NCBI GenBank assembly: GCA_029252045.1
Contig: JAQXCD010000059.1
Span: 1-64,000 of the forward strand
DNA length: 64,000 bases
Reading direction: 5' to 3'
DNA from: Sulfitobacter sp.
Lineage (GTDB): Bacteria > Pseudomonadota > Alphaproteobacteria > Rhodobacterales > Rhodobacteraceae
Shown here piece after piece: positions 1 through 64,000 of the stretch. The translations under genes and the position numbers were made by a program. The first letter of the stretch is position 1. Each line of letters begins with the position of its first letter. Under the pieces are notes generated by a model that saw only the letters and a program-made list of their open reading frames with translations, ran no database searches and was not told the origin of the DNA.

Positions 1-307
1 AAACCGTAGACCAATATGGCCCTGTTGCAGGAACCAAAATGAGACAGTAGCCTTGTTTTGTAAGGTTAATGCTAAGCGTTGGTGCCTACTGGCGGAGCCA
101 TCCCCGTGTGGGGGCACCACTTAATCCTAAAATCATCATTTTTATCAATGACATGAGGCATTCATGTGTATTTTTATCCACCCAAATATACACCCTATGT
201 CTGTCGAGCTTTAGTATGATGTTTGATTTAGGCTAAAGTCTATGCCATGCGCGAATGCGCACGCGCGGCTGTGTGTTGTTGGCGTGAGCCTGCGCCCTCG
301 AAGTGCT
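1..307. other. Non-coding accessory DNA, probable IS-flanking sequence
   Basis: No convincing gene is seen. The stretch is AT-richer than the core genome to the right and contains a short inverted repeat around the CCCCGTGTGGGG hairpin near 110-121. Its position directly before a transposase remnant suggests it is debris of inserted elements. No intact terminal inverted repeats were recognised. Confidence 0.4.
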
Positions 308-493
308 CTGTCTGATGACCTCGAAGCCTTCGTCGATCATTACAATCATGGGCGCTACCATGAGAGCCTGAACAGCGTCACGCCATCGGACGTCTACTTC
401 GTTCGCGACAAAGCCATTCTAACAGGATGGGAAAAGATCAAGAAACAGAAGATCAGACAGCGCCACTTGCAACATCAAAAACAAGCCGCATAA
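308..493 (+). pseudogene. IS3-family transposase (OrfB) C-terminal remnant
   Basis: The reading frame encodes about 60 residues resembling the C-terminal end of IS3-family OrfB integrases. It includes the motif FVDHYNHGRYHESLNSVTP, followed by DVYF.RDKAI and a basic, Gln/Arg/Lys-rich tail. The DDE catalytic core that should precede it (about 200 residues) is absent. The open frame extends back to 242, but those residues do not look like transposase. This is therefore a dead fragment left by an old insertion or deletion. It fits the accessory character of the first 1.5 kb. Confidence 0.75.
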
Positions 494-607
494 TCAAACC
501 AACCAGATGAGCCCAACTCTCTCTTAGTTTAGGCCGCCATTGGTTCCAAAAACATCTGACGACGGAAGCACTTTCCTGACAATACGGCAATCGAGGTGAA
601 ATATTAG

Positions 608-1093
608 ATGACTATCACGTGGGAAGTGCTTGAAAACATCACAGGTAGAAGCAGAGCTATACTTTCACTTGTATCCAAGTCCCTCTTTGAACTGCCTGAC
701 GTGTGTGAGGACGGACTTAGTGTTGATCTTGCGCTCAAACTCCTGTTCAAAATGGGGTCTTTTGATCGCAGTCAGAAAATTGAACTCCTCGAGGTGTCTC
801 AAAAGTTGGAACAAAAGAAAGGTGAATTGCTTCAATATGCAGCCGCTCTTGAAATCGTAAAAGCAGAACGCCACCAACTTAAAGACCGCATACAAAGCCT
901 TGAGCTTCAGTCCGCTTCTGATGCAAGAAGGGCTGAGACGGCAGAGGCACGACTGCATGAAGTTACACGATCATTCGCTTATTTGATTGAACGCAACTCG
1001 CAGCCTGAGGTTATGCAAAGTCCAAGGGAAAATAAGAAACTTCCACCTCTCCTACTCCTGCATCCAATCCGCACTGGTAATAACCATACGTGA
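608..1093 (+). CDS. Hypothetical coiled-coil protein
   Basis: An ATG frame of 161 residues that I do not recognise. Residues about 55-125 are rich in Glu, Lys, Gln and Leu with heptad-like spacing and probably form a coiled coil. There is no signal peptide and no membrane segment. The C-terminus is Pro/Leu rich and may not be ancestral. An AGGTGAAATATTAG stretch before the ATG gives a plausible ribosome binding site. It lies between an IS remnant and the tRNA-Ser, in lower-GC DNA, so it was probably acquired. A role in an exopolysaccharide, phage or plasmid function cannot be decided. Confidence 0.45.
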   Translation: MTITWEVLENITGRSRAILSLVSKSLFELPDVCEDGLSVDLALKLLFKMGSFDRSQKIELLEVSQKLEQKKGELLQYAAALEIVKAERHQLKDRIQSLELQSASDARRAETAEARLHEVTRSFAYLIERNSQPEVMQSPRENKKLPPLLLLHPIRTGNNHT

Positions 1094-1501
1094 CCACCCT
1101 GCACTAAGCTAATGCAACGGTTGAGGCTTCCTTACGTTAAGCGATTATCGCCAAAGAATATGCACAAGGGAAACTGCGACATGAAAGCCGCTGTCTTGAC
1201 CTGTGAGTGCAGCCTTGGCTTTACCTAATGACCCCAACGTACAGCACCATACAGACTGCGAAGCGAGGGTATGTACGTTTGTGAAGGCCTGCGAATTAGG
1301 TGACAAGGTTTCACAACGACAGAAGCATAGTGGTCGTTCGCTACGTCATGCGCTGGTCGTACAGACACGTTCACATGTCAAAGTGACTCGACAGCATTTA
1401 TTATGTCGGAAATGTGTGTGTGGTCAGCGTGTGTGGTAGGCCATTCGAAGCCAAACGTAAATTCCGTTATTTATATGGCAAAATAGATCATAAAGGGGAA
1501 C
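1094..1501. other. Non-coding stretch abutting the tRNA-Ser 3' end
   Basis: About 400 bases without a convincing gene. Two short open frames here (from 1203 and 1414) have no recognisable protein character, and the second runs through the tRNA, so both are discounted. The segment ends where the tRNA-Ser 3' CCA begins, the usual position of an integrated element's attachment site. No integrase gene is present. Confidence 0.4.
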
Positions 1502-1592
1502 TGGCGGAGATGCAGGGATTCGAACCCTGGGAACCCTTTAGAGGCTCAACGGTTTTCGAAACCGTCCCGTTCGACCACTCCGGCACATCTCC
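1502..1592 (-). tRNA. tRNA-Ser (anticodon CGA)
   Basis: Read on the minus strand, the 5' acceptor arm GGAGATG (from 1592) pairs with CATCTCC near the 3' end, followed by discriminator G and an encoded CCA (1504-1502). The anticodon stem ACGGT/ACCGT encloses the loop TTCGAAA, giving anticodon CGA, which reads UCG. The long variable arm is typical of class II serine tRNAs, and the T arm contains GGTTCGAATCC. The total length of 91 including CCA fits tRNA-Ser. Its 3' end points to the accessory DNA on the left. Confidence 0.95.
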
Positions 1593-1736
1593 GCGGGGAT
1601 CGTAGGACGGGCGTTTAGTCCGGTTTGCGGGTGTGGGCAAGTGCCTGTCTGCGCTTCTTCGCCACCTTGGGGAATTTTCATTGCAGCGCCTTGCAGAACA
1701 GCTAGGTTGAAGTCGGCAAAATACAAAGGAAAGCGC

Positions 1737-2579
1737 ATGCTATTGATCCGTCAGGCCCTCATGATCCCCGTAGCTGCCCTGCTGGTGGGGTTTGGCGCCT
1801 GTGTCGCGCAAGCAGAGGGCCCGGCACGTCCCGAAGTCGAAGCATTTCTGGAAGTGACCGGATTTGATGTGGCGCTGGAGAGCATCCGCCTGTCCGCTGA
1901 TGCGGCCCCGCAGATGTTGGGTATGCAGGCCGAGGATTTCGGATCGGAATGGAAGCGGTTGGTGGCAGAAGTGTTTGACACAACGCTGATGCACGACATG
2001 GCGATCGGGATTTTAGACAAAGCACTGACCGAGCCGCTGCTAACCCACGCGGCAGATTTCTATGCCTCTGATCTGGGCCAGCGTCTGGTGGTGGCCGAGA
2101 ACAGCTCGCATATGATCGAGGAAGATGGGCTGAAATCCGAGAGCGGGAGCCAGATCATCGAAGGGCTGAATGGCATAGGGTCGCCGCGCGTGGCGATCCT
2201 GTCGCGGCTCAATAACGCGAGCGGAAGCGAGGAAAGTACGCTGCGCTCTATTCAGGAGGTGCAAATCCGTTTTCTGATGGCGGCTGCGGGCGCAGGGTTG
2301 ATCGAGTTGCAGATGGACAAGCCGGTCCTGCGCGAAGCCATGCGCGCGCAAGAGGAGGAGTTGCGCACAGGCCTGCGGCAGAGTGCGCTGGAAGGGGCGG
2401 CCTATACCTATCAGGCGTTCTCGGATACCGAGATGACAGAATATGCTGCGGCACTTGAGCATCCTGATATGAAGCAGGTCTATGCGTTAATGAACGCGGT
2501 ACAATATGAAATTATGGCTGACCGTTTTGAGGCGGTGGCCGCACGGTTGCGGATGATGCAGCCCAGTCAGGACCTGTGA
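1737..2579 (+). CDS. DUF2059 domain exported protein (first of a tandem pair)
   Basis: A 280-residue protein with an N-terminal signal peptide (MLLIRQALMIPVAALLVGFG, cleavage likely after AQAEG) and no other membrane segment, so probably periplasmic. The sequence around THAADFYASDLGQRLVVAEN matches the DUF2059 signature found in many alphaproteobacterial exported proteins of unknown function. The start at 1737 is chosen over 1641 because AAAGGA precedes it and the signal peptide begins there; the longer frame adds residues unlike a signal peptide. Its stop overlaps the start of the next gene, a paralog of the same architecture, so the two are co-translated. Function unknown. Confidence 0.8.
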   Translation: MLLIRQALMIPVAALLVGFGACVAQAEGPARPEVEAFLEVTGFDVALESIRLSADAAPQMLGMQAEDFGSEWKRLVAEVFDTTLMHDMAIGILDKALTEPLLTHAADFYASDLGQRLVVAENSSHMIEEDGLKSESGSQIIEGLNGIGSPRVAILSRLNNASGSEESTLRSIQEVQIRFLMAAAGAGLIELQMDKPVLREAMRAQEEELRTGLRQSALEGAAYTYQAFSDTEMTEYAAALEHPDMKQVYALMNAVQYEIMADRFEAVAARLRMMQPSQDL

Positions 2580-3388
2580 TGCATAAACTTCTTGCTGCCC
2601 TCATGGTGTTGGCCACGGCGCTGCCGCTGTGGGCCGGCGCGCGCCACACGGTCTTGATGGATGTCCTCCAGATTCGCGAGCTGAGCAGTATTCTGCATGC
2701 TGAAGGTCTGGTGTTTGGCGATACGTTGAACCGTGAATGGATGGAGGGGCAGGGTGGCCCTGCATGGGCCGGTCAGGTCACGCGCATTTACGATCCTGAA
2801 CGCATCGCCGAAAGCATCCGCACGGGTGTCGAGCCTGTGTTGAAAGGCGATTTGCTGGAGGAAACCATCAGCTTTTTCGCCTCTGATCTGGGCGGCCAGA
2901 TTGTGATGCTGGAAAACTCCGCCCGCCGCGCGATGGCGGACCCTGCCATCGAAGAACACGCCCGCGCCGAATATGCCAAAGCCGTAAACGCCGAAAACCC
3001 GCGACTGGAGCAGATCAACCGGATGATCGAGGCGGGTGATCTAGTGAACCGTAATGTCACGTCGGCGTTGAACTCAAACTACCAGTTTCTGCGCGCATTG
3101 GTGGACGGGAATGTCTACGCGATGAGCGATGAAGAAATTCTGACCGATGTGCTGGCCGAGCGTGATGCGATTACAGAGGACACGGCCAGCTGGCTGGGCG
3201 CATTTTTTATGTTGGCCTATAGCCCGCTAACCGATGAAGAGCTGACAGCTTATGCCGATTTTGCGGAGAGCCCGGCGGGCAAAGCCCTCAATAACGGGTT
3301 TTTTGCCGGTTTTGATCCGCTCTACGAAGATATCTCCTACGCCTTGGGCCGCGCGATGGCACTGAACATGGCGGCAGAAGAGTTGTAA
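2579..3388 (+). CDS. DUF2059 domain exported protein (second of a tandem pair)
   Basis: A 269-residue paralog of the preceding gene. It begins with a signal peptide (MHKLLAALMVLATALPLWAGA) and carries the corresponding motif FFASDLGGQIVMLENSARR at roughly one third of its length. The second half repeats a similar pattern (YADFAESPAGKALNNGFF), suggesting internal duplication of the DUF2059 unit. The ATG at 2579 overlaps the upstream stop as TGATG; a GTG three bases earlier is also possible. The pair probably arose by tandem duplication and the two proteins may act together in the periplasm. No enzymatic residues are recognised. Confidence 0.8.
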   Translation: MHKLLAALMVLATALPLWAGARHTVLMDVLQIRELSSILHAEGLVFGDTLNREWMEGQGGPAWAGQVTRIYDPERIAESIRTGVEPVLKGDLLEETISFFASDLGGQIVMLENSARRAMADPAIEEHARAEYAKAVNAENPRLEQINRMIEAGDLVNRNVTSALNSNYQFLRALVDGNVYAMSDEEILTDVLAERDAITEDTASWLGAFFMLAYSPLTDEELTAYADFAESPAGKALNNGFFAGFDPLYEDISYALGRAMALNMAAEEL

Positions 3389-3443
3389 GCTGGGGATTGT
3401 ACCATTTAACGTTGGAATTCACGGATTGTTTGGGTAAATCGGC

Positions 3444-3472
3444 TTGACTTGACCCGCTGATCCGCTGATAAG
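3444..3472 (+). promoter_or_regulatory. Candidate sigma-70 promoter for rplU-rpmA
   Basis: TTGACT (3444-3449), a 17-base spacer and GATAAG (3467-3472) lie about 150 bases before rplU. The remaining leader to 3622 is GC-rich and holds a small GGGG-TAAAG-CCCC hairpin. It could be an autoregulatory ribosomal-protein leader, but no known leader structure was identified. Confidence 0.4.
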
Positions 3473-3622
3473 CCGCCAACCCGACAAGCCATGCCTGTAT
3501 CGGGTATATTTTTAATGACGCCCCAAGGGCGCGCTGTTCCAGGTGGATGCAGGGGTAAAGCCCCGATCCGAAACACCCGAATGCGGGGGGCCAAAGAACG
3601 CGGCAAAAGTGAAGGAAGACCT

Positions 3623-4330
3623 ATGTTTGCGGTCCTGAAAACAGGCGGTAAGCAATATAAAGTACAGGCGGGCGATATGCTGCGCGTGGAACGTATTGCG
3701 GCATCTGCCGGTGAGACTGTTCAATTCAACGAAGTGCTGATGCTGGGCGGTGACAACCCCCAAGTTGGCGCGCCCATGATCGCAGACGCCGGCGTACAAG
3801 CCGAAGTTGTTGACCAGATCAAAGGCGAGAAAGTTATCCACTTCGTCAAGCGTCGCCGGAAGCACTCTTCCAAGCGCACAAAAGGTCACCGTCAGAAGCT
3901 GACACTGGTAAAGATCACCGAAATCCTTGCCTCCGGTGCTGGTAAATCCGGTGTTGCAGCAGCAATAGGCACAGGCTCGGTTTCCGCAGCCGCCGTTGCC
4001 GCGATCACAGGCAAAGCAGTTGATGCGGCGCCTGCGAAGAAAGCAAAAGCAGCCAAGCCAGCGAAAGCGGCGGCACCTGCAGAAGAAAAAGCAGCAAAGC
4101 CAGCTAAAGCCAAGAAGGCTGCAAAGTCTGGTGGCGATGATCTGTCCGAGATTTCCGGCGTTGGTCCCGTTATTGTGGGCAAGCTGAACGATGCGGGCAT
4201 CACAACATTCGCGCAAATCGCGGCGTGGACAGATGCGGACGTAGAATCGATTGAAGAGATACTGTCGTTCAAAGGTCGTGTGGGTCGTGAAGACTGGATC
4301 GCACAGGCTAAAGTTCTGGCAAAAGGCTAA
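3623..4330 (+). CDS. rplU: 50S ribosomal protein L21 with C-terminal helix-hairpin-helix extension
   Basis: The first ~104 residues are ribosomal protein L21, starting [15 protein letters not shown] and containing the family motif [16 protein letters not shown]. Bacterial L21 is usually about 103 residues. Here the chain runs to 235, continuing through an Ala/Lys-rich linker (residues ~105-175) into a compact domain [20 protein letters not shown] with helix-hairpin-helix character. The start at 3623 is fixed by homology and by GAAGGAAGACCT upstream; the frame is open further upstream but does not look coding. It forms an operon with rpmA, 11 bases downstream. The extension is known from other alphaproteobacteria; its role is unclear. 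Confidence 0.95.
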
Positions 4331-4341
4331 GGAGAGACCTA

Positions 4342-4611
4342 ATGGCACACAAAAAAGCAGGCGGCTCATCCCGTAACGGACGCGACTCAGCTGGTCGTCG
4401 TCTTGGCGTAAAGAAATACGGCGGCGAGCTTGTCGTTCCGGGCAACATCATCGTGCGTCAGCGCGGTACACGTTTCCACCCCGGCCTGAACGTAGGCATG
4501 GGCAAGGATCACACAATCTTTGCAACGGTTGACGGCAATGTTCAGTTCCACAAGGGCCTGAAAAACCGCACGTTCATCTCCATCGTACCGTCAGCGGAAG
4601 CTGCTGAATAA
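4342..4611 (+). CDS. rpmA: 50S ribosomal protein L27
   Basis: An 89-residue protein of normal family length beginning [20 protein letters not shown], the highly conserved L27 N-terminus that reaches toward the peptidyl transferase centre. The middle motif [15 protein letters not shown] is also diagnostic. A GGAGAGACCT ribosome binding site precedes the ATG. It follows rplU in the conserved rplU-rpmA operon, and a strong Rho-independent terminator follows at 4639. obgE, usually next in this cluster, is separated here by a LysE exporter and an acetyltransferase. Confidence 0.97.
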
Positions 4612-4638
4612 GCCGTACCCGTGAGATAAGACACATTA

Positions 4639-4673
4639 GGGATCGGCGGAAACGCCGGTCCCTTTTTCTTTTT
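4639..4673 (+). terminator. Rho-independent terminator after rplU-rpmA
   Basis: A 10-base-pair stem GGGATCGGCG / CGCCGGTCCC (one G-T pair) with a GAAA tetraloop is followed directly by a T-rich tract. Confidence 0.9.
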
Positions 4674-4699
4674 CCCGTTTGCCCGTGAAAGTAACCCGC

Positions 4700-5302
4700 A
4701 TGAGCATCACCATTCTCCCCCTCGCTATCTTTGCGGCGTCGCAAGTAGGCACGCCGGGTCCCGCAAATATGGCGTTGCTGGCCACAGGTGCGCGCTTTGG
4801 CTTTCGGGCAGCCTTGCCGTTTGTTGCAGGGGTGGCGCTGGGGAAGCAGTTGATCATCTGGCCCATCGGTTTTGGGCTGATGGAGCTGGCCGAGGCGGCC
4901 CCGGCTGTGTTTGCCGCGCTGAAGTATATCTCTGCGATGTATATCATTTGGTTGGCATGGAAAGTTGCGAATTTGCGGTTGGGGCAGGGGAATGCGGGGG
5001 CTATGGCGCCCGGTTTTATGGCGGGTTTGATTGTGCATCCGCTCAACCCCAAGGCCTGGGCAATGATTGTGGGCAGCTTTACCGCCTTTGTCGGGCCTGA
5101 CATTCCAACCCTGACAGCGACGGCCACGGTGGCCGCTGTTTTGCTGGCCTGCCAATTGGTCATGCACCCGTTGTGGACCTTGGGCGGACAGGCTATTGCA
5201 AGCACCGTTGCAGGCACCCGTGCGGAGCCTTATCTGATGTGGAGCCTTGCGGCCTTGACCGTGGCATCGGTTCTTTTTGTACTATTCGCCGGAGGGGCCT
5301 GA
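4700..5302 (+). CDS. LysE/RhtB family amino-acid exporter
   Basis: A 200-residue integral membrane protein with about six hydrophobic segments. The N-terminal motif FAASQVGTPGPANMALLATG is the LysE-family signature, and HPLNPKAW occurs around residue 117 as in family members. The family exports amino acids or related small metabolites across the inner membrane; the substrate cannot be deduced. The ATG at 4700 is preferred over an upstream TTG at 4679, which would overlap the rpmA terminator tract. The stop lies one base before the next gene, so the two are probably co-transcribed. Confidence 0.85.
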   Translation: MSITILPLAIFAASQVGTPGPANMALLATGARFGFRAALPFVAGVALGKQLIIWPIGFGLMELAEAAPAVFAALKYISAMYIIWLAWKVANLRLGQGNAGAMAPGFMAGLIVHPLNPKAWAMIVGSFTAFVGPDIPTLTATATVAAVLLACQLVMHPLWTLGGQAIASTVAGTRAEPYLMWSLAALTVASVLFVLFAGGA

Positions 5303-5303
5303 G

Positions 5304-5834
5304 ATGGATGTGTCGTTGCAGCAAAAAACCTTGCAGACCGAACGCTTTGTCCTGCGACCCGTACGCATGTCCGATCTGACGCGGATCGAGCATTATGCAT
5401 CCGACAGCCGTCTGGCGCTGCACACCCCCCGCTTGCCGCACCCCTTGCCGCCCGGCGTGATCGCCGCATTCATTGAACGCGCAATGTCGCCGAACCGCGA
5501 TGAAGACGTTTGGGTGATGGATGGCGGGGATCATGGTGGCGAAGTTATGGGGGTGATCACCCTCTCGCGGCTGGACCGTAACCAGTCCGAAGTTTCCTAT
5601 TGGGTGGCTCCGCCGTTCTGGAATACCCATGTCGCCTCTGATGCAGTTCAGGCGCTGGTTACAAGCAACCCTCTGGACAATGACGCGATGTTTGCAAGTG
5701 TCTTCCATGACAACCCCGCCTCTGCCAAAGTCCTCACCAATGCGGGCTTCGCCTATCTGGGCGATGCCGAAATCTTCTGTCTGGCGCGCAATGCGACTGT
5801 GCCCACATGGACCTACAGCCTCAAGCTGCGATAA
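5304..5834 (+). CDS. GNAT family N-acetyltransferase
   Basis: A 176-residue protein with the layout of RimJ/RimL-like GNAT enzymes. It opens with [21 protein letters not shown], has the strand [12 protein letters not shown], and ends with the acetyl-CoA-binding region [21 protein letters not shown]. The last motif is typical of enzymes that acetylate protein N-termini or small amines; the acceptor is unknown. A CGGAGGGGCC ribosome binding site sits inside the end of the LysE gene, supporting the ATG at 5304 and co-translation. It precedes obgE by 16 bases and probably belongs to the same transcript. Confidence 0.85.
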
Positions 5835-5850
5835 CCTTTTAGGATATAAC

Positions 5851-6885
5851 ATGAAGTTTCTCGATCTCGCCAAAGTATACATCCGCTCCGGTTCCGGTGG
5901 CGGCGGCTGTATCTCGTTCCGCAAAGAGAAATTCATCGAATTTGGCGGGCCGGATGGCGGTGATGGCGGCGGTGGCGGCTCGGTTTGGGCGGTAGCTGTG
6001 GACGGGCTGAACACGCTGATTGATTTTCGCTACCAGCAGCACTTTTTCGCCAAGAACGGTCAGGCCGGTATGGGCAAACAGCGCACGGGCAAAGATGGCG
6101 ATGACATCATTTTGCGTGTGCCTGTGGGAACTGAAATTCTGGATGAGGATGAAGAAACCGTGCTGGCCGACATGACCGAGCTGGGCCAGCGCGTGCAACT
6201 GGCGCGCGGCGGCAACGGTGGCTGGGGCAACCTGCAATTCAAATCCGCGACCAATCAGGCGCCGCGCCGCTCCAACCCCGGTCAGGACGGGGTAGAGCGG
6301 ACGCTGTGGCTACGGCTCAAGCTGATTGCAGATGTCGGGCTGCTGGGGCTGCCCAATGCGGGTAAATCCACGTTTTTGGCGGCCACCTCCAATGCGCGGC
6401 CCAAGGTGGCGGATTATCCCTTTACGACGCTACACCCCAATCTGGGCGTTGTGGGCGTGGATAACACCGAATTTGTGGTTGCCGATATTCCGGGTCTGAT
6501 TGAGGGCGCGCATGAAGGCCGCGGCCTTGGCCACCGGTTTCTGGGCCATGTCGAACGTTGTGCCGTGCTGCTCCATCTGGTGGATGGCACGTCGGAGACT
6601 GTCGCAGAGGATTATCAGACCATCATCGGTGAGCTTGAAGCATATGGCGGGGAACTGGCCGACCGGCCCCGTATCACCGTGCTGAACAAGATTGACGCGA
6701 TGGATGAGGAACTTCTTGCAAGTGCCTCTGCTGAATTGAAAAAAGCTTGTGGTGGCCCGATCATGATGATGTCGGGTGTGGCTAAAACAAACACTGTCGA
6801 CGTCTTGCGGGCTCTGCGCGGCGAGATTGATGCGAACCGCTTGCGCGAGACTGCCGGTGAGGAGGAAGCTCCTTGGCAACCCTGA
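5851..6885 (+). CDS. obgE: GTPase ObgE/CgtA
   Basis: A 344-residue essential GTPase linked to 50S ribosome assembly and stress signalling. Residues 1-~158 form the glycine-rich Obg fold ([31 protein letters not shown]). The G domain follows with the P-loop GLPNAGKST, switch region [24 protein letters not shown] and NKID. It lacks a long C-terminal tail. The ATG at 5851 follows TTAGGATATAAC. The last codons overlap the TTG start of proB by 13 bases, so translation of the two is coupled. Its position near rplU-rpmA is conserved in bacteria. Confidence 0.96.
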
Positions 6886-7979
6886 CCGACGCTAAGCGCA
6901 TTGTTATCAAGATCGGTTCTGCCTTGCTGGTGGACCGTGCCACAGGCCGTTTGCGCGAAGACTGGCTTGCGTCACTTGCGCAAGATGTTGTCTGGCTGAA
7001 GCAGGCAGGCGCTGATGTTGTGTTGGTCTCGTCCGGCTCGATCGCGCTGGGGCGCGGGGTGCTGGGCCTTGGCCTTGGCACGCTGGCGTTGGAGCAATCG
7101 CAGGCTGCCGCAGCTGTGGGGCAGATCCGTCTCGCGCGCGCCTATGAAGAGGTGCTCGCACCGCACGGAATCACCACTGCGCAGGTGCTTGTGACGCTGG
7201 AAGACAGCGCAAACCGCCGCCGCTATCTCAACAGCCGCGCCACGATGGAGACCTTGTTGGGCCTTGGCGCTGTGCCGATTGTGAACGAGAATGACACGGT
7301 TGCCACGGATGAAATCCGCTTTGGCGACAATGACCGCCTTGCCGCGCAGATTGCCGTAACGGTGGGCGCAGACCAGTTGATCCTGTTGTCTGATGTTGAT
7401 GGATTTTACAGCGCGAACCCGTCTGAAGACCCAACTGCCACGCGGTTTGACGTGGTGGACCGGATCACCCCGCAAATTGAAGCGATGGCCGGCGATGCGG
7501 GCTCGGGCCTCAGCAAAGGCGGGATGAAGACCAAGCTGATGGCGGCGAAAACGGCTGTATCAGCCGGTTGTGCGATGGCGATCACCGAAGGGTTTGTGAT
7601 GCGCCCGCTGACTGCCCTAGCAAATGGCGCAAATGCCACTTGGTTCACCGCCCAGACTGACCCCCAAGCTGCGCGCAAAAGCTGGATTGCAGCGATGAAA
7701 CCACTGGGCACCGTTACACTGGATGCAGGGGCCGTTGCGGCCCTCGGGCGCGGCAAAAGCCTGCTGCCCGCGGGGATAACAGCCGTTGCCGGCAGTTTCG
7801 AGCGCGGTGATGCCGTGTCGCTGGTGGGGCCGGACGGGGCGGGCATCGGATCCGGCCTTGCACGCTATTCGGCTACGGAGGCGTCCCTGATCAAGGGCCA
7901 CCAGAGCGCCGAGATCGAGGCCTTGTTGGGCTATCCCGGGCGTGCGGCGCTGATCCACCGTGATGATATGGCCCTGTGA
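6873..7979 (+). CDS. proB: Glutamate 5-kinase
   Basis: A 368-residue enzyme that phosphorylates glutamate in the first step of proline synthesis. The N-terminal amino-acid kinase domain shows [32 protein letters not shown] and the FGDND motif. A C-terminal PUA domain (from about residue 280) completes the usual two-domain form. The TTG start at 6873 is supported by GAGGAGG about 9 bases upstream and by homology; it lies inside obgE. proA follows 10 bases later, giving both committed proline enzymes from one message. Confidence 0.95.
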
Positions 7980-7989
7980 GGAGTAAGGA

Positions 7990-9255
7990 ATGACACAAGA
8001 TACAGATATTTCCGCCCTGATGGCCGACATCGGCGCGCGTGCCAAAGCGGCTGCTGCGGTGCTGGCCACTGCCACGGCTGAACGAAAACATGCCGCGTTG
8101 ATCTCCGCTGCGGATGCTGTCTGGGCGGGGCGCGCGCAAATTTTCGCGGCAAACGATCAGGACATGGCGTACGGCGCCGACAAGGGACTGACGCCTGCGA
8201 TGCTGGACCGGCTCAAGCTGGACGAAGACCGCCTGCGCGGCATCGTCGACGGTTTGCGCGCCATTGCAGCGCAGCCCGATCCTGTAGGCGAGGTGCTGGC
8301 GGAGTGGGATCAGCCCAGCGGGCTGCACATTGCGCGTGTGCGCACACCGCTGGGTGTGATTGGTGTGATCTACGAATCCCGCCCGAATGTGACAGCCGAC
8401 GCAGGGGCGCTGTGCCTGAAGGCCGGCAATGCCGTGATCTTGCGCGGTGGCTCGGAGAGTTTTCACAGCAGCCGCGCGCTGCATGCCTGCTTGCAGCAGG
8501 GTTTGCGGGATGCAAACCTGCCCGAAGACGCGATCCAGTTGGTGCCGACCCGCGACCGTGCTGCGGTGCAGGCGATGTTGACCATGACCGATAAGATTGA
8601 TGTGATTGTGCCGCGCGGCGGCAAGGGCCTTGTTGGGCTGGTGCAGCGCGAGGCACGGGTGCCGGTGTTTGCCCATCTTGAGGGCATTGTGCACATCTAT
8701 ATCGACAAGGATGCCGACCCTGAAAAGGTGCTGCGCGTGGTGTTGAACGCTAAAACCCGGCGCACGGGTGTTTGTGGTGCAGCGGAGTGTTTGCTGATCC
8801 ACAAGGACATTGCCAAGACCATTGGTCGCGGTGTGATTAGTGCGTTGATCGATGCAGGCGTGGAAGTGCGTGGCGATGGTGGTTTGCAATCCATCACGGG
8901 CGTTGTTCCGGCTTCGCAAGACGATTGGGGGCATGAGTATCTGGATATGATTATCGCTGCCCGCGAGGTCGACAGCCTTGAGGACGCGATGGCGCATATC
9001 CGGCGCTATGGCTCAAACCACACCGACTGCATCCTGACAGAAGATTCAGCAGCAGCCGAGCTGTTTATGAATACGCTCGACAGTGCAATTGTGATGCACA
9101 ATGCCTCGACCCAGTTTGCCGATGGCGGGGAGTTCGGCATGGGCGCCGAGATCGGGATTGCGACGGGCAAGATGCATGCGCGCGGGCCAGTGGGTGCTGC
9201 CCAGCTGACCAGTTTCAAATACAAGGTCACAGGTGACGGGGCCGTGCGAGGCTAG
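7990..9255 (+). CDS. proA: Gamma-glutamyl phosphate reductase
   Basis: A 421-residue NADPH-dependent enzyme of the aldehyde dehydrogenase superfamily. It reduces glutamyl 5-phosphate to glutamate semialdehyde. Recognisable parts are [30 protein letters not shown], the catalytic-cysteine region [14 protein letters not shown] and the C-terminal [25 protein letters not shown] precedes the ATG. It is translationally close to proB. The gene ends with a genuine TAG stop, relevant to the in-frame TAG codons elsewhere in the window. Its 3' end converges on chpT. Confidence 0.96.
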
Positions 9256-9340
9256 AACCTTATGGTAACGGGGGGCGTGGTGTCCACAACCAGCTGGCCC
9301 CCTCATCCCGCGCAATCACTGGCAGCAGGCCGAATTGAAC

Positions 9341-9841
9341 CTATGCGGGGCGGAGATCACCTGTGGGCGTCCCGGCGGCAAGTGGCAGCCAGAGTGTTTC
9401 GTCGAAGTTGTATTTATCCGCATGGCCGACAAGCGTGATCTGCCCTTCGTCCTCGGACACCTCAATCCGGCCACCGTAGGGCATGGCCGTTTCCATACAC
9501 ATCAGGGCCAGAAACGTCAGACGTACAAGGTGTCGCGGTTGCCCTTCCAGCGGGGTCCATGACACAGTCAGGCGTGAGGGGCCGTAGATGTCGGCAAGGA
9601 TCGCAGTGATTTCGGGGCGGCCGACAACCTGATCGCTGGCGGCCCCAAAGGCGATACGGAAAAACCGGATGCGCGCGCTGGCGTTTGTTACACTCTCCGA
9701 GATCAGGGCCATTTCAGGGCTGATCGACGGGCGGCTCATCTCGATCAGTTCCAGACCGTTGTTGATGGCACCGATTGGCGATATCAGGTCATGAAAGATG
9801 CGGCTGCCGATCAGCGCTGCGAAATCGGTTTCATGGCCCAT
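9341..9841 (-). CDS. chpT: Histidine phosphotransferase ChpT, C-terminally cut by an in-frame TAG
   Basis: ChpT carries phosphate from the hybrid kinase CckA to CtrA and CpdR in alphaproteobacterial cell-cycle or motility control. The 166 residues show the HPt-like helix with the phospho-accepting His in FHDLISPIGAINNGLE (His17) and a degenerate ATPase-like C-terminal domain. The TAG at 9343-9341 interrupts the protein just after TPTGDLRPA. The same frame continues for 26 residues, beginning VQFGLLPVIARDEGASWLW, to a TAA at 9262-9260. That tail looks like a natural end and would give a protein of about 193 residues. A single C-to-T change (CAG to TAG) would explain it. Confidence 0.85.
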   Translation of the reverse strand: MGHETDFAALIGSRIFHDLISPIGAINNGLELIEMSRPSISPEMALISESVTNASARIRFFRIAFGAASDQVVGRPEITAILADIYGPSRLTVSWTPLEGQPRHLVRLTFLALMCMETAMPYGGRIEVSEDEGQITLVGHADKYNFDETLWLPLAAGTPTGDLRPA

Positions 9842-9875
9842 TTACAGTGGCCTCCTTACAGGTGAGGGACAGGGT

Positions 9876-10061
9876 ATGAACGACATGAATGCAATCCTGA
9901 CGCCCGGTATGCTGGTGCGGCATCCGGGCATGCCCGATTGGGGGGTGGGGCAGGTACAAAGCAACATTGGCGGCAAACTCACTGTCAATTTCAGGGAGGC
10001 AGGCAAGATCGTGATTGATAGCTCACGCGTTGCATTACATCCGGTTTTTGATGACCAGTAA
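9876..10061 (+). CDS. DUF3553 domain small protein
   Basis: A 61-residue protein whose core LVRHPGMPDWGVGQVQSNIG followed by KLTVNFREAGK and VAL matches the DUF3553 family. These small SH3-like barrels resemble the CarD/UvrD C-terminal interaction module. The ATG at 9876 is preceded by GGGACAGGGT. It is transcribed divergently from chpT with only about 35 bases between them, so both promoters must overlap. Function is unknown; by fold it may contact RNA polymerase or a helicase, which is an inference from the family only. Confidence 0.8.
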   Translation: MNDMNAILTPGMLVRHPGMPDWGVGQVQSNIGGKLTVNFREAGKIVIDSSRVALHPVFDDQ

Positions 10062-10198
10062 TTCCAGACCATTGTTAACAAATGGTAACTATTTTACTCT
10101 GGCGGAGGAAATATCAATCACAGGTTGTATTGCGATATGCCCGCCCGCGTTGCCAATTTGCACCGGAGCGCTTAACTGCGGCGCAACCTCAGGGCGGG

Positions 10199-10963
10199 AT
10201 GCAGGTGAGCAACGTGAATAGACCGGATTTCAGAGTTAAACTGGCTGATACACCGGACGAGCTCCGAGCAGCGCAGCGCCTGCGCTATGAAGTGTTTGTG
10301 CGTGAATTGGGCGGTGGCGGCGATCTGGTAGACCACGACGCGGGACTGGAATGCGACCGTTTTGATCCGTATTTTGACCATATGATCCTGACCGAGCAGG
10401 GCAGGGATGCCGTGATCGGCGTCTACCGTCTGTTGCGGAGCGACCGCGCTGATGCCGCAGGCGGGTTCTACTCCGAAAGGGAGTATGATCTGACCCCGCT
10501 CAAGGCGTCGGGGCGGCGGTTGCTGGAGCTGGGGCGCTCCTGCGTACACCCCGATTATCGGGGCGGGATGGCGATGCACAGTCTCTGGCAGGGGTTGGCG
10601 GCTTATGTTGCACGGCACAGGATCGAGGTGCTGTTTGGTGTGGCCAGCTTCCATGGCACCGATGTGGGTGCGATTGCAGCTCCCTTGTCGCTGCTACATC
10701 ATCGCCATCTGGCGCCATCAGAGCTGCGGGTGCGTGCGCGGGAATTCCAGCCGATGGATTTGCTTCTGCCCGACGGCATCGACAAGGCGGCTGCGATGGT
10801 AAAGGTTCCCAGTTTGATCAAAGCCTATCTGCGGCTTGGCGGTTATGTGGGCGAGGGGGCCTATGTTGATCACGCGTTTAATACCACGGATGTTTGCCTG
10901 ATTATGGATACGGCCAAGCTGAACGCGAGGCAGGCCAGAATGTACAAAGGGGACCGCGGGTGA
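10199..10963 (+). CDS. olsB: L-ornithine N(alpha)-acyltransferase (lyso-ornithine lipid synthase)
   Basis: About 254 residues of the OlsB/PlsC-associated GNAT-like family. This enzyme transfers a 3-hydroxyacyl chain from acyl carrier protein to ornithine, the first step of phosphate-free ornithine lipid synthesis. Motifs seen are AQRLRYEVFVRELG, FDPYFDHMIL, LELGRSCVHPDYRGG and IEVLFGVASFHGTD. The frame is open upstream to 10082, but homology begins near NRPDFRVKLADT, so the ATG at 10199 is chosen with moderate certainty. The stop overlaps the GTG start of olsA. Ornithine lipids often replace phospholipids under phosphate limitation. Confidence 0.9.
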   Translation: MQVSNVNRPDFRVKLADTPDELRAAQRLRYEVFVRELGGGGDLVDHDAGLECDRFDPYFDHMILTEQGRDAVIGVYRLLRSDRADAAGGFYSEREYDLTPLKASGRRLLELGRSCVHPDYRGGMAMHSLWQGLAAYVARHRIEVLFGVASFHGTDVGAIAAPLSLLHHRHLAPSELRVRAREFQPMDLLLPDGIDKAAAMVKVPSLIKAYLRLGGYVGEGAYVDHAFNTTDVCLIMDTAKLNARQARMYKGDRG

Positions 10964-11793
10964 GTGCAAGATGGGAGAACGGCGTGCATCCGGACATGCC
11001 ATTCTTGGGCGCGCTTGGCTGGTTGCGCGTGGCGTTGCGGGCGTTGGTGCTGGCGGTGCTGGTGTTTGGCGGGCTGGTTGTCTTGCTGCTCTGCCGTCTG
11101 CTCGAGCGTCCGTTGTGCGGTATGAACAGGCCCGTCACGCCCTATATCACCCAGTCTGTCTGCCGGAACGCCTTGCGCATTATGGGCATGGGGCTGCGGA
11201 TGCAGGGCGCGCCGATGCAGGCGCGGGGCGCTGTGGTGGCTAACCATACCAGCTGGCTGGATATCTTCGCGCTGAACGCCGCCAAGCGGATCTATTTTGT
11301 GTCAAAGTCCGAGGTTGCCGGCTGGCCCGGAATAGGCTGGCTGGCCCGCGCCACCGGCACCGTCTTTATCGAGCGTAATCCGGCCCGCGCGCGCGAGCAG
11401 ACAGAACTGTTCCAGATGCGCCTGTTGGCGGGCCACAAGCTGCTGTTTTTTCCTGAGGGGACCAGTACGGACGGGCTTCAGGTGCTGCCGTTTAAAACCA
11501 CGCTGTTTCAGGCCTTCTTTGCGTCTGAGTTGCGTGACCAGATTTATGTGCAGCCTGTTGCAGTGATCTATCACGCGCCTTTAGGACTGGATGCGCGCTA
11601 TTACGGGTGGTGGGGCAGTATGGAGTTTGGCACGCACCTGCTGGCTACGCTTGCACCAGTGCGCGCAGGATCGGTTGAGGTGATCTACTGCACGCCGCTG
11701 AAAGTTGCTGATTTTGCGGACCGCAAGGCGCTTGCTGCGGCGGCGGAGACAGCACTGCGTCAGGCGCATGGGACGACATTGACCGCCACCTAG
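10960..11793 (+). CDS. olsA: Lyso-ornithine lipid O-acyltransferase
   Basis: A 277-residue PlsC-type 1-acyl-glycerol-phosphate acyltransferase homolog. It has an N-terminal hydrophobic anchor (ALRALVLAVLVFGGLVVLLL), the catalytic box NHTSWLD, the substrate motif FIERNPARAREQ and the FPEGTSTDG block. Paired with olsB it should add the second acyl chain to form ornithine lipid at the inner membrane. The GTG at 10960 overlaps the olsB stop as GTGA, supporting that start over the longer frame from 10894. It ends with TAG. No Pho box was noticed upstream of the pair. Confidence 0.9.
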   Translation: MSARWENGVHPDMPFLGALGWLRVALRALVLAVLVFGGLVVLLLCRLLERPLCGMNRPVTPYITQSVCRNALRIMGMGLRMQGAPMQARGAVVANHTSWLDIFALNAAKRIYFVSKSEVAGWPGIGWLARATGTVFIERNPARAREQTELFQMRLLAGHKLLFFPEGTSTDGLQVLPFKTTLFQAFFASELRDQIYVQPVAVIYHAPLGLDARYYGWWGSMEFGTHLLATLAPVRAGSVEVIYCTPLKVADFADRKALAAAAETALRQAHGTTLTAT

Positions 11794-11813
11794 CATTGTG
11801 ATGCCATTTGCAC

Positions 11814-11842
11814 TTGCAGAATATATTGCTGTGGGGTATGCG
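11814..11842 (+). promoter_or_regulatory. Candidate promoter for rpsB-tsf
   Basis: TTGCAG (11814-11819), a 17-base spacer and TATGCG (11837-11842) lie about 125 bases before rpsB. TTGC-type -35 boxes are common in strong alphaproteobacterial promoters. Confidence 0.4.
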
Positions 11843-11848
11843 CGCCCT

Positions 11849-11968
11849 ACTAAATCCCGCAATCGGGGATTGGGACAGGTCAGGGAGAAATCCTGACAGG
11901 TTCCGCCGGTTGGCCTGCATCCCGTAGGTCAGACCCCCGATGAGGTTAAACCGGAAAGGTATAAAGAC
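11849..11968 (+). promoter_or_regulatory. Structured 5' leader of rpsB
   Basis: Two hairpins occur in the untranslated leader. AATCCC / GGGATT has a 7-base loop (11853-11871), and GTCAGG / CCTGAC has a 7-base loop (11879-11897). S2 is known to control its own operon in other bacteria through its leader, so this may be a protein-binding site. It does not match a structure I can name. Confidence 0.35.
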
Positions 11969-12742
11969 ATGGCTCTTCCTGAGTTCTCCATGCGCCAATT
12001 GCTTGAAGCAGGCGTACACTTTGGTCACCAGACACAGCGCTGGAACCCACGCATGGGCCCGTACATCTACGGCGCGCGTAACGGCATCCACATCATGGAC
12101 CTGACACAGACTGTCCCCATGCTGGAAGACGCTCTGAAAATTATCCGTGATACAGTCGCCAAGGGCGGCAGCATCCTATTTGTTGGCACCAAGCGTCAGG
12201 CTGCACAGCCGATTGCGGACGCCGCAGAGAAATGTGCACAGTATTACATGAACCACCGCTGGCTGGGTGGCACGCTGACCAACTGGCAGACCGTGTCCAA
12301 GTCCATCCAGCGCCTCAAGCACATCGACGAGCAGTCCGAAATCGGCTTCTCCGGTATGACCAAGAAAGAGCGTCTGGGCATGGAACGTGACCAGGCGAAG
12401 CTGCAGGCTTCCTTGGGTGGTATCCGCGAAATGGGCGGCCGTCCCGACCTGATCTTTGTCATCGACGTACGCAAAGAGCAGCTGGCGATTGCAGAAGCAA
12501 ACAAGCTGGGTATTCCGGTTGTGGCCGTGGTTGACACCAACTGCTCGCCAGACGGCATCGACTATATCATTCCGGGTAACGATGACGCGGCACGCGCCAT
12601 CGCTTTGTACACCGATCTGGCTGCACGCGCGGCACTTGACGGTATGTCCGCACAGCTGGGCGCCGCCGGCGTTGATCTGGGCGCGATGGAAGAAGCACCG
12701 ATGGAAGAAGCGCTTGCTGAAGAAGCACCTGCGGCAAGCTAA
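11969..12742 (+). CDS. rpsB: 30S ribosomal protein S2
   Basis: A 257-residue protein of normal length starting [20 protein letters not shown], with the conserved [20 protein letters not shown] and [14 protein letters not shown] blocks. S2 binds late to the 30S subunit. The C-terminal 25 residues are Glu/Ala rich and variable, as usual. GGAAAGGTATAAAGAC precedes the ATG. It leads the conserved rpsB-tsf operon; a strong hairpin lies between the two genes. Confidence 0.97.
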
Positions 12743-12771
12743 GCACAGCACTGCTGTCACAAGCTTGTAAC

Positions 12772-12795
12772 TCGGGGCAGGGATACCTGCCCCGA
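12772..12795 (+). promoter_or_regulatory. Intercistronic hairpin between rpsB and tsf
   Basis: A perfect 10-base-pair stem TCGGGGCAGG / CCTGCCCCGA closes a GATA loop. No T tract follows, so it is not a standard terminator. It may be an RNA-processing or stability element that sets the S2 to EF-Ts ratio. Confidence 0.6.
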
Positions 12796-12833
12796 ACGCA
12801 TATATAAAACCCAATATTAGGAGACCCTGAGCG

Positions 12834-13709
12834 ATGGCAATTACAGCATCCATGGTCAAAGAACTCCGCGATTCCACAGGCGCGGGCATGATGGACGCCA
12901 AGAAGGCACTGACAGAAACAAACGGCGACATCGAAGCCGCTGTTGACTGGCTGCGCACCAAAGGTCTGGCCAAAGCGGCCAAGAAGTCCGACCGCACAGC
13001 AGCAGAAGGCCTTGTGGCCGTGAATGTTGAAGGCGGCCGCGGTGTGGCTGTTGAAGTCAACTCCGAGACAGACTTTGTTGGCAAGAACTCCGACTTCCAG
13101 AAAATGGTTTCCGGTATCGCGGACGTTGCTGTAAAAGCAGCTGACATCGACGCGCTGAAAGCGGCTGACATGGGCGGCAAAACCGTCGAGCAGACCGTAA
13201 TGGACGCTGTTGCTGTTATCGGCGAGAACATGTCTGTCCGTCGTATGTCCTCGATCGAGGGTGATGTGGTTGTGTCCTATGTGCACAACGCAGCGGCACC
13301 CGGCATGGGTAAAATCGGCGTTCTGGTTGCAATGACCGGTGGCGACGAAGCCTTCGGCAAGCAGGTTGCAATGCACATCGCAGCTGTGAACCCTGCGTCC
13401 TTGTCCGAAGCTGATCTTGATCCGGCAGTTGTCGAGAAAGAAAAGCAGGTCCAGATCGACATCGCAAAAGAGTCCGGCAAGCCAGACGCTGTGATCGAGA
13501 AGATGATCGTTGGCCGCATGCAGAAGTACATGTCCGAAGTGACATTGCTGAACCAGGCGTTTGTTGTGAACCCTGATCTGACTGTTGGTGTCGCCGCAGC
13601 TGAAGCCGGTGCCACAATCACCGGTTTTGTGCGTCTGGAAGTAGGCGAAGGCATCGAAGTTGTGAAAGAAGATTTCGCAGCAGAAGTGGCGAAAGCTGCA
13701 AAAGGCTAA
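12834..13709 (+). CDS. tsf: Elongation factor Ts
   Basis: A 291-residue nucleotide exchange factor for EF-Tu. It opens with [20 protein letters not shown] and [12 protein letters not shown], the conserved UBA-like N-terminal domain. The core contains [12 protein letters not shown], the site that contacts EF-Tu. TTAGGAGACCCTGAGCG gives a good ribosome binding site. It follows rpsB after a hairpin and is ended by a strong terminator at 13733. Confidence 0.97.
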
Positions 13710-13732
13710 GCTGCCTTTACGCAACTGATTTG

Positions 13733-13763
13733 AAAAAGGCGGGGCTTGGGCTCCGCCTTTTTT
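13733..13763 (+). terminator. Rho-independent terminator after tsf
   Basis: The stem AAAAAGGCGG / CCGCCTTTTT has a loop of about 10 bases and ends in a run of T. It closes the rpsB-tsf operon. Confidence 0.9.
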
Positions 13764-13914
13764 GCGTTGTGCTGATGGCGCCATGTGCCAAGCGGCAGAG
13801 GCAAAAGTGCACAACATGGCACTTTTCTCAAAACTTGAAATCAAAGTGATGACATAATTTGCCCCAACTCCGAGAGTAACGCTCAATTGAGCAGTCAAAA
13901 AGAAACGGGGCAAC

Positions 13915-15024
13915 ATGTCGAAATTCGAGCAAGATACCGATACAATGCAAAACGGTCAAAAACCTGACATTGCAGGATCTCTGGTGCGCGTCGCGCGCGA
14001 GAGTGGGCGAACGCCATTTTCAATCGCATTTGATTTTCTCAAACTGCGCCGCCAACGGGGCAAGCTAAAGCTATCCGAGTATTTGTTATATGAGTTGTAT
14101 GACACAAAAAAGTGGACGGATGACGCGCGAGATAGCTTCATCTCGGCGTATAGGCATTGGCCGGTTGTGAATGCCTGCAACGATCCACATTGGTAGGCTG
14201 TGACCGAAAACAAATGGCTGTCGTCGGTGTTCCTAAAGCAAAACGGCATCCCGATTCCAGAAAGCAAAGCAATCTTTGACGTCGGTGTTCAGCTGTATCG
14301 GGATGCGCCAAAGTTGCAAAATGCAGATGACCTCAAGTCGTTCCTGACGGAATGCAAAGATTACCCGATGTTTGCCAAGCCGATTGGTGGCATGTGGAGT
14401 GCAGGCGCTTTCCGGATCACAGGTCACACAGATACGCATGTTCTGGTTGATGGCAGCGAGCCGGTGACCTTCGCCGAGCTCGTCGATGGGACTTTGGCCA
14501 AGACGCCCTATATCGTCCAATCCTGTCTCAAGCCGCATTCCTTTTTTGAGGGCATTACAGATGCCACTGCGACGGTGCGGTGTTTGAATCTTATCCATAA
14601 CGGCACGTTCAAAGGCCTACACACTGTTTTGAAAGTCCCGCAGAAGGGGAATGTCGCGGATAACTTTTGGTGGTCAGGCAATGTGCTGTGCAACCTTGAC
14701 CACGAAACAGGCGAGATCAAAAGCATCGTCACATCTGAGGGTGGCCGCCGTATTGTCCATGATGCGCTTCCCGATAATGCCCGCACGCTGCTGGGGGAGC
14801 ACTTGCCCTGCTGGAGCGAGTTGCGCGCGCTGAATGAACAAGTTGCACTGTTGCATGCCGCCAACCGCTATGGCTCGACTGATATCGCATTGACCGAGAA
14901 CGGGCCGGTCGTCATCGAAGTGAACAACGGTTGCGCGTTTGAGTTGATCCAGATGGCGACAGGTGAGGGGTTGCTGACGGGCGAAATGACCCAGTTTTTT
15001 CAGGACTGCGGCGCCAAGCTCTAG
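13915..15024 (+). pseudogene. Sugar-transfer-associated ATP-grasp protein, interrupted by in-frame TAG
   Basis: Two open pieces in the same frame form one protein of about 369 residues. The first (13915-14196) carries the N-terminal region with IAFDFLKLRRQRGKLKLSEY and ends NACNDPHW. After the TAG at 14194-14196 and one sense codon, the second piece (from GTG 14200) has the ATP-grasp body: ENKWLSSVFLKQNGIPIPES, MFAKPIGGMWSAG, TATVRCLN and VIEVNNGCAFELIQ. Homologs of this family (PF14397) are single proteins in polysaccharide clusters. A CAG-to-TAG change is the simplest explanation. Re-initiation at GTG 14200, four bases after the stop, could yield the C-terminal piece alone. GC is lower than its neighbours. 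Confidence 0.8.
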
Positions 15025-15315
15025 GGCCTGTCGCAGGGCAGCCAATCTCGAAGCAGTACGGCAAAGCCGCGCACAAATAGGCTGTGCCGCACCGGTGGTC
15101 CTCCGGGGGGACAAGGACCGCTTTTGGCTCCGGCCAGCAAGACCTGAAAAGGGCCGTGCTGGAACCGGCGACCCACCAGAGCATTGAAATTGCAAAGTTT
15201 TTGGGCCGTTTGCCAGATCAGCTAAGCTACAATGACCTGACAAGGGGAATGTGCAGCAATGTTTCCCCAACGGAAAGTGAGGGAATCCTTACCTTTTGGT
15301 TAATTTCCGAAAATG
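15025..15315. other. Structured intergenic stretch, identity unresolved
   Basis: About 290 bases between convergent genes without a convincing reading frame. It contains a strong imperfect hairpin (GGTCCT near 15095 pairing with AGGACC near 15115) and several GC-rich complementary blocks. It could be a small structured RNA or an insertion-element relic. I could not match it to a known RNA family. Confidence 0.35.
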
Positions 15316-16071
15316 TCAGGCGTCGAGGACAAACATCTGGTTGGCAAAGGCGGCTTTCAGCACGGCCTGTGCGGTTGTATCCACGGCCAGCGCTTCGCGG
15401 GCAAGGCGCAGATGTTTCTCCACCGTGGCGGCCGTCAGGCCCATGATCGACCCGATGTCCTGCGCGGTTTTGCCGTCACCGACCCATTCCAGAACCTCGC
15501 GCTGGCGCGACCTGAGTGCGCGGTTGGGGGCTGTGTAGGGCAGGGTGAGGATTTTGAGGTGGACGATGTTGTTCATCAAGGTGATGTCAGCCCCGTGCAC
15601 GTCCCAAACCGCATCAATGGTGGCCTGATCTATCTCGCGCCGCGCAGTCAGGGCAATGGCCCCTTTGGAGCGGGCCGAGATCGATTTAAAGCTGACCGAA
15701 TAGCCGGCCAATACACCCATGTCGCGGTTGAATTCCAACACACGCCGCTCAGGCGCGCTGAGCGTTTTTGTTCGCTCCATTTCCGTCAGAAGCTTCCAGC
15801 TTTTGGCCCCTTCGTTTTCCAGCGCCCAATGTATCATAGGGGCATGGAAGAAATGGCCTTCGTCAAGAAAGACGCTGGTGTACTCTTTGGTATGGTTTGT
15901 CAGGATGATAAAATCGCTGGGATCACCGAGGGAATTTGCGGTGCGGTAGCGGGTAAAGCCGTAGATCAGCCGATCAAAGCCGAACTCGGCCATTTTGGCA
16001 ACATGCCCCTCCCACAGCTCCTCCATCGTTTTGCTGTTGGCAACACGCAGAAGATAATCCCGTAGGCTCAT
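15316..16071 (-). CDS. LuxR-family transcriptional regulator (solo)
   Basis: A 251-residue protein with an N-terminal autoinducer-binding-like domain (residues ~1-165, including [15 protein letters not shown] and [12 protein letters not shown]). A C-terminal LuxR helix-turn-helix follows ([38 protein letters not shown]). No luxI-type synthase is in the window, so it is a LuxR solo that may sense an imported or distant signal. Its start overlaps the aroQ stop as ATGA, so it is co-translated with a shikimate-pathway enzyme. Whether ligand-binding residues are all retained was not established. Confidence 0.88.
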
Positions 16072-16508
16072 TTCACGGCCAGCCTTTCGGCCAGTGCGTC
16101 CAGCGCCATCAGATAGCCGCGTGGTCCGAAGCCGCAGATTTGGCCGATGGCAACGCGCGCCAGATAGGAGGTGTGGCGGAATTCTTCGCGGGCGTGGATG
16201 TTGCTCAAATGAACTTCGACAGTCGGTAGCTCCACCGAGGCGACGGCATCCATCAGGGCAATCGAGGTATGAGTATAGGCACCTGCATTGATCACCAGCC
16301 CGCCGTGGGTGCTTTTGGCCGCGTGAATGGCGTCTATCATCACGCCCTCATGGTTGGACTGCAAAAACGCCACATCCATGCCCAGCGACGCTGCGTGGGC
16401 CGTGCAGGCGGCCTCGATATCGGCAAGGGTTGTGCGGCCGTAAACCTCCGGCTGGCGTTGGCCCAGCAGGTTGAGGTTTGGACCGTTCAAAACAAGAACC
16501 GAAGGCAT
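16068..16508 (-). CDS. aroQ: 3-dehydroquinate dehydratase, type II
   Basis: A 146-residue type II enzyme (usual length ~145-150) that dehydrates 3-dehydroquinate in the shikimate pathway. Signature parts are [21 protein letters not shown] with the catalytic Tyr, [28 protein letters not shown] and [15 protein letters not shown] with the catalytic His. It is followed without a gap by a LuxR-type regulator on the same strand. Confidence 0.96.
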
Positions 16509-16622
16509 ATGGATTCCGATACAATTTGGATTGCTTTACCTTGTCAGCCCGAGCCCAATCTGTCCAGCGTTCAGAGGGGTATAGAGCAGGGCGCGGTACG
16601 ATTGCACCACGCCCTGACAGGC

Positions 16623-18107
16623 TCACCCAACGGCGGTGTTGATCAACACAAACAGGATGGCAGACAACAGGGCCGCCGCAGGGACCGTTATGATCCACGC
16701 TGCAATTATGGTCATGAAATGCGAACGGCGGACCAGTTTACGGCGGCGGCGTTCTTCGGGGGCATAGCTGGTCCGGTCCGGCATGTCCTGGCGGGTCTTG
16801 CGGATGCGGCGCTCGGCGTCCCATTCGCGGAAGAAGCCCACACCAAACACGCCGCCAACGGCGATGTGGGTCGAGCTGACAGGCAAGCCAAGCCAACTGG
16901 CGATGATGACCGTGATCGCAGCCGACAGGGCCACACAATAGGCGCGCATCGGGTTCAGTTTGGTGATCTGGCCGCCAACCATCCGGATCAGCTTGGGGCC
17001 AAACAGGAACAGACCAAAGGAGATACCAAAGGCGCCAATGATCATGACCCATGCGGGGATGTTCACTTTCCCGAGGAAGTCACCGGATTCGCTGGCGTGA
17101 ACAATGGCAGCCAGAGGACCAACCGCATTGGCCACATCATTCGCCCCGTGCGCAAAGCTGAGCAGGGCTGCCGAAATCACCAGCGGGATACCAAACAGCA
17201 CCTTGAGGGACTTGTTACGGTTCTCCAGCCCTTCGGACTGTTTGCGGATCACGGGGATCATTACCAGCCAGATGGCCACGCCAACCACCACACCGATGAT
17301 CAGGGCTGTGGGCATATCAATCTTGATCAGCTTTTTGAGTGCTTTGAGCGCAAGATAGGACGTAAATGTCCCGCCCATGATCCCAACCAGAATGGGTACC
17401 CAAACGCGGGCGGAGGCAATTTTGTCGTCACGGTAGATGATGCGCGACTTGATCAACCACAAAAACGCGGCAGCAACACCGCCGCCCAGAACCGGTGAAA
17501 TGACCCAGCTGGCTGCAATTGCACTCATCGTGGGCCAGTTCACGGCGCCAAAACCGGCCGCGGCAATGCCTGCCCCCATAACACCGCCCACAACCGAGTG
17601 TGTTGTCGAGACAGGAGCACCGATCCATGTGGCCATGTTCACCCAGAGAGCCGCTGACAACAGCGCGGCCATCATCGCCCAGATGAACGTGGAGGCCGTT
17701 CCCATGCTTTCAGGGGCAATGATGCCCTTGGCAATCGTCGAGACAACGTCGCCGCCCGCTAGCAACGCGCCGGCACTCTCAAAAATCACCGCAATGGCAA
17801 TGGCACCGCCCATGGTTAGGGCATTTGCGCCAACAGCCGGCCCCATATTGTTGGCCACGTCATTTGCGCCGATATTCAGCGCCATATAGGCGCCCAGACA
17901 GGCCGCAATTACCACAATCGCGGAATTGCTTGATTGATCGAGAAACAGCATAGCCGCGATGCCGGCCAGCACCACAAACACAAGTGCGATGCCCGTTCCG
18001 ACCATGGGCCGTGACACATAGGCCGTCGCAATTTCCAGATTGGAGTAGCGCGCAAGATCACGGTCCAGCGTTTCAAGATGGCGTAGATCGCCCTGATTGT
18101 CCGACAT
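16623..18107 (-). CDS. PiT-family inorganic phosphate transporter
   Basis: About 494 residues and at least ten hydrophobic segments. Two copies of the PiT signature are present: LNIGANDVANNMGPAVGANAL in the first half and FAHGANDVANAVGPLAA in the second. These mark the inverted-repeat architecture of low-affinity phosphate:cation symporters. The ATG at 18107 is favoured because GGGGGATGAATACT gives good ribosome-binding spacing; an ATG nine bases upstream (18116) is possible. Together with the Pst system at 24-28 kb it gives the cell both low- and high-affinity phosphate uptake. It follows a Nudix gene on the same strand. Confidence 0.93.
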   Translation of the reverse strand: MSDNQGDLRHLETLDRDLARYSNLEIATAYVSRPMVGTGIALVFVVLAGIAAMLFLDQSSNSAIVVIAACLGAYMALNIGANDVANNMGPAVGANALTMGGAIAIAVIFESAGALLAGGDVVSTIAKGIIAPESMGTASTFIWAMMAALLSAALWVNMATWIGAPVSTTHSVVGGVMGAGIAAAGFGAVNWPTMSAIAASWVISPVLGGGVAAAFLWLIKSRIIYRDDKIASARVWVPILVGIMGGTFTSYLALKALKKLIKIDMPTALIIGVVVGVAIWLVMIPVIRKQSEGLENRNKSLKVLFGIPLVISAALLSFAHGANDVANAVGPLAAIVHASESGDFLGKVNIPAWVMIIGAFGISFGLFLFGPKLIRMVGGQITKLNPMRAYCVALSAAITVIIASWLGLPVSSTHIAVGGVFGVGFFREWDAERRIRKTRQDMPDRTSYAPEERRRRKLVRRSHFMTIIAAWIITVPAAALLSAILFVLINTAVG

Positions 18108-18189
18108 AGTATTCATCCCCCGTTTAGGGAGTGCCTAACCCCGTAAAGGCTGCAAAAGCAACCATACATAAGGGGCAGGGGGCAAATAT

Positions 18190-18648
18190 TTACTGTTCGC
18201 GGAAGATGTTTTTCAACTCGGTCTCGTTGACCATTTCAGCCGCTGCCGCCGCACTCACCCATTTGCGGCTGCGCTGGTGGGCTTCGGGAAACTCTTCCGA
18301 GAGGTCCTCGACAGCTACAGAATAGACCAATGTTTCCACAGGAATTTCCAGACCGCTGTTCTGCCGTTTTTGGTAAGTATAGGAACCGATTGGATCAATT
18401 GTGGCGCGGCTGTTGCGCACGCCGGCTTCTTCCCAGGCTTCCTGCAAAGCAGCCTCGTTTGATTTGAGGCCCCGAATTGGCCATCCTTTGGGGATAATCC
18501 AGCGACCAGTGTCGCGGCTTGTCACCAAAAGGAATTCACGCTCTGGGCCATCACCGCGATGACACAGCGCTGCGACCTGTAATCTCTTTGGCCGCTGCAA
18601 CAGCGGAGCAAGGAAGCCGTCCCAGACGGCCTTGAGTGCTACATTCAT
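18190..18648 (-). CDS. Nudix hydrolase
   Basis: A 152-residue protein with a Nudix box, GLKSNEAALQEAWEEAGV, in which the usual Arg-Glu is Gln-Glu. The preceding RWIIPKGWPIRG resembles diphosphoinositol-polyphosphate/diadenosine-polyphosphate hydrolases of the DIPP type. The expected reaction is cleavage of a nucleoside diphosphate linked to another moiety; the true substrate is unknown. The ATG at 18648 is chosen because homology begins near KAVWDGFLAPLLQRPKRLQV. It lies 82 bases upstream of the phosphate transporter on the same strand, so the two may be co-transcribed. Confidence 0.85.
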   Translation of the reverse strand: MNVALKAVWDGFLAPLLQRPKRLQVAALCHRGDGPEREFLLVTSRDTGRWIIPKGWPIRGLKSNEAALQEAWEEAGVRNSRATIDPIGSYTYQKRQNSGLEIPVETLVYSVAVEDLSEEFPEAHQRSRKWVSAAAAAEMVNETELKNIFREQ

Positions 18649-19067
18649 GTCTCGACTACTCGATTTATTATTCTTATGTCTGTGGACATACAGCTTATAT
18701 CGCAAAGTTGCAATTTTCTGTTAGCAGCTGGGCGTTTGTGGGGTTTTCGTAATGCCAATGCCGGGCAGCATATCGTCGTGCTAAGTGGGCGGAGCTGTTT
18801 TGGGGGCACAACCAAACATGTATCGTGCAGACTGAGGCTGAGCTGTCTTTTCGTGTTGGAGGCTTTAAATATCAGTGATTTCAGTCTGGTAAATGGGCTT
18901 TCTCACTGATTTCCATACACCATTAAATTACATAATACTGATTATAAACTTAGGGGATTACCCTGAATGTTGTCTCAATTACACCCCAGGTCCTGATTGC
19001 GCATTGACCTTCCGGCACGGGTTATGAAACCTGCCAGAGTTGATTTTGACCACCGGAGCCCCCCCCT
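18649..19067. other. Divergent intergenic region, AT-rich near 18.9 kb
   Basis: About 420 bases separate the Nudix gene from the E1 dehydrogenase gene on the opposite strand. It holds a TATGTC-TGTG-GACATA inverted repeat near 18673-18688, a possible operator, and an AT-rich block around 18920-18960 that probably carries the promoter for the dehydrogenase. A 77-codon open frame (18676-18909) has no protein-like character. Confidence 0.4.
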
Positions 19068-21251
19068 ATGGATCGCGCAGCTATTGTTCATCAGAATTTC
19101 CTGCGCAGGCTTGCTGCAGATGATCTGCCCGCCGGTGCACAGGCTGATCCGGCAATCGCGCCCGCAAAGCTGGTCGAGCTGTTTCGCAGTCAGGTGCTCA
19201 GCCGTCAGCTGGACCGCACCAGCCGTGTAATGCAATCGCAAGGCAAAGGCTTCTACACCATCGGCTCGTCCGGTCACGAAGGCATGGCTGCCGTCGCCGA
19301 AGCGCTGCGGCCTACGGATATGGCGTTCTTGCATTACCGCGATGCTGCATTCCAGATCCAACGCGCGGCACAGGTTCCGGGCCAGACACCCGTGTGGGAC
19401 ATGCTGCTCAGCTTTCGCACCGCCAAGGATGATCCGATCTCTGGCGGCCGTCACAAGGTGCTGGGCTCGCGCGTGCTCAACATCCCGCCGCAGACGTCGA
19501 CCATCGCCAGTCATCTGCCCAAGGCTGTTGGTGCGGCCTATTCGCTGGGCCTCGCGCGCCGCTGCGCGCCCGAGCATGCCTGCCTGCCGGCAGACAGCAT
19601 TGTTATGTGTAGTTTCGGCGATGCCTCCTCGAACCATTCTACGGCCCAAGGTGCCATCAATACGGCCTGTTGGACCAGCTATCAGTCCGTGCCACTTCCG
19701 TTGCTATTTGTGTGCGAAGACAACGGCATAGGCATCTCTGTTCCCACGCCGCGCGGCTGGGTCGCGGCGAATTACTCTAACCGTCCGGGGTTGAAGTACT
19801 TCACTTGCGACGGGCTAGATATGGCGGAAACGTTGCAAGTATCGCAAGCTGCGGCTGACTACGTCCGCCGGACGCGCAAGCCCGCATTCTTGCACATCGC
19901 AACCGTGCGTCTCTATGGCCACGCAGGGTCTGATGTGGAAATGACCTACCGGGACAAAACCGCCATCGAGGCCTCGGAGGCGAATGATCCGCTGCTGCAC
20001 TCGGTCCGTATCTTGCGCGATGCGGGCGTTAGGACACCCGCGCAGTCCCTTGAAATATATCATGAACTTGAAGAAACCTGTACCCGTGTCGCTGGCGAGG
20101 TCATGCAGTTGGATGGCCTGCGCACGGCAGCGGACGTGATGGCGAGCATCATCCCGCCTGCCCGTGTTTACACCCCGTCAAACGGCCCTGCCCCTGATGC
20201 CCGCGCTGCCGTTTTCGGTAATGACATCAAACAGATGGCCGAGCCGCAGCCGATGAACCGCCTGATCGGCTGGGCGCTGGCTGACCTGATGCTGGAATAT
20301 CCCGAGATTATCGTGGCAGGCGAAGATGTTGGCCGCAAAGGCGGGGTCTATGGCGTCACCCAAAAGTTGCAAAACCGCTTTGGCCCCGACCGTGTCATTG
20401 ATACATTGCTGGACGAGCAATCCATTCTGGGCCTTGCCCTCGGGATGGCCCACAACGGTTTTGTTCCGATCCCGGAAATCCAGTTTCTGGCCTATCTGCA
20501 CAACGCCGAAGACCAGCTGCGCGGCGAGGCAGCTACCCTCAGCTTCTTCTCCAATGGTCAATACACCAACCCTATGGTGCTGCGAATTGCCGGTCTCGGA
20601 TATCAAAAAGGCTTTGGCGGGCATTTTCACAACGACAATTCGCTGGCCGTGTTGCGCGACATTCCGGGGATCATCATTGCCTGCCCTTCCAACGGGGCCG
20701 ATGCTGCGATGATGCTGCGCGAATCTGTTCGCCTTGCGCGCGAGGAACAGCGTGTGGTGGTGTTTATCGAACCGATTGCCCTCTATCCGATGCGCGATCT
20801 GCACAGCGCGCGAGATGGTGCATGGATGCACAGCTATCCCGCCCCTGACCGCCGTATCCCCCTGGGCGAGATCGAGGTTACAGGTGACGGAACCGATCTG
20901 GCCATTGTCAGCTATGCAAATGGCTATTACCTCTCAACTCAATCTGCCAATGCTTTGAAAGAAAAAGGCATTCACGCCCGCGTGATTGATATGCGCTGGC
21001 TGGCCCCCTTGCCCGAGGACGCCTTGCTGGAGGCCACAAAAAACTGCAAGAACATCCTGATTGTCGATGAATGCCGCCGCACGGGCAGCCAGTCCGAGGC
21101 GCTGATGGCGCTCTTCCACGAGGCGGGTCGCGGGCGCGTGGCCCGTGTGACTGCCGAAGACAGCTTTATCGCCACGGGTCCTGCCTATGCGGCCACCCTA
21201 CCCTCTGCCGACAGCATCACAGCCGCCGCAACCGCGCTGGTGGCATCATGA
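19068..21251 (+). CDS. Thiamine-diphosphate-dependent 2-oxoacid dehydrogenase E1, fused alpha-beta
   Basis: A 727-residue fusion. Residues ~1-340 resemble the E1 alpha chain (GKGFYTIGSSGHEGMAAVAEAL, MCSFGDASSNHSTAQGAINT, VCEDNGIGISVPT, the thiamine-diphosphate motif). Residues ~385-727 resemble the E1 beta chain (MNRLIGWALADLMLEYPEII, GEDVGRKGGVYGVTQKL, DTLLDEQSILGLALGMA). The beta half is closest in style to branched-chain 2-oxoacid dehydrogenases. No lipoyl E2 or E3 gene is nearby. Its stop overlaps the start of a FabD-like acyltransferase, implying a joint function, perhaps making an acyl group for that enzyme. The exact substrate is unknown. Confidence 0.85.
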   Translation: MDRAAIVHQNFLRRLAADDLPAGAQADPAIAPAKLVELFRSQVLSRQLDRTSRVMQSQGKGFYTIGSSGHEGMAAVAEALRPTDMAFLHYRDAAFQIQRAAQVPGQTPVWDMLLSFRTAKDDPISGGRHKVLGSRVLNIPPQTSTIASHLPKAVGAAYSLGLARRCAPEHACLPADSIVMCSFGDASSNHSTAQGAINTACWTSYQSVPLPLLFVCEDNGIGISVPTPRGWVAANYSNRPGLKYFTCDGLDMAETLQVSQAAADYVRRTRKPAFLHIATVRLYGHAGSDVEMTYRDKTAIEASEANDPLLHSVRILRDAGVRTPAQSLEIYHELEETCTRVAGEVMQLDGLRTAADVMASIIPPARVYTPSNGPAPDARAAVFGNDIKQMAEPQPMNRLIGWALADLMLEYPEIIVAGEDVGRKGGVYGVTQKLQNRFGPDRVIDTLLDEQSILGLALGMAHNGFVPIPEIQFLAYLHNAEDQLRGEAATLSFFSNGQYTNPMVLRIAGLGYQKGFGGHFHNDNSLAVLRDIPGIIIACPSNGADAAMMLRESVRLAREEQRVVVFIEPIALYPMRDLHSARDGAWMHSYPAPDRRIPLGEIEVTGDGTDLAIVSYANGYYLSTQSANALKEKGIHARVIDMRWLAPLPEDALLEATKNCKNILIVDECRRTGSQSEALMALFHEAGRGRVARVTAEDSFIATGPAYAATLPSADSITAAATALVAS

Positions 21252-22279
21252 GCCGCCCGACAGCCGTCCTTATCTGCCCGGGCCGTGGCACCTATAACAA
21301 GACCGAGTTGGGCACATTAATGCGGAGCCACGCAGGCAATCCCCTGATCTCTGGCTGGAACGCCCAGCGGGAGCAGACAGGTCAGGAAACCCTGACGGCT
21401 CTGGACAGTGCTGCGCGCTTCTCGGCTGCGCGTCATACCACGGGCGACAACGCCTCACCCTTGATCTATGCGTGCAGCTATCTGGACGCACAAGCCGCGT
21501 TTGGCAGCCATGACATTCGCGCGGTGACCGGTAACTCGCTGGGCTGGTACATCGCCCTTGCCGCAGGGGGTGGTGCTACGCCAGAAGCCGGCATGCAAAT
21601 CGTCAATACGATGGGCACGCTGATGCACACCCACGGCACAGGCGGGCAAATCCTCTACCCTTTCGTTGATGAAAACTGGCAGCCAATTGAGGGCGAGCAT
21701 ACCCGCCTGACCGAATTGATCATCTCAATTGACGCGCAACCGGATCATAGGCTGGCTTTGTCCATTCATCTCGGCGGGATTCTGGTGGTGGCGGGCAATG
21801 ACGCGGGCTTGTCGGCATTCGAGAAGGCCGTTGCGGGGGATGACACCCGCAAATCCCCACGCCTGCCCAATCACGCGGCCTTCCATACCACGATGATGGA
21901 GGATGTCGCCCGAATGGGTCAAAGCAGCCTGCCCCAAAATCTGTTCACGGATCCCCACACTGCCCTGATTGACGGACGCGGCGCTGTTTGGAATCCCGCT
22001 GCAACAGACCTCACCGCACTGCGCGCCTACACCTTGGGCCAGCAGATCACCCGAACCTATGACTTCACCGCGGCCATTGTCAGCGCGGCGCGTAATTTCG
22101 CGCCCGATCGTTTCATTATTACCGGTCCAGGAACAACTCTAGGTAGCGCTGTTGCACAGGCGCTTATCGGCATCAAATGGCAAGGTATCGACAGCAAAGC
22201 AGCCTTTCAGGAACGTCAATCAAAAGCCCCGCTTATCATCAGCATGGGCCGCGAGGACCAACGTGGCTTGGTGCTCTGA
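21248..22279 (+). CDS. FabD-like (malonyl-CoA:ACP transacylase-related) acyltransferase
   Basis: A 343-residue protein with the acyltransferase nucleophile motif GNSLGW (GxSxG form) near residue 97. A later PNHAAFHTTMM block matches the catalytic-His region of FabD enzymes (usual ...PFH...). The order and spacing fit the malonyl-transacylase fold. The motifs are divergent from housekeeping FabD, so it is probably a specialised acyltransferase. It starts inside the stop of the fused E1 gene (ATGA), indicating obligatory co-expression. No acyl carrier protein lies next to it. Alternative: a hydrolase that kept the fold. Confidence 0.75.
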   Translation: MSRPTAVLICPGRGTYNKTELGTLMRSHAGNPLISGWNAQREQTGQETLTALDSAARFSAARHTTGDNASPLIYACSYLDAQAAFGSHDIRAVTGNSLGWYIALAAGGGATPEAGMQIVNTMGTLMHTHGTGGQILYPFVDENWQPIEGEHTRLTELIISIDAQPDHRLALSIHLGGILVVAGNDAGLSAFEKAVAGDDTRKSPRLPNHAAFHTTMMEDVARMGQSSLPQNLFTDPHTALIDGRGAVWNPAATDLTALRAYTLGQQITRTYDFTAAIVSAARNFAPDRFIITGPGTTLGSAVAQALIGIKWQGIDSKAAFQERQSKAPLIISMGREDQRGLVL

Positions 22280-22349
22280 CACCAGCCACACTGCCCTTTC
22301 TTTATTTTGCCCTTAAACTCAATCCAGCAGCCGCTACACGCGCAACGGT

Positions 22350-23039
22350 CTATCCCAGAGAATATCCCGCGCCCCGCACGGTGCGGATGGGGTCGCTACC
22401 ACCGCTTTTTGTCAGCGCCTTGCGGAGGCGCGCCACATGAACATCGACAGTGCGTGTATCCACATAAATGTCGCGTCCCCAGACCAGATCCAACAGCTGG
22501 TCACGGCTCAACACGCGGCCCGGTTTCTCCATCAAAGTCAGCAACAGCCGGTATTCCGTCGGTCCCAACTTGACCTCTTCGCTATCACGCGTGACGCGGT
22601 GGGTCTCGGCGTTGAGGACAATATCCTCATACGCTAACGCCTCGCCAGAGGCGGCAGGCCGCACGCGGCGCAACTGGCCCCTCACCCGTGCCATCAGCTC
22701 GCGCAGGTTATAGGGTTTGATCACATAATCATCGGCGCCTGTGTCCAGCCCGCGCACGGCATCCACTTCCTCGGACCGCGCGCTGAGCATGATCACCGGA
22801 ATTTCCCGTGTCTCGGCACGGGATTTTACACGGCGGCAGACTTCGATCCCCGACATCAGCGGCATCATCCAGTCGAGGATGATCAGATCGGGCGCTGCCT
22901 CATCAATCAGCATCATGGCTTCTTCGCCATTCTCGGCCCGCCGCACGGCATAGCCTTCCGCTTCAAGATTATATGCCAACACTTCGCGTTGCGCAGGCTC
23001 GTCTTCGACCAGCAGGACTTGCATCTGGCTCACAGACAT
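22350..23039 (-). CDS. phoB: Phosphate regulon response regulator PhoB
   Basis: A 229-residue OmpR-type regulator, the same length as E. coli PhoB. The receiver domain has the acidic pair VEDEPAQ, the phospho-accepting Asp in LIILDWMMPLMSG, the switch Ser in VIMLSARSE and the Lys in YVIKPYN. The winged helix ends in VDVHVARLRKALTKSGGSDP and VRGAGYSLG. It is the last gene of the phoR-pst-phoU-phoB run and ends with TAG. It should bind Pho boxes, including the one before pstS. Confidence 0.95.
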   Translation of the reverse strand: MSVSQMQVLLVEDEPAQREVLAYNLEAEGYAVRRAENGEEAMMLIDEAAPDLIILDWMMPLMSGIEVCRRVKSRAETREIPVIMLSARSEEVDAVRGLDTGADDYVIKPYNLRELMARVRGQLRRVRPAASGEALAYEDIVLNAETHRVTRDSEEVKLGPTEYRLLLTLMEKPGRVLSRDQLLDLVWGRDIYVDTRTVDVHVARLRKALTKSGGSDPIRTVRGAGYSLG

Positions 23040-23043
23040 TTGC

Positions 23044-23754
23044 CTACCCCTTCAATTGCACCGATGTTTCATCCGCTTTCGGACGGGCCTCGTCTGGGTG
23101 GCGGCCATTGACCAGATAGATCACCTGCTCGGCCATCGAGGTGCAGTGATCGCCCATCCGCTCGACGTTTTTGGCGATGAAATGCAGATGCATACAGGCG
23201 GTGATGTTGCGCGGGTCTTCCATCATGAAGGTGAGGAATTCGCGGAACAGTGCATTATACATCTGGTCCAGCTCTTCATCACGGGCAATGACTTCGGCGG
23301 CCAGCGCCACATCGCGCCGGATATAGGCATCCAGCGCGTCCTTGAGCATCTCTTCGGCCAAACGCGCCATGCGGCGGATTGCACCCGTGCTGTCGTTCAC
23401 GGGCGGCATCTGTGAGAGCACCCCTGTGCGCTTGGCCATGTTCTTGGCATAGTCGCCGATCCGCTCCAGATTGCCGGAGATCTTCATAACGCTGAGGATC
23501 ATCCGCAAATCAACCGCCGTGGGTGCGCGCAGGGCAATGACCCGTGCGGCGTTCTCGTTGATATCGGCCTCTAGCGTGTCGATGATACAGTCGGCGGCGC
23601 GGACCTGTGCGGCCAATGCCTCGTCTCGTGTTTCAAGGCTGTTGGCGGCAAGGCGGATCGCGTCTTCGACCAGCCCGCCCATTTTCATGATCTGGGCCTG
23701 AATTTTTTCTAGGTCGCGGTCAAAGGCGGAGGCGATGTGATTTTGGTCTGACAT
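23044..23754 (-). CDS. phoU: Phosphate signalling protein PhoU
   Basis: A 236-residue all-helical protein with two PhoU repeats. Each has the metal-binding type motif, seen as RIGDYAKNMAKR in the first and RMGDHCTSMAEQVIYLVNG in the second. PhoU links the PstSCAB transporter to PhoR and damps the Pho response when phosphate is plentiful. The ATG at 23754 is chosen because homology begins near NHIASAFDRDLEKIQ. It sits four bases after pstB and four before phoB on the minus strand. Confidence 0.95.
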   Translation of the reverse strand: MSDQNHIASAFDRDLEKIQAQIMKMGGLVEDAIRLAANSLETRDEALAAQVRAADCIIDTLEADINENAARVIALRAPTAVDLRMILSVMKISGNLERIGDYAKNMAKRTGVLSQMPPVNDSTGAIRRMARLAEEMLKDALDAYIRRDVALAAEVIARDEELDQMYNALFREFLTFMMEDPRNITACMHLHFIAKNVERMGDHCTSMAEQVIYLVNGRHPDEARPKADETSVQLKG

Positions 23755-23758
23755 ATGC

Positions 23759-24556
23759 TTAACCGATCCTTCCGGTGATATAGCTCTCTGTGCGCGGGTC
23801 TTCGGGAGTGGTGAAAATCTTGTCTGTATCGCCAAACTCCACCAGATTGCCGAGGTGGAAAAACGCGGTGCGCTGGCTGACGCGCGCAGCCTGTTGCATG
23901 GAGTGGGTGACGATCACCACGGAATAGTTCTGGCGCAGCTCGTCGATCAGCTCTTCTACCTGTGCGGTTGCAATCGGGTCGAGTGCCGAGCATGGCTCGT
24001 CCATCAGCAGGACTTCGGGTTCTGTGGCCACAGCGCGTGCGATGCACAAACGCTGTTGCTGCCCGCCCGACAGGCCCGTACCGGGTGCCGCTAGGCGGTC
24101 CTTGACCTCGTCCCAGATCGCACCGCGGCGCAACGCACGCTCGACAATCTCGTCCAGCTCGGCCTTGTTTCGGGCCAGCCCGTGAATGCGCGGGCCGTAG
24201 GCCACGTTGTCATAGATGGATTTAGGAAAAGGGTTCGGCTTTTGGAACACCATGCCGACTTTGGCGCGCAGCTGCACCGGATCAACCTTTGGGTCGTAGA
24301 TGTCTTCGCCATCCAGCAGGATTTTGCCCTGCACGCGGCAGATATCAATCGTGTCGTTCATCCGGTTGATGCAGCGCAGGAAAGTGGATTTGCCACAGCC
24401 GGACGGGCCGATAAAGGCGGTAACCGTCTTGTCCTCGATCTCGACGTTGACGTCCTTGATGGCATGAGTGTCGCCGTAATGGACCTGAACGCCCGTGGCT
24501 GAGATTTTTGATTTCTGGGCCACTTGTGCCTCCGGTGTTTGAGTGTTGTCGCGCAT
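23759..24556 (-). CDS. pstB: Phosphate ABC transporter ATP-binding protein PstB
   Basis: A 265-residue ATPase. It has Walker [10 protein letters not shown], the PstB-type Q-loop [21 protein letters not shown], signature [14 protein letters not shown] and Walker [14 protein letters not shown] followed by the His of VTHSMQQA. It powers high-affinity phosphate import and, with PhoU, takes part in signalling. The first ~15 residues before [13 protein letters not shown] are variable and the start could be slightly internal. It lies between pstA and phoU with short gaps. Confidence 0.96.
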
Positions 24557-24571
24557 CTTGTGTTCCTCCTT

Positions 24572-25888
24572 TTACCAGCGTCGCTCAAAGCGGCGGCGGA
24601 GCAAAACAGCGATTGCGTTCATGCCGATCAGAAAGACCAGCAGGATGATGATGCCGCCCCATGCGCGTTCATAGAACGCAGGGTCAGCGCGTTTGGCCCA
24701 TTCATAGATTTGGGCAGGCATGGCCGAGTTCGGATTGAGCAGGCCTTCGCTGATGCTCTCGGGGCCGTTGGAGGCAATAAAGCCCACCATACCGATCAGC
24801 AGCAGCGGCGCGGTTTCACCCAATGCCTGTGCCAGCCCGATGATGGTGCCTGTCAGGATACCGGGGGCTGCTAGGGGCAGCACATGGTGGAACACCGATT
24901 GCATCTTGGATGCCCCTACCCCCAGCGCCGCATCGCGGATGCTGGGCGGCACCGCCTTAAGCGAGGCGCGGGTGGAGATGATGATGGTCGGCAGGGTCAT
25001 CAGGGTCAGAACCAAGCCGCCCACCAAGGGTGCCGAGTTGGGCAGGTGCATGTAATTGATGAACACCGCCAGACCCAGAATACCGAAAACAATCGACGGA
25101 ACCGCCGCAAGGTTCGAGATATTCACTTCGATGATATCGGTGATCCAGTTCTCGGGGGCGAATTCCTCAAGGTAAATACTCGCCGCGACACCGATGGGCA
25201 GGGCCAGCGCCAGTACCACCAGCATCATGAACAGCGATCCTACCATCGAGACCCCCATACCCGCCGCCTCTGGCCGCGCATCCGAACTGTCAGCACCGGT
25301 GATAAAGGCAAGGTTGAACTTCTTTTTCAGCAGGCCTGCGGCCCTCAGCTGATCCACCAGATCCAGTTGCTCGACGCTGATGTTTTTGTCGTTGGCAATG
25401 CTGTCACGCGTCACGCGGTCTTTCAGATAGCCGTCCACGCGGCCTGATGCCAGAAAGTCGAAGGATACAGTCTGTCCGATCAGATCAGGGTCATCCAGCA
25501 CGGCGTCACGCATCCGCGCTTCCGCCCCTTTTGACAAAAGGCCGGACATTTCTTTGGGTTTCAGGTCCGATGAGGCTGCACCACTGTCAACCAGCTGTGC
25601 AAAGGCGTCGTTCAGCAAGGGCGCATATCCGAAGGTCGAGACCTTTTTGATATCTTCGATATCGCGTTTGCCCTTCTTGTCGAGCTTGGCGGCGTCCAGT
25701 GTAACGTCCAATGTCAGATATGTCTGCTGGAAGGCGCCTGCGCCGCGGCTGAAGATCGTACCCAGCAAGATCACCAGCATCAGCACACCGATCCCGATGG
25801 CGATCAGCCCGTAGGCCTTGAAGCGGGCCTCCGCGCGGTTGCGCCGCGCCGTGCGTGCATCTTGTTTGAGGAGGGATGTCTGGGTCAT
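24572..25888 (-). CDS. pstA: Phosphate ABC transporter permease PstA (long form)
   Basis: A 438-residue permease, longer than the ~296-residue E. coli protein. A cytoplasmic/first-helix region and a ~170-residue periplasmic insert of the DUF3333 type (residues ~55-205) precede the permease core. The core has the EAA-type loop RDAALGVGASKMQSVFHHVLP with ALGETAPLLLIG. This long form is usual in Rhodobacterales. Its ATG overlaps the pstC stop by four bases. Confidence 0.94.
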   Translation of the reverse strand: MTQTSLLKQDARTARRNRAEARFKAYGLIAIGIGVLMLVILLGTIFSRGAGAFQQTYLTLDVTLDAAKLDKKGKRDIEDIKKVSTFGYAPLLNDAFAQLVDSGAASSDLKPKEMSGLLSKGAEARMRDAVLDDPDLIGQTVSFDFLASGRVDGYLKDRVTRDSIANDKNISVEQLDLVDQLRAAGLLKKKFNLAFITGADSSDARPEAAGMGVSMVGSLFMMLVVLALALPIGVAASIYLEEFAPENWITDIIEVNISNLAAVPSIVFGILGLAVFINYMHLPNSAPLVGGLVLTLMTLPTIIISTRASLKAVPPSIRDAALGVGASKMQSVFHHVLPLAAPGILTGTIIGLAQALGETAPLLLIGMVGFIASNGPESISEGLLNPNSAMPAQIYEWAKRADPAFYERAWGGIIILLVFLIGMNAIAVLLRRRFERRW

Positions 25889-27396
25889 TCGTACTGCTCC
25901 CGGTATTTACGCACGATATAAAGGGCAACAACGTTCAGCCCCAGGGTCAGGACAAACAGCGTCAGGCCAAGGGCAAAGGCCACTAGTGTCTCTTGGCTGG
26001 CGAAATCGGTGTCGCCCGTCAGCTGGCTGACGATGCGGGTGGTGATGGTGGTCATCGCCTCAAACGGGTTGCCGGAGATGCGGGCGATGGCCCCTGCCCC
26101 CAGAACCACAATCATCGTCTCGCCGATGGCGCGGGAGGCTGCCAGCAGGATCGCCCCCACGATACCGGGCAGTGCAGCAGGCAGCACAACATTGCGGATT
26201 GTCTCGGAAGGTGTGGCGCCCAGCCCGTAGGAGCCATCGCGCAGACTTTGCGGGACTGCGTTGATGATGTCGTCGCTCAGCGAGGACACAAAGGGGATCA
26301 GCATGATGCCCATCACCAGACCGGCTGTGATCACGGCAGTGGCCCCGGACATCAGCGCATCGCCATCACGCAGGCCCTCGGCGCTCAGCAGACCGCCTGC
26401 CCCGAACACGCTGACCAGAAACGGCCCCACGGTGATCAGGGCAAACAGGCCGTAGACGATGGTAGGAATACCGGCGAGGATTTCAAGCAGCGGCTTTGCC
26501 GCGCTACGCAGTTGAGGGCTTGCATATTCACTGAGGTAAATCGCGGCAAACAGGCCAACCGGCACCGCAACCATCAGCGCAATGATGGAGATATAGAGCG
26601 TGCCCCACAGCAAAGGCAGAATAGATAACTCACTGTTGCCGCGAAAATTGGGTGCCCAGTTGCCGCCCAGAAAGAAGTCCTGCCATGGATGCAGGGAGAA
26701 GAAATTGATCGTCTCGAACAGCATCGATAAAACGATGCCCAGCGTTGTGAGGATCGCCAGCGATGCAGCAGCAATCAGCAGCGCCATCATGCCGCGCTCT
26801 ACCACGTTGCGGGCGCGGAACGCCGGATCGGCAGCGCGCACAGCCAGCGCCAGTCCCGCCAGCCCCAGTGCGACAACAACAAGGCCACGGACAAGACCCC
26901 AGCGGGCCTCAAGGCCGCGTGTAGTCTCGGCGGCGGCCAGCACATAAGGCTCCACCTCTGATCCCAGCGCCACACCGACCCCTGCCAACGTTGCCCGCAA
27001 CGTTGAGGGATCATCGCGCAGGGCGGCAATTGCGGGCGCGTCCAGCACGCCTTGCTCAATTGCTAGGGTCAGGCCACCTGCAACGCGGTTCACATCACTC
27101 AGTACCAGCGACGTCGTCCCCGCCGTTTCAGTGGCGGCCGCAGGCAGCAAAGGTACAACAGCGTTCTGGATCAGCATCGGTTGGGCCAGCAGCCAGATTA
27201 CCATCACCCCCAAGGCAGGCACAGCCGCAAACATCGCCGCCGTCATACCGTAATAGTTGGGAAGGGAATGGAGCACCCGCGCATCGCCACCTGCCCGCGC
27301 CATCGCGCGACGGCGTGCCAGAAAATAGCCAACACCGGCAACGGACAGCACCAGCAGTGTCAGGGTCAGGGGATTGCCGAGAAAGTTAAACGTCAT
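25885..27396 (-). CDS. pstC: Phosphate ABC transporter permease PstC (long form)
   Basis: A 503-residue permease with an extended N-terminal half (several hydrophobic segments and a periplasmic stretch, residues ~75-160) before the conserved core. The core includes LLWGTLYISIIALMVAVPVG, LEILAGIPTIVYGL, the EAA-loop region RDGSYGLGATPSETIRNVVL and AIGETMIVVLGAG. E. coli PstC is only ~320 residues; the long form is common in this order. It is preceded by pstS (81 bases) and overlaps pstA. Confidence 0.94.
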   Translation of the reverse strand: MTFNFLGNPLTLTLLVLSVAGVGYFLARRRAMARAGGDARVLHSLPNYYGMTAAMFAAVPALGVMVIWLLAQPMLIQNAVVPLLPAAATETAGTTSLVLSDVNRVAGGLTLAIEQGVLDAPAIAALRDDPSTLRATLAGVGVALGSEVEPYVLAAAETTRGLEARWGLVRGLVVVALGLAGLALAVRAADPAFRARNVVERGMMALLIAAASLAILTTLGIVLSMLFETINFFSLHPWQDFFLGGNWAPNFRGNSELSILPLLWGTLYISIIALMVAVPVGLFAAIYLSEYASPQLRSAAKPLLEILAGIPTIVYGLFALITVGPFLVSVFGAGGLLSAEGLRDGDALMSGATAVITAGLVMGIMLIPFVSSLSDDIINAVPQSLRDGSYGLGATPSETIRNVVLPAALPGIVGAILLAASRAIGETMIVVLGAGAIARISGNPFEAMTTITTRIVSQLTGDTDFASQETLVAFALGLTLFVLTLGLNVVALYIVRKYREQYE

Positions 27397-27477
27397 AAAG
27401 TCTCCGCCGTTTTGGCGTCAAAGGTAAGGGGCCGCCCGAACAGCAGCCCCTTGGTGTTTTTCAGGGAATGCGAAGGC

Positions 27478-28515
27478 TCAGGAGCCGCCGCCCATAACGG
27501 TTTCGTTTGCGATAGCTTCCTGAGTTTCGGCCAGTGCCGGATCGGATACAAGACCGTATTCCGCCAAGGGGCCATCGGGGCCTGCAATCTCGTCTGCGAC
27601 GAAGAATTCAGCAAATTCTTTCAGGCCGGGGATGACGCCGATGTGTGCCTTCTTGATGTAGAAGAACAGCGGGCGCGACACGGGGTATTCACCTGTCGAG
27701 ATGCTCTCGGTCGAGGGAACAACGTCGGACATGGTGGCCACTTGCAGCTTGTCAGTGTTGTTCTCGTAGAAGGCCAGACCAAACACGCCGATGCCGTCTT
27801 TGTTGCTCTCGATGCGGGCCAGTGTCTCGGTGTAGTCGCCGTCGATGTCGACAGATTTGCCATCTGTACGGATCGCCATGCACTTGCCTTCGGCGGTGTC
27901 TTCGTCAACGCCTGCTGCTTCCATCGCGGCAAGGATACCGCTGTCTTTGCAGCCCGCGAGGATTACTTTTTCTTCAAACACTTCGCGTGTGCCATGCTTG
28001 GTGCCCGGAATGAACGCCATGATCGGCTGTGCGGGGAAGGCTGGGTTGACCTCATCCCAAGTTGTAAAGCTGTTGGGAACCAGCGCACCATCAACGAAAT
28101 GCTCGGCGGCCAGTGCTTTGTACCAGTCTTCGGGTGTGAATTTGAACGCGTTGCCGTTGATGTCAGAGGCGAAGACGATGCCGTCATAGCCTACGCGCAC
28201 TTCGATAATGTCGGTCACGCCGTTGGCAGCGCAGGCTGCAATCTCTTTTTTGCGGATCTGGCGGGACGCGTTTGCGATGTCGATGGTGTTTTCGCCCACA
28301 CCTTCGCAGAAGCGCTTGAGACCGGCAGAGGAGCCGCCGGATTCAACAACAGGTGTCGGGAAATCAAAGTTTTCGCCAAAGGCTTCGGCCACGATGGACG
28401 CATAGGGCAGAACGGTGGAGGACCCCGCCACCTGAACCTGATCGCGCGCGGCAGCGGCGGTTGCGGACACGGCGGCAATTGCCAGCGCGGAAGTTGTGAG
28501 TTTTGCGAAAGACAT
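27478..28515 (-). CDS. pstS: Phosphate ABC transporter substrate-binding protein PstS
   Basis: A 345-residue periplasmic phosphate-binding protein. The signal peptide is MSFAKLTTSALAIAAVSATA with probable cleavage before RDQVQVAGSSTVLPY. The TVLP-containing phosphate loop and the block VVESGGSSAGLKRFCEGVG belong to the PstS/PBP-like family. It is the first gene of the pstSCAB-phoU-phoB transcript and has a Pho box about 90 bases upstream, so it should be strongly induced when phosphate is low. Confidence 0.95.
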   Translation of the reverse strand: MSFAKLTTSALAIAAVSATAAAARDQVQVAGSSTVLPYASIVAEAFGENFDFPTPVVESGGSSAGLKRFCEGVGENTIDIANASRQIRKKEIAACAANGVTDIIEVRVGYDGIVFASDINGNAFKFTPEDWYKALAAEHFVDGALVPNSFTTWDEVNPAFPAQPIMAFIPGTKHGTREVFEEKVILAGCKDSGILAAMEAAGVDEDTAEGKCMAIRTDGKSVDIDGDYTETLARIESNKDGIGVFGLAFYENNTDKLQVATMSDVVPSTESISTGEYPVSRPLFFYIKKAHIGVIPGLKEFAEFFVADEIAGPDGPLAEYGLVSDPALAETQEAIANETVMGGGS

Positions 28516-28605
28516 GGTGTCTCCTGTCAGCAGTCAGTTGAAATCACCCCCATGGTGATCTGCACCTGATCTAGGCCAGTGGTGCTATGCTTTTGTGACA
28601 CTCAG

Positions 28606-28623
28606 GTTACAGTTTTATGACAG
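28606..28623 (-). promoter_or_regulatory. Pho box upstream of pstS
   Basis: On the minus strand CTGTCATAAAACTGTAAC matches the PhoB consensus (two CTGTCAT-like direct repeats spaced 11 bases). A third, weaker unit GTGTCACAAAA follows 11 bases on. It lies about 91-108 bases before the pstS start and separates pstS transcription from phoR upstream. Confidence 0.85.
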
Positions 28624-28683
28624 TGTATTTTCTTCGTCCATCCAGCTGAAGTTCTGTGTGGCAAAGGCGCAAAAGAGCCGGAA

Positions 28684-29727
28684 TTATGAAGAGTCCAGCG
28701 GCAAAATCACTTTGAATTCAGAGCCATGTCCGATTTCAGAAGTGATTTTGAGCCGCCCGCGATGGCGGTTGAGAATATGCTTCACAATCGCAAGCCCCAG
28801 CCCCGTGCCCCCCAGCGCGCGGCTGCGGTGGCTGTCAGCGCGGTAGAATCGCTCGGTCAGGCGGGGAATGTGATGGGCCTCAATGCCGACACCTTGGTCG
28901 CGCACCGATATTACAAGGGCTGGCCCCCGTACCGCGTCCGCATGCGCCGCGCGTTCGAGTGTCACATCGACGCGTTTTCCTTTTCCGCCGTATTTGATGG
29001 CGTTTTCAATGAGATTTGTGAAAACCTGCATCACCTGATCGGTGTCGGCTGCCAGCATGACAGGCCCTTCGGGCAGGTCAGGCATGATCGTCACATCGGC
29101 CTCAACCGCCAGCGGGTTCAGATTGCGCAGCGTGCCTGCAAGGATATTGTTGACGTCAACCTGAACGGTCGGGCGCACCCTTTCTGCGGCCTCGACCCGG
29201 CTGAGCGACAGCAGATCGCCGACAAGGCGGTTCATCCGCTCGGCCTCGCCCTGCATGATCTCTAGAAAATGCTCGCGTGCAGGTGCATCGTCGCGCGCAG
29301 GGCCGCGCAGAGTCTCGATAAATCCCATGACTGCGGTCAGCGGAGTGCGCAATTCGTGACTGACATTTGCCACAAAATCGCGGCGCATCTGGCCCGCAGC
29401 AGTGACCAGAGTGGTGTCTTGAAAGGCCACAAGGGCGATGCCCGTTTGCCCCACAAGGCTGGCGGACACAGTATATGTGACATCATTGCCGTTTTCGCGG
29501 CTTTGGTAGCTGGCGGTGGTCTGCGGATTACCGGCAAGGCACTTCTCCACGGCTTCCACAACCGCAGGCTGGCGCAGAACGGTTATGAAATGACGCCCCT
29601 TTGCGTCCATCCCCAGCAGCGTTTGGGCGGCGGGGTTCAGGGCGATGATCTGCTCGTCCTGCCCGATGGCAAGTGCGGGCGCAGACAGCGCCGCCACTAC
29701 ATCACTGACAGGCAGCGCAGAGGTCAC
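28684..29727 (-). CDS. phoR: Phosphate regulon sensor histidine kinase PhoR
   Basis: A 347-residue kinase. A PAS domain (residues ~10-110) precedes the dimerisation helix with the phospho-accepting His in FVANVSHELRTPLTAVMGF. The ATPase domain has N-box LIENAIKYGGKG, G1 DQGVGIE and G2 GGTGLGLAIVKHILNRHRG. No clear transmembrane helix is seen at the N-terminus, unlike E. coli PhoR, so it may sit on the membrane through PhoU/Pst contacts. It is transcribed just upstream of pstS and four bases after the carbonic anhydrase gene. Confidence 0.92.
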   Translation of the reverse strand: MTSALPVSDVVAALSAPALAIGQDEQIIALNPAAQTLLGMDAKGRHFITVLRQPAVVEAVEKCLAGNPQTTASYQSRENGNDVTYTVSASLVGQTGIALVAFQDTTLVTAAGQMRRDFVANVSHELRTPLTAVMGFIETLRGPARDDAPAREHFLEIMQGEAERMNRLVGDLLSLSRVEAAERVRPTVQVDVNNILAGTLRNLNPLAVEADVTIMPDLPEGPVMLAADTDQVMQVFTNLIENAIKYGGKGKRVDVTLERAAHADAVRGPALVISVRDQGVGIEAHHIPRLTERFYRADSHRSRALGGTGLGLAIVKHILNRHRGRLKITSEIGHGSEFKVILPLDSS

Positions 29728-29731
29728 GCGC

Positions 29732-30253
29732 CTAGACTTCTTTCATATCGGCCGCAAACCGCGCGGCGTTTTCCTGATAGTGCAGCGCGCTGGCGGTGAG
29801 GCCCGCAATAGCCGCCTCGTCCAAGGTGCGCACGACTTTGCCGGGTGCGCCCATCACCAGACTGCCATCCGGGATCACCTTATTTTCGGTAATCAACGCC
29901 CCTGCCCCGATCAGGCAATTCTTGCCGATCTTGGCACCGTTCAGGACTGTGGCGCCCATCCCGATCAGCGAGTTATCCCCGATGGTGCAGCCGTGCAGCA
30001 TGACCTTGTGACCGACGGTGCAATTTACACCGATGGTCAGCGGATATCCCAAGTCGCTGTGGAAAACGCTATTTTCTTGCACGTTTGATCCGGCGCCCAC
30101 CGTAATCGGTTCATTATCGCCGCGCAGGGTGCAGCCGAACCAGACAGAGGATCTGGCGGCCAGCATGACATTGCCAATCACATTGGCGTCGGGGGCAACC
30201 CATGCGTCTTCGGCGATGGTCGGGGTGATGTCGGCAAGGGCGTAGATGGTCAT
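29732..30253 (-). CDS. Gamma-class carbonic anhydrase-like hexapeptide protein
   Basis: A 173-residue left-handed beta-helix protein with repeated hexapeptides. The metal-binding His pattern includes [29 protein letters not shown], and [10 protein letters not shown]. The ending GAPGKVVR is typical of the YrdA/PaaY/gamma-CA family. It may hydrate CO2 or act as an acetyl- or succinyl-CoA-related accessory; activity is not proven by sequence. Its ATG overlaps the gmk stop, so it is co-translated with gmk. Confidence 0.85.
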
Positions 30254-30891
30254 TTCAGGTCCTCGAATTGTGATTGCAGGCGGCGGGCGATATCGCTCAG
30301 GCCCGGCTGTTGGGTGCGCTTGAGCCGTTCTGCTGTTATAATCGTCTTAAGTTTGTGTTCTGTGACATCCAGATCATCGTTTACCAGAACGTAATCGTAG
30401 CCATCCCAATGGCTGATCTCGTCCCAGCTTTTCTGCATGCGTTTTGCGATTGTTGCCTCATCGTCCTGCCCGCGGCTGACCAACCGGCGGTGCAGCTCGC
30501 TGATCGAAGGCGGCAGAATAAAAATCGACAGTGTGTACAGCCCCAGAGGCGAGTTGCGGATTTGCTGTGCGCCTTGCCAGTCGATGTCGAACAGCACGTC
30601 GTTGCCCGCATTGATCCCCTTCTCGACCGGCCCTTTAGGGGACCCGTAGAAGTTGCCGAAGACATGGGCGTGCTCCAGCATCTCGCCCTCGCCTACCCAC
30701 TTGCGGAATGTTTCTTCGTCAACAAAGCGGTAATCCTTGCCGTCCACCTCGCCCTCGCGGGGGGCACGGGTAGTGGCCGAAACGGAAAAGCTGAGCGTGT
30801 CATCCCAGACCATCAACCGTTTGGCGAGCGTGGATTTACCTGCCCCGGACGGGGAAGAAAGGATTATCAAAAGGCCGCGCCGCTGGGTCAT
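30250..30891 (-). CDS. gmk: Guanylate kinase
   Basis: A 213-residue kinase that converts GMP to GDP. It has the P-loop [17 protein letters not shown], the GMP-binding segment [21 protein letters not shown] and [15 protein letters not shown], and the lid [11 protein letters not shown]. Length is normal. It starts three bases after the end of yicC and overlaps the carbonic anhydrase gene; yicC-gmk linkage is widespread in bacteria. Confidence 0.96.
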
Positions 30892-30894
30892 CGT

Positions 30895-31788
30895 CTACTC
30901 CACATTCTGTACTTGTTCGCGCATCTGGTCGATCACGGCTTTCAACGCCAGCCCGACCCGTGTCAGTTCACTGCTTTGGGCTTTGGCGCAAAGGGTGTTG
31001 GCCTCGCGGTTGAACTCCTGCATCAGAAAATCCAGCTTGCGGCCTATGGGGGCATCACTGTCGAGCAGTTCGGTCGCGGCGGCAACATGGGCGCCCAGAC
31101 GGTCAATTTCTTCGGTGATGTCCGATTTAACAGCGATCAACGCCAGCTCGGCCTCGATCCGGTCGGGGGTGATGCCGTCCAGGTTATCCATAACCCGCGC
31201 CAGATTGCGTTTGAGGATTTCTGCGGTTTGGGCGCTGCGGGCCTGTGCCAGATCGGCCGCCTGTGCCGTGAGGTGTTTGATTTCGGTCAGCTGATCGCGC
31301 AAGATACGCTCCAATGCGGCCCCTTCGGCGGTGCGCATGGCGTTGAAATCCGCCAGAACGCCGGTAAACTCCGCCAGCAGCGCGGCGGCCAGCGCGTCAT
31401 TGTCATCCTCGACGACGGCCTGTTCCAGAACACCACGCATGGTCACGATATCGGTCGCCTTGGAAGGGGCAAGCGACACCCCGGCGTCCATTGCCGCAGA
31501 TTCGATCCGGCCCAGAGCATCCAGCACGGTGGCAAGCTGTGCCTCGTTCACTGTCAGCCCGCCGCCGGTCCCCTCTTCGCGGATCACCCGCAGGCCCAGC
31601 GTGACATTCCCGCGCGCCACCCCCGCGCTCAGCACGCTGCGCAATCCGGTCTCAAGGGTCGGTATCCAGTCCGGCACGCGGATCCGCAGGTCCAGCCCCT
31701 TGCCGTTCACTGCGCGCAGTTCCCAGCCCCAGCTGTGGGGCGCCAATGCGCCGCTTTTCGCTGCAAAGCCTGTCATCGACCTGATCAT
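30895..31788 (-). CDS. YicC family endoribonuclease-like protein
   Basis: A 297-residue YicC protein starting MIRSMTGFAAKSG, with the conserved N-terminal motif WELRAVNGKGLDLRIRVPDW. The C-terminal block RKLDFLMQEFNREANTLCAKA is the DUF1732 signature. Family members degrade certain small RNAs in E. coli. The ATG at 31788 is chosen from the conserved N-terminus and AGGAGCGCAGGC upstream. It heads the yicC-gmk operon. Confidence 0.93.
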   Translation of the reverse strand: MIRSMTGFAAKSGALAPHSWGWELRAVNGKGLDLRIRVPDWIPTLETGLRSVLSAGVARGNVTLGLRVIREEGTGGGLTVNEAQLATVLDALGRIESAAMDAGVSLAPSKATDIVTMRGVLEQAVVEDDNDALAAALLAEFTGVLADFNAMRTAEGAALERILRDQLTEIKHLTAQAADLAQARSAQTAEILKRNLARVMDNLDGITPDRIEAELALIAVKSDITEEIDRLGAHVAAATELLDSDAPIGRKLDFLMQEFNREANTLCAKAQSSELTRVGLALKAVIDQMREQVQNVE

Positions 31789-32062
31789 GCCTGCGCTCCT
31801 GTCCAATTGTCCTTGGGGTCTGGCATAGGTTTTTTCCCCCCCAACCCGCAAGCCCCAAGGCGCGGATTTATGCTTTTGCGCAGTGGATGGGCGATTAACC
31901 AATATGAATCAAATGTGAACCTAAGTTGAATTTACCTGCTACATCTGCCGGAACGTGGCACCGGCACAGAAAGTGCATTTGGCCAAACCCGAGCAGAAGT
32001 GGCAAGACGCGCGGAAATCCGCCCGTATGACGCCCCGAACCGCCCCCAGATCGAGAGCATTT

Positions 32063-32761
32063 ATGGACAACTCTGGCATTAACCAGCACAATATTTTCAC
32101 CAAGACCGGACACCAGCCTCACAGCGGATACGCCCCCCCTGTCGCTTGTCGAAGCCTATTGGGAAGCGTTGCGTGCGGGCAGTCAAATGCCCAAGCGCGC
32201 GGATATTGATACGCGTGGCATAGAAAGCGCGCTGGAATTTGCCTTTATTCTGGAACGTGTCGCCCCGGGTGTGGCGCGCATGCGGATTGCGGGTAGTCAC
32301 CTGCATGACCTATTGGGGATGGAAGCACGCGGCATGCCGCTGACGGCCCTATTTGCGCAAGATGTGCGGATCCGTGTTGCGGGACTGCTGGAGGAAGTGT
32401 TCCAGACACCGGCCACGGCCGAAGTAGGGATGCATTCTGCCGCCGGCGCGGGGCAATTGCCGCTTGAGGCGCGGATGGTGCTGCTGCCCCTGAAAAGTGA
32501 TCTGGGTGATGTGAGCCGTATTCTGGGATGTCTTGTCAGTCAGGGCGAAATCGGAGAGACGCCACGCCGTTTTGATCTCGGCGAGATCAAGTTGCGGCGT
32601 TTGGGGGATGCTCCCGATACGGAAGCGGGCACGCTGCGTAATCGTGCGGCGCAGGGTTTTGCTGAAACGCAAAAAAATTCGCCGCTCCTGCGTCCGCAAC
32701 CGGTCGCCCAAAACGGCCCACCTATTTGCGACTTGTCAAATCTGACGATCAGCAAGAATAG
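32063..32761 (+). pseudogene. PAS-domain protein (PAS_5 type) with two frameshifts
   Basis: The central part, open from about 32103 to 32709, encodes a PAS_5-type protein (LVEAYWEALRAGSQMPKRAD, ALEFAFILERVAPGVARMRI, LLPLKSDLGDVSRILGCLVS). A natural start (ATG 32063, MDNSGINQHNIFT, with GAGAG upstream) lies in another frame. One extra base near 32101-32104 breaks the join. At the other end the AAAA run at 32710-32713 is one base short: shifting frame gives RPTYLRLVKSDDQQE and a TAG at 32759-32761, directly before a terminator. Both ends share one frame and the middle another. Unshifted, the core frame runs on to 32861 over the DAHP synthase gene. Confidence 0.7.
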
Positions 32762-32762
32762 A

Positions 32763-32795
32763 GGCAGGGCACATGACGCGCCCTGCCCCCTTTTT
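32763..32795 (+). terminator. Rho-independent terminator after the PAS gene
   Basis: The stem GGCAGGGC / GCCCTGCC is followed by CCC and five T. It begins one base after the ancestral TAG stop of the PAS gene, supporting that stop over the longer open frame. Confidence 0.8.
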
Positions 32796-32801
32796 AGATG
32801 G

Positions 32802-34172
32802 TTAGCCAGCGGCCTGAAGGGCGGCTTTTTCACGCCGCGCCGACAGCTCTTCTGCCACTAGAAACGCCAGTTCCAGCGACTGGCTGGCGTTCAGGCGCGG
32901 ATCGCAGGCTGTGTGGTAACGGTCCGAGAGGTCCTCATCCGAGACATCGCGCACGCCACCTGTGCATTCGGTCACGTCCTGACCTGTCATCTCGAAATGC
33001 ACGCCGGCAGGCACGGTGCCTTCCGCTGCATGCACACCAAAGAACTCACGCACTTCGCGCAATACGCTCTCGAAGGGGCGTGTTTTGTAGCCCGACGAGG
33101 ATTTGATTGTGTTGCCGTGCATCGCGTCACAGGTCCAGACCACATTGGCGCCCTCTTCCTGTACCGTCTTGATCAGACGCGGCAGGTGGTCCCCCACTGC
33201 GCCCGCACCAAAGCGCGCAATCAGGGTCAGGCGGCCTTCTTCGTTTTGCGGGTTCAGTTTGGCCATCAGACGCTTGAGATCATCGGCTTCCATTGTGGGA
33301 CCACACTTGAGGCCAATCGGGTTTTGCACACCGGAGGCGAACTCGACATGGGCGCCGTCGGGCTGACGCGTGCGGTCACCGATCCAGATCATGTGACCCG
33401 AACCTGCAAGCCATTTGCCGGTTTCGGCCTCCTGACGGCATAGGGCTTCCTCATACTCCAGCAAAAGAGATTCGTGGCTGGTGTAGAATTCAACGGATTG
33501 CAGTGTATGGGCATTTTCAGATGTCACACCTGCGGCTGCCATAAAATCCAGCGTATCAGAAATACGCGATGCCAGATCACGGTATTTCGCGGCCTTTTCG
33601 CCATCTGTAAAACCAAGCGTCCAGCCGTGCACCTTGTGCACATCGGCATAACCACCGGTCGAGAAGGCGCGCAGCAGGTTCAACGTGGCTGCGGCCTGCG
33701 TGTAGGCCCGCATCATGTTCTGCGGGTTCGGGATGCGCGATTCCGGTGTGAAAGCCAGATCGTTGATGATGTCACCGCGGTAGCTCGGCAGCTCCACACC
33801 GTTGATCGTCTCGGTATTGGCGGAGCGCGGCTTGGCGAATTGCCCCGCCATGCGGCCGACCTTGATCACGGGCACTTTGGCGCCATAGGTCAGCACCACA
33901 GCCATTTGCAGCATGACCTTGAAGGTGTCGCGGATCATGTCCGAGCTGAACTGCTCAAACGACTCCGCGCAATCGCCGCCCTGCAACAAAAACGCATCGC
34001 CGCGCCCTGCGGCGGCCAGATGTTTGCGCAGTCGACGGGCCTCGCCCGCAAAAACCAGAACCGGATAGCGCGACAGCTGCGCCTCAACGCTGTTGAGGGC
34101 GTCCTGATCAGGATAGTCGGGCATTTGAATCCGTGGCAGTGAACGCCAGCTTGATTTGCTCCAGTTGGTCAT
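32802..34172 (-). CDS. aroG: Class II 3-deoxy-7-phosphoheptulonate (DAHP) synthase
   Basis: A 456-residue enzyme of the plant-like class II family that joins phosphoenolpyruvate and erythrose 4-phosphate at the entry of the shikimate pathway. It begins [20 protein letters not shown]. Conserved blocks are [15 protein letters not shown] with the metal-binding Cys, [42 protein letters not shown] and CDAMHGNTI. Class II enzymes have no ACT-like regulatory domain. It is divergent from the GlxA-type regulator gene. aroQ of the same pathway lies elsewhere in the window. Confidence 0.96.
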
Positions 34173-34359
34173 GTCGTGTCTCCGGTCTTTGGCGGATGCG
34201 CATAAAATGTTGGCGCAAACGCTGGGTCTGGCCGTAGCTATACAAAATCCGTTGGATAGTGACCATATCCCATTTGTACGCTTGACGTCGCTTTTAAATT
34301 TCTGCCCTAGTGACGCACTAAAAATATCTCAACCTGTCATTACTGTGGAATTTGCCTTG

Positions 34360-35364
34360 ATGGCCAAAGCACTCCCTGCCCAACGCGTCCCCAAGAACCT
34401 CGACAAGCCGGGCCGGTTTGTTTTTGTGCTGTTGGACAACTTCAGTTTGCTATGCTTTTCCACAGCGATAGAGAGTTTGCGCATTGCAAACCGCATGTCT
34501 GGGCGGAAACTGTACGAGTGGATTTTGATCGGTGAAGGTGGTGTCTCTGCGGCCTGTTCGGCGGGCACTGTGTTCCAATTGGACCATGATTTGGTCGAGA
34601 TGAACCGCGACGACACTGTACTGGTTTGCTCTGGCATTGATGTTCAAAAAGCGACGACAAAGAAAGTTTTGTCCTGGTTGCGCCGTGAGGCCCGCAAGGG
34701 GCTGATGATGGGGGGGCTGTGCACCGCGGCCTATTCGCTGGCCAAGGCGGGCCTGCTGGATGGCAAACGCGCCACGATCCATTGGGAAAATCAGGACAGC
34801 TTTGGCGAAGAGTTCGAAGAGGTCACCCTGACCAAGTCGGTTTTTGTAGTTGATAGCAACCGCATGACAACGGCGGGCGGGACATCCTCTATCGACCTCA
34901 TGCTCAAGATCATCGCGGATGATCATGGCGAGGAGTTGGCAAATGCGGTGGCGGACCAGTTGATTTACAGCTCCATCCGCACCGATCAAGACACCCAGCG
35001 CCTGAGCATTCCAACCCGAATCGGTGTGCGCCATCCCAAGCTTTCACAGGTCATCCAGATCATGGAGACCCACATCGAAGAGCCGATCAGCCCTTCGACC
35101 CTTGCCAGTGATGTGGGTATGTCCACCCGTCAGCTGGAGCGGCTGTTCCGCCGCTATCTCAACCGCTCGCCCAAGCGGTACTATATGGAGCTGCGTTTGC
35201 AAAAGGCCCGGAACCTGTTGATGCAAACGGATATGAGCGTGATCAACGTGGCCCTTGCCTGTGGCTTTGCCTCACCTTCACACTTCTCCAAATGCTACCG
35301 CGCGCATTACGACACCACCCCTTACCGCGAACGCGGCAGCCACGCGGCGCGCCTGTCGATTTGA
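34360..35364 (+). CDS. GlxA-type AraC-family transcriptional regulator
   Basis: A 334-residue protein. It has an N-terminal DJ-1/PfpI-like domain (residues ~15-190: RFVFVLLDNFSLLCFSTAIE, GGLCTAAYSLAKAGLLDGKR). A C-terminal AraC double helix-turn-helix follows (LASDVGMSTRQLERLFRRYL, VALACGFASPSHFSKCYR). Members such as GbdR and CdhR control catabolism of betaines, carnitine and amino acids. The ATG at 34360 is chosen; GTG 34345 is possible. It precedes a broken gene and a Liv-type transporter on the same strand, so it may regulate that operon. The inducer is unknown. Confidence 0.88.
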   Translation: MAKALPAQRVPKNLDKPGRFVFVLLDNFSLLCFSTAIESLRIANRMSGRKLYEWILIGEGGVSAACSAGTVFQLDHDLVEMNRDDTVLVCSGIDVQKATTKKVLSWLRREARKGLMMGGLCTAAYSLAKAGLLDGKRATIHWENQDSFGEEFEEVTLTKSVFVVDSNRMTTAGGTSSIDLMLKIIADDHGEELANAVADQLIYSSIRTDQDTQRLSIPTRIGVRHPKLSQVIQIMETHIEEPISPSTLASDVGMSTRQLERLFRRYLNRSPKRYYMELRLQKARNLLMQTDMSVINVALACGFASPSHFSKCYRAHYDTTPYRERGSHAARLSI

Positions 35365-35395
35365 AGAAGGCGTAAAGTTAATCCTCATCGGGGCT

Positions 35396-35858
35396 GTGCT
35401 GGTGCGGGGGGTCTTTCTGGCGACGATGGTCCTGTTTTCCGAGCCCAATTTCTTTGGGCTTCGGCCCCACGCGGTAAAACGCGGACTGGACATCCATTCT
35501 GCCGGTGATTTTCTGGCGCTGGCCGAACATGGGTCTGTCACCGGCATTTTGACCTATGACACGTGGTATAAGGACCGCGATGGGCAAACCGGCTGGTTCT
35601 TTTTGCCGTCAATCACAACCAAGAGCCTCCCGTTTGCGGTGAACGGTTTGCTTGACCCCGGTCTATCCAAGCTGTTCGGCACTGCACCGCGCCGTTGTGT
35701 TGGACCGCGCCCTTGCCGCTGCGCAGCCTGTACCTGACGGATTGTTCCGGTTCCTTGATATCCTGCGCGAAGCGGAAGTCTCCCGCACGCAATTGCATGC
35801 CCCGACGTCACAGGAGCGGCAATTTCCGTTTACCTGGTATGAAAATCCCACGCCTTGA
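35396..35858 (+). pseudogene. Hypothetical protein gene with an apparent frameshift
   Basis: From GTG 35396 a frame encodes a short hydrophobic start (FLATMVLFSEPNFFGLRPHA) and then protein-like sequence to LLDPGLSKLFG near 35680. There the coding character passes to a second frame (HRAVVLDRALAAAQPVPDG) ending at TGA 35858. Left alone, the first frame ends at 35737 in Cys/Pro/Arg-rich text unlike a real terminus. One extra base near 35675-35690 would explain the shift. I do not recognise the family. It lies between the GlxA-type regulator and the Liv operon. Confidence 0.5.
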
Positions 35859-36020
35859 GGTGCAATTGACCTATTGAACTGCAAATTATGTCAAATCGGA
35901 TAGTTCTACCCGCTAATGGCCTGAAATGCGGGTGATTTGCCCCTAAAAATCTACTTCTCTTTTCCGCTGACCCCGCATAGTCTGCTTTGCGAACATTACG
36001 TTCCAACTTGGGAGAGACAC

Positions 36021-37202
36021 ATGAAAAAGATGCTTATGGCCACAACGGCTGCAGCACTTGTTGCGACCGGCGCTTTCGCCGAAGACGTAAAACTGGGCAT
36101 TCACTTCGGCTTTACCGGCCCGATTGAATCGCTGACCGGCCACATGGCTGATGGCGCCGAACTGGCGATGAAAGAAGTATCCGACAGCGGCATGCTGCTG
36201 GACGGTATGACAGTGACGCCAATGCGCGTTGATTCGGGCTGTATCGACAACGGTCTGGCCGTGTCCAACGGCGAGCGTCTGATCGCAGACGGCGTGGCCG
36301 GCATCGTGGGCTCCGATTGCTCCGGTGTAACCGGTGCGCTGCTGCAGAACGTCGCCATTCCAAACGGCATGGTTATGATTTCGCCATCCGCGACATCCCC
36401 CGGCCTGACCACAATGGAAGACAACGGCCTGTTCTTCCGCACATCCCCTTCGGATGCGCGTGAAGGTGAAGTGATGGCGGAAATCCTGCAAGAGCGTGGC
36501 GTAAAATCCATTGCCCTGACCTATACAAACAACGACTACGGCAAGGGTTTGGCGGACGCGATTGAAACGTCGTTCAAGGCACTGGGTGGCGAAGTCACAA
36601 TCGTTGCGGCACATGAAGACGGCAAAGCGGATTACTCTGCCGAAGTCGGTGCATTGGCCTCTGCGGGCGGTGATATCCTTGTTGTTGCGGGCTACCTTGA
36701 CCAAGGCGGCGCGGGCATCATCAAAGCAGCACTGGATGCAGGCGCATGGGAGCAGTTCGGTCTGCCTGGCGGCATGATCGGTGACTCGCTGCCAGAGAAC
36801 ATCGGTCCCGACCTGAACGGCTCGTACGGTCAGATTGCCGGTTCTGAAGGTGAAGGTATCGACAACTTTGTGAAAATGGCAGAAGCAGCCGGCTTCCTTG
36901 GCGCCTCGCCTTACACACCTGAAAGCTATGATGCGGCAGCGCTGCTGTTGCTGGCGATGCAGGCAGCGGGTTCTGTTGATCCAGCAGTCTACAAAGACAA
37001 GATCCTCGACGTTGCAAACGCACCGGGCGAGAAAATCTACCCAGGCGATCTGGCAAAGGCGCTTGAGCTGATCAAGGCCGGCACGGACATCGACTATGTT
37101 GGTGCTTCCGCGGTCGAGTTGATCGGGCCCGGCGAATCCGCTGGTAACTACCGTATGATCGAAGTTCAGGACGGCAAGAACGCCACCGTAGGCTTCAAAT
37201 AA
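36021..37202 (+). CDS. livK: Liv-type ABC transporter substrate-binding protein
   Basis: A 393-residue periplasmic binding protein. The signal peptide MKKMLMATTAAALVATGAFA is cleaved before EDVKLGIHFGFTGPIESLTG. The type I fold is seen in DGAELAMKEV, GIVGSDCSGVTGA, MISPSATSPGLT and ALTYTNNDYGKGLADA. The pattern of Ser/Thr residues fits leucine/isoleucine/valine or related amino-acid binding; the true ligand could be another amino acid or amide. GGGAGAGACAC precedes the ATG. It heads the operon and is followed by a strong hairpin that may raise its level over the membrane parts. Confidence 0.9.
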   Translation: MKKMLMATTAAALVATGAFAEDVKLGIHFGFTGPIESLTGHMADGAELAMKEVSDSGMLLDGMTVTPMRVDSGCIDNGLAVSNGERLIADGVAGIVGSDCSGVTGALLQNVAIPNGMVMISPSATSPGLTTMEDNGLFFRTSPSDAREGEVMAEILQERGVKSIALTYTNNDYGKGLADAIETSFKALGGEVTIVAAHEDGKADYSAEVGALASAGGDILVVAGYLDQGGAGIIKAALDAGAWEQFGLPGGMIGDSLPENIGPDLNGSYGQIAGSEGEGIDNFVKMAEAAGFLGASPYTPESYDAAALLLLAMQAAGSVDPAVYKDKILDVANAPGEKIYPGDLAKALELIKAGTDIDYVGASAVELIGPGESAGNYRMIEVQDGKNATVGFK

Positions 37203-37234
37203 ACCTGTCCCCCAAGGGGGATTGATACAAAAGG

Positions 37235-37264
37235 CAGCCCGGGGATATCTCCCCGGGCTGTTTT
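37235..37264 (+). terminator. Attenuating terminator after the binding-protein gene
   Basis: An 11-base-pair stem CAGCCCGGGGA / TCCCCGGGCTG with a TATC loop is followed by TTTT. A smaller TCCCCC-AA-GGGGGA palindrome precedes it (37208-37221). Partial termination here would make more binding protein than ABC and permease subunits. Confidence 0.8.
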
Positions 37265-37309
37265 CACAAAGGCTTGAACCTGTGCGATGACACGGGACAG
37301 CAAACGGGG

Positions 37310-38101
37310 ATGGAACATATGATCGTCGTTGACGGTTTACACAAACATTTCGGCGGATTTCACGCTGTAGACGGTGCCAGCCTCACGATCGAGGAAGGCT
37401 CTATCACCGGGCTGATCGGCCCTAATGGCGCTGGAAAAACCACGCTTTTCAATGTGATCGCCGGTGTTCTTCAGCCGACGTCGGGCACAGTGAAGATGGC
37501 GGGTGAAGACATCACCGGCCTGCCACCCCACTCGCTGTTCCATAAAGGACTGCTGCGCACCTTCCAGATCGCCCATGAGTTCCATTCCATGACCTGCCGC
37601 GAGAACCTGATGATGGTGCCGGGCGGTCAATCGGGTGAGACATTGTGGAACACATGGTTCGGCCGCAAGCGGATTGCAAACGAGGAGCGCGCGCTAGCAG
37701 CGAAGGCAGACGAGGTGCTGGAGTTTCTCACGGTTTCCCATCTGGCAGACCAGAAAGCAGGCCAGATTTCCGGCGGGCAGAAAAAGCTGCTGGAGCTGGG
37801 GCGCACAATGATGGTGGATGCCAAAATTGTATTTCTTGACGAAGTTGGTGCCGGCGTGAACCGCACCCTGCTCAACACCATTGGCGATGCCATCCTGCGC
37901 CTGAACAAAGAACGCGGCTATACGTTTGTGGTGATCGAGCATGACATGGATTTCATCGGCCGCCTGTGTGATCCTGTGATCTGCATGGCAGAAGGCCGTG
38001 TGCTGGCCACGGGCACCCTACCCGAGATTAAAGCAAACGAACAGGTGATCGAGGCCTATCTGGGTACGGGTCTGAAGAACAAAGAGCAGGTGGGCGCATG
38101 A
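37310..38101 (+). CDS. livG: Liv-type ABC transporter ATP-binding protein (LivG)
   Basis: A 263-residue ATPase. It has Walker A GPNGAGKTT, the LivG feature LLRTFQIAHEFHSMTCRENL, signature SGGQKKLLELGR and Walker B KIVFLDEVGAGVN, where the common Pro after DE is Val. The H-loop is VIEHDMDFIGRLCD. It supplies energy for amino-acid import with LivF. The ATG at 37310 is chosen; ATG 37319 is nearly as likely. It follows the attenuator hairpin by 45 bases and is 106 bases from livF. Confidence 0.9.
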   Translation: MEHMIVVDGLHKHFGGFHAVDGASLTIEEGSITGLIGPNGAGKTTLFNVIAGVLQPTSGTVKMAGEDITGLPPHSLFHKGLLRTFQIAHEFHSMTCRENLMMVPGGQSGETLWNTWFGRKRIANEERALAAKADEVLEFLTVSHLADQKAGQISGGQKKLLELGRTMMVDAKIVFLDEVGAGVNRTLLNTIGDAILRLNKERGYTFVVIEHDMDFIGRLCDPVICMAEGRVLATGTLPEIKANEQVIEAYLGTGLKNKEQVGA

Positions 38102-38207
38102 GTGTTTTTGAGTTTGGCTCCCAGTGGCAAATGTCTTGGGGCGCTGCCCCAAACCCCGGAGGTTATGGGCACAATGAAAAAGCGCCAAACGGCAATGGGG
38201 TGTCTTC

Positions 38208-39026
38208 ATGAGCGAGCCATATAGCGACCGCGGCAATAAAGATTTGTCAGTCGGAAACCCGCAGGGGCAAGGATCAATCATGCCAAAAGCAAGCGGTAAA
38301 AGCCATGTCTCACCCGGCGGGCCGTTCTTGATCGGCGATACAATGACAGGCGGATACGGTAAAGGGCCGGACATCCTGCATACCTGCACCATTTCAGTGG
38401 ATAAGGGCGAGATTGCCGTGATTGTCGGGCCGAATGGTGCGGGCAAATCTACAGCGATGAAGGCTGTCTTCGGGATGCTTGATGTGCGTTCAGGCTCGGT
38501 CAAGCTGGACGGTGAAGACATCACCGGCCTGTCGCCTCAGGCGCGGGTGGCCAAGGGGATGGGCTTTGTGCCGCAGACCTCCAACATCTTCACCTCCATG
38601 ACGGTTGAGGAAAATCTGGAGATGGGCGCATTCATTCGCAAGGATGATTACAAAGACACCATTGCGCAGATTTACGATCTGTTCCCTATCCTAAAAGACA
38701 AACGTTATCAGGCGGCGGGCGAGTTGTCCGGCGGGCAGCGCCAACAGGTGGCCGTGGGCCGGGCGCTGATGACAAAGCCGAAAGTGTTGATGCTGGACGA
38801 GCCGACGGCAGGTGTTTCGCCGATTGTCATGGACGAGTTGTTTGACCGGATTATCGAGGTGGCGCGAACGGGTATCCCCATCCTGATGGTTGAACAAAAC
38901 GCGCGCCAAGCACTTGAAATTGCGGACAAAGGCTATGTTCTGGTGCAAGGGGCGAATGCGTTTACGGGAACGGGCAAGGAACTTCTCGCCGACCCGGAAG
39001 TACGCAAATCGTTTCTGGGGGGCTGA
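38208..39026 (+). CDS. livF: Liv-type ABC transporter ATP-binding protein (LivF)
   Basis: A 272-residue ATPase. It has Walker A GPNGAGKST, FVPQTSNIFTSMTVEENLEMG, signature LSGGQRQQVAVGRAL and Walker B VLMLDEPTAGVSP, then VEQNARQALEIAD. The first ~38 residues before GPFLIGDTMTGGYG are an extension, so the true start may be ATG 38280, which has AAGGATC upstream. It pairs with LivG on the cytoplasmic face of the LivHM permease. A small exported protein follows four bases later. Confidence 0.9.
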   Translation: MSEPYSDRGNKDLSVGNPQGQGSIMPKASGKSHVSPGGPFLIGDTMTGGYGKGPDILHTCTISVDKGEIAVIVGPNGAGKSTAMKAVFGMLDVRSGSVKLDGEDITGLSPQARVAKGMGFVPQTSNIFTSMTVEENLEMGAFIRKDDYKDTIAQIYDLFPILKDKRYQAAGELSGGQRQQVAVGRALMTKPKVLMLDEPTAGVSPIVMDELFDRIIEVARTGIPILMVEQNARQALEIADKGYVLVQGANAFTGTGKELLADPEVRKSFLGG

Positions 39027-39030
39027 GAGA

Positions 39031-39426
39031 ATGGAACACTGGAAATGTGTGTTGCTGTCTGCCGGACTTTATTGCGTGGCCGGTACAGCGGGCGCAGCAC
39101 AAGTACTGACCTGTAGCTTTGTGACCGAATGCATCGAAACAGAGGACTGTGCGCCCACGCAGTATGATGTCACGGTGACCTATAAGGATTTTGCGCAACC
39201 TCAAGACGGCATGGATGCCAGCGCCAACTGGACAGATGACGCGGTCACGCGCAGCGTTTTTCTGCGTAGCAGGCCCGATATCACCTTTGCGATGTGGGCT
39301 GAGAACGACGGGCGCGTGTTTGGGCGCCTTGTCGTAGATGCCACCGGTACTGTGCGTTACGTGGTGATGGACGCCACCGTACCGATGATGATTACCTACT
39401 ACGGCACTTGTAAGGACGTGGCATAA
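39031..39426 (+). CDS. Small exported Cys-containing protein within the Liv operon
   Basis: A 131-residue protein with an N-terminal signal-like segment (WKCVLLSAGLYCVAGTAGAA). The mature part is mostly beta-type and contains paired cysteines (TCSFVTECIETEDCAPT, and GTC near the end) that could form disulfides. GGGGGCTGAGAG precedes its ATG. It is wedged between livF and livH, overlapping livH by one base, so it is translated with the transporter. I do not recognise the family; a periplasmic accessory role is an inference from position only. Confidence 0.7.
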   Translation: MEHWKCVLLSAGLYCVAGTAGAAQVLTCSFVTECIETEDCAPTQYDVTVTYKDFAQPQDGMDASANWTDDAVTRSVFLRSRPDITFAMWAENDGRVFGRLVVDATGTVRYVVMDATVPMMITYYGTCKDVA

Positions 39427-40436
39427 TGGATTTTCTCAACGCAATCGTCGCACTGGCGAATTACGTTCTCATCCCCGGTATTGCCTATGGCAGCCAGCTG
39501 GCTATTGGCGCGCTAGGGGTTACCTTGGTATATGGCATCCTGCGGTTCTCGAACTTTGCGCATGGCGACACGATGGCCTTTGGCACGATGATCGTCATTC
39601 TGGTGACATGGTGGATGCAGGGGGCAGGCATTAGCCTCGGGCCTGTGCCTACTGCTCTGCTGGCCCTGCCCTTTGGTATTGTGGGCTGTATTGTCTTGGT
39701 GCTGGTTACCGACCGGACAGTGTACAAGTTCTACCGTGAGCAGAAGGCTAAGCCGGTGATCCTTGTGATCGTCTCGATGGGTGTGATGTTTGTGATGAAC
39801 GGGATCACCCGTTTCATCATCGGCCCTGACGACCAGAGCTTTGCCGACGGGCCGCGATTCGTAATTTCCGCACGTGATTTCAAAGAGATGACAGGTCTGG
39901 AGGAAGGTCTGGGCATCCGGACTACCCAAGTCATCACAGTTCTGACGGCCATCGTGGTGGTTGCCCTGCTATTCTGGTTTCTGAACAAGACCCGCGCGGG
40001 AAAATCCATGCGCGCTTATTCGGATAACGAAGACTTGGCCCTGCTGTCGGGCATTAACCCCGAGCGGGTGGTGATGATGACGTGGATCATTGTTGCAACC
40101 CTCGCGACCATTGCGGGTACGCTTTACGGGCTGGATAAAACGTTCAAACCTTTCACTTACTTCCAGTTGCTGCTGCCGATTTTTGCCTCAGCTGTGGTTG
40201 GCGGCATCGGTAACCCGCTGGGCGCTATCGCGGGCGGCTTTGTGATCGCCTTTTCCGAGGTCACAATCACCTACGCTTGGAAGAAGATCTTGGTCTATGT
40301 GATGCCGGAAAGCCTTGAGCCATCGGGTCTCGTCCAGCTGATGTCCACTGACTATAAATTCGCCGTAAGTTTCGTGATCTTGCTGATCGTGTTGCTGTTC
40401 AAGCCTACGGGCCTCTTTAAAGGGCAGACAATCTAA
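39426..40436 (+). CDS. livH: Liv-type ABC transporter permease (LivH)
   Basis: A 336-residue inner-membrane permease with about eight hydrophobic segments. Family marks are GSQLAIGALGVTLVYGILRFSNFAHG at the N-terminus and FASAVVGGIGNPLGAIAGGF in the second half. It starts at ATG 39426, sharing one base with the preceding stop, and its own stop shares one base with livM. It forms the transport channel with LivM. Confidence 0.93.
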   Translation: MDFLNAIVALANYVLIPGIAYGSQLAIGALGVTLVYGILRFSNFAHGDTMAFGTMIVILVTWWMQGAGISLGPVPTALLALPFGIVGCIVLVLVTDRTVYKFYREQKAKPVILVIVSMGVMFVMNGITRFIIGPDDQSFADGPRFVISARDFKEMTGLEEGLGIRTTQVITVLTAIVVVALLFWFLNKTRAGKSMRAYSDNEDLALLSGINPERVVMMTWIIVATLATIAGTLYGLDKTFKPFTYFQLLLPIFASAVVGGIGNPLGAIAGGFVIAFSEVTITYAWKKILVYVMPESLEPSGLVQLMSTDYKFAVSFVILLIVLLFKPTGLFKGQTI

Positions 40437-41773
40437 TGACCGATACTGTCAAAAATACGCTGCTGTTTGTGGTGGTGTTCACGCTGATCATCATCTCGGG
40501 CTTTTTCCAAGGCTGGAACAACGCGATGTTCACGCTCAATATGGGGATCATCTCGGCCATTATGGCGTTGGGGGTGAACCTGCAATGGGGCTATGCGGGG
40601 CTGTTTAACGTTGGCATCATGGGCTTTGTGGCCTTGGGTGGTCTGGCGGCGGTGCTGGTGGGGATGCCTGCCACACCCGGTGCTTTCAGCGCTGGCGGTG
40701 TTGGCGTGGTGCTGGCATTGCTGCTGGGCGTGGGGACCGTGGTTGCTGCCGCGTTCACCTACAAGCGCATGCTAAAAGGCCGGAACCGCAATCTGGTTGT
40801 TACCGTCATTCTAGTTTTTGGCTTCTTTGCCTTCCGTGCTTTGTTGGACCCGAATGTTGCGCTGATTGAGGCGGTGAACCCCGCTGCAACCGGTTATCTG
40901 GGCGGTCTTAATCCATACTCGGTGGAAACCTACCGCGAAAACCGTTGGATTATGTTGATTGCTTGGCCCATAGGCGGGATGTTTGCAGCAGGCGCAGCAT
41001 GGTTGATTGGCAAGGCGGCCCTTGGTTTGCGCTCGGATTATCTGGCGATTGCAACGTTGGGTATTGCCGAAATCATCATCGCAATTATGAAAAACGAAGA
41101 CTGGCTTTCGCGCGGTGTGAAAAACGTAAATGCCCTACCCCGCCCTGTTCCTTTTGAGGTCGACTTGCAGAGTTCAGCCGCTTTCGTAGAACGCGCTGCC
41201 GCGCTGGGTTTTGATCCGGTTGAAGGGTCAACGATCTTTGTAAAGCTGCTCTATGCGTTGCTGTTTGCGGCCGTGTTGGGCATTCTCTTCTGGCTCAGCC
41301 AGCGGGCACTGAATTCTCCTTGGGGGCGGATGTTGCGGGCGATCCGGGATAACGAAGTGGCCGCGGAGGCCATGGGCAAAGACGTCACGGCGCGGCATTT
41401 GCAGGTGTTCATTCTGGGGTCGGCCATTTGTGGCATTGCGGGTGCGATGATGACAACGCTTGACGGTCAGTTGACGCCGGGCACCTACCAGCCGCTGCGC
41501 TTTACCTTCCTGATCTGGGTCATGGTGATTGTGGGAGGATCCGGCAGTAACCTCGGCTCGATCCTCGGCGGGTTCCTGATCTGGTTCTTGTGGGTTCAGG
41601 TGGAACCGATTGGTCTGTTTATCATGGATATTATCACCTCGGGCATGGCCGAGGACAGCTGGTTGCGGGCACATCTGATTGATAGCGCAGCGCAAATGCG
41701 TCTGATGACGATGGGTGTGATTATGATCCTTGTGCTCCGGTTCAGTCCGCGCGGGTTGATCCCCGAGAAGTGA
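40436..41773 (+). CDS. livM: Liv-type ABC transporter permease (LivM)
   Basis: A 445-residue permease with roughly ten membrane segments. Typical parts are GVNLQWGYAGLFNVGIMGFVALGG near the start, LRSDYLAIATLGIAEII, LLRAIRDNEVAAEAMGKDVT and VGGSGSNLGSILGGFLIW. It ends in FSPRGLIPEK, the normal LivM tail. It is longer than E. coli LivM mainly through the loop between the halves. It closes the operon and is followed by a strong terminator at 41850. Confidence 0.93.
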   Translation: MTDTVKNTLLFVVVFTLIIISGFFQGWNNAMFTLNMGIISAIMALGVNLQWGYAGLFNVGIMGFVALGGLAAVLVGMPATPGAFSAGGVGVVLALLLGVGTVVAAAFTYKRMLKGRNRNLVVTVILVFGFFAFRALLDPNVALIEAVNPAATGYLGGLNPYSVETYRENRWIMLIAWPIGGMFAAGAAWLIGKAALGLRSDYLAIATLGIAEIIIAIMKNEDWLSRGVKNVNALPRPVPFEVDLQSSAAFVERAAALGFDPVEGSTIFVKLLYALLFAAVLGILFWLSQRALNSPWGRMLRAIRDNEVAAEAMGKDVTARHLQVFILGSAICGIAGAMMTTLDGQLTPGTYQPLRFTFLIWVMVIVGGSGSNLGSILGGFLIWFLWVQVEPIGLFIMDIITSGMAEDSWLRAHLIDSAAQMRLMTMGVIMILVLRFSPRGLIPEK

Positions 41774-41849
41774 GGCTGGACTTAACTCTGTCGTAGGCGT
41801 CCAGAGGATAGGACAGCATTGAGTTTAAGGGCAAAATAAAGAGGGTGGC

Positions 41850-41888
41850 CCGCGCGCTTTGTATCATACAAAGCGCGCGGTTTTTTTT
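41850..41888 (+). terminator. Terminator after livM
   Basis: A 12-base-pair stem CCGCGCGCTTTG / CAAAGCGCGCGG with a TATCATA loop is followed by eight T. It also separates the operon from the convergent HerA-like gene. Confidence 0.92.
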
Positions 41889-41896
41889 GGGGGGGG

Positions 41897-43519
41897 TTAG
41901 CGGCCTTTGAAGAGCCCGCCCAGAATGCCGCGCACGATGCGGCGGCCTGTGGTACCCTTGAGTTCCTTGATCACAACGTTGGCTATGGCGCCGCCGATCC
42001 CGCCAGTGTCTTGGGTGCTGCGGCTGGAGGTTGTGCGGCGGGTCGGGGTGCTATCCTTGCCTGCGTAGCGGCGGGCGTTTTTGAAGTCGCGCAGCGACGG
42101 TGTTTCAGCGGCGGCTGTTTTGGCAGCTTTTGCCTCTTCCTCCGCTTTGGCGATTGCGGCTTCTGCTGCTTCGGCTTCGGCGGCGGCTGTTACGGCCCTG
42201 CCCCGCAGGATTTCAAATGCGCTTTCACGGTCGAGTGGCGTGTCGTATTTTCCCGCCATCTCTGACAGGGCCATAAGGGACCGGCGCTGTGCGTCTGTGA
42301 TGGGGCCCAGCTGCGAGGATGGCGGGCGGATCAGGGTCCGCTCGACAATGCCGGGCACGCCTTTGGGTTGCAGCATAGAGGTCACTGCTTCGCCCACGCC
42401 AACTTCGCGGATTGCTTCTTCTGTGCTGAAGGCGGGGTTGTCGCGATAGGTTTGGGCAGCCAGACGCAGCTCTTTCTGGTCCTTGGCGGTGAAGGCGCGC
42501 AGGGCGTGTTGCACGCGGTTGCCGAGCTGGCCGAGGATATCTTCGGGGACATCCGCAGGGTTCTGGGTGATGAAATAGATGCCCACGCCTTTGGAACGGA
42601 TCAGGCGCGCGACCTGTTCCACCTTGTCGACCAGTGCTTTGGGCGCGTCATCAAACAGCAAGTGGGCTTCGTCAAAGAAGAAGACCAGTTTGGGTTTGTC
42701 GGCATCACCAACTTCGGGGAGTTCTTCGAACAGTTCTGACAGGAGCCACAACAGGAACGTGGCATAAAGTTTGGGTGCGCCCATCAGTTGGTCAGACGCA
42801 AGAATATTGATCATGCCGCGGCCGTCGGCATCGGTGCGCATCAGGTCCGACAGCGCCAGTGCAGGTTCGCCGAACAGTTTGGTCCCGCCCTGGTTTTCCA
42901 GCACCAGAAGGCGGCGCTGGATGGCGCCCACGGATGCCGAGGACACGTTGCCATAGCGCAGGGACAGATCAGCCGCGTTTTCGCCGATCCAGACCAGCAG
43001 GGCCTGGAGGTCTTTGAGGTCCAGCATCGCCATGCCCTCTTCGTCAGCCACACGGAAGGCAATGTTGATGATGCCCTATTGGGCCTCGCTCAGGTCCAGC
43101 AGCTGCCCAAGCAGCAGCGGTCCCATTTCGGAGACGGTTGTGCGCACAGGGTGGCCTTGTTCCCCGAACAAATCCCAAAAAGTGACGGGGAAGGCTTCAT
43201 ATTTGAAGTCCGCAAAGCCGATTTTTTTCGCGCGTTCGGTAAAGGGCGCGTGAAGTTTGTGGTTGGGGTCGCCCGCCATGGCAAGGCCGCTCAAATCGCC
43301 TTTGACGTCTGACAGGAACACCGGCACGCCCACATTGGCGAAACCTTCGGCCATGATCTGGAGGGTGACTATCTTACCAGTACCAGTTGCGCCGGCCACG
43401 AGCCCGTGCCGATTGGCATATTTCAGCGACAAATACTGTTGCGTGCCATAGTCTGGCACGCCGCCACCGATAAAAAGATCCGTACTCACAATCACATTCT
43501 CCTCAAAGCTGATGTGCAA
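41897..43519 (-). pseudogene. HerA-like DUF853 ATPase, interrupted by in-frame TAG
   Basis: Two same-frame pieces form one ~540-residue protein of the HerA/DUF853 (helicase HerA-like C-terminal) family. The first piece (43519-43076) has FIGGGVPDYGTQQYLSLKYA and the Walker A region VAGATGTGKIVTLQIMAEGF. A TAG at 43078-43076 follows LLDLSEAQ. The frame then continues [20 protein letters not shown] into the ATPase body with Walker [18 protein letters not shown]. The Walker A Thr after Lys is Ile (codon ATA), a second damaging change consistent with decay. An Ala/Glu-rich coiled segment precedes the C-terminus. No HerA partner nuclease (NurA) is nearby. Confidence 0.85.
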
Positions 43520-43599
43520 CCGGCCTATGCCGCGACATCGCGCCTGAGGAACGTACTAACTTAACCATTAGGCGCCATAGTCAATTTGTCTGCGGTTCA

Positions 43600-43667
43600 T
43601 ATGTCCTTGGACTGCGGACACTTCCTCCCTGTCAGACTGGCCGCGCCTTCGGGTACGGCCTTTTTTT
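43600..43667 (+). ncRNA. Candidate small RNA with a CUUCCUCCC segment and terminator
   Basis: A GTCC...GGAC hairpin (about 43603-43619) precedes the unpaired CTTCCTCCC, complementary to ribosome-binding sequences. A terminator hairpin GGCCG / CGGCC with seven T follows (43639-43667). No gene on this strand lies upstream for the terminator to serve. The promoter is uncertain, so the 5' end is approximate. The arrangement recalls CCUCC-motif sRNAs known in Rhodobacteraceae; membership is not shown. Confidence 0.35.
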
Positions 43668-43711
43668 ACGAAATTGTTGAATTTACAACTCAAAAAATCC
43701 TGTCTTTCTAG

Positions 43712-43740
43712 TTGACCACTCGGGAAGGCTTGATTATCGT
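43712..43740 (+). promoter_or_regulatory. Sigma-70-like promoter before the second candidate sRNA
   Basis: TTGACC (43712-43717), a 17-base spacer and TATCGT (43735-43740) are well placed to start transcription near 43747. A terminator follows within 75 bases and precedes any gene. Confidence 0.5.
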
Positions 43741-43746
43741 GGCCCC

Positions 43747-43820
43747 ATAAGTCGGCTCAGTCCGGCAGGGAGTAACAATAAATTGAAAAAGAGGGCATCA
43801 TGAGCCCTCTTTTTTTATGG
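43747..43820 (+). ncRNA. Candidate small RNA of about 70 nucleotides
   Basis: The segment runs from a promoter-like site to a Rho-independent terminator: stem AAAAAGAGGGC / GCCCTCTTTTT with a 7-base loop (43786-43814), then more T. A GGCAGGGAGTAACAATAAATTG stretch lies between. The ialB gene starts 140 bases further on, so this is either a short sRNA or an attenuated leader of ialB. Confidence 0.45.
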
Positions 43821-43960
43821 CTATGGCTCTTTGCGGGTATGGAATTAGTTCTATCAGCAGAAAAGCGCTGTAAGGGGCCAGTTATGGTGTCCATCCCCCC
43901 TGACATCCCTGATTGGCAGTGGTAAAGCGAAGCAACTGTAAACAATTCGACGGATTTCCA

Positions 43961-44587
43961 ATGAACAAGTTTTCAACAGCCCTCACGCTCTGTGCTGCTC
44001 TTGCTGTTTTCGCGCCTGCTGCGGTTTTTGCCCAGACGGCGACAACAACTGAAACCGAAGCAACGGCAGAGACTGCGACGCCATCCGTGCAGGACCAGCT
44101 CAGCTTTGCCGATGAGGCAGATAAGCCTACCGAAGTTGGTCAGCCCTACACACGCGAGACGATTGGCGCTTGGGAAATGCGCTGCATCAAGGCGGCCGAA
44201 GGCGAAGAGCCTTGCCAGATGTACCAGCTGCTGGATGACGGTCGGGGCGCACCTGTTGCCGAAGTTTCCTTGTTCCGCTTGCCAGCCGGTGGCAAGGCCA
44301 CTGCAGGTGCAACTGTGATTGTACCCCTTGAGACCGCCCTGCCCGCGCAGTTTACTGTTCAGGTCGATGGCGAAAAAGCACGCCGTTATCCTTACGCGTT
44401 CTGTAACCCTGTGGGCTGCTATGTACGTTTGGGCCTGACCGATGCCGATATTGCGGCGTTCAAGCGCGGCAAAGAAGCCAAGATGACCATTGTTCCAGCA
44501 CTTGCACCGGATCAAAAGGTTGAACTGACGCTGTCACTGGAAGGCTTTACTGCTTCTTATGATAAGGTTTCCGTGCTCGACCAGTAA
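43961..44587 (+). CDS. Invasion-associated locus B (IalB) family protein
   Basis: A 208-residue exported protein with a signal peptide (MNKFSTALTLCAALAVFAPA, cleaved near VFAQ) and a Thr/Glu/Ala-rich segment to residue ~45. The IalB fold follows, with WEMRCIKAAEGEEPCQMYQL and YPYAFCNPVGCYVRLGL giving two likely disulfide pairs. Family members are periplasmic or surface proteins of alphaproteobacteria; despite the name most are not virulence factors. It has a clear terminator at 44612. Confidence 0.87.
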   Translation: MNKFSTALTLCAALAVFAPAAVFAQTATTTETEATAETATPSVQDQLSFADEADKPTEVGQPYTRETIGAWEMRCIKAAEGEEPCQMYQLLDDGRGAPVAEVSLFRLPAGGKATAGATVIVPLETALPAQFTVQVDGEKARRYPYAFCNPVGCYVRLGLTDADIAAFKRGKEAKMTIVPALAPDQKVELTLSLEGFTASYDKVSVLDQ

Positions 44588-44611
44588 GGTCAGGCGCTTC
44601 AAGATAAGATT

Positions 44612-44638
44612 GGCCGCTCCTTCGGGGGCGGCCTTTTT
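44612..44638 (+). terminator. Terminator after the IalB-like gene
   Basis: The stem GGCCGCTCC / GGGGCGGCC with a TTCG tetraloop is followed by five T. Confidence 0.88.
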
Positions 44639-44664
44639 CGTTCGGGGCGGTCAAGGTAGCGTGA

Positions 44665-45873
44665 TTAGAGGTTGCGCAGGGCGATGACGGCGTTCATGCC
44701 GCCGAAGGCAAAGGCGTTGCTGATGGCCACGTCCACTTTTGCCTCGCGTGCTGTGTTGGGCACGACGTCCAGCGCACATTCAGGGTCCGGTTCTTCGTAA
44801 CCGATGGTGGGGGCGATCACCCCGTCACGCAGGGCCATAATACAGGCCAGCAGCTCGACAGCGCCGGTGCCGCCGATCAGGTGGCCGTGCATGGACTTGG
44901 TCGAGCTGATCATCAGACGATCCGCATGGGGGCCAAACACATCAGCCACAGCGGCGCATTCGGTTTTGTCATTTGCGGCGGTGCCGGTGCCATGGGCGTT
45001 GATATATCCCACCTCGGACGCGTTTATCCGGGCGTCGGCCAATGCGCCGGCCATGGCACGTGCAGCCCCGTTTTTGGAGGGCATGACGATGTCACTGGCA
45101 TCGGACGACATGGCAAAGCCTGCGACCTCACAGAGGATCTCGGCGCCGCGCGCACGGGCGTGCTCGAATTCCTCAAAAACAAAAATCCCTGCACCCTCGC
45201 CTTGAACCATGCCATTACGGTTGGCGGAAAACGGGCGGCAGGCGTCGCGCGACATGACACGCAGGCCTTCCCATGCCTTCACGCCGCCAAAGCACAGCAT
45301 TGATTCCGATCCGCCTGTGACCATGGCAGGTGCCATGCCGGAACGGATCATCATAAACGCTTGCGCCATCGCGTGATTGGAGGATGCACAGGCGGTGGAG
45401 ACGGTGAAAGAGGGGCCTTTGAGGTTCCACTCCATGCTGACGTGGCTGGCAGCAGCATTGTTCATCAATTTGGGCACTACAAAAGGGTGCACGCGGTTTT
45501 TGCCTTCTTCATAGACGGCGCGGTAATTGTCGTCCCATGTGCTGACGCCCCCGCCTGCCGTACCCAGCACAACACCCGAGCGCGCGGCCAATTCACCGGT
45601 GAACACCAGCCCGGACTGGGTAATCGCCTCGCTGGCGGCGGCAAGGGTAAACTGGGTGAAACGGTCATAGAGCGACATTTGCTGGCGGTTGTAGCGGCCT
45701 TCGGCCTCAAAGCCCTTTACCTGCCCGCCGATCTTGATTTGCAGGCGGTCTACATCGCGGATGTCCAGCGGGCCTATGCCACATACGCCTTCGCGCAGGG
45801 CGGCATAGGTTTCCGGCACTGAATGCCCCAGCGCGTTGATCGTTCCGGCACCTGTGATGACGACGCGCTTCAT
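44665..45873 (-). CDS. Beta-ketoacyl-ACP synthase (FabF-like)
   Basis: A 402-residue condensing enzyme with the KAS II catalytic triad: Cys162 in STACASSNHAMAQAF, His294 in INAHGTGTAANDKTE and His331 in KSMHGHLIGGTGAVELL. It extends an acyl chain with malonyl-ACP. Its start overlaps the stop of a dedicated acyl carrier protein gene, with lpxD upstream. The set therefore looks specialised, perhaps making an unusual acyl chain for lipid A or another envelope lipid, rather than housekeeping fatty-acid synthesis. That role is an inference from context. Confidence 0.88.
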   Translation of the reverse strand: MKRVVITGAGTINALGHSVPETYAALREGVCGIGPLDIRDVDRLQIKIGGQVKGFEAEGRYNRQQMSLYDRFTQFTLAAASEAITQSGLVFTGELAARSGVVLGTAGGGVSTWDDNYRAVYEEGKNRVHPFVVPKLMNNAAASHVSMEWNLKGPSFTVSTACASSNHAMAQAFMMIRSGMAPAMVTGGSESMLCFGGVKAWEGLRVMSRDACRPFSANRNGMVQGEGAGIFVFEEFEHARARGAEILCEVAGFAMSSDASDIVMPSKNGAARAMAGALADARINASEVGYINAHGTGTAANDKTECAAVADVFGPHADRLMISSTKSMHGHLIGGTGAVELLACIMALRDGVIAPTIGYEEPDPECALDVVPNTAREAKVDVAISNAFAFGGMNAVIALRNL

Positions 45874-46133
45874 GCGCGTGATTGCTCGGCGCGCAGCCGC
45901 TCGATCCCTGTGATGATGCTGGCAACACTTGTTATGTCGAAATCAGACGCGGTCGGATTGTTGGCGTTGAAGGGCACCGTGATGTCAAAGGCTTCTTCGA
46001 TGGCAAAGATGCTCTCGACGAGTCCTAAACTGTCAATGCCAAGGCTCTCCAGCGTGCTGTCGGGTATTACATCTTCCGGCTCAAGCAGGGCTTGTTCGGC
46101 GATGATGGCGATGACTTGATCTGTGACGCTCAT
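45870..46133 (-). CDS. Specialised acyl carrier protein
   Basis: An 87-residue acidic protein with the phosphopantetheine site at Ser35 in LESLGIDSLGLVESIFAIEE. The rest of helix II/III (FDITVPFNANNP) differs from housekeeping AcpP. It resembles the group that includes AcpXL of rhizobia, which carries very long chains to lipid A, but its exact class is not established. It is translationally coupled to the ketoacyl synthase (ATGA overlap) and follows lpxD by 32 bases. Confidence 0.88.
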   Translation of the reverse strand: MSVTDQVIAIIAEQALLEPEDVIPDSTLESLGIDSLGLVESIFAIEEAFDITVPFNANNPTASDFDITSVASIITGIERLRAEQSRA

Positions 46134-46165
46134 TTACGATCCCCTTGCACAGTGCTGATGCTGAT

Positions 46166-47257
46166 TTAGGTGTCCTTGGTGTCTTTGAAAACCATCTTTT
46201 TCAATTCGGCTACATCCCGCATGAGGCGCGGCAAGCGGCGCAGCGCTTTGTAGCCTTCGACCTGCTTGTCCATTTGGGTGGCGGGATAGCCCAGCATCGT
46301 GCGTCCGGCGGGGACATTCGACATCAGCTTGGTGCCGCCCCCGGCAATCACGCCGTCGCCTACAAAGATATTGTCGTTCACACCGCATTGACCGGCAAGC
46401 ACGACGTTGTCGCCGATGGTGGCAGATCCCGCGATACCCACCTGCCCGCAGATCAAGCAGTTGCGGCCAATCACAACGTTGTGGCCCAAGTGCACCTGAT
46501 TATCGAGCTTTGTGCCGTCGCCGATTTTGGTATCGCGGATTGTGCCACAGTCGATGGTTGCACCCATACCTATCTCCACATCGTCGCCGATGGTCACGGA
46601 GCCTAGCGAATGGATACGCGTCCAGTCCTGCGCCTTGGCTTCGCCTTGGTCGCCCAAGGTTTTGCGGACCGATTCAACGCTGCTGGGTTCTGCTGTGACG
46701 AAAGAAAACCCGTCCCCGCCAATCCGCGCACCCGGTTGTGCGATAAAGCGTGCCCCGATGGTGACGCGTGCGCCAATGCTGACGGCCTCGCGCAGATAGG
46801 CACCCTCGCCCAGTGCGGCGTTCCAGCCAATGAAACACTGCGGACCAATCACACTGCCCGCACCTATCTTTGCACCTTTGGAGATTACAGCAAGCGGGCC
46901 GACACTGACGCCCGCGCCCAGCTCGGCGTCGGGATCGACAAAGGCAGTCGGATGGATGCCCGCGGCATAGCCCTGCCCTGCGTCCAGGATGCGCGTGAGG
47001 CCGGCCATGGCATAGCGCGGTCGCGGTGCGATGATGGCCGCTTCCAGTCCCAGTGCTTGCCAGTCGGCACTTTCCCACAGCATCGCAACGCGCGCGCGGC
47101 CCTGTCCCAGCGTTTCGGCAAATTTCGGGTTCATCGCCAGCGCCAGATCATCTGGACCCGCCATGGCAGGTTCGGCCGCGCGGGTCACCATAATATCAGT
47201 AGCGCCAAAGGCTTGAGCCCCCAGCGCTACTGCAATCTCTTCTACTGTATGGGTCAT
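46166..47257 (-). CDS. lpxD: UDP-3-O-acylglucosamine N-acyltransferase (LpxD)
   Basis: A 363-residue protein. It has an N-terminal LpxD-type uridine-binding region (residues ~1-100, ending HPTAFVDPDAELGAGVSVGP) and a long left-handed beta-helix of hexapeptide repeats. The catalytic-His region is KLDNQVHLGHNVVIGRNCLI. It adds the N-linked 3-hydroxyacyl chain in lipid A synthesis. The usual partners lpxA, fabZ and bamA are not adjacent, so this may be a second, operon-specific LpxD-like enzyme rather than the only one. It heads the lpxD-ACP-KAS run, after the transpeptidase gene. Confidence 0.85.
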   Translation of the reverse strand: MTHTVEEIAVALGAQAFGATDIMVTRAAEPAMAGPDDLALAMNPKFAETLGQGRARVAMLWESADWQALGLEAAIIAPRPRYAMAGLTRILDAGQGYAAGIHPTAFVDPDAELGAGVSVGPLAVISKGAKIGAGSVIGPQCFIGWNAALGEGAYLREAVSIGARVTIGARFIAQPGARIGGDGFSFVTAEPSSVESVRKTLGDQGEAKAQDWTRIHSLGSVTIGDDVEIGMGATIDCGTIRDTKIGDGTKLDNQVHLGHNVVIGRNCLICGQVGIAGSATIGDNVVLAGQCGVNDNIFVGDGVIAGGGTKLMSNVPAGRTMLGYPATQMDKQVEGYKALRRLPRLMRDVAELKKMVFKDTKDT

Positions 47258-47287
47258 AACGCACTCCGCTTGGGGTTGCGCGCAGAC

Positions 47288-48916
47288 TTACCCCTGAATG
47301 AGGTCCAGTTCCACCCCTGCCTTTTGCAGAGCATCCCAGATGCGCGCATCCCTGCCATAGATATCGCGGCGGAAGTTCAGGTTGCCCTTCGCATCGGTAA
47401 AGGCTGTACGGTAGATGATGTGCACGGGCACGGGTTGGTCCAGATTAACGCGTGCCTCGCGGCCTGTGCGCAGCTGCGACTGGAAATAGGCCTTTGGATC
47501 GGCCTCCTGTTTCGCCAGCAGCGCATAACCGAAATCAAACGGGTCACGCAGGCGGATACAACCGTGGCTGTAAGCGCGCACTTCACGGCTGAACAGGCTC
47601 TTGGCCGGCGTGTCGTGCAGGTAGATGTTGTATTTGTTCGGAAACATATACTTGACCAGCCCCAGCGCGTTTGAGGGGCTGGGCGGCTGGCGCATGGAAT
47701 AAGGAAAGCTGCTGGCCGAATATCTGGCAAAATTGGCCGAGCTACGGTTGACCACACGGCCACGGCTGTCGGTGATCTCGAGGTGGCGAACCGCGTTGGG
47801 GTTGGCACGCAGTGCCGGCAGATATTCCCCCACGACGATCGAGCGCGGGACATACCAGCTGGGATTGATGACCATATGGTCCATCTCGTCCGAGAACTCG
47901 GGCGTTTCGCGGTCCGATCCAAGCGCGCCCACAACCGAGCGGGTCTCGAAAGTGATGCGGCCCTCGTCGATGATCTTGGCGGTAAAATCGGTGATATTTA
48001 CAAGGATATGGCGTGTGCCGCGCTCGCGGTGCAACCAGCGCTCGCGCTCCATTGCCACCAGAACGGATTTGAGGCGGTTGTCGATGCTCTCGTTCATCTC
48101 TTTGATGGTGCCGCTGCCTGCAACGCCGTCCGGCTCCAGCCCGTGGGCTGTCTGGAAGGCCTGAACGGCTGCTGCCATGGCGGTGTCGTAAGTCTTGGCG
48201 TTTGACCGCTCAAGATACCCCATCGCCATCAGGCGGTTGCGCATGGCCAGAACGGCTGGGCCTGTTGCGCCCGGTTTGAGCGATGATGCGTTAACCGTGG
48301 GGCCCCACCCGCCATTGCGCGCGCGCTCTTGGAGCAACATCTTTTGTTTGATCAACGCCGCATATTCAACGGTACGCGGAGCAAGGCCGCGCAAATAGGC
48401 GGCGGGCTGGGAGGATAGAAATCCGGTGATCAGTTCCGCGCGGTCAGTATATTCCACTTCGCGCTTGATTGCATCGATCACGTCACCGGGGATCAAGGCA
48501 CCGCTTTGAATGTCGCGGGCGTATTGCAGGAACATCCGTGTCATCTCGACTTCGATGATACCCAGATCACGGGCAGAGCGGGCATCGCGCATCTGGCGTT
48601 CCAGCGCGTCTATATTATAGCGTGCCACCGGCAGGCCATGGTCGCCGGCATGACGCAGCGCATCCAGCAGGGCGGCACGGCGGGCGGTGTGGACTTCATC
48701 GTTGCCGGTCCAGACACCCTCGAAATTATGGGCGCGGTAGAATTTGGCAATGCCTTCGTCGCGCGATCCGGTTTCCGCCACGGCCTGTTTGAACGCAGTA
48801 ACCTGTGCGCCCGCCTGCTGGGCCGGCGCGGCAAAAAGCGCGCTCAGGGCAAGCGCAAAGAGAACCGATCTGGTCATAGTCTTGGGTGCGGTACAGATTC
48901 GCATCGTCGAAAGCAT
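47288..48916 (-). CDS. L,D-transpeptidase (YcbB/LdtD-like)
   Basis: A 542-residue periplasmic enzyme. After a signal segment (MTRSVLFALALSALFAAPAQ region) come a scaffold domain, a peptidoglycan-binding domain (LKPGATGPAVLAMRNRLMAM, residues ~225-280) and the YkuD catalytic domain. The active-site motif is YSHGCIRLRDPFDFGYALL. Such enzymes make 3-3 cross-links in peptidoglycan. The ATG at 48916 is chosen over 48988 because AGGGGATATTTG precedes it. The gene lies 30 bases before lpxD, tying wall and outer-membrane synthesis together. Confidence 0.9.
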   Translation of the reverse strand: MLSTMRICTAPKTMTRSVLFALALSALFAAPAQQAGAQVTAFKQAVAETGSRDEGIAKFYRAHNFEGVWTGNDEVHTARRAALLDALRHAGDHGLPVARYNIDALERQMRDARSARDLGIIEVEMTRMFLQYARDIQSGALIPGDVIDAIKREVEYTDRAELITGFLSSQPAAYLRGLAPRTVEYAALIKQKMLLQERARNGGWGPTVNASSLKPGATGPAVLAMRNRLMAMGYLERSNAKTYDTAMAAAVQAFQTAHGLEPDGVAGSGTIKEMNESIDNRLKSVLVAMERERWLHRERGTRHILVNITDFTAKIIDEGRITFETRSVVGALGSDRETPEFSDEMDHMVINPSWYVPRSIVVGEYLPALRANPNAVRHLEITDSRGRVVNRSSANFARYSASSFPYSMRQPPSPSNALGLVKYMFPNKYNIYLHDTPAKSLFSREVRAYSHGCIRLRDPFDFGYALLAKQEADPKAYFQSQLRTGREARVNLDQPVPVHIIYRTAFTDAKGNLNFRRDIYGRDARIWDALQKAGVELDLIQG

Positions 48917-49260
48917 CAAATATCCCCTGAAATTTTTAATTTCTTTAAGGAAAACTATGCATAAAGCGCAAGGTCCAAGTCCATTCACAATCAGGATAGA
49001 TGGTTAAAAACCACGGATGATGATGCCCAAACAGCACCTTAAAGGACAACAAAGCCCAATCATGGTCCTGAAATGCGCAAGAAGTCGCCTAAAATTCCCC
49101 GTATCCAGACCGAGGGGGATTCATCTCTTGGTTCCTTTTTTGGCTTATGCAATAGAGAAGATGCATCTGGGGAGATGTTAGCAAAGCCCGTGTAACATCA
49201 CGGGCACAGAGGCAGGATCCACAGGCACGCCGACGAATGGCGAGAAACGGGACAGACAGT
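48917..49260. other. Divergent intergenic region
   Basis: About 340 bases between the transpeptidase and DUF882 genes, which are transcribed apart, so it should hold both promoters. No gene, repeat or convincing operator was seen. The DUF882 gene could start at 49237 rather than 49261. Confidence 0.4.
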
Positions 49261-49830
49261 ATGACAGTCAAAACCACATCAGGTATGACGCGGCGCGGCC
49301 TATTGGGCGCATTTGCGGCAACAGCAGTCACAGCGGCTCCAACCTTTGCTAATGCAGCGGGTTTCCTGCGCGGTGCGGGCGATATTCGCCGCATCAAGAT
49401 GTATTCCGGTCGCACGGGCGAACGGATCGATATGATCTACTGGATCGAAGGCAAATATATCGGCGACGCGGTCAAGGAAGTGAACTACTTCATGCGTGAC
49501 TGGCGGACAAATGACGTCGTTAAAATGGACTTGCGGACGGTTGATATCATGGCCGCCGCGCACAACCTTCTGGACGTGGATGAGCCATATATGCTGCTCT
49601 CTGGCTACCGTAGTCCCAAGACAAACGCGATGCTGCGCTCCCGCTCGGGTGGCGTTGCAAAGAACTCCCTGCACATGCGCGGTCAGGCTGCTGATCTGCG
49701 GTTGAGCTCGCGTTCGGTTGGCCAGATGGCGAAAGCTGCAGCTGTGTGCCGCGGTGGCGGTGTTGGCCGTTACTCCGGTTCCAACTTTGTTCATATGGAT
49801 TGCGGTGTTGTGCGGAGCTGGGGCGGCTAA
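49261..49830 (+). CDS. DUF882 (YcbK-like, M15 peptidase-related) exported protein
   Basis: A 189-residue protein. It has a twin-arginine-like signal (TRRGLLGAFAATAVTAAPTF) and a C-terminal M15-type zinc peptidase fold: SGYRSPKTNAMLRSRSGGVA, SLHMRGQAADLRL (His and Asp ligands) and NFVHMDCG. Relatives cut peptidoglycan cross-links. The product is probably a periplasmic peptidoglycan-modifying enzyme, matching the adjacent L,D-transpeptidase. The start at 49261 is chosen for the compact signal peptide. Confidence 0.87.
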   Translation: MTVKTTSGMTRRGLLGAFAATAVTAAPTFANAAGFLRGAGDIRRIKMYSGRTGERIDMIYWIEGKYIGDAVKEVNYFMRDWRTNDVVKMDLRTVDIMAAAHNLLDVDEPYMLLSGYRSPKTNAMLRSRSGGVAKNSLHMRGQAADLRLSSRSVGQMAKAAAVCRGGGVGRYSGSNFVHMDCGVVRSWGG

Positions 49831-49860
49831 GCCTCCCTCCTCCCCCACCGTATGATTTGA

Positions 49861-49886
49861 AAAGCGCTCTTCGGGGCGTTTTTTCG
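49861..49886 (+). terminator. Terminator after the DUF882 gene
   Basis: The stem AAAAGCGCTC / GGGCGTTTTT (with G-T pairs) carries a TTCG loop and ends in a T run. Confidence 0.75.
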
Positions 49887-49984
49887 TTTTTGGGGCGATA
49901 GTGCTTGCCGTGTCATCATCAATGATTTGCGTCACGTCGCGCAACATGCGACGCAGGAGGCCAGCCTGCCAAGGAGACGCACCA

Positions 49985-51241
49985 ATGACATTTCTGCAAA
50001 TAACCTCGCTTCTGATCGTCCTTGCGGGCGGTTTCGGGGCGGTGAACTACTTGTTTTTGCGCCTTCCTTCGGCAATTGGCATCCTTGTCGTCTCGCTGTT
50101 GGCGTCCTTTGTTCTGCTGGGGGTGGATGTTTTGCTGCCTGCATTAGGGATTGCCGATACGGTGCGCGGCATCGTGACCGGCATCGACTTTTCCGAGGCT
50201 TTGCTGGAAGGCATGTTGGGCTTGCTGCTGTTTGCCGGGGCGCTGCATGTGAAATTGGGGGATTTGCGTGCACAATGGAAGGTGGTCTTCCTGATGGCTA
50301 CCTTGGGGATTGCCCTGTCTACAGTGGTTGTCGGCTTTGGCTTCTCCTGGATCACGGGCATGCCACTGCTGACGGCGCTGGTATTCGGCGCGCTGATTTC
50401 TCCGACAGATCCGGTGGCCGTTTTGGGCGTGCTCCGCGAAGCCGATTTGCCCAAGGCGCTGGAGACGAAGATTGCCGGTGAAAGCCTGTTCAACGATGGT
50501 GTGGGCTATGTGGTGTTTCTGGTGTTGGTTGGCCTCGCCTTTCCCCATGACGCGGGGCACGGACCTGCGGGAAATCCGCTGACAGGGGCTGCCGTTCTGT
50601 TCTTTCAGGAGGCTGTTGGCGGCGCTGTTTTGGGGCTGGTTCTCGGCTGGCTGACGTTTCGGGTGATGCGGCGGATTGATGATTATCCGCTGGAGGTATT
50701 GCTGACGCTCGGTCTGGCCTTCGGGGGATACGAACTGGCCGTCTGGTTGCATGTCTCGGCCCCGATTATGGCGGTTTGTGCAGGGCTGTTGATTGGTGAT
50801 GTCGGCACGTCAAAAGGAATGTCCGCCCAGACGCGCACCTATGTTGCCGGCTTCTGGGAGTTGATTGATGAAATCCTGAACGCGGTTTTGTTCTTGCTGA
50901 TCGGGTTTGAAGTGTTTGCGATTACCTTTGAGGACAATGTCTTGCTGACGGCGACAGCAGCGATCGCTCTGGCGTTGGTAGCGCGGTTTGTGGCTGTGGG
51001 AGTCCCGATTGCCCTGCTGCGGCCTTTCCGTAGCTTTAATGCGGGCGTCGTCCCGATCATGACCTGGGGCGGATTGAAGGGCGGCATTTCTGTTGCATTG
51101 GCGCTGTCCCTGCCCGAGGGCGAATGGAAGCCGCTGATCCTGACCTGCACCTATGTTGTTGTCATTTTTTCGATCATCGTTCAGGGGCTGACCGTTGCGA
51201 AATTGGCAAACCGCGTCGGCCGCGCCCCCGATATGATGTGA
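49985..51241 (+). CDS. CPA1-family Na+/H+ antiporter
   Basis: A 418-residue membrane protein with about twelve hydrophobic segments. CPA1 features include the LISPTDPVAVLGVLREADLP segment bearing the Asp of the transport site, ETKIAGESLFNDGVGYVVFL with the second acidic site, and MTWGGLKGGISVALALSLP. It exchanges Na+ (or K+) for protons, a normal need for a marine bacterium. AAGGAGACGCACCA precedes the ATG at 49985. No cytoplasmic regulatory tail is present. Confidence 0.92.
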   Translation: MTFLQITSLLIVLAGGFGAVNYLFLRLPSAIGILVVSLLASFVLLGVDVLLPALGIADTVRGIVTGIDFSEALLEGMLGLLLFAGALHVKLGDLRAQWKVVFLMATLGIALSTVVVGFGFSWITGMPLLTALVFGALISPTDPVAVLGVLREADLPKALETKIAGESLFNDGVGYVVFLVLVGLAFPHDAGHGPAGNPLTGAAVLFFQEAVGGAVLGLVLGWLTFRVMRRIDDYPLEVLLTLGLAFGGYELAVWLHVSAPIMAVCAGLLIGDVGTSKGMSAQTRTYVAGFWELIDEILNAVLFLLIGFEVFAITFEDNVLLTATAAIALALVARFVAVGVPIALLRPFRSFNAGVVPIMTWGGLKGGISVALALSLPEGEWKPLILTCTYVVVIFSIIVQGLTVAKLANRVGRAPDMM

Positions 51242-51328
51242 CCTGAGCGAGGGTATGAGGGGGCCAGCCCCCATTGCCCTGAAGGCCAATCCCCCCGGAG
51301 GATTTATAGCCAAATAAGATAGGCGGGA

Positions 51329-52918
51329 TCAGCCGTTATGGCGGTGGATAAAGCTGACAAGAGCGGCGGTTGATCCGTCTTCCGCGCTGGTATCTGTTGC
51401 GCCCTCAATAACGGGTTGTAGCGATGTGGCTAGCTCCTTGCCGAGCTCGACGCCCCATTGGTCAAACGAGATGATGTCAAGGATGATGCCTTCGACAAAA
51501 ACGCGGTGCTCGTAGAGGGCGATGATCTGGCCGAGTGTGAAGGGATCAAGCTGCGGATAGAGGAGTGTTGTGGAGGGGCGGTTGCCGGGAAACACACGGT
51601 GGCGGGCCTGACGGTCCAGCTCTGCTCCGGTAAAGCCTTTGGTCGCGGCGATTGCACGGGCCTCGTCGAGGCTGCGACCTTGCATTAGTGCTTTGGATTG
51701 GGCGAGGCAGTTGGCGACCAGCAATTGGTGGTGGTGGGCAAGTTCAGCCTCGTGACCATTGGCGGCGAGCAGGAATTCACAGGGGATCACTCGGGTGCCT
51801 TGGTGGATCAACTGGTAGAAGGCGTGCTGTCCATTCGTACCCGCTGCCCCCCAGACGACGGGTCCTGTATGGCGCGGGCTGTTTACACCACTGCGCTGCA
51901 CGCCTTTGCCGTTCGATTCCATTTCAAGCTGTTGGAGGTAGTTGGGCAGCAGACCAAGCAGTTCGTCATAGGGCAGAACAGCACGGGTTGCATAATCACA
52001 TATCTGGTTGTGCCAGATGCCTGTGAGCGCCAGTAAAACGGGCAGGTTTTCATGCAAGTCAGCGACCCGGAAGTGGGTGTCCATGTCTTGGGCGCCGCGC
52101 AGAAACGCGTCGAACGCCTTCGGCCCGATGGCGATCATCAGGGACAGGCCGATGGGACCCCATACAGAGTAGCGTCCCCCCACCCAATCTTCGAAACCGA
52201 AAACACGCGCGGGATCAATCCCGAACTCGGCGGTTTTATCTGCGGCAGTGCTGAGCGCTGCAAACTGGGTTTTGGGATCTCCGCCGTGATCGTGCATCCA
52301 GGCGCGCGCGGTACGCGCGTTTGTCATCGTCTCGATTGTTGTGAATGTTTTCGAGGCGACAATCACCAGCGTTGTCTTGGCATCCAGTCCGCGCAGGGTG
52401 TCGGCGATATCAGCGCCATCGACGTTCGAGACAAAATGGCAGCGCGGGCCGTCATGGTAGGGTGCCAGCGCCCGCACGGCCATGGCGGGGCCCAGATCGG
52501 AGCCGCCGATCCCTATGTTAATGACATCCGTGTAGCTGCCGCTGCGGACCTCGTCCGCATAGCGCCGCATGGCGACCAGTGTATCAAGAACGGCTGGCAT
52601 CACGTCATCACCCTCGACCATGACGGGGCCGCCGTCCAGATTACGCAGGGCGGTGTGGAGTACGGCGCGGTCTTCGGTCTCGTTGATGTGGACCCCGCTG
52701 AACATCTCGTTGCGGCGGGCCTCTACGCCGGCATCGCGGGCGAGATCGAGCAGCGTGTCGCGGGTTTGCGCGTCAATGTTGGTTTTCGAGTAATCGAAAT
52801 ACATGTCACCGACCTGCACAGAGAAATCACTGGCGCGGTCAGGGTCATCAAACAGGTCGCGGATCGCGCGGTCTTTATGGGCTGCGTGTTGCTTGCTCAG
52901 GGTGGTCCAGCGGCTCAT
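51329..52918 (-). CDS. pgi: Glucose-6-phosphate isomerase
   Basis: A 529-residue enzyme interconverting glucose 6-phosphate and fructose 6-phosphate. Family motifs are [31 protein letters not shown], the catalytic Glu region [19 protein letters not shown] and [11 protein letters not shown] near the end. It starts within the pgl stop (ATGA). It is the last gene of the zwf-pgl-pgi operon that feeds the Entner-Doudoroff/pentose phosphate routes. Confidence 0.96.
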
Positions 52919-53589
52919 GTGGCGCTCCAGTGAATGGTGGCGTTCGGGAGGATAATTTGTACGGGGGCCTGGGTCGCTGGCAAATGTGCGGCCTGTGTGA
53001 CTGCGGCGCGTTTGTCGGGGCCTGTGATCAGCAAATGGGTGCTGCGCGCGCTGCGCAGTGCCGGCGCTGTGAGGCTGAAGCGGCGCGATTGTTGGCCGGG
53101 GGCTGTGATGGGCAGCAGCAAGGGCGCGTCATCAGCCATCGCTTCGGTCAGCCCTTCTGCCTTTGGAAACAGGGAGGCCGTGTGCATGTCAGCGCCCATT
53201 CCCAGCAAAAGCACATCGATTGGCAAAACATGTGCGAGGCTGCGGGACAATGTGCGGGCAGCCGTTTCGATGTCACCCGTGTCCGTGTAATAGGGCGTGA
53301 ACGATGCAGCAGCAGCGTGGCCTGTCAGCAGCCGTGACCGGATCAGGGCGGCGTTGGATTGTGGATCATCCTCAGGCACCCAACGCTCGTCCGTCAGCAG
53401 CACATGCACGCGGGCCCAGTCCAGCGGCAACTGCGCGAGTGCATCAAACAAGGGGCCCGGAGTAGCGCCACCCGGAACAGCAAAGCAGACAGCCTCACGC
53501 GCGGCCAGTGCTGCAGCCAGATCAGCCGCAAGCGCCTGCGCCACAGTCGTCATCAACGTTGCGCGGTCGGGGTATTCAATCAGGTTCAT
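52915..53589 (-). CDS. pgl: 6-phosphogluconolactonase
   Basis: A 224-residue enzyme hydrolysing 6-phosphogluconolactone. It has the family motifs [36 protein letters not shown] and [18 protein letters not shown]. In the last, the common GxxGHTAS pattern reads GADMHTAS. The ATG at 53589 overlaps the zwf stop, so it is co-translated; a start 18 bases further upstream is possible but less likely. Confidence 0.94.
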
Positions 53590-55055
53590 TCTGCAAGCTT
53601 CCGCCATTCACGGCCCTCGCGACGCATCAGCTCGCTTGCGTCTGTCGGGCCCGTACTGCCATGGTCGTAGGGTTTGGGTACGTCATTGCGGGCCTCCCAA
53701 CCTTCGATGATCGGGTCGGTCCACGCCCATGCAGCCTCGACCTCGTCGCCGCGCATGAACAAGGTCTGGTTGCCGCGGATCACATCCATGATCAATCGCT
53801 CATAAGCGTCGACATGTTCGACATCATCGGGGTTCAGGGTTTCGGCAAAGGTCATGTCCAGTGGCACGTCAATCAGGCGCATGCCGCCCGGACCCGGCTC
53901 TTTGATGGTCACGCCGAGGGTGATGCCTTCGTTCGGTTGCAGCCGGATCGACAGCACGTTCCGGTGGCGGCCCGCCTCCTCGCCGAAAATACTGTGCGGT
54001 GTGTCTTTGAACACCACCGTGATTTCAGAGGAGCGCGCGGCAAGGCGCTTGCCTGTGCGCATGTAAAACGGTGTGCCCGCCCACCGCCAGTTGCTGATTT
54101 CGGTCCGCAGGGCGATAAAGCTCTCGGTGCGCGAGCGCGGGTTTTCAACGGCCGTGCGGTATCCGGGATTCTTGGCCTCGTTGCAGGGCTCTGCCTGATA
54201 CTGGCCGCGCACGATGTGGTAAGGCGCCACAGGGTCCAGCGCACGAATGACTTTCAGCTTTTCATCGCGCACTGCATCGGGGGAAAACCGCGCGGGCGGC
54301 TCCATCGCGATCAGGCACAACAACTGCATCAGGTGGTTTTGCACCATATCGCGCATCGCACCGGATTTGTCGTAATATTCACCCCTGCCCCCGACACCCA
54401 CGGTTTCGGCAACAGTGATCTGGATGTGATCCACATATTGGCTGTTCCACAACGGCTCGAACAGCATATTGCCAAAGCGGACGGCCATCAGGTTTTGCAC
54501 CGTTTCTTTACCGAGGTAATGGTCGATCCGGTAAATCTGGTCTTCGTTGAAATAGGTAGCGAGCGTTTTGTTCAGCGCGCGGGCGGTTTGCAGATCACGG
54601 CCAAAGGGTTTTTCGACCACGATACGAGCACGGGCGTCTGCCATACCCCATTTTTGCAACCGTTCCGCTAAATCCCCGAAAAGCGCGGGTGCAACGGAAA
54701 AATAATAGGCCTCTACCCGCTCGGTGCCGGCCATCAGGGTCTGAAGTTCTTTCCAGCCTTGATCCCCGCGCGCGTCTATTGTGACATACTCCAGCTGCGC
54801 CAGAAACGCCGCAAGGTTGTCCGCTTCGCAGGCATGATCGCCGCCGAACTCTGCAATCGCTTCTCGGATCATCTCGCGGTAGCCTGCTGTGTCCAGCTCG
54901 CTTCGGGCCGCACCAATGATGCGGGCCTCGGGCGGCATCTGGCCTGCGCAAAAACGACGGTACAAACCGGGGAGGATTTTTCGGCGGGCCAGATCACCTG
55001 TGCCGCCGAAAATCACCAGATCGAACTGGTCTACCGGAATAACGCGCGAAACCAT
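53586..55055 (-). CDS. zwf: Glucose-6-phosphate 1-dehydrogenase
   Basis: A 489-residue NADP-dependent enzyme, the first step of the oxidative pentose phosphate and Entner-Doudoroff pathways. It shows the nucleotide-binding start VIFGGTGDLARRKILPGLYR, VVEKPFGRDLQTARALN and the active-site block YRIDHYLGKETVQNLMAVRF. The ATG at 55055 is chosen by homology; the open frame runs further but lacks coding character. It leads the operon and is divergent from the radical SAM gene across 246 bases. Confidence 0.96.
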   Translation of the reverse strand: MVSRVIPVDQFDLVIFGGTGDLARRKILPGLYRRFCAGQMPPEARIIGAARSELDTAGYREMIREAIAEFGGDHACEADNLAAFLAQLEYVTIDARGDQGWKELQTLMAGTERVEAYYFSVAPALFGDLAERLQKWGMADARARIVVEKPFGRDLQTARALNKTLATYFNEDQIYRIDHYLGKETVQNLMAVRFGNMLFEPLWNSQYVDHIQITVAETVGVGGRGEYYDKSGAMRDMVQNHLMQLLCLIAMEPPARFSPDAVRDEKLKVIRALDPVAPYHIVRGQYQAEPCNEAKNPGYRTAVENPRSRTESFIALRTEISNWRWAGTPFYMRTGKRLAARSSEITVVFKDTPHSIFGEEAGRHRNVLSIRLQPNEGITLGVTIKEPGPGGMRLIDVPLDMTFAETLNPDDVEHVDAYERLIMDVIRGNQTLFMRGDEVEAAWAWTDPIIEGWEARNDVPKPYDHGSTGPTDASELMRREGREWRKLAE

Positions 55056-55301
55056 GGGTGCTACCTTTGTTTTCACCGCGCGCCGGTGGGGTCCTGCGCG
55101 GGCTGTATTTTTGCACAGGTGATGCCAGTGCTTTTGGGGATGTGTAAGGGATTCCCGCCCCTGACGCCTTATGTTAGCGCAAACATACATAAATATTTGC
55201 TGATCACAAGAGTGTGCGCAGGGCCGCCTTGGTCTTTTCTTGCCTTTGCACTTCACCTACCCCATGTAAACGGCACGACAAATCTATCGGAGGGTAAGCG
55301 G

Positions 55302-56249
55302 GTGAAAGACATCGCATTGGCAAATCAGGGCAAATTCTCCGACGCGAAGGTGACGGCCAAAGGCGAGCCGCGCGCAACCGTCGCGCTGAGCAATCCACAA
55401 ACCCTGTGGTTCAACACCGGAACGCTGTGCAATATCGAGTGTACGAACTGCTATATTCTCTCCAGCCCCACCAATGATGCGCTGGTCTATATCACGGCGG
55501 AAGAAGTGCGCGGGTATCTTGACCAGCTAAAGGCGCGTAATTGGGGTGTGCGCGAAATTGCCTTCACCGGCGGTGAGCCCTTTATGAACCCCGAGATGAT
55601 CGGTATTGCGGAGGCGTCGCTGGCGCGCGGCTATGATGTTCTGATCCTCACCAACGCCATGCTGCCGATGATGCGCAAACGGATGCGCGAGGGCCTGTTG
55701 CGTCTGAACGCCTCCTACCCCGATAAATTGACGCTGCGCATTTCGGTGGATCACTACCGCGCAGACCTGCATGATGCAGAGCGTGGCAAAGGGGCACTGG
55801 CCAAGACGATTACGGGCATGAAATGGCTGTCAGAGAACGGGTTTACCATGGCTGTGGCGGGCCGGTCGGTGTTTGAGGACACAGACGCCGATAGCCGCGC
55901 AGGCTATGCCGCGTTCTACGCCGAGCACGGCTTCAATATTGACGCCGAAGACCCCGCGATGACTGTTCTTTTCCCCGAAATGGATGAAGCCGTCGAAGTT
56001 CCTGAAATCACAACAGCCTGCTGGGGTATTCTGGATAAATCCCCCGATGCGGTGATGTGTGCCTCCAGCCGGATGGTGGTCAAGCGGCGCGGCGCGGAAA
56101 AGCTGGCCGTGCTGGCTTGTACGCTGCTGCCCTACTCTCCCGAGTTCGAACTGGGCGAGACATTGGAGGAGGCCGAGCGCGATGTCGCACTCAACCATCC
56201 CCATTGTGCAAAGTTCTGCGTCTTGGGTGGGGCCAGCTGTTCGGCCTAA
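55302..56249 (+). CDS. Radical SAM protein of unknown specificity
   Basis: A 315-residue protein with the radical SAM cluster motif CNIECTNC in FNTGTLCNIECTNCYILS and the AdoMet-binding GGEPFMNPEM. LRISVDHYRADLHDAERGKG follows. The C-terminus holds extra cysteines (MCASSRMV, ACTLLPY, HPHCAKFCVLGGASCSA) that could ligate an auxiliary cluster, as in SPASM-type enzymes. The GTG at 55302 follows CGGAGGGTAAGCGG. Its 3' end overlaps the convergent DUF2855 gene by four bases. No precursor-peptide gene is evident nearby. Confidence 0.88.
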   Translation: MKDIALANQGKFSDAKVTAKGEPRATVALSNPQTLWFNTGTLCNIECTNCYILSSPTNDALVYITAEEVRGYLDQLKARNWGVREIAFTGGEPFMNPEMIGIAEASLARGYDVLILTNAMLPMMRKRMREGLLRLNASYPDKLTLRISVDHYRADLHDAERGKGALAKTITGMKWLSENGFTMAVAGRSVFEDTDADSRAGYAAFYAEHGFNIDAEDPAMTVLFPEMDEAVEVPEITTACWGILDKSPDAVMCASSRMVVKRRGAEKLAVLACTLLPYSPEFELGETLEEAERDVALNHPHCAKFCVLGGASCSA

Positions 56250-57310
56250 AGCTGGATGATATGCCCCTCACGCGGGTTGGCCGTGCCATCGGCGAGCGCG
56301 CCATAGACGCCCGCCGCCTCTGAGATTCCGCTGTGCACTTTTACGTCCAGCCAGCCCCCCGCATCTGCCGCCAGCCGCTTCCATGCATAGGTGATTTGCT
56401 TTTCGATCACCCCCACACCCCATTCCTCGCGCCGCTTGGCAATCTGGGCGGGGGCAAAGAAGAACTGCGGCTTCACGCCTTCCACTTTGTTCTGCGGCTG
56501 GAATTGGTCCCAATGGCTGATCCCAACGGCGGAGGAATGTTTAAGCTGCGCACCTAAGGTGCTGTGAACCTGTACTTTTACCTGTGCGTTGCCCGACATA
56601 TCGACATAGACAGACGGGACCTGCGGCAGCTGTGCAATTTCGTCATAGGTCAGAACCTGGTCGCAGGCGCCCAGCCCTTCGACAAAGCTGCGGTTGCGCG
56701 CGGAGGTCAGGCCGATGATCTTGTAATCGCGCGCCTCGGGCTCGGACAGATATTTGCACAGGCCCAGCCCCGTTTTGCACGAGGCACTGCCGATAATGAT
56801 CTGTTTGGCGCCAAAGCTGTCATTGTCCATCAGCCAGTCAAACAGCAGATAGGACGTGGCCAGCAGCGGTTGCAACAGCGCGCGCATGTGGTCATCGGCA
56901 GCAGAACCGCTGCGCACGGGCGTGTAGCGGTTGTAGACGGCGGGAAGCTCTGCGCGGTGGGCGGCAGCATCGACAAAACCGCCATGGCCATCGGCTTGCG
57001 GTGTGATCACCAACTCTTCTGCGAGTGGATAAAATCCGTAAAGTCGGGTGCCGACCGCCAGTTCGGTGCTGTCGCTCTCTACCACTTCTGCCGTGCCCCA
57101 GACAGGCACAAGGCCCTGCCCCTCAATCCCCGTGGGGAAGAAGTGCCAGTACCCGATGGCAAAGCCCGACGCCGCATAGGTCACATTGTTTGCCGTCAGT
57201 GCAAAACTGTCCAGTTTGAGCCGCGCCTGCCCTGCGCCCAGTGCTGTGGGGGGCACATCTTCGAGACGCGTGGTGGTGATTGTTTTGTGATCTGTCAGCA
57301 GGCGTTGCAT
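56246..57310 (-). CDS. DUF2855 family protein
   Basis: A 354-residue protein. The first ~130 residues have a GroES-like look (LKLDSFALTANNVTYAASG, GYWHFFP, PVWGTAEVVES). A Rossmann-like part follows (KQIIIGSASCKTGLGLCKYL, IIGLTSARNRSFVEGLGACD), as in medium-chain reductases, but the fold assignment rests on resemblance. These are the marks of DUF2855, whose function is unknown. The best guess is an NAD(P)H-dependent oxidoreductase. It stands alone, converging on the radical SAM gene. Confidence 0.87.
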   Translation of the reverse strand: MQRLLTDHKTITTTRLEDVPPTALGAGQARLKLDSFALTANNVTYAASGFAIGYWHFFPTGIEGQGLVPVWGTAEVVESDSTELAVGTRLYGFYPLAEELVITPQADGHGGFVDAAAHRAELPAVYNRYTPVRSGSAADDHMRALLQPLLATSYLLFDWLMDNDSFGAKQIIIGSASCKTGLGLCKYLSEPEARDYKIIGLTSARNRSFVEGLGACDQVLTYDEIAQLPQVPSVYVDMSGNAQVKVQVHSTLGAQLKHSSAVGISHWDQFQPQNKVEGVKPQFFFAPAQIAKRREEWGVGVIEKQITYAWKRLAADAGGWLDVKVHSGISEAAGVYGALADGTANPREGHIIQL

Positions 57311-57526
57311 AGGGGTGCTCCTCGCGTAATTTTCACCACCTTAGAGGGTGATTTTCCTGTCGGGTGCGTAACGTAGCGTCAGTGATTTTCCGGCACTATG
57401 GCGGGCAACTATTTAGATAGAACTGCTGTCGCTGCTAAAGTCGCAATCGCGGAACTAACTTTCAATATAAAGCAATGGCTTACGCTGTGCGCCCATAGTG
57501 AGCCAAGAGCAAGGGCACGGGCGGGA

Positions 57527-57555
57527 TTGCACCTTATATAGGGTCCGTTTATAGT
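57527..57555 (+). promoter_or_regulatory. Promoter of gyrA
   Basis: TTGCAC (57527-57532), a 17-base spacer and TATAGT (57550-57555) give a near-consensus promoter about 45 bases before the gyrA start. The rest of the 57311-57598 gap holds nothing else recognisable. Confidence 0.7.
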
Positions 57556-57598
57556 AAATCACAATATATAGAACACATCAGCCAAGCTGGGACAGACT

Positions 57599-60364
57599 TT
57601 GACCGATACGCCGGAAACTCCTGAAAACGAAGACGAAAACCGCCCCGAGCGGCCTGTATTTGACGGGCCTTCGGTCACGATCGAACATGAGATGCGGACA
57701 AGCTATCTCGATTACGCGATGAGCGTGATCGTGTCGCGCGCCATTCCCGATCTGCGCGATGGTCTGAAGCCGGTGCACCGCCGTATCCTTTATGCGATGC
57801 ATGAAGGCGGCAATACGGCTGATAAACCCTACCGTAAATCGGCGCGCGCCGTCGGTGATGTGATGGGTAAATATCACCCCCACGGTGACAGTGCTATCTA
57901 TGATGCGCTGGTCCGGATGGCGCAGGATTTCTCGATGTCGTTGCCGCTGCTGGACGGTCAGGGCAACTTTGGTTCCATGGATGGGGATAATGCGGCTGCG
58001 ATGCGCTATACCGAAGTGCGTATGGACAAGCCGGCGGCGTTTCTTTTGACCGACATCGACAAGGATACGGTCGACTTCCAGGATAACTACGACGGCAAAG
58101 ACCGTGAGCCGACCGTGCTTCCTGCCCGTTTTCCCAACATGCTGGTCAACGGCGCGGGTGGTATTGCGGTGGGTATGGCGACCAACATTCCGCCGCATAA
58201 CCTTGGTGAAGTAATCGATGCCTGTCTTGCGCTGATTGAAAATCCCGATCTGACGTCTGAAGACCTGATCGAATATGTCCCCGGCCCCGATTTCCCGACA
58301 GGCGGGATCATGCTGGGCCGTTCTGGTGCGCGCAAAGCGTATCTTGAGGGGCGCGGCAGTGTCATCGTGCGCTCCAAAACCCGCATCGAGGAAATCCGCA
58401 AGGACCGCTGGGCGATTGTGATCGACGAAATCCCCTATCAGGTGAACAAGGCCACCATGATCGAGCGGATCGCCGAAGCCGCCCGCGACAAGAAGATCGA
58501 AGGCATCGCCCACGTTCAGGACGAATCCGACCGTAACGGTGTGCGTGTGGTGGTTGAGCTGAAGCGCGATGCGACAGCCGAAGTGGTGATGAACCAGCTG
58601 TTCCGCTTTACGCCGATGCAAACCTATTTCGGCTGTAACATGCTGGCGCTGAACGGTGGCCGCCCCGAGACGCTGACCCTGCGCCGCTTCCTGACCTGCT
58701 TTATCGACTTCCGTGAGGAAGTTGTGGCGCGCCGGACGGCCTTCTTGCTGCGCAAAGCCCGTGAGCGGAGCCATATCCTGTGTGGTTTGGCCGTGGCCGT
58801 GACCAATATTGACGAAATCGTTGCCACCATCCGCTCCTCTGCCGATGCCGCCGAAGCGCGCGAAAAGCTGATGACGCGCCGCTGGCCTGCGGCCTCCATT
58901 CTGGAATACATCGCGCTGATCGACGATCCGACACATACGGCCAATGACGATGGCACCTATAACCTGTCAGAAACCCAAGCCCGCGCCATTCTGGAACTGC
59001 GTCTGCAACGCCTGACACAGATCGGCGTCAAAGAAGTCACCGACGAGCTGGAAGAACTGGCCGCCAAGATCAAGGAATACCTTGAAATTCTGGGCAGCCG
59101 TGACCGGATCATGGGCATCATCCGCGATGAGCTGTCCGAGACGCACGAGCTGTTCGCCGTGCCGCGCCGCACCCATATTGTCGACTGGTCCGGAGACATG
59201 GATGACGAAGACCTGATCGAGCGGGAAGATATGGTGGTGACTGTCACCTCCGGTGGCTACATCAAACGCACCCCGCTGGCCGATTTCCGCAGCCAGCGCC
59301 GTGGCGGCAAAGGTGTGTCCGGCATGGCCACCAAAGAAGAGGACGTGGTGACCACCCTTTTCGTAGCCAACACCCATACGCAGCTGTTGTTCTTCACGAC
59401 AGACGGCATGGTCTACAAGCTCAAGACATGGCGCCTGCCCCAAGGGGGTCGCACATCCAAAGGCAAGGCGATCGTCAATATTCTGCCGATCCCTGTCGGG
59501 GTTTCTATCGCGGCAATCATGCCAGTGGACCGTGACGAGAAAGAATGGGACGACTTGCAGGTGGTCTTTGCGACCTCCGCGGGTACCGTGCGCCGTAACA
59601 AACTGTCGGATTTCACCAATGTCATGCGGAATGGCAAGATCGCGATGAAGTTTGATGAAGAGAACGCAGATGTCACGCTGATCAACGCGCGTATCGCCAG
59701 CAATGATGACGATGTGATGCTGGTCACCAACTCGGGCCGTGCGATCCGCTTCCGCGCGACCGACGTGCGTGTGTTTAACTCCCGCGCCTCTATCGGTGTG
59801 CGCGGGATCAAATTGATCGGGGATGACAAGGTTGTTTCCATGTCGATCATCCGCCACTTCAACGCGGCCTCCGAAGAACGCACCGCTTATCTGAAAATGC
59901 GCCGTGCGATGGCGGGTCTGGCGGATGAAGTATCCGAGGACGACGAAGAAGCAGCACCCGCCGATCCGAACTTCTCGAACGAGCGTTATGTCGAGATGTC
60001 TGCCTCCGAAAACCTGATCCTGACGATCACGGCAAACGGCGCGGGCAAGCTCTCCTCCAGCCACGACTACCCGCTGCGGGGCCGCGGTGGCATGGGTGTG
60101 ACAGCGATGGACAAAGCCATGCGCGGCGGCGAGATCGTCGCCTCCTTCCCCGTCGAGATGGAAGACCAGATCATGCTGGCAACGTCCAAAGGCCAGTCGA
60201 TCCGCGTCCCGGTTGAAGGGATTTCCTTCCGCTCGCGCAGTGCAGGTGGTGTGAAGGTGTTTGACACCGGTAAGAACGAAATTGTCGTCTCGGTCGCGTG
60301 GATTGCGGAAGCAAATGACGACGTTGAGGGGGATGAGGGCGAAGCCGAGGAGAGCGCGGAATAA
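57599..60364 (+). CDS. gyrA: DNA gyrase subunit A
   Basis: A 921-residue type II topoisomerase subunit that cuts and rejoins DNA to introduce negative supercoils. The catalytic Tyr137 is in [11 protein letters not shown]. The quinolone-determining region [17 protein letters not shown] keeps Ser98 and Asp102 (E. coli Ser83/Asp87), the susceptible-type residues. The GyrA box QRRGGKG distinguishes it from ParC. An acidic tail ends the protein. The TTG start at 57599 is fixed by homology. A strong terminator follows. Confidence 0.97.
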
Positions 60365-60387
60365 TCCCCAGCCCTTGTGAGAAATGC

Positions 60388-60421
60388 AAAAGAGCCACTT
60401 CTGATTGAAGTGGCTCTTTTT
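60388..60421 (+). terminator. Terminator after gyrA
   Basis: A perfect 14-base-pair stem AAAAGAGCCACTTC / GAAGTGGCTCTTTT with a TGATT loop runs into T. It may act on both strands. Confidence 0.93.
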
Positions 60422-60714
60422 CGTTTTCGTGTGTTCGAATTTTGATCCTGCCACAAACCTCCAACAACTTACCGATTTTTGAACGGGGTTTTTGGCAGGG
60501 TTGATCGGGGTTGTTTACGGATGTGTCAAAAAGGAGGGTTTTGGGAATGTTTGGTTAACTGTCAAATACATGAGACCAATAAAATTACACAATGTAGATA
60601 GGTGGAAGAATTAAAAACGAGAGCCATACGATAAGCCCAGGGTGGGACCGTAACCCTGTTTTCAAAGCAGCAAACGCTTATCTCGATGCGGCAGAAAACG
60701 AGTATTCAAGAGCG

Positions 60715-61125
60715 TTGACAAAGACGGGTTATTTGGACTTCCAGAATTGGTTCGTCGTTCACTACCTCACTGTGATTGCGACCGAACTTTTCGTGAAATC
60801 ATTTCTGGTAACGGTCACGCACTCAACCGTCATAAGCGAAGATGGACCAGATGACGAAAAATTTGAACATGCCTATCGTAATCACAAAACAGATTTGGAT
60901 GCGCTAGATCCGAAAGATGCTAAGGGACTAGAAGACTATCTCTCTGATCCTCTATTTGCTCTGTTGAAATCGGCATCGCCTAATAAAATTTCGCGAGGAC
61001 GCTACCCATACGAAGCTCATAATGGCTCCACTCGATTTCCAGTAGGTGATGAGGCTGGGCAGAAGTTAGTGGACGACTGGTTGATGCTTGCCCGCGCGCT
61101 TTCAAAGTATAAGCGGCACCCCTAA
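60715..61125 (+). CDS. Hypothetical protein, possibly HEPN-like
   Basis: A 136-residue frame from TTG 60715. Protein-like sequence continues upstream in the same frame (SPGWDRNPVFKAANAYLDAA) to a stop at 60595 without a normal start. The true N-terminus is therefore uncertain or was lost to a mutation; a GTG at 60602 is in another frame. The helical sequence YLTVIATELFVKSFLVTVTH followed by AYRNHKTDLDALDP loosely resembles HEPN RNase domains with an H-x-L-x-x-L segment. This is an inference. GC is clearly lower than in gyrA. An HNH nuclease follows 26 bases on. Confidence 0.5.
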   Translation: MTKTGYLDFQNWFVVHYLTVIATELFVKSFLVTVTHSTVISEDGPDDEKFEHAYRNHKTDLDALDPKDAKGLEDYLSDPLFALLKSASPNKISRGRYPYEAHNGSTRFPVGDEAGQKLVDDWLMLARALSKYKRHP

Positions 61126-61151
61126 TTTTGAGCAAAAGGCTAGAGGCGACA

Positions 61152-61466
61152 ATGGCGAATAAGTGGAATATTCCTAAGTGGCTTGAAGATGAAGTTCGGG
61201 AACGGGACAAGGTTTGCGTGTATTGCGGAAAATCGTTCACCACCAGTGAAATATCTAGCAAATCGGCTCCTAGCTGGGAGCATATAATTAATGATACCAA
61301 GATCATCACTAGAGATAACATTGCCCTTTGCTGTCGTGGCTGTAATGCAAGCAAGGGACAAAAAACGGTGTCTGTGTGGCTGCGATCTAATTATTGTAAG
61401 GATCGGAACATAGGCCATGATACTATAGCTACAGTTATTAAACAGGCGATCACAAAGGGGCAGTAA
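61152..61466 (+). CDS. HNH endonuclease domain protein
   Basis: A 104-residue protein with a zinc-stabilised HNH fold: CVYCGKSF, the His pair region PSWEHIINDTKII, NIALCCRGCNASKGQKTV. It has no other domain, so it is a small standalone nuclease. ATG 61152 is chosen; TTG 61128 would add eight residues. It is low in GC, co-oriented with the hypothetical protein before it, and inserted between gyrA and the carboxypeptidase gene. It could serve in defence, or be a remnant of a mobile element. Confidence 0.8.
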   Translation: MANKWNIPKWLEDEVRERDKVCVYCGKSFTTSEISSKSAPSWEHIINDTKIITRDNIALCCRGCNASKGQKTVSVWLRSNYCKDRNIGHDTIATVIKQAITKGQ

Positions 61467-61604
61467 ACCCTTCCAAAAACGACGGTTTTTGGAACAAGAA
61501 TTATCCCCTCATTTTCACCACATAAAGCGCGCATAAAATTTGTCTTTACGAAAGGTCAGAGCCTCCTGACCCGTCGTAATTTTCATGTTCGCGACATGTG
61601 GGCT

Positions 61605-63080
61605 TTACAGCCCGTAAATCCCGCTGAACTTCTCTTGCAGATACGCCAACAGTGGCACTTCGCTTGGCGCCTGACCTGCGGCGCGCTCGATCACGTCGCG
61701 TGGCTCATAGAGCCCACCATGGGTTTGCACATTTGCGCCCAGCCATGCAGTTGCGACGGATGTGTCGCCCTTGGCCAGATCGGCATCCAGATCAGGCAGC
61801 GCTTTGCGCATCGCCTCGTGCAGACAACCGGCGTAGACGTTGCCCAGTGAATAGGTCGGGAAGTAGCCGAACAAGCCTACGGACCAATGCACATCCTGCA
61901 ATACCCCGTTTGACGGTTTATCGACGGCATAGCCAAAGTCCGCCTCGAAACGGTCGTTCCATGCCGCCTCCAGCTCGCTCACTTGCAAGTCCCCCGCCAT
62001 CAAGGCGCGCTCCAGATCAAAGCGCATCAGGACGTGCAGGTTATATTGCAGCTCGTCCGCCTCGGTACGTATATAGCCTGCTCCCACACGGTTGACGGTA
62101 CCATAGAACGCCTCTTCGTCTTTCACGCCGAAATCGCCGAAGGCGTCTTTCATCTGCCCAAACAGCCAGCCCGTGAAGGCGCGGCTGCGGCCGATCTGGT
62201 TCTCGTAAATGCGACTTTGGGACTCGTGTACGCCCATGCTTACGCCACCGCCCAGCGGGGTAAGCAGATAGGCTTGGTCGATGCTCTGCTCATAGGCGGC
62301 ATGGCCGACCTCATGGATAGTAGAATAGAAGCAGTTGAATGGATCGGCGGGATTGGTGCGGGTGGTGATGCGCGCATCGTTCCCCGACCCAGACGAGAAC
62401 GGATGCACCGCTTTGTCCACGCGGCCGCGCGCCATGTCATAGCCAAATGTTTTGGCAAGCTGGCGCGTCAGTTTCATCTGCGCGCCCTCGTCAAAGGTGC
62501 CGCTGAGTGCCGCGGGCCCTTTGGCCGCGCGGACCGCTGCGCGCAACTCGGACAGCACGGGACGCATTGCGCCAAACATCGCTTCCAGTTCAGCGGCTGA
62601 GGTGCCCGGTTCATAATCAGCCAGCATTGCGTCATAAACATCGCCGCCGGCCGCCAGCGCCTGACCCTCTTCGCGCTTGAGCATGATCACTTCGGCCAAT
62701 GTCGGTGCGAAGGCTTTGAAATCGTTGTCAGCGCGGGCTTCGGCCCAAATGCCCTGCGCGGCTGAGGTGAGTTTTGCCAACCGGGTGGCAAGCGCTGCGG
62801 GCACTTTGCTGGTGCGTTCAAAACTGCGGCGGATGTGGCGCATCTGCGCCTGCCCCACGGTGTCCAGCGTCTTGTCATCAATTGCGGCCAGCCAGTCCGC
62901 CACACGCGGATCAATCCGGCGGGCATGTAGCACAGACTCCATCGCGGCCATCTCTTCCGAGCGCTGTGCCGCGGCGCCGCGTGGCATCATCGTCTCCTGA
63001 TCCCAGCCCAGACGCCCTGCCACCTGCCCCAATGCTTGGGTGCCGCGAGTGAATTCCATCAGTTCGTCGTAGGCAGTCAT
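61605..63080 (-). CDS. Carboxypeptidase Taq (M32 family metallopeptidase)
   Basis: A 491-residue zinc carboxypeptidase. The HEVGH metal motif is in FYSTIHEVGHAAYEQSID, followed by the second-ligand region GVHESQSRIYENQIGRS. M32 signatures RTEADELQYNLHVLMRFDLE and YFPTYSLGNVYAGCL are present. It removes C-terminal residues from peptides in the cytoplasm. The ATG at 63080 is chosen by homology. It overlaps the ctaA stop by four bases, an operon placement with no obvious functional logic. Confidence 0.94.
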   Translation of the reverse strand: MTAYDELMEFTRGTQALGQVAGRLGWDQETMMPRGAAAQRSEEMAAMESVLHARRIDPRVADWLAAIDDKTLDTVGQAQMRHIRRSFERTSKVPAALATRLAKLTSAAQGIWAEARADNDFKAFAPTLAEVIMLKREEGQALAAGGDVYDAMLADYEPGTSAAELEAMFGAMRPVLSELRAAVRAAKGPAALSGTFDEGAQMKLTRQLAKTFGYDMARGRVDKAVHPFSSGSGNDARITTRTNPADPFNCFYSTIHEVGHAAYEQSIDQAYLLTPLGGGVSMGVHESQSRIYENQIGRSRAFTGWLFGQMKDAFGDFGVKDEEAFYGTVNRVGAGYIRTEADELQYNLHVLMRFDLERALMAGDLQVSELEAAWNDRFEADFGYAVDKPSNGVLQDVHWSVGLFGYFPTYSLGNVYAGCLHEAMRKALPDLDADLAKGDTSVATAWLGANVQTHGGLYEPRDVIERAAGQAPSEVPLLAYLQEKFSGIYGL

Positions 63081-64000
63081 GTTTTGGCTCCTCTGAGCGA
63101 TGTCGTGATTGGATAGGCAGACAGGTGCCGCGCCTGCAGGATCAGCACCCAGCACAGAACGGCGAGGCCCTGATGCGCCAAGGCTACGGGCATTATGGCT
63201 GCAACCATTACGGTGGCAATACCCAGCAGGATTTGCGCGCTAAGTGCCAGCATCACAGCATTAAAGGCAAAACGCGTTTTCGGATGCGCCGATTTGCGCC
63301 CCCGCAACCAGACGACGATGGCAAAGGCCAGTAGCGCATAGCCGGTCATCCGGTGGATAAACTGCACCAACCCCGGGTTTTCGATGAAATTAGTCAAGAA
63401 CGGCTCAAGCACAAAGGCTTGTGGCGGGAAGAACTGACCGGCCATCAGGGGCCAGTCGGTATAGGTGCGCCCTGCGTCAATCCCTGCCACCAGCGCACCG
63501 ATGAGGATTTGCAGGAAGGTGAAATGTAACAAGCCTGTGGACAGACCGTAGAGCTTGCCCTCTTTCGCACGGCGGGCCTGCATCAGATCCCGCTCGGGTC
63601 GGCCCAGCGACAGGGCAAACCATGTGATGAAGCCCATGATCACAAAGGCCAGACCCAGATGGGTGGCAAGCCGCGTACTAGCAACCGTCACGATCGAAGT
63701 GCCAGAGGTCACACCGGAGGAGACCATCCACCAGCCGATCACGCCCTGAAGCCCGCCGAGCGCGCCCAGCAGCAGCAGGCGCGGCGTCCATCCTGTCGGG
63801 ATTTGACGGCGCAGCAGGAACCAGAAAAACCCGATAGCCCAGACAAGGCCAATCACGCGGCCCAGCTGGCGGTGCCCCCATTCCCACCAGTAGATTTCTT
63901 TGAAATCGGCCAGTGTCATCCATGCGTGTTGCAGGCGAAACTGGTCAATGGTCTGGTATTTGGCAAATTCGGCCTCCCAGTCTGCTGTGCTCAGCGGCGG
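63077..64000 (-). CDS. ctaA: Heme A synthase CtaA (partial, cut by window end)
   Basis: A COX15/CtaA-type membrane protein that oxidises heme O to heme A for aa3-type cytochrome oxidase. About 307 residues are visible with seven or so membrane segments. Marks are EIYWWEWGHRQLGRVIGLVW with the heme-ligand His, WWMVSSGVTSG, TRLATHLGLAF and NPGLVQFIHRMTGYALLAF. The frame continues beyond the ATG at 63919 to the window edge (AEFAKYQTIDQFRLQHAWM), so the start lies outside. Confidence 0.93.
   Translation of the reverse strand, partial: PPLSTADWEAEFAKYQTIDQFRLQHAWMTLADFKEIYWWEWGHRQLGRVIGLVWAIGFFWFLLRRQIPTGWTPRLLLLGALGGLQGVIGWWMVSSGVTSGTSIVTVASTRLATHLGLAFVIMGFITWFALSLGRPERDLMQARRAKEGKLYGLSTGLLHFTFLQILIGALVAGIDAGRTYTDWPLMAGQFFPPQAFVLEPFLTNFIENPGLVQFIHRMTGYALLAFAIVVWLRGRKSAHPKTRFAFNAVMLALSAQILLGIATVMVAAIMPVALAHQGLAVLCWVLILQARHLSAYPITTSLRGAKT

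Follow-up and report, generated by a model that had tools for sequence, protein, structure and literature searches.

Does chpT still encode a working phosphotransferase in the Sulfitobacter genome studied here? In the window, by which we mean the whole 64,000-nucleotide stretch analysed, the gene is read on the minus strand from an ATG at 9841 to a TAG at 9343-9341, giving 166 residues of which the last are GDLRPA; the same frame then goes on for 26 codons, VQFGLLPVIARDEGASWLWTPRPPLP, to a TAA at 9262-9260. The initial annotation had described both the amber codon and the 26 in-frame residues behind it, and both are seen in the sequence; the TAG is genuine in the assembly. Our reading is that chpT has probably been inactivated, genuinely and recently, as an ordinary pseudogene, and that this is part of a decay of the CckA-ChpT arm in which CtrA was kept. 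What is observed is that the lesions stand in this assembly and are absent from the relatives compared with it.

The chpT frame and the sequence behind the stop

The 166-residue protein matches the Pfam family HPTransfase (PF10090) over profile positions 2-96 of 123, and phmmer aligns it with the solved ChpT chains 4qpj, 4fmt and 4fpp. The HDLISP box is kept in full (H17, D18, L19, I20, S21 and P22). A second copy of ChpT elsewhere in the genome was considered and rejected, since a search of the genome gave a single match.

The tail behind the stop is of two kinds. A profile was built from the last 31 residues of the relatives' ChpT and searched against all six-frame fragments of the window of at least 8 residues; the fragment at 9340-9263 was its top match (E 9.4e-7, with the runner-up at 0.53), and the match is confined to the first 14 of the 26 residues, the last 12 being out of frame relative to the relatives' ChpT. 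The tail is therefore protein-like, as had been proposed, for its first 14 residues only, and the earlier description overlooked a second lesion, the change of frame in a G run. For the same reason the suggested total of about 193 residues is not the C-terminus of the family: the frame changes after 14 codons, and ChpT is 195-203 residues long in all 109 relatives' loci.

The two lesions, the TAG and the frame change, lie 39 bases apart. To judge from sequence, the original end of chpT is likely still recognisable in the other frame, at the TAG at 9254-9252, since that codon interlocks with the proA stop at 9253-9255 (CTAG, 9252-9255) as happens in relatives, where interlocked stops were found in 26 of the 106 loci that have proA in convergent orientation (in another three, proA was not seen). 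The 15 residues of the likely former C-terminus were not picked up by the tail profile on their own. The features of the region are collected in Table 1.

Table 1. Features of the chpT-proA region, in window coordinates
Feature	Position	Strand	Basis
chpT as now read, 166 aa, TAG end	9341..9841	-	Pfam HPTransfase PF10090; phmmer to ChpT chains
His17 codon, likely phospho-accepting	9791..9793	-	HDLISP box; role suggested by Caulobacter ChpT His33 (extract of PMC3433190)
In-frame TAG, codon 167	9341..9343	-	stop at this site in 0/109 relatives' loci
ChpT C-terminal helix segment VQFGLLPVIARDEG	9299..9340	-	in frame behind TAG; tail profile E 9.4e-7
Five-G run where the relatives-like frame changes, second lesion	9298..9302	-	frameshift-aware alignment to two relatives; sequence
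Out-of-frame tail end, ASWLWTPRPPLP + TAA	9260..9298	-	not ChpT-like
Likely former C-terminal strands of ChpT, 15 residues, other frame	9255..9299	-	sequence; frameshift-aware alignment
TAG, likely former chpT stop	9252..9254	-	interlocked (CTAG) with proA stop, as in 26/106 relatives' loci
proA, intact convergent neighbour	7990..9255	+	no deviation at 222 sites at least 95% conserved

chpT in relatives

The relatives' set comprises 109 chpT loci, 29 from genomes and 80 from contigs (some genomes are in both sets), which reduce to 98 distinct ChpT sequences once duplicates and one relative with an X in its ChpT are dropped. The names of the closest loci indicate that the host is Sulfitobacter-like and belongs to the Roseobacter group. 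The claim that the TAG truncates ChpT is upheld by this set: the frame is open past the site in 109 of 109 loci, none of these homologues ends there (0 of 109), and every one carries VQF or VHF within its last 60 residues. The residue at the site of the stop is Q in 45 of the distinct sequences, H in 25, L in 19 and another residue in 9, so that the CAG-to-TAG change put forward earlier is a plausible substitution, Q being present in 45 of 98 distinct relatives and other residues in the rest. As marks of a pseudogene we take a disabling change absent from the orthologues, here a stop shared by 0 of 109 loci, and further decay, here the frame change at 9302-9298.

Ahead of the stop no relaxed constraint was seen in the 166 residues, which deviate at one of the sites at least 98% conserved; 15 of the 98 relatives match or exceed that count, and 39 of 98 do so at the 95% level. 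The residue preceding His17 is Phe, as against Cys in 99% of the 98 relatives. One unusual residue in 166 suggests that decay of chpT is either recent or absent.

A ChpT match was found in 34 of 35 genomes of the genus. No match came from G005, of the same GTDB genus and with a listed completeness of 99%, and in G002, also of that genus, the chpT reading (L245, about 1702-2294) passes from one frame to another near residue 97; these are other possible losses of ChpT, in which an error may instead be responsible. Among plasmid records there were short, distant matches in five (four from Sinorhizobium and one from Shinella) and nothing closer.

The rest of the relay, the gene transfer agent and the flagellum

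The kinase gene upstream in the relay is damaged as well. cckA (L214, on contig C45 of this genome, G000), identified as the best match to the CckA family, whose cut-off was passed by 0 of 5 genomes, is interrupted in its N-terminal half by a TAG at a position that is Trp in three relatives; near its C-terminus it shifts frame within a run of A, immediately ahead of the end of the receiver domain (...PNSVFLPKPF...). ctrA is intact and scores 423 bits, as in four relatives. A response-regulator-like gene on contig C53 (L233) carries one in-frame TAG and is about 57% identical to an intact gene of G016. The cckA, gene transfer agent (GTA) and C53 genes were deliberate look-ups or were encountered in targeted searches, and they form no unbiased sample.

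The GTA cluster is present on contig C25 (L239, about 7553-12401; also L240 and contig C40) with a 7.86-kb deletion inside the contig, which fuses the capsid gene, cut after the first 318 of its 389 residues, to the part of a tail gene that begins at residue 825 of 1311. A TAG also interrupts the capsid gene, and the terminase gene shows both a TAA at codon 4 and a change of frame. C25 and C40 have an exact 119-bp end in common, so that the GTA remnant looks continuous. GTA_TIM was not found in this genome and is present in four of four relatives. The deletion within the contig is no base-calling error.

For the flagellum, the 30-kb cluster of the relatives has no DNA match in this assembly, and the flagellar rod family gives one weak match here as against 4-5 in each of four relatives. 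Contig C12 (L230, 1-650) begins within flgD, behind 122 bases of other sequence that on the other strand read MTKRKNHSPDFKAKVAL and that we take to be IS3-like, and contig C62 (L231, 1-110) ends within a motB-like gene. With a contig ending at each flank and an assembly that is 90% complete, the cluster may simply have failed to assemble, and its absence is weaker evidence than the damage described above. A second flagellar system on the 11.3-kb contig C23 was considered and rejected, as there is one lone hook/rod-like ORF and no cluster visible; that ORF and the transposase-like one adjoining it were named by eye, and presumably these names fit. On the preferred reading the GTA has decayed, and the flagellum probably has too.

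Decay or sequence error

The main rival explanation is that base-calling or consensus error produced both the TAG and the shift in the G run, the true chpT being intact, which we regard as unlikely. It was addressed by scanning 344 kb of this genome's DNA (the window, 260 kb of contig C20 and 20 kb more of C59) against the syntenic proteins of two relatives, with the two relatives compared with each other as controls. Raw frameshift candidates numbered 10 and 7 here, some of them doubled or spurious, as against 1 and 0 in the controls; this excess can be counted for decay but, being found across the sampled DNA, also for error. Raw in-frame stop candidates showed no excess (12 and 11, as against 17 and 13 in the controls), and many of them seem to belong to spurious ORFs or to sequence upstream of a true start. 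Genes matched were 256 and 280 in the 344 kb and, in the controls, 291 and 298 in 398 kb; the density of conserved genes is not below that of the controls, which argues against any broad decay.

Twelve lesions in eight genes were accepted by hand: the two in chpT, a TAG in a HerA-like gene, three stops in an extensin-like-domain gene, a TAA and a shift in a 154-aa gene, and one shift in each of four genes. Left out were stops in spurious-looking ORFs or upstream of a start, doubled or spurious frameshifts, and a TAA at codon 19 of a 465-aa gene (L160, 6473). The accepted lesions are concentrated in few genes, as would not be expected of error: were they placed at random by gene length, clustering of this degree would have P 1.1e-4 (6.6e-4 without chpT), values that serve as a guide only, the list having been made by hand and the controls not having had the same hand-check.

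Two of these genes deserve mention in their own right. The HerA-like gene (PF05872; window 43519-41897, minus strand) has its single in-frame TAG at 43078-43076, where two relatives have Glu; it carries Ile for Thr in the GATGTGKT motif and is otherwise 88-90% identical over 535 alignment columns. The extensin-like-domain gene (PF06904 in a relative; L164, 10360-10837) has the in-frame stops TAG, TAG and TGA. The ABC-transporter family was tried as a genome-wide survey of stops and proved uninformative, the best matches, which were those listed, all being intact.

Other observations fall on both sides. The shifts in chpT and cckA sit in homopolymers, of G and of A respectively, the residues upstream of the chpT stop seem constrained, and the HerA-like gene with its lone TAG at 43078 has a frame that is otherwise intact, all as error would have it. 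But the adjoining proA is clean, and the exact 119-bp overlap of contigs suggests a de Bruijn graph assembly of short reads, in which homopolymer errors are rare. The functionally linked cckA and GTA genes are damaged too, the latter by the 7.86-kb deletion among other changes. Given this damage elsewhere in the genome, and given that the assembly lacks the flagellar cluster, real decay of chpT is likelier than error.

Could the shortened protein still work?

A second rival takes the TAG as real and supposes that the 166-residue ChpT keeps its phosphotransfer helices and still relays phosphate. The gene product has in common with the ChpT histidine phosphotransferase of known structure (PDB 4FMT/4FPP and 4QPJ) the sequence match, the His-box and the chpT-proA neighbourhood (seen in 106 relatives' loci), but differs from it in having a C-terminal domain that is short of its final 31 residues, in the frame lesion behind its stop and in being accompanied by a broken CckA. 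In a model of an intact relative's ChpT (mean pLDDT 85.9, pTM 0.84, from a shallow alignment of 13 sequences that limits it), whose top PDB matches are 4qpj, 4qpk, 4fmt and 4fpp, a helix spans 165-179 and strands span 185-189 and 192-196; both strands, and all of the helix except its first two residues, lie behind the stop point, so a complete C-terminal ATPase-like domain is absent from the protein of this genome. The truncated protein was itself modelled at pLDDT 68.7 and pTM 0.59, likewise limited by a shallow alignment (12 sequences).

A working short form would be helped by the retention of the His-box and the N-terminal helical part, and by the report for Caulobacter that ChpT is not autophosphorylated by ATP, which might make part of the domain dispensable; in the structure described there, the ATPase-like domain helices alpha3-alpha5 run along the phosphotransfer helices (both points from an extract of PMC3433190). 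But the lost helix carries V168 and F170, invariant in the 98 distinct relatives, the predicted fold is worse than that of the intact relative on both scores, and cckA, the gene for the upstream kinase, is broken too. We think it very improbable that the shortened ChpT is functional.

Readthrough

That a longer ChpT is made by amber readthrough or recoding is scarcely credible and finds no support in how TAG is used, in the change of frame or in the tRNAs typed: ChpT-like codons do go on behind the TAG, and in-frame TAGs also occur in the HerA-like gene, cckA, the GTA capsid gene and others, but the frame changes 14 codons further on, leaving no continuous frame to the family's end. Readthrough alone would thus not restore chpT, the full-length product that had been considered is not supported, and a readthrough protein would end in ASWLWTPRPPLP. 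Nor is TAG scarce as a terminator, ending 42 of 232 and 47 of 251 genes here in the two comparisons, similar to 47 of 263 and 46 of 276 in the control comparisons. No CTA anticodon appears among the 33 typed of 35 tRNA matches, a set that is incomplete, in that the assembly is 90% complete, two matches at contig ends are untyped and tRNAs for Trp, Tyr and Ile are likewise missing from the typed ones. The in-frame stops of broken genes are TAG in 7 of 9 cases (not counting the TAA at codon 19 of the 465-aa gene at L160 6473 or the terminase TAA at codon 4), which fits codon usage (expected 51-54%, P 0.10-0.13), and other broken genes show TGA, TAA and frameshifts.

Probable loss of the CckA-ChpT arm and what it may mean

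Under the preferred reading, genuine inactivation of chpT, a nonsense change after codon 166 and the nearby frame change would have cost the ATPase-like domain its last helix and its last two strands, and working ChpT would no longer be made. The loss would have taken place within a decay of the CckA-ChpT arm that includes the stop and frameshift in cckA, the partial deletion of the GTA genes and the missing flagellar cluster, and loss of motility and of the GTA may have removed the selection that kept the relay.

Published work, of which we cite extracts, is consistent with such a course. In Dinoroseobacter shibae, mutants of cckA, chpT and ctrA are given doubling times of 2.6-2.8 h as against 4.3 h for the wild type (PMC4046655), and relay mutants of Ruegeria sp. 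KLH11 are described as growing like the wild type (PMC3692519). Swimming of Phaeobacter inhibens requires cckA, chpT and ctrA, and its authors regard flagellar control as the core function of the relay in Rhodobacterales (PMC12363192). If cells can grow without the relay, and flagellar control is what it chiefly serves, a lineage that loses its flagella should cease to be under selection to keep cckA and chpT. The engineered mutants of these three species resemble the present case in that loss of the relay is viable; they differ in that the losses here are natural, spare ctrA while affecting cckA and chpT, and are accompanied by a damaged GTA and a missing flagellar cluster. Searches of open-access literature for roseobacter pseudogenes, or for natural loss of the relay, flagella or GTA, listed no title or abstract opening that describes the present case.

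A further step, which we offer tentatively and hold to be rather less than an even chance, is that this is a natural lineage with an orphaned CtrA, in which inactivation has reached CckA, ChpT, the flagellar cluster and the GTA, and an intact CtrA acts, unphosphorylated or through another kinase, on the genes that remain. The stop in chpT alone is an ordinary inactivating change. If confirmed, the lineage would be a natural experiment on the CckA-ChpT-CtrA relay, showing that its outputs, flagella and GTA, are lost along with it; it would also mean that CtrA can outlast its phosphate donors, and a selected role of unphosphorylated CtrA in Rhodobacterales would become testable.
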